In this document: positions 1-56,122 of the stretch, piece after piece
How the letters are laid out: each line of letters starts with the position of its first letter
Numbering within the stretch: the stretch's first letter is position 1
From: Candidatus Levybacteria bacterium RIFCSPHIGHO2_01_FULL_41_15
GTDB lineage: Bacteria; Patescibacteriota; Microgenomatia; Levybacterales; UBA12049
Assembly (NCBI GenBank): GCA_001782165.1
Contig: MFNV01000009.1
Coordinates: 1 to 56,122, forward strand
Direction: 5' to 3'
DNA: 56,122 nucleotides
The notes under the pieces: generated by a model
What the model saw: only the letters and a program-made list of their open reading frames with translations
Databases searched by the model: none
Told to the model about the DNA's origin: nothing
Made by a program: the position numbers and the translations under genes

Positions 1-220
1 CAACTTGTTCTTTTACATTATCAACGGGAATTTCTTTTCTTTCTTCAGCCAAACATTCAATAGCAAGTTCTATTCCTTTTTTTATGCTTTTGAGGACTTC
101 ATCAATTGTGTCGCCATAGTCGGCAACTCCAAGAGTTGGACAAAAAGCATTGTAAACGGTTTTTTTACCTGTCTTTTCCGGCTCAATAATAATTCTGTAA
201 TTTAAAACTTGTGTTTGCAT
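1..220 (-). CDS. HicB-family antitoxin-like protein, C-terminus truncated by window edge
   Basis: Manual minus-strand translation from ATG at 220: MQTQVLNYRIIIEPEKTGKKTVYNAFCPTLGVADYGDTIDEVLKSIKKGIELAIECLAEERKEIPVDNVKEQ..., typical HicB layout. No hicA visible in the window. Confidence 0.7.
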   Translation of the reverse strand, partial: MQTQVLNYRIIIEPEKTGKKTVYNAFCPTLGVADYGDTIDEVLKSIKKGIELAIECLAEERKEIPVDNVKEQV

Positions 221-299
221 AAGCTTATTATCTCACTTAAATCTTGCAGTGGCAAGGAGAAAAATTTAGAATTCGGATTTGATTAGAAATTTTCAGGGA

Positions 300-608
300 T
301 TACATCTTTATCTCTACATTAACTCCGGCTGGTAGTTCAAGATGAGTCAAAGAGTCGATGGTTTTATCTGTAGGAGACATAATATCTATTAATCGCTTGT
401 GGACTTTAATTTCAAAATGATCTCTGGCATCCTTGTCTATAAAAGGGGACTTGTTGACTGCAAAAACACTTCTTTTTGAGGGAAGAGGGATAGGACCTAC
501 GACCTTTGCTCCTGTTCGTATCGCAGTATCTAAGATCTGCTGACAGCAAAGGTCTATAACTCTTGCATCATAACTTTTTAAACGTACTCGTATTCTTCCC
601 TTAGGCAT
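300..608 (-). CDS. rpsJ: 30S ribosomal protein S10
   Basis: 102 aa ORF with the S10 signature (RIRVRLKSYDARVIDLCCQQI...GPIPLPSKRSVFAVNKSPFIDKDARDHFEIKVHKRLIDI). Confidence 0.97.
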   Translation of the reverse strand: MPKGRIRVRLKSYDARVIDLCCQQILDTAIRTGAKVVGPIPLPSKRSVFAVNKSPFIDKDARDHFEIKVHKRLIDIMSPTDKTIDSLTHLELPAGVNVEIKM

Positions 609-786
609 AAAAATTAACTAATAACTAAAAGTGTAAAACTAAGAACTATTAAAACCAATGGTCTATTTTACAATATAAAAAGGTGTTATACAAGGGAGAC
701 TAAATTGCTGCATTGTTCAATTGCTAAATTGTTATGAAGAAAATTTCTTAAAGAAAAAATTATTAAAGGAGTAAATATTGGAAGTT

Positions 787-1104
787 TTAAACTTGATCTC
801 CGGGGTCGGTGACTAATTCACCAATAGGCATGGCGCTAGTAGCTTCTGGGGTTTGTACACCTTGCTCAAAAATTACCCCCGCTTCTGCTAGTTTGCCTTC
901 CAATTCAGTGGGGTAATATAATTTTGCTTCACCGAGACGATCTATGTGTGTTTCAAAAACTATCAACATCGGTGCTTTAGTTACACCAACTGTATATCCG
1001 TTGGTATTAGTATCCAATGCTACCCGGATTATACTATCTTTATTTTTTCGCACTAACGCATGGAAAGCCTGCGTTCGTTCTTTTGACAAATATGCTTCTG
1101 GCAT
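787..1104 (-). CDS. Hypothetical protein (105 aa)
   Basis: Complete ORF between tuf and rpsJ, 5 nt downstream of the next ORF on the same strand. Family not recognised. Confidence 0.6.
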   Translation of the reverse strand: MPEAYLSKERTQAFHALVRKNKDSIIRVALDTNTNGYTVGVTKAPMLIVFETHIDRLGEAKLYYPTELEGKLAEAGVIFEQGVQTPEATSAMPIGELVTDPGDQV

Positions 1105-1109
1105 AATTA

Positions 1110-1397
1110 TTATCCTTTCTCTCCTGTTGAGCCATCGTGTCGGGTATGAGTCACTTTTATTCTAGTTCTTACCGTACGTTCATCTTCTATTTCGACGGTA
1201 TCATTTTCTCCTCTTAGAAACATTCTTATTTTGCCTTTTTCTACGTTTCCTTCTGTTGAAACTGTAAAGTCATTAGTTCGAACCGCAAATACCAAATCCT
1301 GACCGGAGAATTCTACTTCAGTTAAATCAAGGTCGTGACATTCAATATTCGTTTTGATTCCTCCAAGCTCAAATTTCTGCGAACCGCCTATACCCAC
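1110..1397 (-). CDS. Hypothetical protein (95 aa, GTG start), possibly 5'-truncated by an in-frame TAG
   Basis: ORF track. The same frame continues upstream through TAG to an ATG at 1451 (MAPANIKILRGGEEA*TKVGIGGSQKF...). Confidence 0.55.
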   Translation of the reverse strand: MGIGGSQKFELGGIKTNIECHDLDLTEVEFSGQDLVFAVRTNDFTVSTEGNVEKGKIRMFLRGENDTVEIEDERTVRTRIKVTHTRHDGSTGEKG

Positions 1398-1697
1398 TTT
1401 CGTCTATGCTTCTTCGCCGCCCCTTAAAATTTTTATGTTTGCCGGTGCCATATATTAAATTAAAATTAAGAATTGAAAATTGAAAATTAATTTAAGGTAG
1501 GTGGATTATAGTAGAGATCTAATCCAAAAGTCAAGGGGAATTGGTTAGTTGGTTAGTTCGCAGTTTGGTTATTCGGGGGTAGCAAACGAAAAACGAAGAA
1601 CTAATAACGAAGCTTCGTAAAATTATGCCCCATCCGATCTTACTGTTCGCCTTTTCAATTCTATTCGAATACGGCTCACAGAGCAATTTCGGAGGGA

Positions 1698-2879
1698 CTA
1701 CGCAATAATTTTGGAGATTACTCCTGCTCCGACTGTCTTTCCGCCTTCCCGAACAGCAAATCTTACTCCCTCTTCAAGTGCGACGGGAACAATAAGTTTT
1801 ACTGTCATTTTGGTTGAGTCTCCGGGCATTACCATTTCAACTCCCTTAGGAAGCGTAACTTCTGCAGTCACATCTGTTGTTCTTATATAAAACTGCGGTC
1901 TGTAACCTGTAAAGAATGGCGTGTGGCGTCCGCCTTCTTCTTTGGTAAGGATATAAACTTCTGCCTCAAATTCCTTGTGAGGCGTAATTGAGCCCGGTTT
2001 TACAATAACCTGCCCTCTTTCAACATCATCTTTTTCAATACCCCTTAGAAGTAGTCCTACATTGTCTCCTGCTTGACCTTCATCAAGTTGTTTTCGGAAC
2101 ATCTCAACTCCTGTAACAACCGTTGATTTGGTATCTCTCATCCCTACAATTTCAACAGATTCATTTACTTTTACAACTCCTCTTTCAATTCTTCCGGTTA
2201 CAACAGTTCCCCGACCCTTTATAGAGAAAACATCCTCAACAGGCATAAGGAAAGGCTTGTCAACATCTCTTTTGGGAGTTGGGATATCATTATCAACCGC
2301 ATCCATCAATGCTGAGATTTGTTTTTCTGCTTCCGCATCTCCCTCCAAAGCCTTAAGAGCAGACCCTCGAATAATTGTCACCTTGTCTCCGGGATATTTG
2401 TATTTTGTGAGAAGTTCCCGGACTTCCATTTCGACCAGATCCAGAAGCTCTGCGTCGGAAACCATATCGGTCTTGTTGAGGAAAACTACAATTGCCGGTA
2501 CTCCAACTTGATATGCGAGTAAAATATGTTCTCTTGTCTGGGGCATGGGGCCATCCGGCGCAGAAACTACAAGAATTGCACCATCCATTTGCGCAGCTCC
2601 TGTGATCATATTCTTAATGTAATCTGCGTGTCCCGGAGCATCAATGTGGGCATAATGTCTTTTGTCGGTCTCGTACTCAATGTGGGTAATATTAATGGTA
2701 ACCCCTCTTGCTTTTTCTTCGGGAGCATTGTCAATGTCTTCGTATTTCTTAACCTGCGCTTTGCCCTGTTTTGCCAAAACTGAAGTAATAGCAGCTGTTA
2801 ATGTGGTTTTACCATGATCGACATGGCCAATAGTACCAATATTTACATGCGGTTTTGTTCTTTGAAATTTTTCTGCCAT
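1698..2879 (-). CDS. tuf: Elongation factor Tu
   Basis: 393 aa, starts [32 protein letters not shown] with complete G motifs and three domains. Confidence 0.99.
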
Positions 2880-2981
2880 ATTTTAAAAATTTTTACAAGA
2901 AAAGAATACACCTTAAAGTTTTAGGCTAGAAAGAAATATACAATATTTTTACGAGTGCGTCAAGGGGGAAAATAAAAAATA

Positions 2982-3515
2982 TTAATCTGGGATGTGTAGT
3001 TTGTCTCGAGGAATAGACGCTGCGCCTCGCATTCTTACAAGCACAAAAGCAAAATGTCCATCCGTTGATCCTCTATGCAAAGTGTTTGGGGGAACTGTTG
3101 TAAAATTATTGTTCTCGGTAAGCTCAACTTGTGAAGATCCATCCCCTCCTAAGTGAAGAAACATTTTTCCTCGCAACAGATGGTAATCTTCTTCAATTAC
3201 TACGCCTTCGTGAGGATGTTTATGCGAGGAGGTTTTTTTATTTGGGCCCATAAAATATATAAAAATCCAATCGTCACCAATCGTTCCTTCGTATATGTAC
3301 TCTGCTTCAGAATTAGAATTATCGTGTTGTCTTGATGGAAAAATAAGATCTAAAGTTTCCCCCTCTTTAAGAACGCCAATTGAGTAGAGTCTTTCATGTA
3401 AAACAAAGTGATAATTTGGGACGAACATCGAAAGCTCTTCCTGTGTTAGAAATTGAGGGGCTTGCTTTCCGTCTTCGGGATGAAAGCTAAATCCCCTTTC
3501 TGCCGGTGACAACAT
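2982..3515 (-). CDS. Hypothetical cupin-like protein
   Basis: 177 aa. The segment SSHKHPHEGVVIEEDYHLLRGKMFLHLGGDG...VPPNTLHRG resembles cupin motifs 1 and 2. Confidence 0.55.
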   Translation of the reverse strand: MLSPAERGFSFHPEDGKQAPQFLTQEELSMFVPNYHFVLHERLYSIGVLKEGETLDLIFPSRQHDNSNSEAEYIYEGTIGDDWIFIYFMGPNKKTSSHKHPHEGVVIEEDYHLLRGKMFLHLGGDGSSQVELTENNNFTTVPPNTLHRGSTDGHFAFVLVRMRGAASIPRDKLHIPD

Positions 3516-3588
3516 AAGTTACTTAAAAAGATATTATAATAAATTCTACTGTGCGGTGGCAACCCCTCTGGCAAAGGTACAGGGAAAT

Positions 3589-3864
3589 TTATTTTTCTTC
3601 ATCTTTATTTTCATCGTCTTCTCCCAAATTAATTCTAATGGGATCAGGTAAAACAGCTGCTCGCGGCGTATCAGAATTCTTAAACCCCAAAGTAGCTGCC
3701 GTAGTTGCTGCCAAAATGTCATCTCCCGGACAAATCAAAATTCTTAAGCCCATTGCTACAACTGTAAATCCTACTCGTACAATAGAAGGAAAGAATCCTC
3801 TCTTAAGCAAGTATCTTGATTTACCACCGTTTTTCTCTGAGCCAACGGAGTCACTGACTGACAT
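3589..3864 (-). CDS. Hypothetical small membrane protein
   Basis: Minus-strand ORF immediately downstream of fusA with one predicted hydrophobic stretch (IVRVGFTVVAMGLRILI). The competing plus-strand ORF (3551-3889) is less protein-like. Confidence 0.4.
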   Translation of the reverse strand: MSVSDSVGSEKNGGKSRYLLKRGFFPSIVRVGFTVVAMGLRILICPGDDILAATTAATLGFKNSDTPRAAVLPDPIRINLGEDDENKDEEK

Positions 3865-3893
3865 GCACTTCAGTTGTTCACGCATATAACTTA

Positions 3894-6038
3894 TTACTGC
3901 GCGGATACCCTTCCGGTAAAGGTCGACTTGGCAAGCATTTGTTCTACAATATTTTTTGGAACTTCCTCATAATGAGATGGCTCCATGTAATATGATGCGC
4001 GTCCCTGAGACATACTACGCAAGGTTGTTGCATAACCAGATAATTCTGCCAAAGGAACCATTGCCAGAACAATAGTCGCCCTTGCTCTTTCCTCGGTTCC
4101 CAGAATCTGCGCTCTTTTTGCGGACAGATCTCCAATAACATCTCCCATAAATTCTGAGGGCGTTGTTACTTCAACTTTCATAATCGGCTCCAAAAGTGTA
4201 AGCCCTGCCTTTTTGGCTGCCGCCTGAAGCGCCTGGCTTGCGGCAATTTTAAAGGCTATATCTGAAGAATCAACTTCATGATAACTTCCGTCATAAACTG
4301 CAACTTTCATATCAACCATAGGATACCCTAATAAAACTCCGTTCTCCATGGATTCCCTAATACCTTTCTCTACAGATGTAATAAACTCTTTAGGGATTGC
4401 TCCACCTTTTATCGCATCTACAAATTCATAACCCTCTCCCCGAGGCTTTGGTTCAAGACGAAGAAAACAATGGCCGTATTGACCCCGTCCTCCAGATTGA
4501 CGAATATATTTTCCTTCAGCTTGAGTTTCTTTCGTTATTGTTTCTTTATAGGCAACTTGGGGCGCTCCAACATTTGCCAGAACTCCAAACTCTCTTTTCA
4601 TTCGGTCCACCATAATTTCAAGCTGAAGCTCTCCGATTCCCGAAATAATTGTTTGTCCTGTCTCATGATTTGTTTTTATCACAAACGTTGGATCTTCTTC
4701 GGAAAGTCTCTTAAGAGCAAAGCCAAGTTTTTCTTGATCGACTTTGGTCTTTGGCTCAATGGCAAGAGAGATAACAGGTTCCGGGAAAGAAATCTTTTCA
4801 AGAACAATTGGTTTTTTCTCATCACATAGAGTATCTCCCGTTGCCGTATCCTTAATACCGACAAGCGCTACTATTTCTCCTGCAAATGCCTCTTTTATCT
4901 CCTCTCTTGTATTTGCGTGCATAAGAAGAATTCGGCCGACTCTTTCCGTAATATTTTTTGTACTATTATATGTATAAGAACCCGATGTTATTTTTCCCGA
5001 GTAAACTCTAACGTAGGTGAGTTTCCCCACATGAGGATCGATCTGGATCTTAAAGGCAAGACCTGAAAAATGCTCTTCAGGCACAAGTTTTCTAACCTCA
5101 TCTCCATTGGTCTTGGGATTTATGCCATGAACCTCCTTAAGATCAAGAGGGGAAGGAAGAAAGTCCACAACAGCATCAAGAAGGGGTTGAACCCCTTTGT
5201 TCCTAAGAGAGGATCCCGCATAAATTGGAACCAGTTTGTAGTCAATAACTGCCTGTCTTAATGCTCTTCTCAACTCATCCACTGAAGGCTCTTCCCCTCC
5301 CAGGTATTTTTCCAAAAGCTTATCATCTGTTTCTGCAATTTTTTCTATAAGCTTATGGCGGTACTGCTCGGCTTGCTTTTTGAGATCTTCCGGAATTTCA
5401 TCGGATATCTCGAATTTCGCGCCAAGTTGATCCGATCCCCAAATATAAGATTTTCTACTTAAAAGGTCAACTATCCCTTTAAATGTTTGTTCGACTCCGA
5501 TGGGCAAAACCATAATCGCAGGATTTGCACCAAGCCTGTCCTCTATACTTTTGACTGTTGCAAGAAAATCAGCGCCTAACTTGTCCATTTTGTTGATAAA
5601 ACAAATTCTCGGAACTTTATATTTATCCGCCTGTCTCCAAACAGTTTCTGACTGAGATTGAACTCCTTCCTCCGCATCAAGAACTGTTATACCGCCGTCA
5701 AGAACACGAAGAGATCTTTCGACTTCTGCTGTAAAATCAACATGGCCCGGTGTATCTATAATATTTATCCGATAAGGGTCCTCTCGCCCCGCGGAGCTTT
5801 GCGAAGTGTGGGTCCAATAAGTAGTTGTTGCGGCAGAAACAATAGTGATACCGCGCTCTTTCTCCTGCGCCATCCAATCCATTTGAGTAGTTCCCGCATC
5901 GATATCTCCGATTTTGTATGTTTTTCCAGTATAAAAGAGAATACGCTCGGTCGTGGTGGTTTTACCCGCGTCAATATGAGCAATAATTCCAATATTTCTA
6001 ATTTTCTCAAGTGGTACTTGTCTTTTTGTTTCAGCCAT
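3894..6038 (-). CDS. fusA: Elongation factor G
   Basis: [38 protein letters not shown]...; full-length EF-G. Start set at MAETK rather than the upstream in-frame M at 6056. Confidence 0.98.
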
Positions 6039-6189
6039 AACATAAAAAAATTCCAAATCTCAAGCACCAAATCCCAAATAATTTTCTAATTTTCAAAATT
6101 CGAATTTTGAATTTATTTAGAATTTAGGATTTTGGATTTAGAATTTACTATTTGTAGTATACCATATTTTCGAAGCTCTGACCATATAC

Positions 6190-6837
6190 TTAGCGAGGAC
6201 CGAAAATTGTAGCAAAGCGGTTGTCGGGAAGTTTTCTGGATTTTGATTTTCTGTGTGAAAAATAATCAGATGATTCGAAAGTGCAAATTCTTGGATTATA
6301 AATATTTTTCTTTAAAACTTTTAGCCTAGTTAATTCTTTTTCAACTTTTTCCCAAAGATCGATTTCATAATGACATGGTCCAATTGATGGACCAATATTA
6401 ACAACGAGATTTTTGGGATTAATATTAAACTTTTTCTTTAAAGCTTCAATTGTACTCTTGACAATCTTTTTAAGATTGTGTCTTGACACATGAATAAGTC
6501 CAATGGTTTTAGTCTTGGGATCATAAACTGCAATAGGTAAACAGTCTGCTGTTAAAATACTCAAATAAACCTCTTCTCTATTTGAAACTGCCGCATCTGC
6601 TTTTATAACAGTCTTTGTATCTTTTGCACCTCTTCCTAAATCTTTTATTGTTACTGAATAAACTTTATCTTTATGCTGAAGATATAAAACTACAAAATTG
6701 TCTAAATTTAATCCAAATTTTTCTGCAATTTTTTTTCTATTTTTTAATGCTTCTTTTTCTCCCTTAAAGAAAGACATATTCCCATCACCTACTTTTGTCG
6801 TTAGTAAAACTAATGCTGAAAAATCCTCGATTTTCAT
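6190..6837 (-). CDS. pgeF: PgeF/YfiH-type polyphenol oxidase (laccase-domain) family protein
   Basis: 215 aa with ADAAVSNREEVYLSILTADCLPIAVYDPKTKTIGLIHVSRHNLKK and NIGPSIGPCHYEID, characteristic of the DUF152/YfiH family. Confidence 0.85.
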   Translation of the reverse strand: MKIEDFSALVLLTTKVGDGNMSFFKGEKEALKNRKKIAEKFGLNLDNFVVLYLQHKDKVYSVTIKDLGRGAKDTKTVIKADAAVSNREEVYLSILTADCLPIAVYDPKTKTIGLIHVSRHNLKKIVKSTIEALKKKFNINPKNLVVNIGPSIGPCHYEIDLWEKVEKELTRLKVLKKNIYNPRICTFESSDYFSHRKSKSRKLPDNRFATIFGPR

Positions 6838-6865
6838 CCCAGAGATTATATCAAAAGTTAAGTGC

Positions 6866-6871
6866 TATAAT
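6866..6871 (+). promoter_or_regulatory. Putative extended -10 element (TGC-TATAAT) of a leaderless transcript
   Basis: Sequence TGCTATAAT ends 6 nt before the ATG at 6878. No good -35 seen. Confidence 0.5.
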
Positions 6872-6877
6872 TGTTTT

Positions 6878-7330
6878 ATGAAATTAAAGAAATTGATTAA
6901 GGATTATCTTGAAGAGGCAAAGTTGATGCAACTCTCAACTTGCGTTGATAATCAGCCGTGGGTCTGTCATGTTTGGTTTGCTGCTGATGAAAATTTAAAT
7001 ATTTACTGGTTTTCCTCAACTACAAGGCGGCATTCAAGAGAAGTAATGAAAAATCCAAAAGTTTCTGCTGCAATCGTTCTCCCTCACACTCCGGAAGATA
7101 TTCCGAGAGGACTACAGCTTGAGGGAGATGCGCAGCTTCTTACCGATGAGAAAGATATTCAAAAAGCAAGATCTGTTTATGAAGGACGAATATTTTCAAA
7201 AAAAGTGGTTAATGATTTAATAAAGTCCAAAGACTCACCTCATAAGTTTTATAAAATTAAACCAAGAGCATTTGTACTTTTCGATCTGGTAAACTTCCCG
7301 GAAAATCCCCGACAAGAATTAGAATTCTAA
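6878..7330 (+). CDS. Pyridoxamine 5'-phosphate oxidase-like (PNPOx-like split-barrel) protein
   Basis: MKLKKLIKDYLEEAKLMQLSTCVDNQPWVCHVWFAADENLNIYWFSSTTRRHSREVMKNPKVSAAIV..., typical of the PNPOx-like fold. Start moved from the ORF-track start to ATG 6878. Confidence 0.8.
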   Translation: MKLKKLIKDYLEEAKLMQLSTCVDNQPWVCHVWFAADENLNIYWFSSTTRRHSREVMKNPKVSAAIVLPHTPEDIPRGLQLEGDAQLLTDEKDIQKARSVYEGRIFSKKVVNDLIKSKDSPHKFYKIKPRAFVLFDLVNFPENPRQELEF

Positions 7331-7331
7331 A

Positions 7332-7370
7332 TTACCACCTGAAGTGGGCGAAGGCGCGGTTGACTCTCCA
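7332..7370 (-). pseudogene. Residual 3' end of an rpsG gene (S7 C-terminal tail)
   Basis: Minus-strand translation WRVNRAFAHFRW* matches the S7 C-terminus; the intact rpsG at 8033 ends in EANKAFAHFRW*. The conserved nucleotides differ only at synonymous positions. Confidence 0.75.
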
Positions 7371-7392
7371 AATTTTTCCTCATGCAAAACTA

Positions 7393-7421
7393 TTGACAGA
7401 CTATAAATCTCTCGTTATGAT
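7393..7421 (+). promoter_or_regulatory. Sigma70-type promoter of the yerC-like gene (TTGACA-17-TATGAT)
   Basis: TTGACA at 7393-7398, 17-bp spacer, TATGAT at 7416-7421. Confidence 0.75.
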
Positions 7422-7450
7422 AAGTCTAATAATCTAAATCATTAGACTTA
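7421..7450. promoter_or_regulatory. Palindromic putative operator, copy 1
   Basis: TAAGTCTAAT-AATCTAAATC-ATTAGACTTA: perfect 10-bp arms, immediately downstream of the -10 element and covering the expected start site. Confidence 0.65.
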
Positions 7451-7456
7451 ATAAAT

Positions 7457-7897
7457 ATGTCTCAGGTTTCGAGAAGAACACTCTCAAAAAACGTGGAAAA
7501 GAAAATGTATTCTATCTTTTTTAATGCATTGGCTCGATTATCAAACCCTTCAGATATTCAAGATTTTATTCTGGATCTTTTAGGACCAGCTGAACAAACA
7601 ATGCTAGCAAAAAGACTTGCAATCGCTGTTCTTCTGGTAAAAGGTTATCAGTATGAAACCATTAAAGATATTCTTAAAGTTTCACAGGAAACTATTGCGA
7701 GAGTAAATATGATGCTCAATTTTAGAGGTAAGGGATACAATATTGCGATTAAAAGAGTGCTTCGAGAGGAAAAGTTAGAAGATTTATTTAAAGTAATCGG
7801 AGATTCAGCCGTTGGAATTCTTCTTGAATCATCTATAAAAAGGTCTCTTAGACGAGAAAGAAAAAGAACAAGGAAACCCAAAACTGCCTTGGGATAA
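7457..7897 (+). CDS. YerC/YecD-type TrpR-like transcriptional regulator
   Basis: 146 aa with FFNALARLSNPSDIQDFILDLLGPAEQTMLAKRLAIAVLLVKGYQYETIKDILKVSQETIARVN, typical TrpR/YerC HTH. Confidence 0.85.
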   Translation: MSQVSRRTLSKNVEKKMYSIFFNALARLSNPSDIQDFILDLLGPAEQTMLAKRLAIAVLLVKGYQYETIKDILKVSQETIARVNMMLNFRGKGYNIAIKRVLREEKLEDLFKVIGDSAVGILLESSIKRSLRRERKRTRKPKTALG

Positions 7898-7901
7898 GTT
7901 T

Positions 7902-7927
7902 AGTCTAATAATCTAAATTATTAGACT
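7902..7927. repeat. Palindrome copy 2 (same family as the yerC operator), or bidirectional terminator
   Basis: AGTCTAATAA-TCTAAA-TTATTAGACT: perfect 10-bp arms. AGTCTAATAATCTAAAT[C/T]ATTAGACTT is shared with copy 1 apart from one base. Confidence 0.7.
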
Positions 7928-8032
7928 TTATATCGCTATTTATCTACTCAATACCCTTCTAAAAATTCTTCTATCTTTTCTTGTATTTATTAAGTACTAT
8001 GACAGATTGGATTTAAGAAAATACTTTGTGGC

Positions 8033-8506
8033 TTACCACCTGAAATGAGCGAAAGCTTTATTTGCTTCTGCCATTCTGTGGACAACGTCTCTTTTTTTAA
8101 TTGCTTCTCCTTTGTTTTCTAAGGCATCCAGAAATTCTGCTGCAAGTTTTTCAGAAAATGTATGATAGTCTTTGTTGGACCTTCTGCGTGCCGCCTGTAT
8201 AAGCCACCTTATTGCAAGCGATGTTCGTCTGTCCCCTCTTACTTCAACAGGTATCTGATAAGATGCTCCACCCACTCTTCTTGCCTTAACTTCCTGTCTA
8301 GGTTCAATATTTGAGAGCGCTTTTTCAAAAACCTCAAGAGCATCTTCCCCCTGTTTTGAGATGTTTTCCAAAGCATTATAAAAGACTTTCTGAGCAACGG
8401 TCTTTTTTCCATCGCGCATCAAGTTGTTTATGAACTTCGTTGCGAGTTTGCTTCTGTAAATCTTGTCCGGCTCAGCTTGTCTTTTCCCTGCTTTCTTATG
8501 TCTCAT
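8033..8506 (-). CDS. rpsG: 30S ribosomal protein S7
   Basis: MRHKKAGKRQAEPDKIYRSKLATKFINNLMRDGKKTVAQKVFY...MAEANKAFAHFRW. Confidence 0.97.
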   Translation of the reverse strand: MRHKKAGKRQAEPDKIYRSKLATKFINNLMRDGKKTVAQKVFYNALENISKQGEDALEVFEKALSNIEPRQEVKARRVGGASYQIPVEVRGDRRTSLAIRWLIQAARRRSNKDYHTFSEKLAAEFLDALENKGEAIKKRDVVHRMAEANKAFAHFRW

Positions 8507-8598
8507 CAAATTAAATTAAAAATTAAAAATTAAAAATAAAATTTGAAATATATTCTTTTTTATTTTTGATATGTATTTTTTATATTTTATACTTTATT

Positions 8599-9072
8599 TT
8601 ATCCTGCGGTTTCCGCTGGCGCCTCTGCCGTAGTCTGGGCTTCTGCGGTCGGTTTAGGCGCTGCCTCTCCTCGCTTTGTTCCGTACTTGCTTCTTGCCGT
8701 CTTCCTTCCTTCAACTCCTGCAAGATCAAACTTGCCTCTTACAATATGGTATTTAACACCCGGCAAATCTTTAACTCTTCCTCCCCGCACCAAAACAATT
8801 CCATGTTCTGAAAGCGCATGTCCAATTCCTTGAATATAAGCAGTTACTTCCATTTTGTTTGAAAGCTTAACTCTTGCAACCTTTCGAAGAGCAGAATTAG
8901 GCTTTCTAGGAGTCATTGTTTTAACAAGAGTCACTACCCCTCTTTTTTGAGGAGCTGTTATTGATTTGTAAACCTGGTCTTTGGAATTAAATATTCTTCG
9001 TAGTGCTGTTGACCTGGTTTTTTTAACTTTGCTCTTTCTTCCTTTTCTTGAAAGCTGTGATAAGGTAGGCAT
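8599..9072 (-). CDS. rpsL: 30S ribosomal protein S12 with Ala/Thr/Glu-rich C-terminal extension
   Basis: [18 protein letters not shown]...[32 protein letters not shown]...RSKYGTKR + [23 protein letters not shown]. Confidence 0.97.
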
Positions 9073-9131
9073 CGTTTTAAATTTTTTAATTACTAATTTC
9101 TAATTGACCTAAAATTTAGAAATTAGATCAA

Positions 9132-9158
9132 TTAGGTTAATCAGGTTAATTAGGTTAA
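9132..9158. repeat. Short tandem repeat, 9-nt unit T[T/C]AGGTTAA x3
   Basis: ttaggttaa tcaggttaa ttaggttaa read directly. Confidence 0.7.
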
Positions 9159-9169
9159 TTGAAGTAGTA

Positions 9170-12100
9170 TTATACATTATCTGCGGAAGGTTGTTCAACT
9201 CCAATTTTATCGGGGTCAACCCCCGTTTGAGGAGGAAAGGGTTCGAAAGATCCCATCTCAAAATCGGTGGAGACTGAATCTGGGGCAACAGGAATCAGTC
9301 TTCCAATAATAACGTTTTCCTTAAGACCCATAAGCCTATCCTCCTGTCCCTGTAAAACAGCCTCTGTAAGAACCTTAGTCGTTTCCTGGAATGATGCTGC
9401 AGAAAGCCAGGAATCCGAGAAAAGTGATGATTTAGTAATCCCAAGAAGAATTTGTCTCGCAGTTGCAGGCTCCCCTCCCTGAGAAAGTGTTTCTGCATTT
9501 ATCTCCTCAAACTTAACTTTTGTTATGAAATCTCCGGGAATAAGAGAAGTGTCTCCGACTGTTTCAATTACCACCTTATCTGACATTTTTCGCAATATTA
9601 CCTCAAAATGTTTATCGTTAATTTCAATACCTTGAAATTCGTAAACTCTCTGAGCTTCTGCGATTATGTACCTTTGAGCGTCAATAATTCCCCTTATTTT
9701 CAGAATGTCTTTTGGATCAAGGTATCCCTGGGCAAGCTGAGACCCTGAGGAGATTGCATCACCGTCTTCTACTGTCAGCTCAGATGCCAAAGGGATAAAA
9801 TATTCTCTCTCTTCAGGAGGTTTAGTTCTTGGATTTCGAACTTTAACAATATATCCGTCCTCTGTTTTTTCGATCTTTATCTTTCCTGCAATATCAGACA
9901 TGGGAGAAAGATTCTTGGGGGTTCTCATTTCAAAAAGCTCCTCAACTCGGGGTAACCCTTGGGTAACATCGGACATTACTACCCCCCCAAAATGTCTTAC
10001 TCTCATGGTTAGCTGAGTCCCGGGTTCTCCAATTGACTGCGCCGCGATAACCCCCACGGGAACCCCTATTTTTACTTTTCTCTTGGTTGAAAAATCCCAA
10101 CCATAACAGGAGGCACATACCCCATATTCTATCTTGCAGATAAGAGGAGACCTTAAGTATACCTCTTCGATGTCACCGGACGAAACAAGATGAGCTTTCT
10201 CCTCATTAAGCTCCCCGCCTTCTTTAACAATTACTTTTTTGTTTTTTTTAGAAACTATATTTGATGCTGCAATTCTTCCCAATATTCTGTCATAAAAGGT
10301 TGCTCTTCTATCAGGCTCCTCTTTTAATACTGCGATTCCGTCTTTTGTTCCGCAATCTTCGCCTCTTATGATAACATCATGAGCAACATCAACCAACCTT
10401 CGCGTAAGATAACCGGCATTTGCAGTCTTTAAAGCAGAATCTGTCAGACCTTTTCTTGAACCCCGCGCACTTGCTACATATTCAAAAATTGATAATCCTT
10501 CCCTGAAGTTCGATTTAATTGGTAACTCAACTATTTTCCCTAGTGGATCTAGGATTAGACCTCTTATTGCAGACAGCTGCTTAACTTGCTCTTTACCTGC
10601 CCTAGCGCCTTCTGAATCAATAATTACCTTGATAGGGTTTTCGGATCTTAAGGAAGCCCAGGTTTTATCCGCAAGTTCATCAGTGATTGCAAGCCATACA
10701 TCATTCTCAAGTCTTTTTCTTTCATCATTTGTAATAAGGCCCTGCTGGTATTCAATCTCAATTTCTTTAATTTTCCTTTCGGCGTCCTGGATGCTTTTAT
10801 CTTTTCCTTCCACCATTTGATTATCAAATACCGAAACTGAAACACCTGATATTGTTGCTCCATAGAATCCGAGAGTCTTTATATTGTCTATAAGTTTCTC
10901 AACTTCCTCCGGGGAATAATTTGCTATAGCATGTGTTACTATTTTTTTGATGCCCGATGCTTTTACGGGGTTGTTTATAAATTCTAAAGTTTTAGGAAGT
11001 TTTTCGTTAAACATTATTCTTCCCACCGTTGTTTCGGTAATTTTGCCATCTATTCTGACTTTTATGGGTTCTCTGAATTTTATTTTGAACAAAGAATGGG
11101 CAAGAATAGCCTCATCTGGTGATCCAAAAACAGACTGAGAATCATTCCTTAAGGTTTCATCAAGACTTGTAAGATAGAATATTCCAACCGCCATTTCTTT
11201 GTTTGGAAGAGTTATGGGACTTCCATCGGCGGGTTTTAAAAGATTGTGCCTTGGCATCATCAGATTCACTGCTTCTTCCTTGGCCATGTTGGACAAAGGT
11301 ATATGAACTGCCATTTGATCTCCGTCAAAATCAGCATTGTAACCGGCACACACGCATGGATGAAGGCTTATTGCTGATCCCTCTATAAGTACCGGGTAGA
11401 AAGCCTGAATTCCCAATTTATGTAAAGTTGGTGCGCGGTTTAAAAGAACTGGATGATTTTTGGTAATTTCCTCAAGAATATCAAATACCTCAGGGGGTCT
11501 TTTTTCAATAAACCTTTTTGCTGATTTTATATTTGGGGCATATCCTCTTACAATTACTTCGCGCAAAACAAAAGGCTTAAACATTTCAAGAGCCATCTCT
11601 TTAGGAAGGCCGCATTCAGAAAGATCAAGTTCTGGACCAACGACAATAACAGATCTTCCTGAATAATCCACTCTTTTACCTAGGAGGTTTTGCCTAAATC
11701 TTCCCTGTTTTCCCCTAAGCATGTCTGATAGTGATCTTAAAGGAGAGGCTACTACCTGTGTTGATCTTTGGGATACATCAATCAATGCATCGACTGACTC
11801 CTGAAGCATCCTTTTTTCGTTTCGTAAGATTATTTCAGGAGCTCCAAGAATTATAAGATGCTTTAATCTGTTATTTCTGTTAATAACACGTCTATACAAA
11901 TCATTAAGATCAGATGTCGCAAATCTTCCTCCTGCAAGCTGTACCATGGGGCGAAGATCAGGCGGGAGAACAGGCAGAACTGAAATAACCATAGAGGAAG
12001 GGGAAACACCCGCCTTTCTCATTGATTCAATAAGTCTTAATCTCTTGATAAGCTTAAGATATTTCTGTCCTTTTGATTTTTCTGCTTCTTTTCGAAGTTT

Positions 12101-12976
12101 AATAATTAAATCGGGGAGGTCAAGTCTGTTAAGAAGCTCAAGTATTCCCTCAGTCCCTGTCCGCATGGTAAAGAAGACAGGAATGTCATATTCAAGAATC
12201 TTAAAGTATTCATCTTCTGAAAGAACCGTCCCTACACGGAGGCTTTTTATAAGCCGAGATAGTGCTTCGTAAATTTCATCTATCTTTTTCTCTTCCTCAA
12301 TCAGTCTTTCCTGAAGGACTGCAATTTTTTGTCTTTCTGTTAAATCAAGTTCCTGATATATAAGCCCTCTCTGCTCTTCTTTTATTTTGGAAGATTCCTT
12401 TTTCTTGACCACTGTTTCCTCTTTTATTTTTTTCTCCTCAGAAAGAATTTCTTGTCGCTGGATTTTCTTTCTTTCTTCAATGTTTTTAAGAAATTTATCA
12501 AGCGCTTCTTTTTTCTTATCCTCGTCAACATCCACAACCAAAAATGAGGCGTAATAAATTACGGACTCCAAACTTCTTTGAGACATGTCAAGAATAAGAG
12601 AAAGGGGAGACGTTGATCCTTTAAAGAACCAAACATGAGAAACGGGTGAGGAAAGATTAATGTGCCCCATTCTTTCTCTTCGAACTCTTGATGTGGTTAC
12701 TTCAACTCCGCATTTATCACAGATAACACCTCTATGTCTTATTCTTTTATATTTTCCGCAGTAACATTCCCAATCTTTGGTTGGACCAAAAATTCTCTCA
12801 TCAAAAAGCCCATCCTTTTCAGGACGCAGCGTCCTGTAATTAATAGTCTCAGGCTTGGTAACCTCTCCGTATGACCAGGAGAGAATATCATCCTTATTAG
12901 CAAGAACAATCTTTAAAGACTTAAAATCCAAAATTGTAATATCTTTCATTTTTTTATTATCAGTTCTGTTATTCAT
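9170..12976 (-). CDS. rpoC: DNA-directed RNA polymerase subunit beta'
   Basis: 1268 aa with CYCGKYKRIRHRGVICDKCGVEVT, NADFDGDQMAVH and the zinc-ribbon C...CKIEYGVCASCYG. Confidence 0.99.
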   Translation of the reverse strand: MNNRTDNKKMKDITILDFKSLKIVLANKDDILSWSYGEVTKPETINYRTLRPEKDGLFDERIFGPTKDWECYCGKYKRIRHRGVICDKCGVEVTTSRVRRERMGHINLSSPVSHVWFFKGSTSPLSLILDMSQRSLESVIYYASFLVVDVDEDKKKEALDKFLKNIEERKKIQRQEILSEEKKIKEETVVKKKESSKIKEEQRGLIYQELDLTERQKIAVLQERLIEEEKKIDEIYEALSRLIKSLRVGTVLSEDEYFKILEYDIPVFFTMRTGTEGILELLNRLDLPDLIIKLRKEAEKSKGQKYLKLIKRLRLIESMRKAGVSPSSMVISVLPVLPPDLRPMVQLAGGRFATSDLNDLYRRVINRNNRLKHLIILGAPEIILRNEKRMLQESVDALIDVSQRSTQVVASPLRSLSDMLRGKQGRFRQNLLGKRVDYSGRSVIVVGPELDLSECGLPKEMALEMFKPFVLREVIVRGYAPNIKSAKRFIEKRPPEVFDILEEITKNHPVLLNRAPTLHKLGIQAFYPVLIEGSAISLHPCVCAGYNADFDGDQMAVHIPLSNMAKEEAVNLMMPRHNLLKPADGSPITLPNKEMAVGIFYLTSLDETLRNDSQSVFGSPDEAILAHSLFKIKFREPIKVRIDGKITETTVGRIMFNEKLPKTLEFINNPVKASGIKKIVTHAIANYSPEEVEKLIDNIKTLGFYGATISGVSVSVFDNQMVEGKDKSIQDAERKIKEIEIEYQQGLITNDERKRLENDVWLAITDELADKTWASLRSENPIKVIIDSEGARAGKEQVKQLSAIRGLILDPLGKIVELPIKSNFREGLSIFEYVASARGSRKGLTDSALKTANAGYLTRRLVDVAHDVIIRGEDCGTKDGIAVLKEEPDRRATFYDRILGRIAASNIVSKKNKKVIVKEGGELNEEKAHLVSSGDIEEVYLRSPLICKIEYGVCASCYGWDFSTKRKVKIGVPVGVIAAQSIGEPGTQLTMRVRHFGGVVMSDVTQGLPRVEELFEMRTPKNLSPMSDIAGKIKIEKTEDGYIVKVRNPRTKPPEEREYFIPLASELTVEDGDAISSGSQLAQGYLDPKDILKIRGIIDAQRYIIAEAQRVYEFQGIEINDKHFEVILRKMSDKVVIETVGDTSLIPGDFITKVKFEEINAETLSQGGEPATARQILLGITKSSLFSDSWLSAASFQETTKVLTEAVLQGQEDRLMGLKENVIIGRLIPVAPDSVSTDFEMGSFEPFPPQTGVDPDKIGVEQPSADNV

Positions 12977-15900
12977 CTCTCGTCTCCCCTTTCTGAATAA
13001 ATTCTTCTTTTATCGTACCCTCACTTACACCCGTTCCTGTCTCTTCCTGAGAGGGAATTCCCTTTTCCCCCATTTCCTCACGAAGCTCTCTTCTCTCTTG
13101 TTCGGTTTTCTCCTGTTCTGCGACTGTTTTCCCTTCGGGTTTTTCTTCCTCTGAAACATCAGGAAGTGCCACATTTACAGACTGAGGTGTATCAACGGTT
13201 ACGCCTTGTGCTATAACATTTATACCAAGGGCGGCAAGTTCTTTTATTAAAACCCGAAATGACTCCGGGACCTTAGGGGTTGGAATATCGGTCCCTTTTA
13301 CGATTGCCTCAAAAGCCTTAGCACGTCCTACAACGTCGTCTGATTTTATAGTTAACATTTCCTGAAGAATATATCTTGCACGATGAGCTTCAAGTGCCCA
13401 GACCTCCATCTCTCCAAGTCTTTGCCCTCCCATTTGCGCCTTTCCGCCTAGGGGCTGCTGGGTAACTAGAGAGTAAGGACCGGTAGATCTGGCATGAGTT
13501 TTATCTTCTACCATATGAATCAGTTTCATAATGTATTCAACTCCTACAACGACTGAATTTTCATAAGCTTCCCCAGTTCTACCATCATAAAGAGTTGTCT
13601 TGCCATTTTCTGGAAGTTTTGCGGTTTTAAGAAGAGAAATAATTCTCTCTTCTCCAACTTCTTCAAAAACTGGTACTGCAACTTTAATATTAAGTTTCTT
13701 TGCCGCCCAACCAAGATGCGCCTCGAGAAGCTGTCCCAAGTTCATGCGAGCCAAAACACTTATGGGGGAAATAATAATATCAACAGGTGTACCGTCAGAT
13801 AAATAAGGCATATCTTCTTGCGGTAGAATCTTTGAGATAACTCCTTTGTTTCCGTGCCGTCCGGCAAGCTTATCTCCGACAGTTACATGACGAAACTGTG
13901 CAACTTCAACAATAATTTTTTTGATAGTTCCCGGCTCAAGCTCATCTCCTTTTTTTTGATCAAGAATCTGAATACTTATAACTGTTCCTCTTTCTCCATT
14001 AGGAACGCGAAGAGAGGTATCCCTCACTTCCCTTGCCTGTTCTCCAAAAATTGCCCTAAGGAGCCTTTCTTCTGCGGTAAGTTCTGTTTCTCCCTTAGGA
14101 GCGATTTTCCCAACTAGGATATCTCCGGGCCCCACCTCGCTTCCCACAACGACAATTCCTTCCTCGTCCAAATTTGCCAGATCTTCTTCAGAAACATTTG
14201 GAATATCTCTTGTTGTTTCCTCAGATCCGAGTTTGGTATCAACAACAGATGCTTCATATTTTTCAATATGAATTGATGAAAGAGTATCCTCCTTAACAAG
14301 CCTGTCCGATATAACAATGGCATCCTCATATCCTAGCCCATCCAGAGAGGCATAGGCGATAATCAAATTTTTTCCAAGAGCTTGTTCTCCGTCACAAGAT
14401 GCAGGTCCGTCGACAAGAATATCTCCCTTTTTCACTTTTTGTCCGGGGAAAACCTTTGCTCTCTGAGTATAAGAGGTTGCCTGAGAACTTCTCTTAAATG
14501 AATTAATTCCAAATTCTTTTTTTTCACTGTTTCTTGATCTTATTATAACTTTATTTGAGTCGACATAGGAAACTGTTCCGTCAATCGGAGACTTGATTAC
14601 TCTTCCCATAACCTGGGCGATTGTGCTCTCCATTCCTGTACCCACAACTGGACTTTCGGGATTTACAAGAGGAACTGCCTGACACTGCATATGAGTACCC
14701 ATAAGTGCCCTGTTCGCCTCATCATGGCTTACAAAAGGAATGAGGGACGCGGCAGATCCGACAACCTGTCTTGGAACAACATCTACATACTCTACGTTCT
14801 CTTTTTCTGTTTCTATAAACTCTCCTTTGTGCCTTACGGGAACACGATCTTCCTGAATAAACCCGTTTTTGTCCAGAACACCTGAATGGGTAATATAATA
14901 ATTTTGTTCATCATCTGCTGTCATGTAAATTGTTTCATCGGTTGCTTTCACTAAAGTCTTTCCCCCGCTTTTGCGAATAGCTGTCTTTCTATAGGGAGTT
15001 TCCAAAAATCCAAATTCATTTACTTTTGCATAAAGAGCAATATAGGTTACGAGTCCAATATTGGGTCCCTCGGGACTTCTTATCGGACAGATTCTTCCAT
15101 ACTGGGAACTGTTAATATCACGAATAGAAAAAGCCGCTCTTTCTCTTGAAATTCCTCCCGTACCCATAACTGTAAGACGATTCAGATTATCTATCTCAGA
15201 AAGAGGATTTGTCTGATCAAGAATTGTTGAGAGCTGTGAAGTTCTGAAAAATTCATTTATAGATGCCATTATGGGTCTTGCGTTTATAAGACCTGCAATT
15301 GTTACGGGAACATCAGGCTGAATAAGACTCATTCTTTCCTTTACGCTTCGCTCAAGTCTTAGAATTCCCACGCGGAAGGCATTAGTTGCAACAAGTTCCC
15401 CCACTCTTCTAACACGTCTATTTGCAAGACTGTCAATATCATCTATCCCATCCTTTCCTTGGGCAAGTTCAATAAGAAAGGCTATTGTTCCTATAACATC
15501 ATCTATGGTGAGTACTCTTTCCTCTGAGAGTTTAAAACCCGGAGCATCTTTGAGTTTTTTATTTATCTTATATCTTCCGACTCTTCCAAGATCATAGCGT
15601 CTTGCATGGAAAAACATCCCATAAAAGCTTTCCTTAATTTTATCAAGAACTATTGGTTCTCCCGGATGCATCTTTCTGAAAATTTCAACAAGAGCTTCTT
15701 GAGAATCGGGGGTTTCATCTTTTTTAAGGGTATTATCTATAAAAGAGGCTTTCCCTTCTTCAGGCTCCTTAAATTTTTCTCTTATATCATCATTTGAGGA
15801 AATCCCAAGGGCTCGCAAAAATGTTGTTGCTAAAAACTTTCTTCTTCTGTCAATTCTCACGGTTATTGTTTCATGTCTTGTTGTTGAAAACTCAAGCCAT

Positions 15901-16409
15901 GACCCATGCACCGGTCTTATCTCGGCAGTATATATTTTTTTTCCCGTAACATTATCTTGTATAACTGTAAAGTAGGCGCCGGGAGATCGAACCAACTGGT
16001 TTACAATAGTTCTCTCGACACCATTTATAATAAAGGTTCCTCTCTCTGTCATTTGAGGGATGTCTCCAAGAAAAACTTCCTGTTTGATGGTCTTATTTGT
16101 TTTTTTGTTAAGAAGCTCAGCGCTTACATACAAAGGCGCATCAAACGTTATTCCTTTTGTTATACAAAAATCAGTGGACTTTGGGGGTTTTCCAATCCTG
16201 TAATCTTTAAATATTAAAGTCCAGTTTTTTTCGGTAAAATCATCGATGGGGGAAATCTCCTGAAGAATCTCTCCAATTCCTTTTTCCAAAAACCAAGCAT
16301 AAGAATCTTTCTGTACTGCAAGAAGGTCAAGTGTCGGTAAGAACGAATATTCTTTCCCCCAGTTTATTCTGGTGTTGTTTCTGTTTATAAACTTGTCAGC
16401 TTTAGGCAT
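12969..16409 (-). CDS. rpoB: DNA-directed RNA polymerase subunit beta
   Basis: 1146 aa; canonical RpoB motifs (MGTGGISRERAAFSIRDINSSQYGRICPIRSPEGPNIGLVTYIALYAKVN). Overlaps the rpoC start by 8 nt. Confidence 0.99.
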   Translation of the reverse strand: MPKADKFINRNNTRINWGKEYSFLPTLDLLAVQKDSYAWFLEKGIGEILQEISPIDDFTEKNWTLIFKDYRIGKPPKSTDFCITKGITFDAPLYVSAELLNKKTNKTIKQEVFLGDIPQMTERGTFIINGVERTIVNQLVRSPGAYFTVIQDNVTGKKIYTAEIRPVHGSWLEFSTTRHETITVRIDRRRKFLATTFLRALGISSNDDIREKFKEPEEGKASFIDNTLKKDETPDSQEALVEIFRKMHPGEPIVLDKIKESFYGMFFHARRYDLGRVGRYKINKKLKDAPGFKLSEERVLTIDDVIGTIAFLIELAQGKDGIDDIDSLANRRVRRVGELVATNAFRVGILRLERSVKERMSLIQPDVPVTIAGLINARPIMASINEFFRTSQLSTILDQTNPLSEIDNLNRLTVMGTGGISRERAAFSIRDINSSQYGRICPIRSPEGPNIGLVTYIALYAKVNEFGFLETPYRKTAIRKSGGKTLVKATDETIYMTADDEQNYYITHSGVLDKNGFIQEDRVPVRHKGEFIETEKENVEYVDVVPRQVVGSAASLIPFVSHDEANRALMGTHMQCQAVPLVNPESPVVGTGMESTIAQVMGRVIKSPIDGTVSYVDSNKVIIRSRNSEKKEFGINSFKRSSQATSYTQRAKVFPGQKVKKGDILVDGPASCDGEQALGKNLIIAYASLDGLGYEDAIVISDRLVKEDTLSSIHIEKYEASVVDTKLGSEETTRDIPNVSEEDLANLDEEGIVVVGSEVGPGDILVGKIAPKGETELTAEERLLRAIFGEQAREVRDTSLRVPNGERGTVISIQILDQKKGDELEPGTIKKIIVEVAQFRHVTVGDKLAGRHGNKGVISKILPQEDMPYLSDGTPVDIIISPISVLARMNLGQLLEAHLGWAAKKLNIKVAVPVFEEVGEERIISLLKTAKLPENGKTTLYDGRTGEAYENSVVVGVEYIMKLIHMVEDKTHARSTGPYSLVTQQPLGGKAQMGGQRLGEMEVWALEAHRARYILQEMLTIKSDDVVGRAKAFEAIVKGTDIPTPKVPESFRVLIKELAALGINVIAQGVTVDTPQSVNVALPDVSEEEKPEGKTVAEQEKTEQERRELREEMGEKGIPSQEETGTGVSEGTIKEEFIQKGETRDE

Positions 16410-16490
16410 CAGATAAATTCAAATTTTTCTACAACAAAAAAAATACACAGGGTTCTCACCCCTTTTTCCAAAATTTGTTGGCGTGGAGAA

Positions 16491-16519
16491 TTTATAGCAG
16501 AAAAGCCAAACCATGTCAA
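16491..16519 (-). promoter_or_regulatory. rpoB promoter (TTGACA-17-TATAAA)
   Basis: Minus strand: TTGACA at 16519-16514, 17-bp spacer, TATAAA at 16496-16491, upstream of rpoB ATG 16409. Confidence 0.75.
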
Positions 16520-16549
16520 CAGTTAATTCTGATAAAATAAAAAAGGTGA

Positions 16550-17176
16550 ATGAAAAAATCTAGAAGGCAGAAGGCATTAAAGATAGTAAAAGAACTTAAA
16601 AAACTTTTTCCGACTTCAAAAACAGCTCTTGTTTACTCAACTCCCTTTGAACTTCTGGTTGCTGTAATCTTATCAGCAAGAAATACGGACAAGAAAGTGA
16701 ATGAAATTACAAAAAAACTTTTTGAAAAATATGAGACCGTAGATGATTTCAAGAATGCAAATATAAGAGGGCTCGAAAAAGACTTATCCCAACTTGGGCT
16801 CTTCAGACAAAAGGCAAAATTTATTAAAGAGACCGCAAAAATTATTTCTGAAAACTATAGCGGGGAGATTCCGAAGAGAATGGACGAATTAATCAAACTT
16901 CCGGGAGTTGGTAGAAAGACGGCAAACATAATCCTCGGAAATATTTATGGAATCGTTGAAGGAATTGCGGTTGATACTCATGTCACAAGACTTTCTAAGC
17001 TATTCGGGCTGACCAAAAACTCCGATCCAAACAAGATTGAAAAAGACCTAATGGAAATTATTCCAAAAGAAGAATGGTTTGATTTCACCAATCGCATGAT
17101 CGCCTACGGAAGACTCTATTGTCCAGCTCATTGCAGACACACCCAATGTCCTCTAAAAAGATACATTGGAATTTGA
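16550..17176 (+). CDS. nth: Endonuclease III (HhH-GPD DNA glycosylase/AP lyase)
   Basis: 208 aa; LPGVGRKTANIILGNIYGIVEGIAVDTHVTRLSKLFGL contains the catalytic Lys and Asp. Preceded by AAAGGTG. Confidence 0.93.
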   Translation: MKKSRRQKALKIVKELKKLFPTSKTALVYSTPFELLVAVILSARNTDKKVNEITKKLFEKYETVDDFKNANIRGLEKDLSQLGLFRQKAKFIKETAKIISENYSGEIPKRMDELIKLPGVGRKTANIILGNIYGIVEGIAVDTHVTRLSKLFGLTKNSDPNKIEKDLMEIIPKEEWFDFTNRMIAYGRLYCPAHCRHTQCPLKRYIGI

Positions 17177-17199
17177 AATTTGAAATTTCAAATTTAAAA

Positions 17200-17589
17200 T
17201 TAGAATATGGAGTATGCAATTGCTCTCTCCCGGGGGCCGTTTAGTTCGATTAAAATTACCCTTTGCCAAGTTCCCAGCATTAGTTTTTTATTTTCAAAAA
17301 ACAAAGCCAAGGAAGTTCCGACAATAGATGAAAGAATGTGATCATCGGTATGAGATGGGTCATGGGGATGGCGGTAGGAAATCTTAGGAAGCATTTTTCG
17401 CAAAGCCTCTAAAATATCCTTATCAGTTCCTGGATCCAAATCTGCAGTAGTTAGTCCACAGGTTGTATGAAGTACGTTTAAAACTATTGTCCCGTTTGAC
17501 TCTTTACTTTTTTTAAGAATTTCATTAATTTTATCGGTGATATCCAAAACTTCATCCTTTTCATTTGTTATTATGTCAAACGTATTCAT
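17200..17589 (-). CDS. YjbQ/UPF0047 family protein
   Basis: 129 aa; HTTCGLTTADLDPGTDKDI, SYRHPHDPSHTDDHI and LGTWQRVILIELNGPRER motifs. Confidence 0.9.
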   Translation of the reverse strand: MNTFDIITNEKDEVLDITDKINEILKKSKESNGTIVLNVLHTTCGLTTADLDPGTDKDILEALRKMLPKISYRHPHDPSHTDDHILSSIVGTSLALFFENKKLMLGTWQRVILIELNGPRERAIAYSIF

Positions 17590-18827
17590 GTTGAAATTTT
17601 CTCAAGTCTTCTTAAGGCTTTGTCTTTTGAGGTAGGATCAATTTTTGTCCGTTTTACCGCTTTTTGCAAAATATTAATAGTAGTATCGTAAGTCTTGGTA
17701 TCAACTGGATAAGGGATTTCATCTTTCCCTCCGTGTGCAAAACTGTATCTTGCAGGATCCTCATATGAAGGGTCAGCGCCATAAATAATTTCGGAAACCA
17801 GCGAAAGAGCCCGAATGGTTTTGGGTCCCACTCCTTCAATAGCAAGCAAACCCTCATAATCTTCAGGGCTTTCGTATGTCGCTTTTTGTAAAATGCGGTC
17901 TAAGTACTTACTTTTGGTAAAGTCCTCGGTGACTACGGGGTGAGTAGTAAAATGCGGATCATTGAGTTTTAGAAAGGTCAACTGTTCCCCATCTCCACCA
18001 GCTTTTTTTGGTGGCATTCTAAAGGATATCATTTGAGAGTAATCAGAAAAATGATTTCTTAAAAGTTGTATATCCTTCATAAGAGTATTGTATCCTGAAG
18101 AAACCAATTCCGAAGAAAGTTCTCTATTCTCTTCGCTTTTTTTATCAACCAGATTTAACACTTTCCTTTCAAAAACCTGTGATGCGATTCCCGAATGAGG
18201 TTCGTCTATAAAATCCTTTCCATATTTTTTATTTTTTATATTTAATCTTTTATCTTGTAGTTCATCATACCAATGGTATCTTCTCGCTGTTGCATTACTT
18301 GTATTCATTCCCTGCTGAACAACTGCCCAGCTTGAGAGAACCGGTGCAGAGTTCCCATTTTTTCTTACCGAGAAAAGGAAGGCATGGTGATAAATTTGAT
18401 ATCCGTCCTGAACTAAACTTGAGTCAACCTTGGCAGCCATTTTTGAGCTGTATGAAAGACTCTCGATCTTTTCGGAATCCAAACTTAATCTTTCTCCCCA
18501 ATCTAAAATTTCATCAGGAGTTTTTCTTGATGTTTTTCCTTTCCCTCCGCAAATAAAAACACCAAGATCTTTTTCTTCTCCCCTTATTGCCTCCTTAAGT
18601 GCCGCAGTTAAAATTGTTGTAAGGCCTGAGGCATTCCAGTCAAATGCAAGAACGGTTCCTAAGGACTGGAACCAGATAGGGTCGGCTATTCTTCTTACAA
18701 ACTCTGTCGGCCCGTATTCTTCAACCAAGACCCTTGTCATCTCTCGTCCCAAAGAAACCATTCTTCTGAAAAGCCATGGAGGACACCGTCCTGTATCAAG
18801 TGTAAAAGTGGCTATCCCTCGTCTCAC
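17586..18827 (-). CDS. DUF763 domain protein
   Basis: 413 aa, MRRGIATFTLDTGRCPPWLFRRMVSLGREMTRVLVEEYGPTEFVRRIADPIWFQSLGTVLAFDWNASGLTTI. Overlaps the YjbQ ORF by 4 nt. Confidence 0.85.
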   Translation of the reverse strand: MRRGIATFTLDTGRCPPWLFRRMVSLGREMTRVLVEEYGPTEFVRRIADPIWFQSLGTVLAFDWNASGLTTILTAALKEAIRGEEKDLGVFICGGKGKTSRKTPDEILDWGERLSLDSEKIESLSYSSKMAAKVDSSLVQDGYQIYHHAFLFSVRKNGNSAPVLSSWAVVQQGMNTSNATARRYHWYDELQDKRLNIKNKKYGKDFIDEPHSGIASQVFERKVLNLVDKKSEENRELSSELVSSGYNTLMKDIQLLRNHFSDYSQMISFRMPPKKAGGDGEQLTFLKLNDPHFTTHPVVTEDFTKSKYLDRILQKATYESPEDYEGLLAIEGVGPKTIRALSLVSEIIYGADPSYEDPARYSFAHGGKDEIPYPVDTKTYDTTINILQKAVKRTKIDPTSKDKALRRLEKIST

Positions 18828-18850
18828 ACACTAACAGTAGCATAGAGGAG

Positions 18851-19372
18851 TTAACTTCTCAAGGATTTTTGGGTAATAATGCTGTAGGTCGCGCCAAGTC
18901 GTGATAACCTTGATTCAAAAAGAGTTATTTTATTTACTTTCATTTTTCGGTTAATTTTAGTTTGTTTTATTCTTGGAAGTTCTAAGATGCCCTTTTCCTC
19001 AAACCTCGCAAGCGTTATGTGAAGATTATATTTTCTCTTTTCCTTTTCTCGTCTGAAGTGTTCATGAAGTTTTTCATGAAGTCTCAAAAGGCTTTTGGTT
19101 GTTTTTCCATTTACCCAAATCATCCAGGGTCTATTGCCGGGAAAATATTTAATTTCCTCAAAAATCAGATCAAAAAACCCTTCGTCAAAATTAAATTTAT
19201 TGAATTTCCCAATAACTTTCTCTATGTTTTCTTCCCAAAAAGGCGGGACAAGCGTAACGTGAAGGTTAGATGATTCAATAAAGCGGACCGGAAGTTTCCT
19301 GTTTTCTTCCTGCCATTTCAAAAAATCTTTTTGGATTTCCCCGGAACATTTTATCCCAATAAAAATTCTCAT
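18851..19372 (-). CDS. thpR: RNA 2',3'-cyclic phosphodiesterase (2'-5' RNA ligase family)
   Basis: 173 aa with two HxT motifs (LHVTLVPPF, LHITLARFEE). Confidence 0.88.
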   Translation of the reverse strand: MRIFIGIKCSGEIQKDFLKWQEENRKLPVRFIESSNLHVTLVPPFWEENIEKVIGKFNKFNFDEGFFDLIFEEIKYFPGNRPWMIWVNGKTTKSLLRLHEKLHEHFRREKEKRKYNLHITLARFEEKGILELPRIKQTKINRKMKVNKITLFESRLSRLGATYSIITQKSLRS

Positions 19373-19384
19373 TCAGTTTCTTTT

Positions 19385-20053
19385 TTATAAACCCGCCGCA
19401 TCAATAACATCATATGCCTCTTTTATTCTCCCATCTAGTAAATAGTGAAGAATTCTTGGTCTTAATTTATAATCAGCAAAGGGTAGTGCCTGCAAAATTC
19501 TAAGATATCTAATATCACTTGGCAGAAAACGACTTGCAAAGTCCTTGATTCTTAAAGTAAATTCATGGCAAAATTCTCTAAGTCTTTCTAGCGTTTCTCT
19601 TTCTTTCCCTATCAATGTTGTTCTAGCATCTTCTGAAATAAACTTTCTGTTTGGGGCATTCTCAACATTTTGTCCTAAAGAATCTGCTCTTTCCTTAAGT
19701 GTTTCTTGGATAAAAAAGGAGGAGATATAGACTAGTTGGGGTGAGTCCATATCCCAATTCATTCTTCTTGAAATGCCTGCTAACTCAAGACCAACCATAA
19801 AAACAAGTGCGTTCTGTCCTCTGTGCCGTTTGGGGTTACCAAATGTGTTTATGCTTAAAAAAGTTATATTATCAAGAGCAAAGTCCCACTCAAGATCTGG
19901 GGCGACCTCGCGTGCATTTAAAACGGTATCACCTGCAACTTTCTTCCTTATCTCAAAACTTTCTATCTTCGCGGTTTTAAAAAATTCGCTGGGAGTCTTA
20001 GGAGTTATGGGATAGTCATACAAACCACCCCTTCTCTCTCTTGCGTCAGTCAT
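19385..20053 (-). CDS. Hypothetical protein (222 aa)
   Basis: Complete ORF, no family recognised. Confidence 0.65.
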   Translation of the reverse strand: MTDARERRGGLYDYPITPKTPSEFFKTAKIESFEIRKKVAGDTVLNAREVAPDLEWDFALDNITFLSINTFGNPKRHRGQNALVFMVGLELAGISRRMNWDMDSPQLVYISSFFIQETLKERADSLGQNVENAPNRKFISEDARTTLIGKERETLERLREFCHEFTLRIKDFASRFLPSDIRYLRILQALPFADYKLRPRILHYLLDGRIKEAYDVIDAAGL

Positions 20054-20089
20054 AGCAAGAGTGGATCTTATAACTTTGTTACGATAATG

Positions 20090-20494
20090 TCAATTTTGGG
20101 GTTCTTTTGCTTTTTCGAAGTTAAGAGCTAAAGAGTTTATGCAGTATCTTTTCCGCGTTGCTGTTGGACCGTCATCAAACACATGTCCCAAATGTGCCCT
20201 GCAGGTTTTACATTTTACCTCAACTCTTTTCATTCCAAGACTCAAATCATTTTCAAAATCCACATTATCTCCAACCAGCCTGTCAAAAGAGGGCCAGCCT
20301 GTTCCCGAATCAAACTTGTTGTCAGAGTAAAAAAGAGAATTTCCGCAGACAACACAATCATACATTCCTTTGTCGTGGTTATCGGTATATTTTCCTGATC
20401 CAGGCGGCTCGGTTCCCTTTAAAAAACAAATGTTATATTGTTCGGGAGTTAATTTCTTCTTAAGTTCTTCAAGTTTTTCCTTATCCATTTTCAT
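20090..20494 (-). CDS. msrB: Peptide-methionine (R)-S-oxide reductase
   Basis: 134 aa; GTEPPGSGKYTDNHDKGMYDCVVCGNSLFYSDNKFDSGTGWPSFDR...HLGHVFDDGPTATRKRYCINSLAL. Confidence 0.95.
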   Translation of the reverse strand: MKMDKEKLEELKKKLTPEQYNICFLKGTEPPGSGKYTDNHDKGMYDCVVCGNSLFYSDNKFDSGTGWPSFDRLVGDNVDFENDLSLGMKRVEVKCKTCRAHLGHVFDDGPTATRKRYCINSLALNFEKAKEPQN

Positions 20495-20748
20495 CCTAGT
20501 GTTTTTACTTCTACAACATCTTCAAGTGGTACAGCTGCTCCCTCGTGCGCCTCTTTAACCTCTTGGGCAGATTGCGCTTCTGTCTGACAATAGGCAAAAC
20601 CCTTCTCCATGCTAACAACCGCGCCCAAAGGCTTTAGTCCCTTTGCCACTGCCCCCTGTTTATACTTTTCGTAACCTTCCCGGACATCAGTTTCGCTCAT
20701 TCCGGGGACAAGTTTATGAATTCCCAAAAATACTGTCATTCTTATCAC
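20491..20748 (-). CDS. Small DUF4242-like/ferredoxin-like-fold protein
   Basis: 85 aa; overlaps the msrB start by 4 nt. Family suggested from sequence style only. Confidence 0.5.
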   Translation of the reverse strand: MIRMTVFLGIHKLVPGMSETDVREGYEKYKQGAVAKGLKPLGAVVSMEKGFAYCQTEAQSAQEVKEAHEGAAVPLEDVVEVKTLG

Positions 20749-21032
20749 CTCCTTTTCACACTATTATTTTCTGTTCTAAGCTTATCCAATGTTTCTGCTC
20801 TCGCCGTTCCACGGATTCCTCTTTCTGCTATAAGCTGATCTTGCGGATCAAGTACTATTTCGTTACCCTTTGAATCTTTAACTACAAAAGGTCTTGGATC
20901 TTCTGGATCTTCGGTAGGATAAACTCTTACTCTTTTAAAATGGGGACCCTTTCCTTCCCCTTCGGTTTGGATTGACATTTGCATTAAGAATGGTTTTTCG
21001 GGTTTTGACTGCGGGGGTCTTTGTGCTTCCAT
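20745..21032 (-). CDS. Hypothetical protein (~95 aa)
   Basis: Start placed at MEAQRPPQSKPEKPFLMQMSIQ rather than the ORF-track start, which would overlap the divergent gene. 4-nt overlap with the following ORF. Confidence 0.55.
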   Translation of the reverse strand: MEAQRPPQSKPEKPFLMQMSIQTEGEGKGPHFKRVRVYPTEDPEDPRPFVVKDSKGNEIVLDPQDQLIAERGIRGTARAETLDKLRTENNSVKRR

Positions 21033-21090
21033 ATGCTCTATTTTACCAAAAACTTGATATCTTGTCTTTTTATATATAAAATTGCTTGTT

Positions 21091-22224
21091 ATGCAAAGTA
21101 AAGAAGCGCCGCAAATGGAATTTGATATTGGGAAAGGTAATTCATTTGCCATCATGACTCAGGCAGCAACTAGTCCCGAACAGGAACAAAGAGTACAGGG
21201 CTTAATTAGTTTTTCGGATATTGAAAGAATGATCTATAGACATATCGAAAAAGTCCCTCCAAGAAATACTTTTGATGTAAGCGCTGTTATTGGAGCAGGA
21301 ATCGACTGGTTTTTGGTCCCTGCAAATTTTATCTATAGATACCGCGATGATTATTGCTTTGATCCCGACAGGTTTTATACCGAATGGAATTTACAAACTG
21401 TATTTTCAAGATTTTATCCCACTGGTTTTGGTTTTGATGAATATCTAGAGCTTTTCAAAAACCATCGCAAAAGATTTATCCAAAGCGATCCTCTAAAACC
21501 CGCAAATTTTGCTCTTGAAAGAAGAAATATAAAAAGGGCAATGATCCCATTATGGGAGGAGATTGCAAAAAAGTTTAAGATTGATTCTCTTGAAGTTCAA
21601 GAAATTATGGAAAATGCAAAAGGAGTTGTTTTGCCATCTGGGAGAACCGCATCGGCCGAAACTGTCGGACAAATCGGGCAGAGAATCGTAAGAGAAAGAT
21701 TTGATGCTTTGGTTGATGATGATAAAGATTACACATATATAGCAAAGCCCCGTTGTCTTTTGTCTTTTGAGGTTGACGGAATTACTTTTCAGGTCCAAGT
21801 TGAGCCGGATTACATAAAACGCAAGAGAGAAAAAAGAAAATCGACTATAAAAAGACAAGTCGTTGCAAAACGGATAGTCGGTGATTTTAAAGATTCCGAC
21901 AGACATAATTTAACCGACTATACAACCGCATTTGGGAAAACAATGCTTGTCTACAATTTTCTTTTAAGACAAATTGGGCAGAGATTTGTAGAAAAAGTTA
22001 CATGGGTAAAACTTCCTAACGGGCAGAGACGAAGAGTTTTTATAATAAGAGACAGGGTTTCAAAACCCGTTCCTTCGGATAGAGTCGAGACGGCTTTGGA
22101 ATTTTTGCAGGAAGAGAGCGGGGATATTTTTACACTGATGCCAAGACTTTCGGAAAAAGAAGAAGCTATGGCAAGGAATTTATTAGAACAGGCTCTTCAA
22201 ATTTCAAGGCAGGTTAGGATTTAA
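21091..22224 (+). CDS. Putative PD-(D/E)XK-like nuclease
   Basis: LSFEVDGITFQVQVEPDYI...VVAKRIVGDFKDSDRHNLTDYTTAFGKTMLVYNFLL resembles PD...(D/E)XK followed by a helical region. Confidence 0.5.
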   Translation: MQSKEAPQMEFDIGKGNSFAIMTQAATSPEQEQRVQGLISFSDIERMIYRHIEKVPPRNTFDVSAVIGAGIDWFLVPANFIYRYRDDYCFDPDRFYTEWNLQTVFSRFYPTGFGFDEYLELFKNHRKRFIQSDPLKPANFALERRNIKRAMIPLWEEIAKKFKIDSLEVQEIMENAKGVVLPSGRTASAETVGQIGQRIVRERFDALVDDDKDYTYIAKPRCLLSFEVDGITFQVQVEPDYIKRKREKRKSTIKRQVVAKRIVGDFKDSDRHNLTDYTTAFGKTMLVYNFLLRQIGQRFVEKVTWVKLPNGQRRRVFIIRDRVSKPVPSDRVETALEFLQEESGDIFTLMPRLSEKEEAMARNLLEQALQISRQVRI

Positions 22225-22565
22225 CGAAAGCTTGGGGTTGAAAGACTATTCAATGAATTGGACTCAGGTTTGCAAAGCCTAAATGCAACATGCTGAGTTT
22301 TCTCATCGGTGCCAGTACCTATCATCGTTTTAGCGGGGTTTGGATTTATAAATTTAATAACTTTTCGTCTTAAAAGACCATTCTCCCGTTGATTCCAGAT
22401 CGACTCGGATATATTTGTTTGAAAGTAGGTAACAATTTTACCTTCTTGAACCTGATGAACCAAGCTAATCGTATATCCTCTGGTATCCGGGATAGGAATC
22501 TCATCGGTTACTATCGTGCCTCCTATATCCTTAAGACCTCTTAAGCCTAGTTCTCCCAAAAACAT
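22221..22565 (-). CDS. Hypothetical protein (114 aa)
   Basis: ORF convergent with the preceding gene, 4-nt overlap at the 3' ends. Confidence 0.5.
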   Translation of the reverse strand: MFLGELGLRGLKDIGGTIVTDEIPIPDTRGYTISLVHQVQEGKIVTYFQTNISESIWNQRENGLLRRKVIKFINPNPAKTMIGTGTDEKTQHVAFRLCKPESNSLNSLSTPSFR

Positions 22566-22638
22566 ATGGTGATAAAGCCTATAGGTATATTATACACCGT
22601 TTGTCAAAAAATACCCAATAAATTCAAGAATTTAAGAA

Positions 22639-23028
22639 TTATGCTTGAGGCGAGGTGGTTTCGTAAATTTTGTCTCCTGTTTTTATTACAATAGGGCGGA
22701 TGAGGTTAACGCCTATCATTGCAAGTTTATATCCAAAACCTCCGATAAAAGTCATAAGGAGAAAATGGGCAGAGAGATTAAGCGCGCTATCCAAAACGCC
22801 GGGAGGAATTATGTTAAGACTCGGGAGAAGAGCGGATAAATTCGGCTGACCAGTTGAATTTAAAGAATTTAAATCAGTATTGGATGCTGTAGGATAAGTG
22901 CTTTTTGGGATACTAAAGTATGTGGGATGAATTATATTCGTAAATGCGAGAATTACCAGAACTACCGAAAATACCATTATAAAAACTCCAATGCTTAAAA
23001 AAATATATCCCGTGGTCTTTGTGTTCAT
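22639..23028 (-). CDS. Hypothetical membrane protein with two TM segments
   Basis: MNTKTTGYIFLSIGVFIMVFSVVLVILAF...FLLMTFIGGFGYKLAMIGVNLI. Confidence 0.6.
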   Translation of the reverse strand: MNTKTTGYIFLSIGVFIMVFSVVLVILAFTNIIHPTYFSIPKSTYPTASNTDLNSLNSTGQPNLSALLPSLNIIPPGVLDSALNLSAHFLLMTFIGGFGYKLAMIGVNLIRPIVIKTGDKIYETTSPQA

Positions 23029-23206
23029 AAAATCATGATAAACAACCCCCACGGCATTTGCAACAAAAATTGTCAATCATGCTTAAGAAACTATTTGATT
23101 TGTTATTCTAGTCTTCTCAAGAATTTGAGAATATCAGACTATTTTTCAGTTTTATCAGATATTGCAAGACTTGACAAAATTTTTAAGAATGGGCAGACTG
23201 AAAATG

Positions 23207-24325
23207 ATGATACTTTCAAAATATCCAATCATAATTACCAGTGCGATTATTTTTTTTATTGTCTTTATTTTCAATTTTGCGCCCTTTTCTTATGCAGGTT
23301 CTCCAACAATCTCCAAGATAATTACAACTCAGCTGCACAAAGAGGGCGATCAGGTTCATAAATATCAGCTTGAGGCAGTTGTCAAAAATCCATCCGGAGA
23401 AAGAATTGAAGCATTTTGGAAAGTAGATTGCGGTAGTTTAAATACAGACAGGGGGTTTAAGGTTGTTTTAAGTTATTCCGATGATTGTTCAGATGCTCAA
23501 GTTACGCTAACTGTGGTTAACAATAAGCTGTACGGACAGAAATTAACTCAATATGTTTTTCTCCCCGGAACTCTCCGCATAGTAAATATCAAACCAAAAA
23601 ACCAGGAACCAGAAACCCAAGCAGTTACTACTCCCAAAAATCCCCCACTTTCCCTTATCCCAGCTGTTTCACAGCAGAAAAATTTTGGACAATTTCCATT
23701 TGTGACAAATGGAGTTTTAACAATTGCCGGATTAGTTTTACTTGCTGTCATTTTGTATGCTTTATGGAAAAAGTATTTATCCGTAAAGCTTATATCAACA
23801 GACAGTAAAGAGAAAGAGCAATGCAAATTGGGTGAGACAAGAGACTGTAAATTGATCGGCATGAAGTATTCTATCTACAACAGGAGACCTCATGAAGACG
23901 AAGAACTGGATTTATTCCTTGAGTTTTCTGCAGACGCAACCGACATTGCCAATTGGCTTATCTCAACAAGAGGCACAACTCCAGCGGTAAAAATGCTTCC
24001 GACTTTTCTAAGACAGACGATAGAAATCCATAAAAATATTAACAAAATTGAAAAATTGCGCGACGGGGTGGATATTTGGGGAACCATACAATGGGAAGAA
24101 TGTGAAGAACAAGGTTTTTGGATTTTGGCAAGCAATTCATGGGTACTTAAAACTAAAGATATTAAAATTTCTCCCCCGCTTTACTCATATCAGATGAATA
24201 CTCGAGCATGGAATCCGGAATATATGACGAATCAAAAATTTATCTATAGTAAGTTAAAGGAAATTCTTTCCTATGTCCGCAAAAAAGCCTTAGAGGAATG
24301 CCCGGGAAAACAGAGGGAAATATAA
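23207..24325 (+). CDS. Hypothetical secreted/membrane-anchored protein
   Basis: N-terminal signal-like MILSKYPIIITSAIIFFIVFIFNFAPFSYAGSP and an internal TM (FVTNGVLTIAGLVLLAVILYALW). Confidence 0.6.
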   Translation: MILSKYPIIITSAIIFFIVFIFNFAPFSYAGSPTISKIITTQLHKEGDQVHKYQLEAVVKNPSGERIEAFWKVDCGSLNTDRGFKVVLSYSDDCSDAQVTLTVVNNKLYGQKLTQYVFLPGTLRIVNIKPKNQEPETQAVTTPKNPPLSLIPAVSQQKNFGQFPFVTNGVLTIAGLVLLAVILYALWKKYLSVKLISTDSKEKEQCKLGETRDCKLIGMKYSIYNRRPHEDEELDLFLEFSADATDIANWLISTRGTTPAVKMLPTFLRQTIEIHKNINKIEKLRDGVDIWGTIQWEECEEQGFWILASNSWVLKTKDIKISPPLYSYQMNTRAWNPEYMTNQKFIYSKLKEILSYVRKKALEECPGKQREI

Positions 24326-24352
24326 AATTTCAAACACTTTGAAAATTCTCTA

Positions 24353-24877
24353 TTATTCGTTGGGTGAAATTCTTACATCCAGAAGTTCGATGTCAAAGAC
24401 TAGAGAGGTGTTTGGAAGAATGGCATTTGGTACTCCTGTTTCTCCATACGCAAGGTCAGGAGGAATTATCAAGCGTCTTTTTCCTCCAACTCGCATTCCC
24501 AAAATCCCCTGATCCCATCCGGCAATCACCTTTCCAACTCCTATTTGAACTTGCAACGGCTGTTTGCCCAAAGATGTGTCAAAAACTTTTCCATCGGTAA
24601 ACATTCCTGTATAGTTAACAGTAATCGCATTGCCCGATGCGGCGGGCGTTCCCGTACCAATCTGCGTATCAATAATAGTAAGTTTTGTTATTTGGAAAGG
24701 AGCCTGAGTAGGAGGGGTCGTAGGCAAAGTTGTGGGCAAAGGAGTGGGCTGCCCGTTTGGAATAGAAATTGGAGAAGTGTCAAAAGGATTTATGGGTTTT
24801 TTGGAATTTAAAGAAAGAAGAAAACCAAAAACCAATAAAATTATAAGTCCATATATGATGAGAAACTTATTGTTCAT
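24353..24877 (-). CDS. Membrane-anchored FKBP-type peptidyl-prolyl cis-trans isomerase
   Basis: TM anchor plus Pro/Thr linker plus NYTGMFTDGKVFDTSLGKQPLQVQIGVGKVIAGWDQGILGMRVGGKRRLIIPPDLAYGE. Confidence 0.93.
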   Translation of the reverse strand: MNNKFLIIYGLIILLVFGFLLSLNSKKPINPFDTSPISIPNGQPTPLPTTLPTTPPTQAPFQITKLTIIDTQIGTGTPAASGNAITVNYTGMFTDGKVFDTSLGKQPLQVQIGVGKVIAGWDQGILGMRVGGKRRLIIPPDLAYGETGVPNAILPNTSLVFDIELLDVRISPNE

Positions 24878-24915
24878 TTTTCTCCCTAATCTTATCAGAA
24901 ATTAAAACGAGATGG

Positions 24916-24921
24916 TATAAT
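24916..24921 (+). promoter_or_regulatory. Extended -10 element (TGG-TATAAT) upstream of alaS
   Basis: TGGTATAAT 23 nt before ATG 24944. A weak TTATCA -35 at 24892 has an 18-bp spacer. Confidence 0.5.
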
Positions 24922-24943
24922 CAGAGAGTAATTTTAAATTTCA

Positions 24944-26938
24944 ATGACAGCGCAGGAAATTATAGGTAAATATATTAAATTTTTTGAAAAAAGAGGCCAT
25001 AAAAGAATACCCAACTCTCCTCTTGTTTTGCAAAATGATCCAACAACTCTCTTCACCTCCTCCGGTATGCAGCCTTTAGTCCCCTATTTTCTAGGAGAAA
25101 AACACCCTCAGGGAAAAAGACTTGTAAATGTTCAGAATTGCTTCAGAGCTGCCGACATTGATGAGGTCGGAGACGATAAGCATACGACTTTTTTCAGAAT
25201 GCTTGGAAACTGGTCTCTTGGTGATTATTTCAAAAAAGAACAATTACCGTGGTATTGGGAGTTTTTGACAAAAGTAATAGGACTCCCAAAAGAAAAACTT
25301 TACATAACCGTTTTCGAGGGTTTCAGTAATACTCCAAAAGATATTGAATCTGAGAAAATTTGGACAGAAATTCTTGAAAATGAAGGACTTGATTCAAAGA
25401 AAAAAATCTTCTCGTACGGAGCAGATAAAAACTGGTGGTCAAGATCTGGGGTTCCCGATGATATGCCCGAAGGAGAGCCCGGAGGACCCGATAGTGAAGT
25501 ATTCTATTTTTTTGAGAATGTAAAACACGATCCCAAATTTGGAACACAGTGTCATCCAAATTGCCAGTGCGGAAGGTTTCTTGAAATTGGAAACTCTGTC
25601 TTTATGGAGTACCAAAAGACCAAGAATGGTTTTAAACCATTGCCGAACAAGAATGTAGATTTTGGAGGGGGGGCTGAAAGACTTCTGGCAGCTGTTGAAA
25701 ACAAAAACGACATTTTTGAGACAAGGTTGTTCTCCCCCGTTATAGACTCCATCGAGAAGATAACAGCCAAGAATTATAAAAAAAATAAAAAAGCAATGCA
25801 GGTAATAGCAGATCATATAATTGCTGCAGTTTTCATAACGGACGCAGGAGTAACCCCTTCAAATAAAGAACAAGGGTATGTCTTGCGAAGACTTTTGAGA
25901 AGAGCTATCCGTTATGGGAAACAACTGGAAGCTTCTGAAACATTTACTGCTTGGATTGCTTCCTCGGTTATTGAAAACTATTCTGATACCGATTCTCAGT
26001 TAATGGATAGAAAAAAAATTATTATCGGGTTGTTTACAGAAGAAGAGGAAAAGTTTAATCAAGCTATTCGAGAAGGGCTAAAAATATCGGAAAAAATATT
26101 TTTGACACGAACCCCGATAGTTCCTGAAGAATATTCAAAAATAATGCAGATTCCGAATAAGAAAGAGTTCTTTAGAAATATATTTAGAAAGAGTGATTTT
26201 AAGGAAACGGCAAATTTTTTATCTGGCTTTGGGGTCTCTCTTACAAAAGCAGATATTGGAAATGCTACGATTTCCGGAAATCAGGCTTTTGATCTGTATC
26301 AATCCTTTGGTTTTCCTATAGAAATGGTTACAGAACTTGCTCAGGAAAAACGTTTATTTGTGGACATTGAGGATTTCAAAAGAGAACTTAAGCGACATCA
26401 AAAAGTTTCAAGAAAAGGGGCGGGGAAGAAATTCGCGGGAGGTCTTGCGGACCATTCTGGAAAAACAATAATGGGACACACCGCAACTCATCTTCTCCAC
26501 CAGGCTCTTCGGGATGTCTTGGGAAACTCTGTCTATCAGACAGGATCAAATATTACAAGCGAGAGAATAAGATTTGATTTTGCATATGATAAGAAATTAA
26601 CGGATGATGAAATTGAAAAAGTTGAAAAAATTATAAATAAAAAAATCGAAGAAAATCTTCCTGTACACTTTGAGATAATGACGCTTGATAAAGCAAAAGA
26701 AATCGGCGCAATCGGGCTTTTTGATGAAAAGTATGAAGATAAAGTAAAAGTTTATTTTATAGGTCCTTCGACTCACTCCGCTGCATCGGGACAACCTCAT
26801 ACGCAAGCGTACTCGGTTGAATTTTGCGGAGGACCCCATGTAAATTTTACAGGACTGCTTAAAAGGTTTAAGATAATAAAACAAGAGAACATTGGGCATG
26901 GGCAAAGACGTGTCTATGCAACAATCAAGGATGTATGA
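24944..26938 (+). CDS. alaS: Alanyl-tRNA synthetase, lacking the C-terminal domain
   Basis: 664 aa; class II catalytic core, HTATHLLHQALRDVLG editing motif and CGGPHVNFTG; ends just after the SAD region. Confidence 0.95.
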   Translation: MTAQEIIGKYIKFFEKRGHKRIPNSPLVLQNDPTTLFTSSGMQPLVPYFLGEKHPQGKRLVNVQNCFRAADIDEVGDDKHTTFFRMLGNWSLGDYFKKEQLPWYWEFLTKVIGLPKEKLYITVFEGFSNTPKDIESEKIWTEILENEGLDSKKKIFSYGADKNWWSRSGVPDDMPEGEPGGPDSEVFYFFENVKHDPKFGTQCHPNCQCGRFLEIGNSVFMEYQKTKNGFKPLPNKNVDFGGGAERLLAAVENKNDIFETRLFSPVIDSIEKITAKNYKKNKKAMQVIADHIIAAVFITDAGVTPSNKEQGYVLRRLLRRAIRYGKQLEASETFTAWIASSVIENYSDTDSQLMDRKKIIIGLFTEEEEKFNQAIREGLKISEKIFLTRTPIVPEEYSKIMQIPNKKEFFRNIFRKSDFKETANFLSGFGVSLTKADIGNATISGNQAFDLYQSFGFPIEMVTELAQEKRLFVDIEDFKRELKRHQKVSRKGAGKKFAGGLADHSGKTIMGHTATHLLHQALRDVLGNSVYQTGSNITSERIRFDFAYDKKLTDDEIEKVEKIINKKIEENLPVHFEIMTLDKAKEIGAIGLFDEKYEDKVKVYFIGPSTHSAASGQPHTQAYSVEFCGGPHVNFTGLLKRFKIIKQENIGHGQRRVYATIKDV

Positions 26939-29274
26939 AATTGCCCCTCAGATTCGGCAAAAAAAAAGAAGAGAAACAATATTTCCTAGCTCTTGTACTT
27001 CGGAATGAGAAAGTGAATGCGGTTTTCTTTGAAGAAGAACTTTCGAAAGTAAAGGTTCTTGCCAGACATTCCGAATATTTTGAAAACTCCATTGAAGAAG
27101 CCTCTTTGGAGGAATTTTTGGATGTTCTGGATAAAGCTGTATCAACCGCGGAACAATCGCTTGTCACGGAACTTGAAACAGTAAAAACTATTTTTGGAGT
27201 TAAAGGAAGCTGGATTGGGGAAAACAAGATAAAAAAGGAGTATCTTTTAAAACTTAAGAAAATAAGTGATGAGCTTGGACTCTTACCCATAGGTTTTATA
27301 GTAATTATTGAGGCAATTTCTCATCTTCTCCAACAAGAAGAAGGGGCTCCTCTTACAGCCATAGTTGCTGAAACCGGCAAAAAATATATTTCTGTTGCCC
27401 ATGTAAAGGGAGGAAGAATTTTGGAATTCAAAACCTCGCAAATTCTGGAATCTCCTGCTCAGACTGTTGATACGATTCTTAAACATTTTTCATCATCCGA
27501 GATTCTCCCTGCAAGAATACTCATCTTCAATGGCGATGAAGATGAAAGTCAGGAATTTATAAATCACAGCTGGAGCAAAAGCCTTCCCTTTCTTCATCTT
27601 CCTAAAGTAGGTATCCTTTCCCCGGATTTTGACGCAAGAGCGGTTCTTTTCGGAGCGGCACAACAAATGGGGTTTGAGATTTTAGGAGATGTGTTAAGTA
27701 TCGAAGAAAAGAAAGAAGATATAGAAGAGCTTTCTAAACCTCCTCAGGAACAAGAAACTTTGCCCACCGGAGAAGCCGAAGAAGAGATTATAAATGAGAA
27801 GATCAAAAATATTCCGCAAGATTCTTCTCTTGAGTATTTTGGGTTTCTAGAGAACAAGGATATTGCCAAAGAGCCCTTGCAAGCTCCTCCAGAAGAAAAG
27901 CCGGAAGAAGAAATTACCGGAGAGAAAATCGAGGACCTGCCTGCTCGCCTCGATTCGGCAAAGCGGGCCGGACAGGCGGGAATTCCGAAGGATATAAAAG
28001 TTGAAGAAGCAGAAAAAAAGGCTCTTCCCATAAATGCATCCTTTGTTCTTACGGGGGTAAAAGTCTTTGCTCCTAGAATTTTGAAGTTTGTTAAGAAAAT
28101 TCCTGCAAAAATTTCTTTTTCAGGATTCGGTTTAACTCAAAGGGGGAAGGTTTTATTAATTCCGATCGTAATTTTCATTTTAATAATTATTCTGTCTCTC
28201 TTTTACTTTTTCTTAAATAAAGCGACTGTTGTTTTATCCCTTACAGGACAACCGTCAGAAAAAACTCAAGATGTAATTTTTGCCGTGGATTCACCGACGG
28301 ACAGTTCTCGGGGCATAATCGGTTCAGACTTTTTGGCAAGTCAAAAGGATGGCAATATTTCAACAAAAGCAACTGGAAAGAAGGAAGTTGGCGATAAAGC
28401 AAAAGGAACAGTAACAATTTTTAATAATTCATCTACAAGTCAAGCTCTTGCCCAAGGGATAACTATTACGTCCTCAAATGATTTGGAGTTTGCTCTTGAT
28501 AAAGGACTTACGGTTGCATCAGCATCCGGCGACATATTCTCCGGCACTACCCCAGGAAAAGTAAATGTCAATGTCACCGCAAAGGCAATCGGACAAGAAT
28601 ATAACCTCCCATCAAATACAAAGTTTTCTATAGGAGGACGTTCATCTGTTGCAGCCAAAAATGACAATGCCTTTTCAGGAGGATCTAAAAAAGAACTTAC
28701 AGTAGTTTCAAAAAATGATATCGTAAAGCTCGAGAGGGATCTTCCCAAAAGCCTTGAACAAAAAGCCAAAGATGATCTAAATAATAAAATTTCACAAGAT
28801 CAGGTACTTCTCCCTGTTTTGGTTTCAGAGGAATTGGTGAAAGGGGATTTCAGCAAAAAAGAAGGTGATGAAACAAATCAAGTTTCTCTAAAAGGGACAG
28901 TTGAGTTTAAGGGAATTGCTTATAAAAAGAAGGATATAGAAAACTTTTCAAATGAAATTCTTAAGAGAGAGGTTTCAGAAAACCTGACAATCGAACCCAA
29001 GAGCATAAAAGTTGATGTTTCGGATGTAAAAACAGAAGAAAGTAAGGTAAGTGCCCAGATCTCTATAAAAGCTCTTTTGATTCCCAAGATAGACTCTAAG
29101 AGTTTAGTAAAACAAATTAAGGGAAAATCTTTCAAAGATGCCGAATCTCTTCTGTCTAAATACTCTCAAGTATCAGATATTCAGATTTCTCTTTCTTTAA
29201 ACTTGCCATTTTTCCCAAAAAGGATTCCACTCTCCGAAAAGAATATTCAGGTAAAAACTTCTATAAATGAGTAA
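26935..29274 (+). CDS. Large membrane protein with baseplate J-like domain
   Basis: 779 aa with an internal TM (GKVLLIPIVIFILIIILSLFYFFL) and an extracellular-type beta region; resembles proteins annotated baseplate J/gp47-like in CPR genomes. ATGA overlap with alaS. Confidence 0.55.
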   Translation: MKLPLRFGKKKEEKQYFLALVLRNEKVNAVFFEEELSKVKVLARHSEYFENSIEEASLEEFLDVLDKAVSTAEQSLVTELETVKTIFGVKGSWIGENKIKKEYLLKLKKISDELGLLPIGFIVIIEAISHLLQQEEGAPLTAIVAETGKKYISVAHVKGGRILEFKTSQILESPAQTVDTILKHFSSSEILPARILIFNGDEDESQEFINHSWSKSLPFLHLPKVGILSPDFDARAVLFGAAQQMGFEILGDVLSIEEKKEDIEELSKPPQEQETLPTGEAEEEIINEKIKNIPQDSSLEYFGFLENKDIAKEPLQAPPEEKPEEEITGEKIEDLPARLDSAKRAGQAGIPKDIKVEEAEKKALPINASFVLTGVKVFAPRILKFVKKIPAKISFSGFGLTQRGKVLLIPIVIFILIIILSLFYFFLNKATVVLSLTGQPSEKTQDVIFAVDSPTDSSRGIIGSDFLASQKDGNISTKATGKKEVGDKAKGTVTIFNNSSTSQALAQGITITSSNDLEFALDKGLTVASASGDIFSGTTPGKVNVNVTAKAIGQEYNLPSNTKFSIGGRSSVAAKNDNAFSGGSKKELTVVSKNDIVKLERDLPKSLEQKAKDDLNNKISQDQVLLPVLVSEELVKGDFSKKEGDETNQVSLKGTVEFKGIAYKKKDIENFSNEILKREVSENLTIEPKSIKVDVSDVKTEESKVSAQISIKALLIPKIDSKSLVKQIKGKSFKDAESLLSKYSQVSDIQISLSLNLPFFPKRIPLSEKNIQVKTSINE

Positions 29275-29998
29275 ATACTATTACGAAAAAGGGGGTAGAA
29301 ACTCAAGAAAAAAATTGGTGAAGCACCTAGGAATTGTCTTTTCGATTATAGGACTAATGACTGCCATATACATTTTCTATCCTCTAATCCTCTGGCAGAT
29401 ATTTTTTGAGGGTACTTTTGCTTCACCAAGCATCCAAGCTCCAATACCCCGAAGCACTGTTGTAAACCCCGAAACTTTGGGAAGTCTTATTTCTCAAGCA
29501 GGAAATTTAATCTCTGGAGTCGACTACACAAATGCTCGAAATTGGTTCCCGGGTTACGGTGTGCCTGGCAGTAAAAAAGCAAAGGTTCCCTACTACTCCG
29601 TGTCAATTCCTAAGTTAAACATCAAGAATGCAACAGTCTCAACTGTGGATACAAACCTTTCTTCTCATCTTGTAAATTATCCGGGAACGCCTGCGCCTTC
29701 CGAGGCAGGAAATGCAGTTGTATTTGGCCACTCTACGCTTCCTCAGCTTTTCAATCCCAATGATTACAAAACAATTTTTGCAAATGCCTATCAACTTAAA
29801 CAAAGTGATATTATTTATGTTAATATCGCAAGTATTACCTATAAATATAGGATTTTTAATATTTCGGTTGTTGATCCAGATAATACTTCTATATTTAATC
29901 AAGACACTAGTGACTCCTATCTTACTCTGGTAACCTGCACTCCTCCCGGGACTGTTTGGAAAAGACTTATAATAAAATCAAAGCTTGAAAAAATCTAA
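29267..29998 (+). CDS. Sortase
   Basis: 243 aa; N-terminal TM, NAVVFGHSTLPQLF (His) and YLTLVTCTPPGTVWKRLII (Cys and Arg). Confidence 0.9.
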   Translation: MSKYYYEKGGRNSRKKLVKHLGIVFSIIGLMTAIYIFYPLILWQIFFEGTFASPSIQAPIPRSTVVNPETLGSLISQAGNLISGVDYTNARNWFPGYGVPGSKKAKVPYYSVSIPKLNIKNATVSTVDTNLSSHLVNYPGTPAPSEAGNAVVFGHSTLPQLFNPNDYKTIFANAYQLKQSDIIYVNIASITYKYRIFNISVVDPDNTSIFNQDTSDSYLTLVTCTPPGTVWKRLIIKSKLEKI

Positions 29999-30000
29999 AA

Positions 30001-30150
30001 ATGCAGGAGGAAAATAGGTTTAAAATTATTCTTATTAAAATCTGGCCTACAGTTTATCGAATCATAAACGGATTCCTGTACTTCATTCTTTCTTTAGTTA
30101 AGGGGATAGTTTCTATTGCCATCAGCCAAATAAAAGGAGACAGACAGTGA
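30001..30150 (+). CDS. Small hydrophobic protein (49 aa), absent from the ORF track
   Basis: MQEENRFKIILIKIWPTVYRIINGFLYFILSLVKGIVSIAISQIKGDRQ*. Stop overlaps the GTG of the next gene (GTGA). Confidence 0.55.
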   Translation: MQEENRFKIILIKIWPTVYRIINGFLYFILSLVKGIVSIAISQIKGDRQ

Positions 30151-31448
30151 AAAAATCCGATCTTTTCAAAAATGAGGAGGAGGAACTCCGAAAGGCACTT
30201 GAAGCAATCCAAAAAAAACTCGTCGGAAAAAGACTCACATACAAAGAGGTCTTTGCCGTAATGGACGAAATCGCAAGAAATAGACTCGGTGATGTCCTTA
30301 CAACTTATTTCGCAGCATCCGGTTTTGCTAAAGGCTTTACCAATAAAGAGCTTTATCATTTAACTCGCTCAATGGTTGATACGGGAGAACGGCTTTCCTT
30401 CAAGGGCATTGTGGCAGACAAACATTCGATAGGCGGGGTCCCAGGATCAAGAACCACTCTTATAGTTGTCCCTATTGTTGCAGCGGCAGGATTTACTGTA
30501 CCGAAAAGCTCATCGCGCGCAATAACATCGCCCGACGGAACAGCAGATGACATGGAAGTCTTGGCTCCTGTTGTTTTGACCCGGGAAAAAATATACAAGG
30601 TTGTTAAAAAAACCAACGGATGTATAGTCTGGGGAGGAAGCTTCGGTATTGCTCCTGCAGATGACATCATGATTAAAGTTGAAAAACCCCTTCTTTTTGA
30701 AAGTTACGATAAAATCCTTGTCTCAATAATGGCAAAAAAGGTTGCTTTTGGCTCAAATCATGTTGTAATTGATCTGCCTTACGGCAAATCCGTAAAGGTG
30801 CATAGATTAAAAGATGCAAAAATTCTTAAAGAAAAATTTCAATATCTGGCACGACAATTTCATATAAAGATAAAGGTGCTTATCCAAAGAACCGATGAGC
30901 CTCTGGGCCGCGGAATAGGACCAGTTCTTGAAACAAGAGAAGCTTTAAGGATTCTTCAACAAAAATCCGAAAGACCGCTTGATCTTGAAGAAAGAAGCCT
31001 TACTCTCGCAGGAGAACTTCTTAAGCTTTGTCTTACAGATGCAAATGTTAATCTAAAAAAAGAAATAAAAAAAACTCACGGGAGCTCTTTTAATTGGGCG
31101 AAAAATATTCTCAAGAACGGTCTTGCTTTTAAAAAAATGCAGGAAATAATAAGAGCTCAGGGAGGAAACCCCAATATAGACAGCGAAGATCTAAAAACCG
31201 GAAAGTTTAAAGATACTATAAAAGCAAAAGAAAGCGGAATCGTAAGAAGAATAAATACCAGAAATCTTACAATGGTTGCAAGAATTCTGGGAGCGCCTGA
31301 ACACAAGACAACAGGAGTTTATCTTAATAAGAAATTAGGTGAAGAAGTAAGGAAAAATGAGACCATCTGTACTTTGTACAGCGAAAACATGTATAATCTT
31401 AAAACAGGAAAAAGATCAGCAATAAGATTTCCGATAATTAGTCTATGA
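30147..31448 (+). CDS. deoA: AMP phosphorylase / thymidine phosphorylase family
   Basis: 433 aa, GTG start with AAAGGAGA upstream; DKHSIGGVPGSRTTLIVVPIVAAAGFTVPKSSSRAITSPDGTADDMEVLAPV is closest in style to archaeal AMP phosphorylase. Confidence 0.85.
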   Translation: MKKSDLFKNEEEELRKALEAIQKKLVGKRLTYKEVFAVMDEIARNRLGDVLTTYFAASGFAKGFTNKELYHLTRSMVDTGERLSFKGIVADKHSIGGVPGSRTTLIVVPIVAAAGFTVPKSSSRAITSPDGTADDMEVLAPVVLTREKIYKVVKKTNGCIVWGGSFGIAPADDIMIKVEKPLLFESYDKILVSIMAKKVAFGSNHVVIDLPYGKSVKVHRLKDAKILKEKFQYLARQFHIKIKVLIQRTDEPLGRGIGPVLETREALRILQQKSERPLDLEERSLTLAGELLKLCLTDANVNLKKEIKKTHGSSFNWAKNILKNGLAFKKMQEIIRAQGGNPNIDSEDLKTGKFKDTIKAKESGIVRRINTRNLTMVARILGAPEHKTTGVYLNKKLGEEVRKNETICTLYSENMYNLKTGKRSAIRFPIISL

Positions 31449-32401
31449 GGAGATTAACAATTTTTGTAATTGTCTTAATTGTTGTTATTGCGGGCTCAGC
31501 TTTATGGTGGAAAAATGGCATAAGTTCTTCTGATCCCTCAAACCAAACTCCGAAAATCTTTGTAGTTGCAAAAGGTGAAGGCGTGCGAGAAATAGCCAAT
31601 AAACTTAAAAAAGAAGGACTTATCAGGGATCCGATTGTATTTTTTCTTCTGACTAAAAAGATGGGAATAGATAAAGAAATTCAGGCAGGAGACTTCAGGC
31701 TAAATCCATCAATGAATTTATATCAAATAGTAGAAAATTTAAGACACGGCACTTTGGATATCTGGGTAACCATTCCTGAGGGATTAAGAGCCGATGAAAT
31801 AGCAGGTATGTTTAAGACTTCTTTGCCAAATTATAAACCTGAATGGAGAAATATTCTGGTAGTAAATGAAGGTTATCTCTTTCCCGATACCTATCTTTTC
31901 CCAAAAGATGCAGATATAAATGCGATAGTTGATATACTGAAAAATAATTTTAATAATAAATACGCAACTTTGGGTACCTTAAAGACAAATCTTTCTCAAG
32001 AGGAAATTGTAATAATTGCATCTCTGATAGAAAGAGAGACAAGACACGACGAGGACAGGCCTCTTGTAGGAAGTGTCATCAAAAACAGACTTGAGCTTGG
32101 TATGAAACTTGATATAGACGCAACCATTCAGTATGCATTAGGATATCAGGAAGGAGAGAAAAGATGGTGGAAAAAACTCTTAACAGAAGAGGATAAGCTC
32201 TTAAACTCTCCTTACAATACTTATAAGGTGGCCGGTCTACCCCCGGGACCAATCTCAAACCCCGGTCTTGCAAGCCTAAAAGCTGCAATAAATCCGGCAA
32301 ATACTTCCTATCTATACTATATTACTGACAAAAACGGGATCAATAGATACGCTGAGGACATTAAAGTACACAACGAAAATATAAGAAAGTACGGCCTCTA
32401 A
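31445..32401 (+). CDS. mltG: Endolytic transglycosylase MltG
   Basis: 318 aa with VTIPEGLRADEIA, IIASLIERETRHDEDRPLVGSVIKNRLELGMKLDIDATIQYALG and YNTYKVAGLPPGPISNPGLASLKAAINP. Confidence 0.95.
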   Translation: MRRLTIFVIVLIVVIAGSALWWKNGISSSDPSNQTPKIFVVAKGEGVREIANKLKKEGLIRDPIVFFLLTKKMGIDKEIQAGDFRLNPSMNLYQIVENLRHGTLDIWVTIPEGLRADEIAGMFKTSLPNYKPEWRNILVVNEGYLFPDTYLFPKDADINAIVDILKNNFNNKYATLGTLKTNLSQEEIVIIASLIERETRHDEDRPLVGSVIKNRLELGMKLDIDATIQYALGYQEGEKRWWKKLLTEEDKLLNSPYNTYKVAGLPPGPISNPGLASLKAAINPANTSYLYYITDKNGINRYAEDIKVHNENIRKYGL

Positions 32402-32500
32402 CTAAATCGTTTTGGGTAAAGGTTTTGGCCGCTAGCAACGTCTGGCGCTTAACATTTGACTATACGGGTAACTACACCGAACTCTTAAACAAAAATGTTA

Positions 32501-32824
32501 TTAGGTGGTTTTTCTTTTGAAGAATCTTCTTGCGGGCTTAGTTTTAACTGGTTCGTTCTCCGAATTACTTTTGGGAACACCGTTTCCATTTGAAGAAGTT
32601 TCTTTTTGGGCAATCCGAGGCTCTTCCGGTATTTCCTCTATCGTCTCCTCATACTCAAGATCATCATCCGCAAGCATTTCTGTCAAATTTTCAAGCCCAT
32701 TCTCTGAAATAGTTTTAAGAAGTTTTTTTCCTTTTTTTGTTGTAAGAAAAAAAACAAGCCCTCCCCCTATAATAGCGCCCCACAAAAACCCCTCGAAAAA
32801 TCTGTTATTGTTTCCGTTACTCAT
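32501..32824 (-). CDS. YtxH-like membrane protein
   Basis: 107 aa; FFEGFLWGAIIGGGLVFFLTTKKGKKLLKTI. Confidence 0.7.
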   Translation of the reverse strand: MSNGNNNRFFEGFLWGAIIGGGLVFFLTTKKGKKLLKTISENGLENLTEMLADDDLEYEETIEEIPEEPRIAQKETSSNGNGVPKSNSENEPVKTKPARRFFKRKTT

Positions 32825-33104
32825 GTTTTCCTTTCTTTGATGCTCTCTTTTTTAAAAGTCTTGCAACCACTGCTCCTGCTTTTATCCCCGTTGCAAGACT
32901 TGAAAGACCTGAAATAGGACCCGATACGCTTTCGGTTATGACGCCTGTATCATCCAAAACCTTGTTAGCCTTATCAACTGTTTTTCTAAGTTCTCTTAAA
33001 ATAAAAAACACCTGAACGCCTAAAACCAAAAGAAGGATAGTCAAAACTATTATTACCAAAAATAAAGCCGTTTGGGCAGGATCAATCATAGTAATATTAA
33101 ACAT
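32817..33104 (-). CDS. Hypothetical DUF948-like membrane protein
   Basis: 95 aa; N-terminal TM plus amphipathic LRKTVDKANKVLDDTGVITESVSGPISG. Overlaps the YtxH-like start. Confidence 0.6.
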   Translation of the reverse strand: MFNITMIDPAQTALFLVIIVLTILLLVLGVQVFFILRELRKTVDKANKVLDDTGVITESVSGPISGLSSLATGIKAGAVVARLLKKRASKKGKHE

Positions 33105-33278
33105 AGCATTTAAAAAATGACTATGTCAACAGGATTAAATATAACAAAACAAACCAGAGTTGGTTCGAGCAAAATCCAATGACGATGACGAACGATGACG
33201 ATACGGGATCGTTACCGACGATAGAAGAAATTTAAATCAAGGAAGAAAATTATTTAACGCAGGCGTATTGGAAAAAAT

Positions 33279-33788
33279 CTATTCTTCAATGCTTCGGGTA
33301 TCAGCTATCTCAACCGCCTTATTGAGTCGCTTCGCATTTCTAAGATTATTTACTGTTGCGTGAATTTTTGCAATTGTAAAACTAGCAGCAATCCCTGGAT
33401 CAGCATCGGATAATGCTGTTGCAGCAACATCTATTAATAATGCCCTCTTGCTAAAAAGGAATTGTTTTGAATTTGTGATATCTCCAAGTAATATATTTTT
33501 TTCTAATGGTCCCTCTCTGGAATCAATTCCACTCTGTTGGACTAAATTATCTGCATCAAATCCCTTAACAGAAGAGTATCGATCAGCTAGGTTGCTGATG
33601 AAAAATATTGCCGCACCAACAATATGAGCAGGGACAGAATTTACATGAAAAACTTCTAAATTTGCGAAATATGCGCCTAAAGTAACTGCCATAGTAATAT
33701 TTACATGTGCTCTATGATCTATCTCATACCATGCTCTTGGCACTTCTATCTTTGCTTGATCCATTGGGGACAATATTTCTTTTGACAT
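33279..33788 (-). CDS. Hypothetical protein (169 aa)
   Basis: Complete ORF, no family recognised. Confidence 0.55.
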   Translation of the reverse strand: MSKEILSPMDQAKIEVPRAWYEIDHRAHVNITMAVTLGAYFANLEVFHVNSVPAHIVGAAIFFISNLADRYSSVKGFDADNLVQQSGIDSREGPLEKNILLGDITNSKQFLFSKRALLIDVAATALSDADPGIAASFTIAKIHATVNNLRNAKRLNKAVEIADTRSIEE

Positions 33789-33822
33789 AAAATTTTGCGG
33801 GGCAGAGTTAGAACGAATGCTC

Positions 33823-34452
33823 CTATTTTACCAAAACGCGGCGGGTTACAGCTGTTTCTCTTCCGAAGCGATTAACTGCCTTAACATTAATTGTAGTCTT
33901 CCCGGGAAGGGCCAATATTTCTTTCTTAAATTTTCCATCTTCCCCAACGCTTACTGCGTCATCCCCTATAAAAATCGTTGAGGAAGAATCGGTTTTCCCC
34001 GAGACTGTAATAATTGAAGAGAAGATTGTCTGCCCCTCGGAAGGCGAATCTACATCAAGGGGAGGATTTAAAAATGCGTATCTTCCCTGAAAAAGTATAT
34101 AGCCTATTAAAATAATAAAAATTAAAATTCCTAATACAAAAAATCTTTTTATTTTAAATCTCCTAAGGGGGGCGTCTTTTTTCCCGATAAGCCCCTTAGG
34201 CAGAACCTCATATTCTTTTCTCTCATCAAATTCTCTTTTGAAAAGAGGTAAAATTTCTTTCTCGGGAAGTTCCAAAAATTTCGCGTAGTTTCGGACAAAT
34301 CCTTGAGCATACGCAGAAGGAAGTTTTTGGTATTCCCCCTTCTCTATGGAAGAAAGAAACTCGACCCGGATTTTTGTTGCATTTGAAATTTTTTCAAGCG
34401 AATACCTTTTTTTCTTCCTCTCGTCAAGAAGCCTCTGACTTGCCTTAAGCAT
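33823..34452 (-). CDS. RodZ-like helix-turn-helix membrane protein
   Basis: N-terminal HTH (YSLEKISNATKIRVEFLSSIEKGEYQKLPSAYAQGFVRNYAKFL), a TM and a periplasmic beta domain. Confidence 0.8.
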   Translation of the reverse strand: MLKASQRLLDERKKKRYSLEKISNATKIRVEFLSSIEKGEYQKLPSAYAQGFVRNYAKFLELPEKEILPLFKREFDERKEYEVLPKGLIGKKDAPLRRFKIKRFFVLGILIFIILIGYILFQGRYAFLNPPLDVDSPSEGQTIFSSIITVSGKTDSSSTIFIGDDAVSVGEDGKFKKEILALPGKTTINVKAVNRFGRETAVTRRVLVK

Positions 34453-34593
34453 AATACTAAATACTAAGCACTAATTTTTAAATTCTAAATAATATCAAAA
34501 TCACAAATCCAAAATTTAAGACAGTTTGGATTTTAATATTTTGAGAATTGGAATTTATTTAGGATTTAGATATTCGAATTTCGAATTTTTTGT

Positions 34594-36681
34594 TTATTGT
34601 TGATTGAGACTTGCAATAACCTCTTCAGCATTCCTTACAAGAACATCCCTTGGCTTTGATCCTTCAGCATGTCCTACGATTCCTGCTTCCTCAAGCTGGT
34701 CCAAAATTCTTGCAGCTCTTGAGTAACCAATTGAAAGACGTCTTTGAAGAAGCGACGCAGAAGCTCTATCATGTTGGCATACAACTCTTATCGCCTCTTC
34801 AAAGAATGCATCTCGTCCGTCGCCTCCCGTCTTTCGAACCACCAAAGGACTTGCGGTAACTTCCTCGGTATATTCAACCGGCGGTCCTTTTTCCTTAAGA
34901 TAATCAACAAGCTTTTTAATTTCTTTTTCTGACACATAGGCACCTTGTATGCGTGTCGGTTTTGCCTGATCGGGCGGAATATAAAGCATATCTCCTCGCC
35001 CTAAGAGTTTTTCTGCTCCGGGCATATCAATAATAACCCGGGAATCAACCATAGATGAGACATTAAAGGCAATGCGGCAAGGAATATTTGCTTTTATAAG
35101 TCCTGTAATTACATCAACGGAGGGTCGTTGCGTTGAGAGAACCAAATGAATTCCAGTAGCACGCGCCATTTGAGCAAGCCTCGTAATCGCATCCTCAACT
35201 TCAACCGGCGCAAAAGCCATAAGATCTGCAAGCTCATCAACAAATATTACTATGTATGGGAGCGCCTGGAATCCCGCAAGTTCATTATAAGAATCAATGT
35301 TTCTAACTGTTCTTTCGGCAAATGTTTTATAACGTCTGTCCATCTCATCCATTGCCCATTTCAAAGATGCGAGAATCTTCTCAACATCAACAATTACAGG
35401 CGTCATAAGATGGGGAATCCCGTTGTATCCTGTGAGCTCTACTCTCTTAGGATCTATTAAAATCAACTTCACCTCAGAGGGAGATGTGCGGAATAAAAGC
35501 GATGAGATAAATGAGTTAATAAGAACAGATTTCCCGGAACCTGTTGTTCCTGCTATAAGGACGTGAGGCATTTTCCCGATATCAACAACTACTGGATTGC
35601 CTGAAACATCAAGCCCCAAAGAAACCGTAAGTTTTGATTTGCTTTTTCTCATTATTTCTGCCTCTAGCATTGTTTTAAGCGTTACAATCTCAAGGCTTCG
35701 GTTGGGGATTTCTATTCCGACAAGGTTTCTCCCTGGAATCGGAGCCTCAATTCTTATCTGTCCTGTCGGCGCCTCTGTTGCAAGGGCCAGATCATTGGTC
35801 AAAGAAGTAATCTTAGAAACCTTTGTTCCTAAGGCAATTTCAAGAGCATATTGAGTAACTGCCGGACCAAGATTTACTTCAACAACCTTTGCTCCGATTC
35901 CAAAACTCTGAAGAGTATTTTCTATAACTTGCGCGATATTCTTTATGTCCCCTCGGTCAGCTTTTTGAGCAGTTGAATCAGACAAAAGAGATAGAGGAGG
36001 ATATTCCCAAACACCGTCTGTTGCCAGAGGGTTAGCAACAAGCTTGTCTGATAAAAGAGACTCTTGTTTCTTCGGCTGAGAAATGGTCATCTCCCTATTT
36101 GAGAAGCCCGGTGCTCCGCCCCTTATCATAAGATGTCTATCTTTAAATCCCAAAGGCTTTTTATCTTTAAAGACAGACAGGATTGTTTTTGGGAAAAATC
36201 TTGAGACATTTTTGATCACAAAACCTGCGACTCCAAAAAGCTCATCTATAGATGTATCAAAAAAAACAACAAGTCCAACAAAAATTCCGGCAGTATATAC
36301 AAGATTTGCTCCAATACCAGTTACAAGATCCGAGAGAACTTTAAATAAATACTCTCCTAATATTCCGCCTTTAGTTAAAGCATTAAGGGAAATAAAAAAT
36401 AGTAAAAACCCGATTGAAACATTGGCTCTTGATATAAACATTTTAAGCCTTAGAAAAAGAAAGCCGAAAAATATCAGAACCAAAGGAAAAAGATAAGCAG
36501 AAAATCCAAAATATTTTTTAAGAAGATCGGAAGCTGTCTCAAAAGAGGGTTGGCTTTGGGTGAAGGTAAGAAAAGAGAGCAACCCTGCGATGATAAGGCC
36601 GAAGGAGAAAATAGAATAAATAGTTGTTTTTTTTAGTTTAAGCTTAAACCTTGTTCTTCTGTAATGTCTTCTTCTTGCCAT
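34594..36681 (-). CDS. ftsK: DNA translocase FtsK/SpoIIIE
   Basis: 695 aa; four N-terminal TMs, VLIAGTTGSGKSVLINSFI, C-terminal gamma domain (RRLSIGYSRAARILDQLEEAGIVG). Confidence 0.97.
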   Translation of the reverse strand: MARRRHYRRTRFKLKLKKTTIYSIFSFGLIIAGLLSFLTFTQSQPSFETASDLLKKYFGFSAYLFPLVLIFFGFLFLRLKMFISRANVSIGFLLFFISLNALTKGGILGEYLFKVLSDLVTGIGANLVYTAGIFVGLVVFFDTSIDELFGVAGFVIKNVSRFFPKTILSVFKDKKPLGFKDRHLMIRGGAPGFSNREMTISQPKKQESLLSDKLVANPLATDGVWEYPPLSLLSDSTAQKADRGDIKNIAQVIENTLQSFGIGAKVVEVNLGPAVTQYALEIALGTKVSKITSLTNDLALATEAPTGQIRIEAPIPGRNLVGIEIPNRSLEIVTLKTMLEAEIMRKSKSKLTVSLGLDVSGNPVVVDIGKMPHVLIAGTTGSGKSVLINSFISSLLFRTSPSEVKLILIDPKRVELTGYNGIPHLMTPVIVDVEKILASLKWAMDEMDRRYKTFAERTVRNIDSYNELAGFQALPYIVIFVDELADLMAFAPVEVEDAITRLAQMARATGIHLVLSTQRPSVDVITGLIKANIPCRIAFNVSSMVDSRVIIDMPGAEKLLGRGDMLYIPPDQAKPTRIQGAYVSEKEIKKLVDYLKEKGPPVEYTEEVTASPLVVRKTGGDGRDAFFEEAIRVVCQHDRASASLLQRRLSIGYSRAARILDQLEEAGIVGHAEGSKPRDVLVRNAEEVIASLNQQ

Positions 36682-36745
36682 ATTTTACTTTAATATTATA
36701 TCCCCTAGAAAGTATGACTACAAGCCGATTGGGAAAGATTAAACA

Positions 36746-38413
36746 TTAAACTTCAATCACAACTGGAAGCACAAGAGGACGCCTGTTTAAATGTCTGAGA
36801 ACTGATTTTTCCGCAATCTCTCCGACTCTTTTCCTTATATAAGTCCAGTCGGTAACTCTTCCTCTTTTTTGTGAGAAAGAATTTCTTATGTCTTTGGAAA
36901 CTTTTTGGCTGGCTAGTTTTGCCTCAGAAACAGAAAGGGCCCTTGAGATTATAGTTGGTGTTTCTGTCATCTGTCCGGTTGAGCTGTCAATTTCGGCAAG
37001 AACTATTATTACTCCCTCTTTTGAAATTTTTTGTCTGTCTCTTAAGACATAAGTTTCAACCTCTTCTCCTGAGATCTCATCGACGTAAATATTTTTGGTT
37101 GGGATTTTCCTTCCGATAACCGCACTGCCGGACTTTGAAAAAACTATCTCGTCTCCATTTTCAACAATGAATATGTCTCTATCAAGAAATCCCTGTTTGA
37201 ACGCAAGATTTTTATAGGCGACCATCTGCCGATAAGTTCCTCCGATTGGGACAAGTTTGCGGGGTCTTACCATCTCCATAAGAAGCATAAGGTCGTCTGA
37301 GGAACCATGTCCTGAAACATGAAATTCATCTGTAAGCTGAGAGTAAATTACCTTTGCCCCTTTCTTTGATAGACTGTCTATCATAGAGTTTATTGATATT
37401 TCATTGCCGGGAATTGGATCTGCAGAAAAAACAACCATATCGTTTGGAGAAATAGAAATTTCCCGATGCTCTCCATTGGCAATTCTTGACAAGGCAGAAT
37501 TTTCCTGCCCCTGGCTTCCTGCAACAAGAAGAAGCAATTCCCTACCCTTATATCTTCTTGCTTCAGGAAAACTTACCTCCATTCCTTTCTCAAGATTCAT
37601 ATATCCTAGCTTTTGAGCAATGCTTGCCGCCGTTATTAAAGAACGCCCAACAAATACCACTTTTCTCCCCAATTTTCTTGCCGCTGCGATCGCCTGATTG
37701 AGCCTTGAAATGTTTGACGAGTAGGTTGTAAGAATAAACTTACCCTGACAATCCCTCATCTCTTCCTCTATATTTTGAGCCAAAACCTGCTCTGATCTTG
37801 TAAATCCTTCTTTCTCTGCGCGAAGACAGTCAGACATAAGACACATAACTTTCTGCATGGACACTTTTGCGATTTTTTCAAAATCAGTTTTCTTGCCGTC
37901 AAAAGGTGTTAGATCAAACTTAAAATCACTTGCATGATAAAAATTCCCCAGAGGTGTCTTTATAAAAATATGAGAGCTGTCAGGAATCGAGTGAGTTACT
38001 CTTATAAAAGAAACGGTGAAACTGCCAAGCTTAAATTCGGAAGTTCCATAGTCAACTGTCTCAACCCTTTTGGCGACTCCATATTCTTTCAGTTTTTCAT
38101 TTGCAAGCCCTGCGGTCAAAGCTCCTCCGAGGACTGGAAAATTTTCTCCTTTGGCAATAAGCTGGGGGAGAATAAAAGGAAGCGCTCCGATATGGTCCTC
38201 GTGTCCATGCGTCAAAACAATTCCTCTAATTTTCTTCCCCGAGGATAAAATATAAGAAATATCAGGAAGAAGAAGATCAACTCCAAGGGTCGTTTCATCC
38301 GCAAATCCCAAACCACAGTCAATAATAAGAATCTCATCCTTATATTCATAAAGGTACATATTTTTGGTAACATCCCCTATTCCTCCAAGGGCTATAAATG
38401 AAACTTTATCCAT
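36746..38413 (-). CDS. rnj: Ribonuclease J
   Basis: 555 aa; LTHGHEDHIGALPFIL, HVSGHGSSDDLMLLMEMVRPRKLVPIGGTYRQMVAY. Confidence 0.95.
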   Translation of the reverse strand: MDKVSFIALGGIGDVTKNMYLYEYKDEILIIDCGLGFADETTLGVDLLLPDISYILSSGKKIRGIVLTHGHEDHIGALPFILPQLIAKGENFPVLGGALTAGLANEKLKEYGVAKRVETVDYGTSEFKLGSFTVSFIRVTHSIPDSSHIFIKTPLGNFYHASDFKFDLTPFDGKKTDFEKIAKVSMQKVMCLMSDCLRAEKEGFTRSEQVLAQNIEEEMRDCQGKFILTTYSSNISRLNQAIAAARKLGRKVVFVGRSLITAASIAQKLGYMNLEKGMEVSFPEARRYKGRELLLLVAGSQGQENSALSRIANGEHREISISPNDMVVFSADPIPGNEISINSMIDSLSKKGAKVIYSQLTDEFHVSGHGSSDDLMLLMEMVRPRKLVPIGGTYRQMVAYKNLAFKQGFLDRDIFIVENGDEIVFSKSGSAVIGRKIPTKNIYVDEISGEEVETYVLRDRQKISKEGVIIVLAEIDSSTGQMTETPTIISRALSVSEAKLASQKVSKDIRNSFSQKRGRVTDWTYIRKRVGEIAEKSVLRHLNRRPLVLPVVIEV

Positions 38414-38530
38414 AAGATTTAAATTATAAATTCAAAACACCAAATCCCAAATAAATTCCAATTTTCAAAAATCAAATTCCAAACCGCTTTGAATTTTGGT
38501 TATTTGAATTTAGAATTATTTGATATTTGT

Positions 38531-38568
38531 CCCGCTGGTAGTTTCCAGTCGGGATCCCGCAATTGCGG
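38531..38568. repeat. GC-rich double palindromic element in AT-rich intergenic DNA
   Basis: CCCG-CTGG-tagttt-CCAG-t-CGGG followed by GGGATCCC and CCGCAATTGCGG. Confidence 0.75.
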
Positions 38569-38596
38569 TGATTATTTTGGATTTGTGATTTTTTTA

Positions 38597-39667
38597 TCAT
38601 GTTGGCAGAAATTGTTTGTAATTTTCCGATGTTATGTGTATATAACTTTCCTGAGAAACTTTTCCTTCGACAAAAAGTCTTGCGGTCTTTCTGCAAACTC
38701 CTTCTATGGTTCGCTCCAAACTTCTTATTCCCGCATCAAAACCCAAAGGTCTTATTATGAATGGCCAGACAGATTCATCAATAACAAGCTTCCTTTCGGG
38801 AAGTCCGTTTTGGGATCTTATTTTGGGGAAAAGATAATTTTTGGCAATTTCCATTTTTTCTTGATCTGTGTAAGAAGGCATTTGTACTACCTCAAGTCTG
38901 TCCAAAACCGCCGTTGAGATATTTGTAGTATTGTTTGCGGTTGACACGAATAAAACATGAGAAAGATCAAAAGGATAATCTATATAATGATCTGTGAATG
39001 CCTGGTTCTGCTCAGGATCCAGTAGCTCTACCAAAACACCCATAATATCTGACCTTGCTGCTTCGGTTACTCTATCAAGTTCATCAAGGAGTATAACGGG
39101 ATTTCTTGTTTTTGCATTAACAACTTTTTTAATTATTGCCCCGGGTTCCGCATCAGCAAAGGATCGCGATTGTCCACGAAGGGCGCGGGCGTCCCCCATG
39201 CCGCCAAGAGGAATTCTTTCAAATTTTCTCCCCAAAGCTTCTGCAATCGAATAAGCCAGGGTAGTTTTACCCGTTCCCACGAGTCCTACCAAACACAGGA
39301 TTGGAGCCCTAATTACTCCTTCGGATGTATTATTCTGCATTGTCAAAATTATTGAGGAAAGATATTCCAAAATTCTGTTTTTTACACTTTCAAGGCCATA
39401 GTGATTTTTATCAAGTACCTGCTTTGCGTTGTTTAGATCCAAAATATCTTTTGTTTCATTTGAAAAAGGAAGAAATGTCACCCAATTAACATAAGAGGAG
39501 ACATTTTCAAAATTTATAAAAGAGACGCTCCCCGTTTTTACGCTTGCCCTAAGCAAATTTATCATTCCCCCAACCTTATCCAAAAGCTCAGAAGGTAGAT
39601 TTGCCTGTTTTACCTTCTCTTCAAGTTTTTGAATCTGACCCTCCAATGATGAAGCAGTAACATCCAT
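38597..39667 (-). CDS. Lon-like AAA+ ATPase lacking the Lon protease domain
   Basis: ~356 aa; LVGLVGTGKTTLAYSIAEALGRKFERIPLGGMGDARALRGQSRSF...VILLDELDRV...VLVELLDPEQNQAFTDHYIDYPFDLSHVLFVSTAN matches the Lon ATPase module. Confidence 0.88.
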   Translation of the reverse strand: MDVTASSLEGQIQKLEEKVKQANLPSELLDKVGGMINLLRASVKTGSVSFINFENVSSYVNWVTFLPFSNETKDILDLNNAKQVLDKNHYGLESVKNRILEYLSSIILTMQNNTSEGVIRAPILCLVGLVGTGKTTLAYSIAEALGRKFERIPLGGMGDARALRGQSRSFADAEPGAIIKKVVNAKTRNPVILLDELDRVTEAARSDIMGVLVELLDPEQNQAFTDHYIDYPFDLSHVLFVSTANNTTNISTAVLDRLEVVQMPSYTDQEKMEIAKNYLFPKIRSQNGLPERKLVIDESVWPFIIRPLGFDAGIRSLERTIEGVCRKTARLFVEGKVSQESYIHITSENYKQFLPT

Positions 39668-39711
39668 GATTACATAATACAAAAATAATGAAGCCACGTA
39701 AACTATGGGAA

Positions 39712-42060
39712 TTAATATGTGTCTTTTCTGAAACGTGGTCTTCTCGGAGGAAAGTTCCTTCTACCGCTTTTCTCTTCTCTTTCTCTTTTGAATTGCCTTG
39801 ATAGGGGGTGCTCTTCTCTTTCTCTTCTTGGAAAATCCTTATCATGTCTTTGAAAATCTCCTCGCATGCGTCTTGCCGGTCTTTGAATTTGCCCTGATTG
39901 AGTTGGGATTGCCCCTGTCATCGGCGGGGTTGAATCTTCGGGTTGTCTACCTCCTTTTTCCTGAAACTTCATTGAAAGATTTATTCTCCCCTGTTCATCT
40001 ATTTCCATTACCCTTACTTTTACTTTTTGTCCTATTGATACTACATCGGCGGGATTCTTAACAAATCCTTCTGCCATTTGAGAAACATGAACCATTCCTT
40101 CTTTGCCGGGAAGAATTTCTACAAATGCTCCAAAGGGAAGAATTCTTTTTACTTCTCCTTCAAATTCTTCTCCTGCCTTTACCTCCCTTGTTAGAGCCTC
40201 GATCCAATGAACTGCTTTCCCGACAGCTTCCTCCGAAGTCCCTGATACAGCAACAGAGCCATCGTCCTCAACATCAACAGTAGCACCAGTCTGAGCAATT
40301 ATATTTCTTATGGTTTTTCCTCCGGGTCCGATAAGCTCTCCGATTTTTTCAACAGGAATATAAATCATCTCAATTTTTGGAGCATATTTTGATACTTCTG
40401 TTCTTGACTTTGGCATTACAGAAAGCATCTTCTCAAGAATAAAAAGGCGGGCTTTCTTTGATTTTTCAAAAACCTCTTTGATCTGATTAAGAGTTAAGCC
40501 GGGAATCTTCACATCAAGCTGTATCCCGGTTATTCCTACATCTGACCCTGCAACTTTAAAATCCATATCTCCAGAAAAATCCTCAAGACCTAGAATATCC
40601 GTCAGGATTACATATTTAGAATCGTCTGACATCAGTCCCATTGCAATTCCCGCAATAGAATTTACGATAGGAACACCTGCATCCATAAGAGCAAGGGTTG
40701 ATCCGCAGGCTGACGCCATAGAAGTAGAGCCGTTTGATGAAAGAACTTCTGAAACTACCCTTATTGTATAGGGGAAAAGTTCCTGTTTGGGAATGACCGG
40801 CAGAAGCGCCCGCTCTGCAAGAGCACCGTGGCCAATTTCTCGCCTTGTTGGATAGCCAATCCTTCCTGTTTCACCGACCGAATACGGAGGCATGGAATAA
40901 TGATGCATATAAGTCTTAACTTCCTCTCCCTCTGCCGATTCTACCAGTTGCTCAAGCTTTGGAGAACCAAGCGTGACAACTGTAAGAACCTGAGTTTCTC
41001 CTCTTTGAAATACTGCAGATCCATGAGTTCTTGGCAAAACAGAAACCTTAGAGCTAATTTCTCGAATATCATCCGCCTTTCTTCCGTCAGGTCTTTTTCC
41101 CTTTTTAAGAATGTCCTCTCTTATAATCTTAAAAAGTACTGTCTCAATTCCTTGCGAGATGAGTTTTTTATCAAGCGGGTTTTGTGGATCTTCCAGTTTC
41201 ATCTGTTCAAATATTTTACCAACGAGGTCCTCAGTTTCTGATCCCGTTGACTCCTTGCCCAACCTTGTTTGAACAAGAGAACTTACCTCATCTTTATATT
41301 CTGTTTGAATCTTTGAAATTAGTTGGGAAAGAGCAACATTCGGGCTAACGATCTCTTTTTTCCTGCCTGCCTTTTTTACAAGATCCTCGATAAGAGCAAT
41401 TACCTTTTTATTTTCGGCATGGGCTTTTCCTATTGCCTCCAAGACTATATCTTCGGGAACTTGTCTTCCCTCTCCCTCAATCATTACGGTTTTTTCTTTT
41501 GTTTGGGTCGCAATAAGATCAAGCTCTGATAATTCAACTTCTGCAGCGCCCGGATTTACAATAAACTCCTTATTGCCGTTGCCTTTTTCCAAAACATACC
41601 CCATTCGAACGGCTGAGACCGGACCGTTCCATGGAACAGAAGATATGCTTAAAGCGGCAGATGTTGCGATAATTGAAAGAATATCAGGTTCATTCTCGCC
41701 ATCCACCGAGAGTACCGTTATGACAACTTGAACCTCTTTCTTAAAGTCCTTTGGAAAAAGCGGTCTTATGGATCTATCGATAAGTCTTGCCGTCAGGATT
41801 GCCTCATCGCTTGGTCTTCCTTCTCTTTTTACCCAACGGCTCCCCTTTATCCGACCTCCTGCATAAAGTCTCTCAACATATTCAACAGTCAGAGGAAAAT
41901 AATCAATGTCTTCCCTCACCTGCCCGACAACCAAAGTTGAGAGAACCATCGTATCTCCAAGACGGGCTAGAATTGAAGATGTAGCTTGTTTGGCAAGTTC
42001 TCCTGTCTCAAGTGTTAAGAGAGTTTCTGCCAGTTCTATACTTTTTGAGGTTTTTTCCAT
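39712..42060 (-). CDS. pnp: Polyribonucleotide nucleotidyltransferase
   Basis: 782 aa; RNase PH-like repeats, KH domain (IGPGGKTIRNIIAQTGATVDVEDDG), S1 domain, Arg-rich tail. Confidence 0.98.
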   Translation of the reverse strand: MEKTSKSIELAETLLTLETGELAKQATSSILARLGDTMVLSTLVVGQVREDIDYFPLTVEYVERLYAGGRIKGSRWVKREGRPSDEAILTARLIDRSIRPLFPKDFKKEVQVVITVLSVDGENEPDILSIIATSAALSISSVPWNGPVSAVRMGYVLEKGNGNKEFIVNPGAAEVELSELDLIATQTKEKTVMIEGEGRQVPEDIVLEAIGKAHAENKKVIALIEDLVKKAGRKKEIVSPNVALSQLISKIQTEYKDEVSSLVQTRLGKESTGSETEDLVGKIFEQMKLEDPQNPLDKKLISQGIETVLFKIIREDILKKGKRPDGRKADDIREISSKVSVLPRTHGSAVFQRGETQVLTVVTLGSPKLEQLVESAEGEEVKTYMHHYSMPPYSVGETGRIGYPTRREIGHGALAERALLPVIPKQELFPYTIRVVSEVLSSNGSTSMASACGSTLALMDAGVPIVNSIAGIAMGLMSDDSKYVILTDILGLEDFSGDMDFKVAGSDVGITGIQLDVKIPGLTLNQIKEVFEKSKKARLFILEKMLSVMPKSRTEVSKYAPKIEMIYIPVEKIGELIGPGGKTIRNIIAQTGATVDVEDDGSVAVSGTSEEAVGKAVHWIEALTREVKAGEEFEGEVKRILPFGAFVEILPGKEGMVHVSQMAEGFVKNPADVVSIGQKVKVRVMEIDEQGRINLSMKFQEKGGRQPEDSTPPMTGAIPTQSGQIQRPARRMRGDFQRHDKDFPRREREEHPLSRQFKREREEKSGRRNFPPRRPRFRKDTY

Positions 42061-42329
42061 TAATCTTTAAGGCTTAAATCCTTTGCAATTGAAGAGTAAC
42101 GCTTCTTATCAACGCTTTTTAAAAAATTGACAAGTCTCCTTCTTTTGGCGATCATCGATAAAAGTCCGCGTCTTGAATGGGTGTCATGAATATGCGCTTT
42201 GAGATGGTCTGTGAGTTTACCGATTCTATTGGAAAGAAGAGCAATCTGAACTTCAGGACTTCCGGTATCTCCTTCTGTCGTCTGATATTTTTTGATTATT
42301 TCCTGCTTTTGATCTGATGTAAGCGGCAT
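42060..42329 (-). CDS. rpsO: 30S ribosomal protein S15
   Basis: 89 aa; [52 protein letters not shown]. Confidence 0.98.
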
Positions 42330-42402
42330 AGTTAGTAATTATATCAATTTTTACATTGGCTCTCAATAAGGAAAATCGAGGTGAATTGTTAAATGTAAAT
42401 TG

Positions 42403-43410
42403 TTAAATATTCGTTGAGCCTTTGTAGATTTTGGGTGTCAGCCAATCAACCGGCGGATTTTTTCCCTGCTTGCCCTGAGCTTGTCGAAGGGTTTTACCTT
42501 GCCCCCCGCCCGCCTGCTCACCTCGGCTCGTCGAAGTAGGTTGGACAGGCCAGACAGATTGATCCCTTCTGTCAAATCTCTGTTCTTGTCTTAAATCTTG
42601 TCTTGTTTCTTGTTTTTGAGAAGTTTTAGGAGAAAATATCGAAGCCTCTTCCCCTGAAATTTCATCAGTCCTCTTAAAAGACCTTACAGCACCCTTTTTG
42701 ATAAGCTCTCCTGCCATTTCAAATGCAAGGGGGCTTGTTTTTGCATTTTGAAAGTTATCTGTGGCTTTCTCAATCCCGATTAAAAGATTCTGCGCCGTGT
42801 CTATATCGATAGGAAGACCAAGGGAAATTATAAGATCTGCAATCTTCTCTGAAATTGAAGAATTATCTGGAGAAACAATTGCTATGTCTCCAAATCCCTG
42901 ATTATCAGCTTTGTTATCAATATTTATAACTTGGGTATCTTTAAGAGCCTGAGGATCAAATATCCTTTCAAGATCAGAAAGTCTTGGGGTTCCAATAACA
43001 AAAAGAAGCGTTGGATATCCCTCAGATCTTTTAAAGGCGACGTCCCTTTCTGAGAATGAAAGTCCTTCCTCGCCCGGCTTTACTATGATATTCAAGAAAC
43101 CATTCTCTAGTGTATAAGAAATTTTATCTATTTCCCCTTCTTTATAGGGAAAGGAAACTACCATATCTCCTCCCCCCCCGTCAAAATTATTCTTTACCTT
43201 ATCAATTCCAACTAGCCTTGAATGCTCAACCAAAGCTTCAGTTGGGCAGACAACACTGACATTTTTGTTCTCGCTTTGAAGCACAAGATACAAAGAAAGG
43301 GCAGATGCCATCTCATCCACTCCAGGGTTCTTACCGACAGCTATACCGATAATGGCATTCTTATCGATAAGATCTCTAAGTTGATTTGGAAATCTATTAT
43401 CCATATTCAA
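42403..43410 (-). CDS. NrnA-like DHH-family protein with degenerate active-site motifs
   Basis: 335 aa between infB and rpsO; GIAVGKNPGVDEMASALSLYLVL and QVINIDNKADNQGFGDIAIVSPDNSSISEKIADLI align by eye with DHH motifs. Confidence 0.65.
   Translation of the reverse strand: MNMDNRFPNQLRDLIDKNAIIGIAVGKNPGVDEMASALSLYLVLQSENKNVSVVCPTEALVEHSRLVGIDKVKNNFDGGGGDMVVSFPYKEGEIDKISYTLENGFLNIIVKPGEEGLSFSERDVAFKRSEGYPTLLFVIGTPRLSDLERIFDPQALKDTQVINIDNKADNQGFGDIAIVSPDNSSISEKIADLIISLGLPIDIDTAQNLLIGIEKATDNFQNAKTSPLAFEMAGELIKKGAVRSFKRTDEISGEEASIFSPKTSQKQETRQDLRQEQRFDRRDQSVWPVQPTSTSRGEQAGGGQGKTLRQAQGKQGKNPPVDWLTPKIYKGSTNI
42473..42540. repeat. GC-rich element pair inside the NrnA-like CDS
   Basis: CCCTGAGCTTGTCGAAGGG (42473-42491) and CCTCGGCTCGTCGAAGTAGG (42521-42540); share TCGAAG. 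Confidence 0.6.
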
Positions 43411-43412
43411 AT

Positions 43413-44960
43413 TTAACCATGCGATATTAACATATCTCCTATAGTAAAGTCAAGAAAAGGAGATACGATTATCCCTGCTTCATTTCCTTTTTCAGCCTTT
43501 GATATTGGATTTTTTCCTTGCCGCAAGGAGACAACTGCAGTCTCTCCCAAAATTTCGTCATTTCTGACAAGTCTTACCTTATCTCCTTTTGCCATTCGCC
43601 CGTCTGTAATCGTAACACCCATGACTTTAGTCTTTTCATAAGGAAAAGAGGCGACAATTTTAGCTATTCCAAGAATTTCTTCCTCCATAGAAAGTTTTCT
43701 GCCTTCAAGTACGTCTTTTATTTCATCTATGAGTTCATAAATTAAATTGTAATTCTTAAGAAGAACTTTTTCGGTTCTTGCAAGTTTTAGGATTTCAGGT
43801 TTTAATTTTGTGTTAAATCCTATAACAAGTGCTCCGGTTGATTTTGCAAGAATAATATCGGCGGGAGTAATCTCTCCTGTTTTTTTATGGATAACATTTA
43901 TTTGCCCGGGAAGAGCATTTAAGATCGCCTCAAGTGACCCAAATGTATCCGCACAAAGAATCACAGAGAGAAGATGGGTATCGTCTTGGGCTAATGCTGT
44001 AGTTGCTGGTATAGTTTGACGTTTGGCGTTTGACGCAACGGGCTGTAATACCGAATAACCTTTACCCGATTCCTTGTGAGAAACCCCAGCCCCTTTCTTT
44101 TTTACTATTGAACCTACTGCCGGTGCCTTTTCAAATCCCAAAACTTCAACTGGCTCGCCGATCGTGACACTCTCAAGTCTTCTCCCATTTAAGTCATTCA
44201 AACTTTTTACCCTTCCCGATATGCCTTCTGAGACTATCTCATCCCGAATTCTTATGGTTCCGTTTTTGATAACAATTGTTGCAAGAGGTCCTCTTCTTAT
44301 ATCCTGTTTTGAATCAATTACAACTGCTTGAAACTCTCCTTGAGAGCTTTGCCGTGCGTCGCCGAAGGATTTGACGGCGGCGCGGGTTTTATTTTCGGAT
44401 TTAAGTTCATCAACCAAAAGAATCAAACTTAAAAGTTCTTTTATGTTGGTGTTTGTCTTTGCAGAAATTTCTATTATAGGCACATCGCCCCCATAACCTT
44501 CAAGAGCTATCCCCTCCTTCATAAGCTCTCCTTTTACCTTTTCGGGATTTTTTTCGGGCAAATCGGATTTGGTCAACACCACAATAAAGGGGATTTTGGA
44601 GGATTTAAGGACATGAATGCTTTCCTTTGTCTGAGGCATTACCCCGTCAACAGAGGAAACAACAAGAAGCCCGATGTCGGCTGCCATCCCCCCTCTTTCT
44701 CTCATTTTCGGAAATGCTTCGTGTCCCGGAGTATCTATAAAAGTTATGCTTCTAATCTTTCCTTCATTGACGAATTCTATCTTTGAGGCTCCTATGGATT
44801 GGGTTATCCCTCCATGTTCTTTTGAAGCGATATTGGTTTTCCTTATTGCATCTAAAAGGGTAGTTTTCCCATGATCAACATGACCCAATAGGGTTACTAC
44901 GGGAGTGAATATCCGAATAGAAAGGGTTTGTTTTGATAAATTTCTTTTTTGCTTATCCAT
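43413..44960 (-). CDS. infB: Translation initiation factor IF-2 (short form)
   Basis: 515 aa; [38 protein letters not shown]...ITFIDTPGHEAFPKMRERGG. Confidence 0.97.
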   Translation of the reverse strand: MDKQKRNLSKQTLSIRIFTPVVTLLGHVDHGKTTLLDAIRKTNIASKEHGGITQSIGASKIEFVNEGKIRSITFIDTPGHEAFPKMRERGGMAADIGLLVVSSVDGVMPQTKESIHVLKSSKIPFIVVLTKSDLPEKNPEKVKGELMKEGIALEGYGGDVPIIEISAKTNTNIKELLSLILLVDELKSENKTRAAVKSFGDARQSSQGEFQAVVIDSKQDIRRGPLATIVIKNGTIRIRDEIVSEGISGRVKSLNDLNGRRLESVTIGEPVEVLGFEKAPAVGSIVKKKGAGVSHKESGKGYSVLQPVASNAKRQTIPATTALAQDDTHLLSVILCADTFGSLEAILNALPGQINVIHKKTGEITPADIILAKSTGALVIGFNTKLKPEILKLARTEKVLLKNYNLIYELIDEIKDVLEGRKLSMEEEILGIAKIVASFPYEKTKVMGVTITDGRMAKGDKVRLVRNDEILGETAVVSLRQGKNPISKAEKGNEAGIIVSPFLDFTIGDMLISHG

Positions 44961-45039
44961 ATATTTTTAAAATTCCAAATTATAATATCTAAATCCCAAA
45001 TAAATTCCAATTTAAAAATTCCAAACTTCTTAAACATAA

Positions 45040-46227
45040 TTATTCGGAAGTCTTTTGGGATTTTCCTTTATCTACCTTTTTTTTCTTCCTCTTTATTCGC
45101 GAGACGGAGGCGATCTGTCCATTCTCGGGTGAACTGAAAGTCGATTTACTATTTTCTTTTTGATCTTCTTTCACTTGCGGTATTTCATCTTGTTTATCTT
45201 CTAATTTTAGACTAGATGGTTTCTCTTCATTTTTAATTTCATTTTCTTCCCCCTTGCCCTCCAAAACTTTAGTGTCGGAGGGTTCTCCCTCTATCTCAAT
45301 CCTATAACCTGTCAGCTTTGATGCAAGTCTTACATTCTGACCATCTCGCCCAATAGCAAGAGGTAATTCTTCGGCCGGCACAAAAACATGGGCAGTCTTG
45401 TCCTCCTCAGAAACCTCCACCTTCACATTCTTAGCAGGCGAGAGTGCCTGCGCTATAAATTCTTTCGAATCCTCCTGCCATTGAACTATGTCAATTTTCT
45501 CAAATCCTGCAAATTCCTGAATTATTGCCTGGACTCTTACTCCCTTTTGCCCAACGCAGCTTCCCACAGGATCTATTCCCGATTGCCCAGAAAAGACTGC
45601 AACCTTGCTTCGTGAACCCGCCTCTCTTGCAATAACTTTTATAACAACACTTCCCTGTGCCACCTCAGGAACTTCACGTCTAAATAGTCCCTCCAAAAGA
45701 CCGTTGTTTGCTCGTGAAACAATAAGCTCTTCTCCTTTAAGTCCTTCTCTTATTTCCAAAAGATAAACTGCAAGTCTTTGATTTAAATGATACCTTTCGC
45801 TGGGAATCTGCTCAGAAGGAGGCATTATGGCCTCGGTTTTGCCTACATCAACAATCATATTTGGACCTGCAAACCTTAGGATCATTCCGTTCATAACTGT
45901 CCCAATCCTCATTTTATAATCTGACATTATTGCTTCTTTTTCTTTTTCTCTAATTTTTTGAAGAATTACCTGCTTGGCGGTCTGAGCTGCAATTCGACCA
46001 AACCCCGGAGGAGTTACATCCTTATCCTTAAGAAAAATTTTTGCTTCACCCGTATTTGCATCAAGCTCTGCTCTATATTCCTCTACCTCAACTTCGGGAT
46101 GATCTTTCTTATAAGCTGCGAGAATTGCATTTTTTACAGTATCCAAAACCACAGAAATATCAACGCCGCGCTCATTGGCGACTTGATTTAATGCGAGTGA
46201 AAATTCACTTCTCTGCAATGCCGGCAT
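45040..46227 (-). CDS. nusA: Transcription termination/antitermination factor NusA
   Basis: NusA N-domain, S1, KH domains (DPVGSCVGQKGVRVQAIIQEFAGFEKIDIVQW); Lys-rich C-terminus. Start set at MPALQRSEF. Confidence 0.96.
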   Translation of the reverse strand: MPALQRSEFSLALNQVANERGVDISVVLDTVKNAILAAYKKDHPEVEVEEYRAELDANTGEAKIFLKDKDVTPPGFGRIAAQTAKQVILQKIREKEKEAIMSDYKMRIGTVMNGMILRFAGPNMIVDVGKTEAIMPPSEQIPSERYHLNQRLAVYLLEIREGLKGEELIVSRANNGLLEGLFRREVPEVAQGSVVIKVIAREAGSRSKVAVFSGQSGIDPVGSCVGQKGVRVQAIIQEFAGFEKIDIVQWQEDSKEFIAQALSPAKNVKVEVSEEDKTAHVFVPAEELPLAIGRDGQNVRLASKLTGYRIEIEGEPSDTKVLEGKGEENEIKNEEKPSSLKLEDKQDEIPQVKEDQKENSKSTFSSPENGQIASVSRIKRKKKKVDKGKSQKTSE

Positions 46228-46338
46228 AGGCAAACAGTATACCAAAATAACCACCAACCTTCAACGGTTGACTATCAAATTATTGAATTGTTTTCAGTTT
46301 GGGATTTTGAATTTGGGGATTTGTTTAGAATTTAGAAA

Positions 46339-48729
46339 TTAAGAATTAGAAATTGCAACTGTTAATTGGGGATTGTTAACTGTTAATTGCAATTTATCTC
46401 CTCTTCTTATTTCATCCTTTAAGATTTTTTGGGCGATAAGATCTTCAATATTATCCTCTATGTATCTTCTTATCGGTCTTGCTCCATACTGCCGGTCAAA
46501 TCCTTCTTTAATTACCTTTTCAATTACTAAGTTATCAAAAGAAGCCGAAATATCCTGTTCTTTAAGCTTATTTGAAAGTTCCGAAAGAAGAATTTCCGTA
46601 ACCTTTCTTACCTCATCCTCCGAAAGAGGCTTAAACACAATTATCCCATCGAACCTATTTAAAAGTTCAGGTTTGAAGGTTCCCTTTTTTTGAAGAAGTT
46701 CCAAAAGATTCTTTTGAAATTTATTATCAACTGGTGTCCCTTTTTCTACTTCCTCGCGGATAAATTCAGATCCTGCATTTGAGGTTGCAATTACTATCGA
46801 ATCGATAAATGAAACTGTTTTTCCCTTGTTGTCTGTAAGTCTTCCGTCTTCTAAGACCTGGAGGAAAAGATTCAAGATATTAGGATCTGCCTTCTCAAAC
46901 TCATCAAGAAGTACCAGAGAAAAAGGGTTATCTTTTATCTTATCCGTAAGCTCCCCAGGCGTTTCAGTCTCACCAGGAAGAGATCCCAAAAGCCTTTTTA
47001 AGGATCCCTGATTTGAGTATTCGCTCATATCAAGCCTTATCATTTTGTTTTCTCCCCCAAAGTAAAGCCGGGCCAAGACCTTTGCTGTTTCGGTTTTACC
47101 CACTCCCGTTGGACCCAGGAATAAAAATGAGATGGGTCTTTCTTCCGTCGTCAAACCTGCCCTAAGTCTTCTCATGGCTTCTGAAATTTGTGATACTGCC
47201 TCTTTTTGATCAATTACTCTTTGGTGTATTTTATCCTCAAGGTTTAAAAGAAGCTGTTTTTCTTTCCCACTGGGTTTGCCCACTGCTATGTTTGTTTTCT
47301 CTTCAACTTTAGCAATAACATCTTTCTCCTCAACAACTTTTCTGCCCGATAAAACTACAGCGGCCGTGGTATCAGATAAAAGCACGGCAGCTGAACCGGG
47401 AAGAACTTTATCCGGCAGGTATTTTTTGGCAAATTTCAAAGACGCTACTATAGATTTATAAGAAAGAGACGTTTTACTTTTCTCTTCAATCTCATCTGAT
47501 TTTCTAAAAAGCATATTTAAAGCTGTATTGGAATCAGGCTCATCCACCCTTATGATCTCGAAGTTTTCGGCAAAAGTTTTTCTTGTTTCAACAAATTTTT
47601 TATAAGCTTGAGGACTAATAGTACAGATAATCCTTATTGCACCTTTCTCAATATAAGGGGTGAGGACTCCTGAAAGATCAAGCTGAAACGAAGAAGAACC
47701 AAGAATATTTTCAACTGAAGGAATAAAAATAATAATATTTCCTGAATGAGAAACCTCTGCGATTAAAGAGTCTATCCTCGCCTCCAAAGCACCTATATTC
47801 TCCGTCCCGGCAAGAAGAGCATCAACGAGAAGCTGGTAAAATTTCTGATGGTAAAGATTACCCTTTAGGTCACCGATTAAGCTGTAAAAGGAGAGTGCGC
47901 TTGCAATTTCTCTTCTTCCTGATCCTTCTTCTCCTACAAGAAGGGCACTTTTTCCTTTATACATTGCCTCCAAAAGCTGTCGGAACTCTTCCTCCCTTCC
48001 TAAGATTGTTGGTTTTTTTCTAAGGATTTCCCCTGTTAAATCCAGCATGTATTTCCTAGCTTCTATAGTCCAGCCTGTGACCCAATCTTCTGCAATCCCT
48101 AAACCCGGGAATTCTATTCTGAAAGGCTTAGGGTTTTCCTCTTTAGAAAATCTTGCCCTAGTCCATAATAAAATTTGCATAAACTCTTCTTTCTTAAGCC
48201 CTTTATTAAACAAAAGTTTTGTCGCACTTTCGGAAAGAAGCAGATACGATGCAAAAAGATCGGCTGTTGTTATGAATTTTCCGTTAAGTTTTTTGACCGT
48301 TTCAAAAGCAGTTTTGACGATTTGATCTTTGGAAATCTTTATATCTATTATCTCTTCAGGTTTTAATATGTCTGATTTTTCCATAATGAAATCCACAGCC
48401 TCCATCTTCACCATTTTTTTAATCAGCGTTTCTGAATCTTTACTTGTTTGAAAAAGGGCAAGGGCAGGAAGAGTAAATGAATCAAAAATATTTTTGCCCT
48501 GCCTGCCGGCAGGCAGGCCGTCATTTTTTGAAACCTCAAGTTTAGGTGAAATTTTTGAAATCTTGAACCTTAGGAAAACTTCAAAAATCAAAAGAAGTGA
48601 TAAAAAAAATACAAACAGACTGCTCTCCTCTGAGATAATCAGGAAAAATAAAAGAAGGAACACAAAAAGTCTTAAGACTTTCGCTATGGGAAAGTTAAGA
48701 AAAGAAAAAATTCTTGCGTAATCTTTCAT
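46339..48729 (-). CDS. Membrane-anchored ClpA/ClpC-like AAA+ ATPase with degenerate first NBD
   Basis: 796 aa; N-terminal TMs, NBD1 LVGEEGSGRREIASAL / IIIFIPSVENIL, NBD2 [14 protein letters not shown] / LVLLDEFEKAD. Confidence 0.85.
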   Translation of the reverse strand: MKDYARIFSFLNFPIAKVLRLFVFLLLFFLIISEESSLFVFFLSLLLIFEVFLRFKISKISPKLEVSKNDGLPAGRQGKNIFDSFTLPALALFQTSKDSETLIKKMVKMEAVDFIMEKSDILKPEEIIDIKISKDQIVKTAFETVKKLNGKFITTADLFASYLLLSESATKLLFNKGLKKEEFMQILLWTRARFSKEENPKPFRIEFPGLGIAEDWVTGWTIEARKYMLDLTGEILRKKPTILGREEEFRQLLEAMYKGKSALLVGEEGSGRREIASALSFYSLIGDLKGNLYHQKFYQLLVDALLAGTENIGALEARIDSLIAEVSHSGNIIIFIPSVENILGSSSFQLDLSGVLTPYIEKGAIRIICTISPQAYKKFVETRKTFAENFEIIRVDEPDSNTALNMLFRKSDEIEEKSKTSLSYKSIVASLKFAKKYLPDKVLPGSAAVLLSDTTAAVVLSGRKVVEEKDVIAKVEEKTNIAVGKPSGKEKQLLLNLEDKIHQRVIDQKEAVSQISEAMRRLRAGLTTEERPISFLFLGPTGVGKTETAKVLARLYFGGENKMIRLDMSEYSNQGSLKRLLGSLPGETETPGELTDKIKDNPFSLVLLDEFEKADPNILNLFLQVLEDGRLTDNKGKTVSFIDSIVIATSNAGSEFIREEVEKGTPVDNKFQKNLLELLQKKGTFKPELLNRFDGIIVFKPLSEDEVRKVTEILLSELSNKLKEQDISASFDNLVIEKVIKEGFDRQYGARPIRRYIEDNIEDLIAQKILKDEIRRGDKLQLTVNNPQLTVAISNS
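48498..48517. repeat. 20-bp perfect palindrome inside a CDS
   Basis: CCTGCCTGCCGGCAGGCAGG, encoding part of LPAGRQG in frame. Confidence 0.95.
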
Positions 48730-49052
48730 AAAAAAAGAATCAGAACAGTACCCACAGGCCAGAAAAGAAACGTTATGAAGAATAAGATTTCAAAAATAAG
48801 AATCAAAAAGAATATGAGAAGTTCGGCGCTTATAACAAAAGTCTTGATAAAAATTCCCATGGCGATGGAAAATGCAACCAATCCTTTCCTGTATTCGTTT
48901 TTCCATGGCTTAAAATAAGTTTTTATTAAAAGAGGAAGTGACAAAAGTTGAAGCGTTGAATTGTTTAGCGAAGAAAAAAATCTTATGAGTCCTATCGGCG
49001 CTTCCAAATACCAAAATTTTAAAAAAATTATGGGTATCGATAAGTAAAACAT
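48726..49052 (-). CDS. Small hydrophobic membrane protein (108 aa)
   Basis: Strongly hydrophobic ORF overlapping the Clp-like start by 4 nt. Confidence 0.6.
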   Translation of the reverse strand: MFYLSIPIIFLKFWYLEAPIGLIRFFSSLNNSTLQLLSLPLLIKTYFKPWKNEYRKGLVAFSIAMGIFIKTFVISAELLIFFLILIFEILFFITFLFWPVGTVLILFL

Positions 49053-49096
49053 TTTATTATCTTCTTTAGTGTAGGAACTTTTGAACTAAATATCAA

Positions 49097-50800
49097 TTAA
49101 TTACTTGGGGTACAAATTAATTGGCATTGCTGAATAACTTTTTGTGCAGGCGGACAATTTGGATCGACGACACAATTATATGTTTTAATTGGCGTTGGGG
49201 TGGGCGTTGGGCTTGATCCTCCCGAACCTCCGCCTGTTGGCGTAGGCGTTGATTGAGCAGGAGTAGTTGGAGTTGGTGTTACACCAGGTGGTAAAGTAGG
49301 TGTAGGTGTTGGCACTCCAGGTGGTAGAGTAGGGGTTGGGGCACCCGGCGGCGCACCACTTGAGCAAGCTTGTAACGCTTTAAAGACATTTAGTCTTGGA
49401 CCAATCGGTTTATCTGTCGAGATAGGGTCTGCGCTTGCAACTAAACAATCACTGACTTGTTGTGGAGTAAGGTTTGGATAAAGAAATAAAACAAGAGCCG
49501 CTGCACCTGCAACATGAGGCGAAGCCATACTTGTCCCTTGATAATTATAACTGTATCCTCCTCCAGGGACGGTCGAAATGATACAACTTGATACGGTACA
49601 CACCCCACCTGATATTTTTTTATCTCCACCGGGTGCCGCTAACTCAACGACAGAGCCATGATTTGAATAATAAGCCCTTTGGTCATTTGGTCCTGTTGCT
49701 GCCACGGTAACCACTCCACTGCAAGAGGCTGGTGAAAAGCCAGAAGCATCTGCATTACTATTCCCTGCCGCAACTACCACAACTACCCCTTTACTCAATG
49801 CATAATTAATTGCATCTTGATATAAAAAATCGCAGGATCTTGCTCCTCCAAGGCTCATGTTTATGACACGCGCTCCGTTGTCTACCGCGTACCTTATTCC
49901 TTGCACTATCCCACTACTTGGTCCACTCCCACCACTACCCAAAACCTTTACAGCCATAAGTTTTAAATCCCAATTAATTCCACTAACACCTATCTTGTTA
50001 TTAGCTAATGCTCCGATTGTTCCCGCAACATGAGTACCATGACCTTTATCATCTCTTGGATCATCTGAGCCACTAATAAAATTTTTGCCTTTTATTATAT
50101 CGTCTGGTAAATCTTGATGGGTATAGTCAATTCCTGTATCTATCACTGCTGCAGTTACGCTTTTACTTCCCTTTGCTGCATCCCATGCATCACTCATTTG
50201 AATTTTTTGAAGCCCCCACATTTGAGGATAATATAGATCATCTGGAGTAGTTGCGAATATTTCATCAATAAAGTTTGGTTGAGTACCCTCTATAAAGCCA
50301 TACTTCAAATACAGATTTTGGACAATTATAGCATCACTGCCTGATTTAAGTTTTAGTAGATAGTGTCTTCTTAGCATTGGGTCTTTTGAGTCTTTGAATA
50401 ATTTTTCTTTATATGTAACACCTGCCTGTTTGTCTAATTCTTGAAAGAGGGATAAATATTCCTGCGGTGTCATCTGTTTTTGAATATTATCCCGCCAAAA
50501 AATCTTAATCTTTCCACCAATACTTCTTTGTTTTTTTTCTCTTTCTCCTATAGCTTGTTCTAGTTCCCCAGGAGAAAAACCAGCTTTGTATTTTACAATT
50601 ACTTGGCCTGATACATAACTTGCCGGCTCGTAATATTTTGCTGTCCTTTCAGTGACAGCAAGCTTCTGTGGCTTTTTAAATATTGTTACAACTAGTAAAT
50701 AAGCAAAAAAAATTACCAATATCCCTAAAATGATATAAGCTATTTTTTTGGACTGGGAAAAACTTTTAAAACGGTTGAACAATTGCGTTAGTTTCGACAT
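49097..50800 (-). CDS. Membrane-anchored S8 subtilisin-like protease
   Basis: Asp (AVIDTGIDYTHQD), His (GHGTHVAGTI) and Ser (GTSMASPHVAGAAAL) motifs; N-terminal TM; Pro/Thr-rich linker and Cys-containing C-terminus. Confidence 0.96.
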   Translation of the reverse strand: MSKLTQLFNRFKSFSQSKKIAYIILGILVIFFAYLLVVTIFKKPQKLAVTERTAKYYEPASYVSGQVIVKYKAGFSPGELEQAIGEREKKQRSIGGKIKIFWRDNIQKQMTPQEYLSLFQELDKQAGVTYKEKLFKDSKDPMLRRHYLLKLKSGSDAIIVQNLYLKYGFIEGTQPNFIDEIFATTPDDLYYPQMWGLQKIQMSDAWDAAKGSKSVTAAVIDTGIDYTHQDLPDDIIKGKNFISGSDDPRDDKGHGTHVAGTIGALANNKIGVSGINWDLKLMAVKVLGSGGSGPSSGIVQGIRYAVDNGARVINMSLGGARSCDFLYQDAINYALSKGVVVVVAAGNSNADASGFSPASCSGVVTVAATGPNDQRAYYSNHGSVVELAAPGGDKKISGGVCTVSSCIISTVPGGGYSYNYQGTSMASPHVAGAAALVLFLYPNLTPQQVSDCLVASADPISTDKPIGPRLNVFKALQACSSGAPPGAPTPTLPPGVPTPTPTLPPGVTPTPTTPAQSTPTPTGGGSGGSSPTPTPTPIKTYNCVVDPNCPPAQKVIQQCQLICTPSN

Positions 50801-51314
50801 TGTCAACTTCAGAAAGATTTTTTAAGATTGTGATTGCTTGTAATAAGTCACTCCCTGTTTTCAATTTTATTAAATAATAAGTCCTTAAATTGTTGTCTGT
50901 TGTGTCTTTATAAAGTTTTTCCTTAGACAGGACTCCAGCCTCTTTATCTGCTAATTCAATTTCTCTCAATTTAGTCTGGTCCTGTAATTCATCAGGTGAT
51001 TGACCAGGTTTGTATTTTATGATGAGTTGATCAGAAACATATGTGTCTTCGGGGGGGAGAGTGATTGTCGGAATAGATTTTGGTGATGGAGCTTGGATAG
51101 AAGGATTGGCCGCAGGGACAGGAGAAAATTTGGGAGTTTGTTTTATCTTTTTTGATTGTCTAAAAAATATAAAAGGAACGATGATAAAAAGAACTAAAAC
51201 TATTACTGCAAGGCCTGCTATAATTTTTTTTGTATTTAAAAAAACAACTATTCTATCAGATAGATTGGGTTTTGGGACTGGAAAGCCTTGCTGAATTTTA
51301 TTTTCTTCATCCAT
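50766..51314 (-). CDS. Standalone subtilase-propeptide-like membrane protein
   Basis: 182 aa; TM plus YVSDQLIIKYKPGQSPDELQ...GVLSKEKLYKDTTDNNLRTYYLIKLKTGSD, parallel to YVSGQVIVKYKAGFSPGELE...GVTYKEKLFKDSKDPMLRRHYLLKLKSGSD in the adjacent protease. Confidence 0.75.
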   Translation of the reverse strand: MDEENKIQQGFPVPKPNLSDRIVVFLNTKKIIAGLAVIVLVLFIIVPFIFFRQSKKIKQTPKFSPVPAANPSIQAPSPKSIPTITLPPEDTYVSDQLIIKYKPGQSPDELQDQTKLREIELADKEAGVLSKEKLYKDTTDNNLRTYYLIKLKTGSDLLQAITILKNLSEVDNVETNAIVQPF

Positions 51315-51321
51315 AAATCAC

Positions 51322-53886
51322 TTAAGCCTTTGGGGACATTTGTGTACCATCGCTTCCCATTGTGAGCGGCGGGTTTGGAATTGAGTTTTGAGTTGGTGTT
51401 CCATTTATTAGCGGCTGGCTAGGAATTTGTTCTCCATCTGAATTTTGAGAACTCTGGACTTGGGGAGGAGCTTTTGAAAAAGTGAATTCTTCTTTTTGAC
51501 TATCATAATTTATCAAAATCTTGTCTCCTGCAACAAAAGTTTTGTTGATAATACGAATTGCAATTGGATTTTCGATTGCGCTTTGAATAAGGCGTCTTAA
51601 AGGTCTTGCTCCATAAACAGGATCATATCCTTCTTTTGCCAGTCTGTCCAATGCTTCTTTTGTTATATCCAGATCAAATCCTTGCTGATTTAAAAGTTTC
51701 TTTGTCGCGTTTATTCCTAACTTTGCGACTTCGGTCATATTCTTCTGAGACAGTGGCTCAAATATTACAACCTCGTCAAAACGGTTTAGGAGCTCGGGTT
51801 TGAAGAATTTTCGAAGCTCGGCGAACAAGATTTTTGAAAGTTCTTCAAATCTTTTAGCTTCTTCCTGCGGGGAAATTTCCTTACCTTGCCCCGCCGAGGC
51901 GGGGTCTTCTTTTTTATTTTGCTCAAGCTGCTGCTGAATCAAAACGCTTCCGATATTTGAAGTTGCAATTATAATAGTATTCTTAAAAGAAATTGTATTT
52001 CCCTTATTATCTGTAAGACGTCCGTCCTCAAGAAGCTGAAGTAGAATATTGAAAACATCAGGGTGGGCCTTTTCTATTTCATCCAAGAGAACAATTGAGT
52101 AAGGTTTTGTTCTAACTGCCTCCGTAAGCTGACCGCCCTCCTCATATCCTACATATCCAGGAGGAGCGCCGATAAGCTTTGCTACTTCATGTTTTTCCAT
52201 GTATTCACTCATGTCAAGTCTAGCCATTGCCTCTTCTTTTCCAAAAAGAAGCTCGGCCAGTGTTTTTGCAAGTTCTGTTTTTCCAACACCTGTTGGACCT
52301 AAGAAAATAAAAGATGCGATGGGCCTGTTTGCGCTGGATAGTCCGATTCTTCCTCGTCTTACAGCTTCTGCAACTGCGGCAACAGCATTTTCTTGATTTA
52401 TTAATTTCTTGTGAATAGTCTCTTCAAGGTGAAGCAATTTTTCACTTTCGTTTTCTGTAAGTTTTGTTATAGGAATTCCCGTCCAACCTGAAACAACTTT
52501 TTCTATATCGCTTTTGGAAACTGAGTTATCAGATCTTTTTCCTGCATTTAATTCAAGCCTTGCCTCTGCTGCTGCCTCATCCAAAAGATCTACTGCCTTA
52601 TCGGGCAAAAATCTTTCTCCTATATACCGCTTTGATAATCGGACAGATTCTTCAAGAGTTACATCGGGCAAAACTATTTTGTGAAAGTTCTCATACTTTG
52701 GTCTTAAAACCTTAAGCATCTCAACTGCGGTTTTTTCATCCGGCTCCGCAATCAGAACCGGCTGAAATCTTCTCTCAAATGCTTTATCCTTTTCAAAATA
52801 TTTTCTGTATTCAGTTGTAGTAGTCGTTCCAATTATCTGAAGCTGTCCACGTGCTAAAAATGGTTTTATTATATTTGAGGCATCCAAAGCTCCCTCTGTA
52901 TCTCCTGCTCCAATAAGCGTGTGGATTTCGTCTATAAAAAGAACTACTGTTCCGCTTGCCGCTTGTGTTTCTTTAATAACATTTCGCAGTCTTTCTTCAA
53001 ATTCTCCTCGGTGAGAGGCGCCAGCGACTAAAGATGACAAATCGAGCTGAATTATTCTTTTTGAAAGCAAATCCTTTGGAGCAGATCCTTCAACTATTTT
53101 CTGTGCAAGTCCTTCTACAACTGCCGTTTTCCCAACCCCTGCTTCTCCTATGATAACCGGGTTATTCTTGGTTCGCCTAAGTAAAATGTGAATTACTCTT
53201 TCTATTTCTGTATCTCGTCCTGCAACCGGGTCAAGTTCTCCATTTTTTGCCTGATCTGTTAAATCTACTCCATAACTTTCAAGAGCCGATTTTCTTCCCT
53301 TTACATAAGTCGAAGATTTGGAAAGTGTTTTCTCTAAATCTTCTTTTTTAATTCCTTCATTTTGAAGAATATTTGATGAAGTTGCTTGGGAGAATAGCGC
53401 GAGCAAAAGATCCTCGGGTGTTATAAACTCAACTCCTCTGCCTTTTACCATTGCGTAAGCTTCATCAAGAATTTTTTTGGTTGTATCGCTTAAAGTCTGC
53501 TCTCCAATAAAATTTCCCATCGTCTGCCTACCCTGAATTTCTTTAACTATTTTTGTTGGATCCTGGGAAAATTGGGAAATTAATTTAAAAATTTCTCCGT
53601 CATATAAAAGACCGGTCATTAGCTGATCTGGCTCTATTAAAGCTTGTTTAATTCTTTTTGCCTCCTGTTGTGCAAGATTTAAGACTTGAGTAGCTCTCGT
53701 ATCTAAATGGGATAAAACCGAAAGTCCCTGTCTGATACTTGGCTCCATAGGAGAAGGTGCGATGTTTACTGAAGGCTGGGAAACAACTGGATTCTGAGGG
53801 GTAAATGCTTGTGACGGCGGCTCTGGACCTTGATGCATTGGATTATCAGCTATATATTTTCTTGAACCGAATAAATTTCCGAACAT
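51322..53886 (-). CDS. ClpC/ClpB-like Clp ATPase
   Basis: 854 aa; Clp N-domain, intact NBD1 ([32 protein letters not shown]) and NBD2 ([16 protein letters not shown]). Confidence 0.95.
51889..51904. repeat. GC-rich palindrome inside the Clp ATPase CDS
   Basis: CCCCGCC-GA-GGCGGGG: perfect 7-bp arms; peptide [12 protein letters not shown]. Confidence 0.9.
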
Positions 53887-53891
53887 ATTTT

Positions 53892-53966
53892 TTACTGTGA
53901 ACAGGTAAATGGATAGGTGGCTCCGACAACCGCAACAATAATTAAAATCAATGTTCTTTTATTCAT
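53892..53966 (-). CDS. Possible 24-aa hydrophobic micropeptide
   Basis: ATG-initiated MNKRTLILIIVAVVGATYPFTCSQ* upstream of the Clp gene. No clear Shine-Dalgarno. Confidence 0.3.
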   Translation of the reverse strand: MNKRTLILIIVAVVGATYPFTCSQ

Positions 53967-54023
53967 ATACTATATACTCATGGTAGCATTTTATAACGCC
54001 TATAACAATTATCAAGGTCAGGT

Positions 54024-56122
54024 TTATTCATTAGTATTTATATCCTCTTTGGAAGAGGGCTTTGATTGATTCTCGGACTCCTCGATTTCTCTTTGTTCTT
54101 CAAGTTCCATTTCTTTGGGTTTTTCTTCTCTTTTTGTTTGCGTACCAAGCATTGTTGACTCCTCCTCTTCCTTCTTGCCTAACTCCTCAATAATAGACTT
54201 TGCCGCCTCGAGTTTTGCCTTAAGATACGCTATTACTTCTGTCTGAGCAAACCCTCCGATTAGGAGAAAAGGTAAGATCGCTCCAACTGCTTCCATTCCT
54301 TTTGTTATATTCTGAGTATCGGATGAGACCAAAAGATTAATAGTTCCGGAGATTTTATCTATATCATTTAGAATCCATTCTTTTCTGTTTCTTTGTTTTC
54401 CCTCTATGGACTTTGGCGGCTCAAGCTTTAAGTAATTTTCCTGCCATATCTTCTTAACAGATTCGTAATCGTCAATACTTACAGCCTGGACTCGATTTGC
54501 TGCCGGGAAGCTTGCCTTAGCAAATCCTTTAAGATCTGCTGCTCCCGCAGCTTCTAGGAGAGAGACTGCAAGAGCACTGCCTTTTTCTTTTGCTTCAAGT
54601 AATTGCTGTTTTATATTATCATCTATTCCGGCTTCTCCTTTTTGCATCGTAGACAAAATTGATTTTGCCAGTGGGTCGCCATTTTGTTGAGCTTGTGTTA
54701 AAGCATTCTTTATGGAACTCGACTGAAGAACTTCAATCAATTTGGCTGTTTCGATTTCCGATGCTTTAAGACCTGTTTTAGATACTGCTCCTGCTGCCGA
54801 TAGAATAGAAGTTGCCAGTGGGTCGCCTCTTTGAGCTTCTTGTTTCAACCTTTCCTGCAATGAATTGTATCTCTCTCTTTGCGTTGGAACTGTAACGCGT
54901 TTTGGATTTGCTATTCCCTCTAGTGTCTCGTGTAGTCTTGCAATATCCTGATGCTTTCCAATATCGGATGACAAAAGAGAAGTTTCGTATTGTGCTATAT
55001 CTCTCATCGTAGGAATACTTAAATTTGCCAATCTAAGAAAATCAGAACTCATCTGCGCACTTCTTATATTAGCTGCTTGAGCGTTGATTATTGCCTCATT
55101 TGCTCTTATTTCCGGAATTGAAATCTTAGCAGGTATAAATGGCAACGGACGGGCAAGTCCTTCGGGTTGGACTGATGGAGGCGGAGGCTGTCCTGCGGTT
55201 CCTCGCCCAACCAAAGAAGATCCACCCGCTATCAATTGTTTTATTATTGTACTTTCCCCAAAAGAAAAATCATGAAGAAAATCAAGAAATATTTGGAGAA
55301 GAAGAAACGGCAAAATAATAACTACCCAAAGCATTAAAAGAGCTATCACATATAAAGCAAACGTGTCCCTATTATTAACGCTATTAGTTAAACTGACTAT
55401 TTGCCCTGGGCCTCCCAAAAGAATACTGATCGCAGTTGGATACACTTGGTCTCCGTTAAAGATGAAATTTAGCGGAATACCTGAGATGGCGCTTGTACTT
55501 GAACTCCATAGATGAACGAGTCCGGAAAGAAAGATTGCAAATATTGGAGCATATAAAAGCCAGCGGAAAAATTCACCCATCCAAATCTTTGCAGTATTTC
55601 TAATTGGGGAATACAAAAGGAGAAGCGGAAATATTGGCGAAATTACAATAAAAAACCAAAGAATTATTTTTCTAAGAATCAGAATTCCGGTCATTACATA
55701 ATAAGTAAGGGCAGTTAATTTAATAAGAAGAAGAGAGACAAAAACAGACTCGTCAAATTCTGCCCCAAATTTCCTATACCCTTGAAAATCTTCGTATTTA
55801 AATCCCACAAACAAAAGGTCTTTTTGAGAGATTATTTGTCCAGCAAAGGTAGGGCTCTTAAGAAAAAACCCTTGTATTGCATCTGTTATTTGATAGATAA
55901 ATTGAATAAGAGCAAAAGAAAAAGTAACTAAAAGAAGTATCATTATAAATCTTGGAATAAATTTCATTACTGTTATGTTTTTCCCTCGGGTAACTATAAT
56001 TACAAAGGCTGATACAAGAACAAAGAGAGTAAAGAAGGCATAAACAATATTTCTGATTGTTGCCCAGAAAGTTGCCAGAGGATTATTGCTTCCGCTTGAA
56101 ACGGATGACCAGTTATAATTTG
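54024..56122 (-). CDS. TrbL/VirB6-like polytopic membrane protein, N-terminus beyond the window
   Basis: The frame stays open from the ORF-track start (55967) to the window end (...NYNWSSVSSGSNNPLATFWATIRNIVYAFFTLFVLVSAFVIIVTRGKNITV-MKFIPRF...). Multiple TMs followed by a long soluble helical region. Confidence 0.6.
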   Translation of the reverse strand, partial: NYNWSSVSSGSNNPLATFWATIRNIVYAFFTLFVLVSAFVIIVTRGKNITVMKFIPRFIMILLLVTFSFALIQFIYQITDAIQGFFLKSPTFAGQIISQKDLLFVGFKYEDFQGYRKFGAEFDESVFVSLLLIKLTALTYYVMTGILILRKIILWFFIVISPIFPLLLLYSPIRNTAKIWMGEFFRWLLYAPIFAIFLSGLVHLWSSSTSAISGIPLNFIFNGDQVYPTAISILLGGPGQIVSLTNSVNNRDTFALYVIALLMLWVVIILPFLLLQIFLDFLHDFSFGESTIIKQLIAGGSSLVGRGTAGQPPPPSVQPEGLARPLPFIPAKISIPEIRANEAIINAQAANIRSAQMSSDFLRLANLSIPTMRDIAQYETSLLSSDIGKHQDIARLHETLEGIANPKRVTVPTQRERYNSLQERLKQEAQRGDPLATSILSAAGAVSKTGLKASEIETAKLIEVLQSSSIKNALTQAQQNGDPLAKSILSTMQKGEAGIDDNIKQQLLEAKEKGSALAVSLLEAAGAADLKGFAKASFPAANRVQAVSIDDYESVKKIWQENYLKLEPPKSIEGKQRNRKEWILNDIDKISGTINLLVSSDTQNITKGMEAVGAILPFLLIGGFAQTEVIAYLKAKLEAAKSIIEELGKKEEEESTMLGTQTKREEKPKEMELEEQREIEESENQSKPSSKEDINTNE

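Follow-up and report, generated by a model that had tools for sequence, protein, structure and literature searches.

Organization of the yerC locus

The yerC locus lies in a window of 56,122 nucleotides (the whole stretch of DNA analyzed) from Candidatus Levybacteria bacterium RIFCSPHIGHO2_01_FULL_41_15. On the plus strand, a -35 box TTGACA (7393..7398) and a -10 box TATGAT (7416..7421) are separated by a spacer of 17 bp, and the same geometry precedes the homologue in genome G056. The upstream palindrome P_up (7421..7450, no strand assigned) reads TAAGTCTAAT-N10-ATTAGACTTA and is a predicted YerC operator. Its first base is the last base of the -10 box, and it extends over the expected start site. 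The yerC-like gene (7457..7897, plus strand) encodes 146 aa and is identified by profiles and a structure model as a long-form TrpR-family member with a basic C-terminal helix. A second predicted YerC site, the palindrome P_dn (7902..7927, no strand assigned; AGTCTAATAATCTAAATTATTAGACT), starts 4 bp past the yerC stop codon and carries the asymmetric CTAA center in the same orientation as P_up. The two palindromes are the sole matches in the window at up to three mismatches, and shuffled sequence gave none. The sequence-only reading had described both a TTGACA-17-TATGAT promoter overlapped by a palindrome and a near-identical palindrome after the yerC stop, and both were verified at these coordinates.

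The locus is bordered by two copies of the same gene end. On the left, a PPOX/pyridoxamine-oxidase-like gene (6878..7330, plus strand; PF01243, with synteny in genome G005) is followed by an outer copy of the rpsG 3' end (7332..7364, minus strand; VNRAFAHFRW*), recognized by a 21-nt ungapped repeat shared with the rpsG tail. On the right, comparison with this outer copy sets the border at the functional rpsG 3' end (8033..8065, minus strand). The gene itself, rpsG for 30S ribosomal protein S7 (8033..8506, minus strand), has orthologues in 66 of 73 family genomes and is the likely target of the insertion. Going outward from yerC, the unit of ~700 bp has on each side a palindrome, then ~100 bp, then a gene end. 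Between the rpsG repeats, no open reading frame of at least 50 aa was found besides yerC and one opposite-strand frame overlapping yerC.

The product of yerC is a TrpR-superfamily protein by profile and fold. The Pfam profile PF01371 matches at 53.8 bits against a cut-off of 27 (E=2e-14), in agreement with the initial description of a yerC/trpR-like gene, and the NCBIfam profile yecD_yerC (TIGR02531) is barely over its threshold (42.9 versus 42.2 bits). All 33 members of the set of relatives A1 match PF01371 at E<=0.01. The AlphaFold model (pLDDT 84.7) shows the TrpR fold plus a long extra C-terminal helix, and the best Foldseek matches are the YerC/HisR-like structures 3kor, 3frw and 3g1c as well as E. 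coli TrpR. No nuclease, recombinase or transposase domain was recognized by Pfam in the 33 relatives or by Foldseek with the YerC model.

Paired palindromes across the subfamily

The GTDB family of this bacterium was sampled through 73 genomes, and the flanks of the homologues collected there were examined, with a pair counted only if it was better than all of 30 shuffles. Matching palindromes before the start and after the stop codon were found at 64 of 75 homologue loci. The palindrome upstream of yerC relatives, the conservation of which had been proposed as a check, is kept, with a sequence that differs by paralog. The center of the upstream site lies mostly at -13 to -30 from the start codon and that of the downstream site mostly at +6 to +37 from the stop codon. 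Proteins at paired loci have a median length of 147 aa. In other families of the class, 18 of 23 loci carry pairs, about 14 of them convincing. A relative with 41% identity (L011) has CCATTGATTTAAATCATTAAAAC on both sides of the gene. A second long-form YerC paralog in the present genome (L016; G000 C10:42868-43251) has its own, different pair of CTAATATACTAGTATATTAG and a near-copy. Other genes at these loci have nearby palindromes some seven to nine times less often. In other Patescibacteria, most YerC genes of the canonical ~100-aa length have no pair.

Among short relatives (L189, L193, L195, L197 and the L190-L192 group), those of TrpR carry an upstream ACTAGT-type palindrome and those of YerC an upstream CTTTA..TAAAG palindrome, in both cases with no clear downstream partner. 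Another TrpR-like subgroup (L194, L198) has GTTGTCTAGACAAC-type palindromes on both sides. Some small genomes hold multiple paralogs, with 10-11 homologues in G036 and 8 each in G030 and G125, and two paralogs stand in tandem on G036:C37. Pseudogene relics were rejected, as the flagged internal stops were, where read, the own stops of intact shorter relatives within the aligned stretch.

Sites match proteins and overlap promoters

Upstream and downstream copies agree on average at 17.9 of 20 positions within a locus, compared with 9.5 between loci. Site similarity is correlated with similarity of the recognition helix (Mantel r=0.50, p=0.002), and the partial correlation with the N-terminal part held constant is r=0.34. 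The correlation is partly due to common ancestry. A TTGACA-like -35 box occurs 18-25 nt before the center of the upstream site 26 times in 55 loci, a spacing that places the -10 box inside the site. The same search at the downstream site returned only 3 and 2 cases on the two strands. The ATG often follows directly after the upstream site. At the present locus and at the G056 homologue, the -10 box abuts the site rather than lying inside it. The upstream arrangement is, as far as sequence can tell, the layout of an autorepressor.

Autorepression through a cognate palindromic operator was the simple hypothesis of the sequence-only reading. Conservation, the paired sites and the overlap with the promoter strongly support this prediction. 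The generality of the pairs, the helix-linked site similarity, the promoter overlap and the lack of a pair at most short YerC genes together make predicted autorepression well supported. YerC would be a homodimeric TrpR-fold protein recognizing a palindrome of 26-28 bp on either side of its own gene. Bound to P_up, it would cover the -10 and start region and repress its own transcription.

The downstream site is present where the next gene is convergent (16 of 21 loci) as well as where it is co-directional (38 of 53). Being kept whatever the direction of the next gene, the site is not simply the operator of that gene. Where an asymmetric center reveals the orientation, the two copies face the same way at 21 of 22 loci, several of which share ancestry. 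The second copy had been explained either as a second operator or as a hairpin terminator. It stands as a second predicted cognate site, constant across the subfamily rather than peculiar to this locus; the RNA hairpin or terminator was rejected, with no T-run after the palindrome and no bias of G-U over A-C on the sense strand. We infer that the downstream site acts as a roadblock, in looping or in both: YerC on P_dn would probably stop transcription from reading through or, jointly with the first site, clamp the unit. Across 55 paired loci, changes between the upstream and downstream copies hit both arms together 31 times versus 12.7 expected under independence, as if the palindromes were corrected or selected for symmetry.

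Solitary copies of the palindrome

The 728-kb genome contains exactly five copies of the 20-bp core, identical or one base off, and no weaker copies at up to 3 mismatches. The genome search suggested earlier thus returned the two copies flanking yerC and three solitary ones. One of these lies upstream of lepA, another separates tyrS from recG, and the third falls where dedA-like and GDPD genes converge at their 3' ends. At the small open reading frame on the recG side, the site lies ~19 nt before the ATG, a spacing as at yerC. None of the five sites is at a his gene; their neighbors are yerC, lepA, tyrS/recG and dedA/GDPD.

The identical 26-mer is found alone in several genera at unrelated and mostly 3'-end positions, and genomes G049 and G053 have solitary sites with no cognate long-form yerC found. 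Solitary palindromes elsewhere (L117, L118, L112, L113, L012, L013, L014, L119) lie mostly within ~40 nt past unrelated stop codons, and the stop codon of sufS falls inside one. Another lies within the fmt coding sequence (L109:1548, G056 contig C27). The length of this fmt is unchanged relative to E. coli Fmt. Insertion of the palindrome into fmt was rejected given the unchanged length, and substitution is likelier. A palindrome found mainly at unrelated 3' ends had been named as a sign of a terminator or repeat. This sign is partly present, since solitary copies do lie mostly just past unrelated stop codons, but the paired sites follow the lineage of the protein. Solitary sites may be operators, captured sites or remnants.

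Duplicated gene ends and genomic context

The outer rpsG tail adjoins the PPOX gene directly and has the same orientation as the real tail at the right border. Of 33 nt, 9 are different between the two copies, and most of these changes are synonymous, which indicates that the copies diverged in separate lineages while both were coding. With the rpsG tail of the relative G004, the outer copy shares 31 of 33 nt. Either copy may have come with the element, as the functional tail is no more divergent from its relatives than the remainder of rpsG. In G005, PPOX adjoins rpsG and the cassette is absent. A different subfamily in G042 (site TATACATGTATA) is also bracketed by two rpsG tails, independently of the present case.

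Directly duplicated gene ends (score of at least 40) were found at 8 of 54 paired loci and inverted ones at 0 of 54. Among 119 control genes, 7 were set aside as indexing artefacts; of the 112 usable ones, 1 reaches a score of 40. The duplicated ends include tails resembling tsaD and peptidyl-prolyl isomerase, and a recF tail at the DNA level. Duplicated 5' ends were found in G037, G028 and G023. Most paired loci have no detectable duplicated gene end. Most species are represented by a single genome, and the genomes are of MAG grade.

Homologues occupy different locations. The nearest one (G056, from another genus) lies between ruvB and fabZ with identical promoter-site geometry. Neighboring genes are mostly differing housekeeping genes, and 150 of 250 are unique. 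Some orthologues are fixed at recR - yerC - DUF59 in several genera, as vertically inherited genes would be, and this stable position indicates that insertions can be old. A viral or plasmid origin was rejected: neither the three scans of IMG/VR nor plasmids yielded relatives, and gut phage records gave only three weak matches (about 30-36%).

A proposed cassette at gene ends and its alternatives

We suggest that the autorepressed TrpR-fold gene and its cognate palindromes are probably a horizontally spread cassette that inserts at gene ends. The promoter, the two sites and the gene would make up a self-contained cassette about 0.7 kb long. Its spread among Patescibacteria would have proceeded by insertion into conserved genes at the 3' end or, sometimes, the 5' end. 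Insertion would duplicate the gene end and leave the host gene, here rpsG, intact. The cassette reading draws on what genome comparison shows: sites come in pairs, go with their proteins and overlap promoters, gene ends are duplicated, a relative has the locus empty, and close homologues lie in different places. The route of movement might be recombination, either host-driven or protein-assisted. Because no nuclease, transposase or recombinase signature was recognized, self-driven movement of the cassette is without support. A bolder version would see here a class of minimal mobile elements, widespread in this class of Patescibacteria, in which a single TrpR-type protein and its two cognate palindromes insert at essential gene ends with duplication of those ends, have no recognizable nuclease or recombinase, and where the protein or the sites are active in the spread. 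We put this version forward tentatively and hold it to be somewhat doubtful.

The locus could also encode an ordinary transcription factor that regulates itself and a small regulon, a reading that we consider unlikely. The five copies would then be operators, P_dn would serve looping or the next gene, and the unit would have moved by ordinary horizontal transfer and illegitimate recombination. The operator overlapping the promoter fits such a regulator, as do the TrpR/YerC relatives with an upstream palindrome only, the yerC-like spacing of the solitary site before the recG-side frame and the autoregulation of HisR in many genomes (PMC9413887). However, P_dn is as common before convergent as before co-directional genes and has no promoter, solitary sites lie at gene ends and even within fmt, next to unrelated genes in different genomes, and neighbors are not shared while duplicated gene ends recur. 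A structural repeat or bidirectional intrinsic terminator with no link to the protein would accommodate the several solitary copies just past stop codons, one of them between convergent genes, and the excess of symmetric differences between the copies of a locus. It is nevertheless very improbable given the absent T-tract, the A-T-rich stems, the lack of a sense-strand G-U excess over A-C, the upstream copy overlapping a promoter, and paralog-specific sequences related to the recognition helix.

Palindromes might alternatively be mobile ends moved by the protein as a transposase, in the manner of REP/RAYT systems. The palindrome-bordered gene with few solitary copies resembles REPtrons (PMC8266576), and the direct orientation of the paired copies at nearly all informative loci is in line with such movement. 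Yet the HUH/Y1 domain is absent and the TrpR fold alone is present, 50-120 bp separate the palindromes from the duplicated gene ends beyond them, this genome has just three solitary copies, and the copy in fmt preserves length rather than being an insertion. We judge this explanation very unlikely. Palindromes as transposon ends in general were rejected because the duplicated gene ends lie beyond them.

Relationship to known systems

No published description of this arrangement was found in the open-access literature. YerC of Firmicutes is HisR, a short TrpR-family histidine repressor that binds 20-bp palindromes and is often autoregulated (PMC9413887). The present genes share with HisR/YerC and TrpR repressors the fold, a palindromic site and a predicted autoregulatory site at the promoter. 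In contrast to HisR/YerC proteins of about 100 aa, the proteins here have about 146 aa and a long basic C-terminal helix. The palindrome spans 26-28 bp instead of 20 bp and a second site lies past the stop codon. Many paralogs per genome have their own sites, no site among the five is at a his gene, and the context appears mobile. REPtrons are palindrome-bordered genes encoding HUH transposases (PMC8266576). RAYT/TnpA_REP genes are likewise small, bordered by protein-specific palindromes and accompanied by few dispersed copies, but here no HUH transposase is found, solitary copies are few and the palindromes lie inside the unit borders. The present genes thus appear to be neither HisR proper nor REPtrons, and rather autorepressor-like within a mobile-looking, superficially REPtron-like unit.

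Free-standing homing endonuclease genes are also single-gene units beside conserved genes that spread horizontally and leave the host gene intact. Unlike in those, no nuclease domain (HNH, GIY-YIG, LAGLIDADG etc.) was detected here, and the native gene end is duplicated rather than simply co-converted. Integrative elements using tyrosine recombinases at 3' ends are similarly flanked by two direct copies of the 3' end of the target gene, but the unit here is about 0.7 kb, has no recombinase gene and occurs at many different targets.

Patescibacteria are streamlined, yet some genomes hold around ten genes of this kind, every one with a predicted site of its own. The matched protein-site pairs provide a natural series for understanding how TrpR-type recognition helices read DNA. 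If mobile, the cassette would represent a selfish unit of very small size that lacks any known movement enzyme, located at the ends of ribosomal and other essential genes, and it would raise the question of how such units spread.
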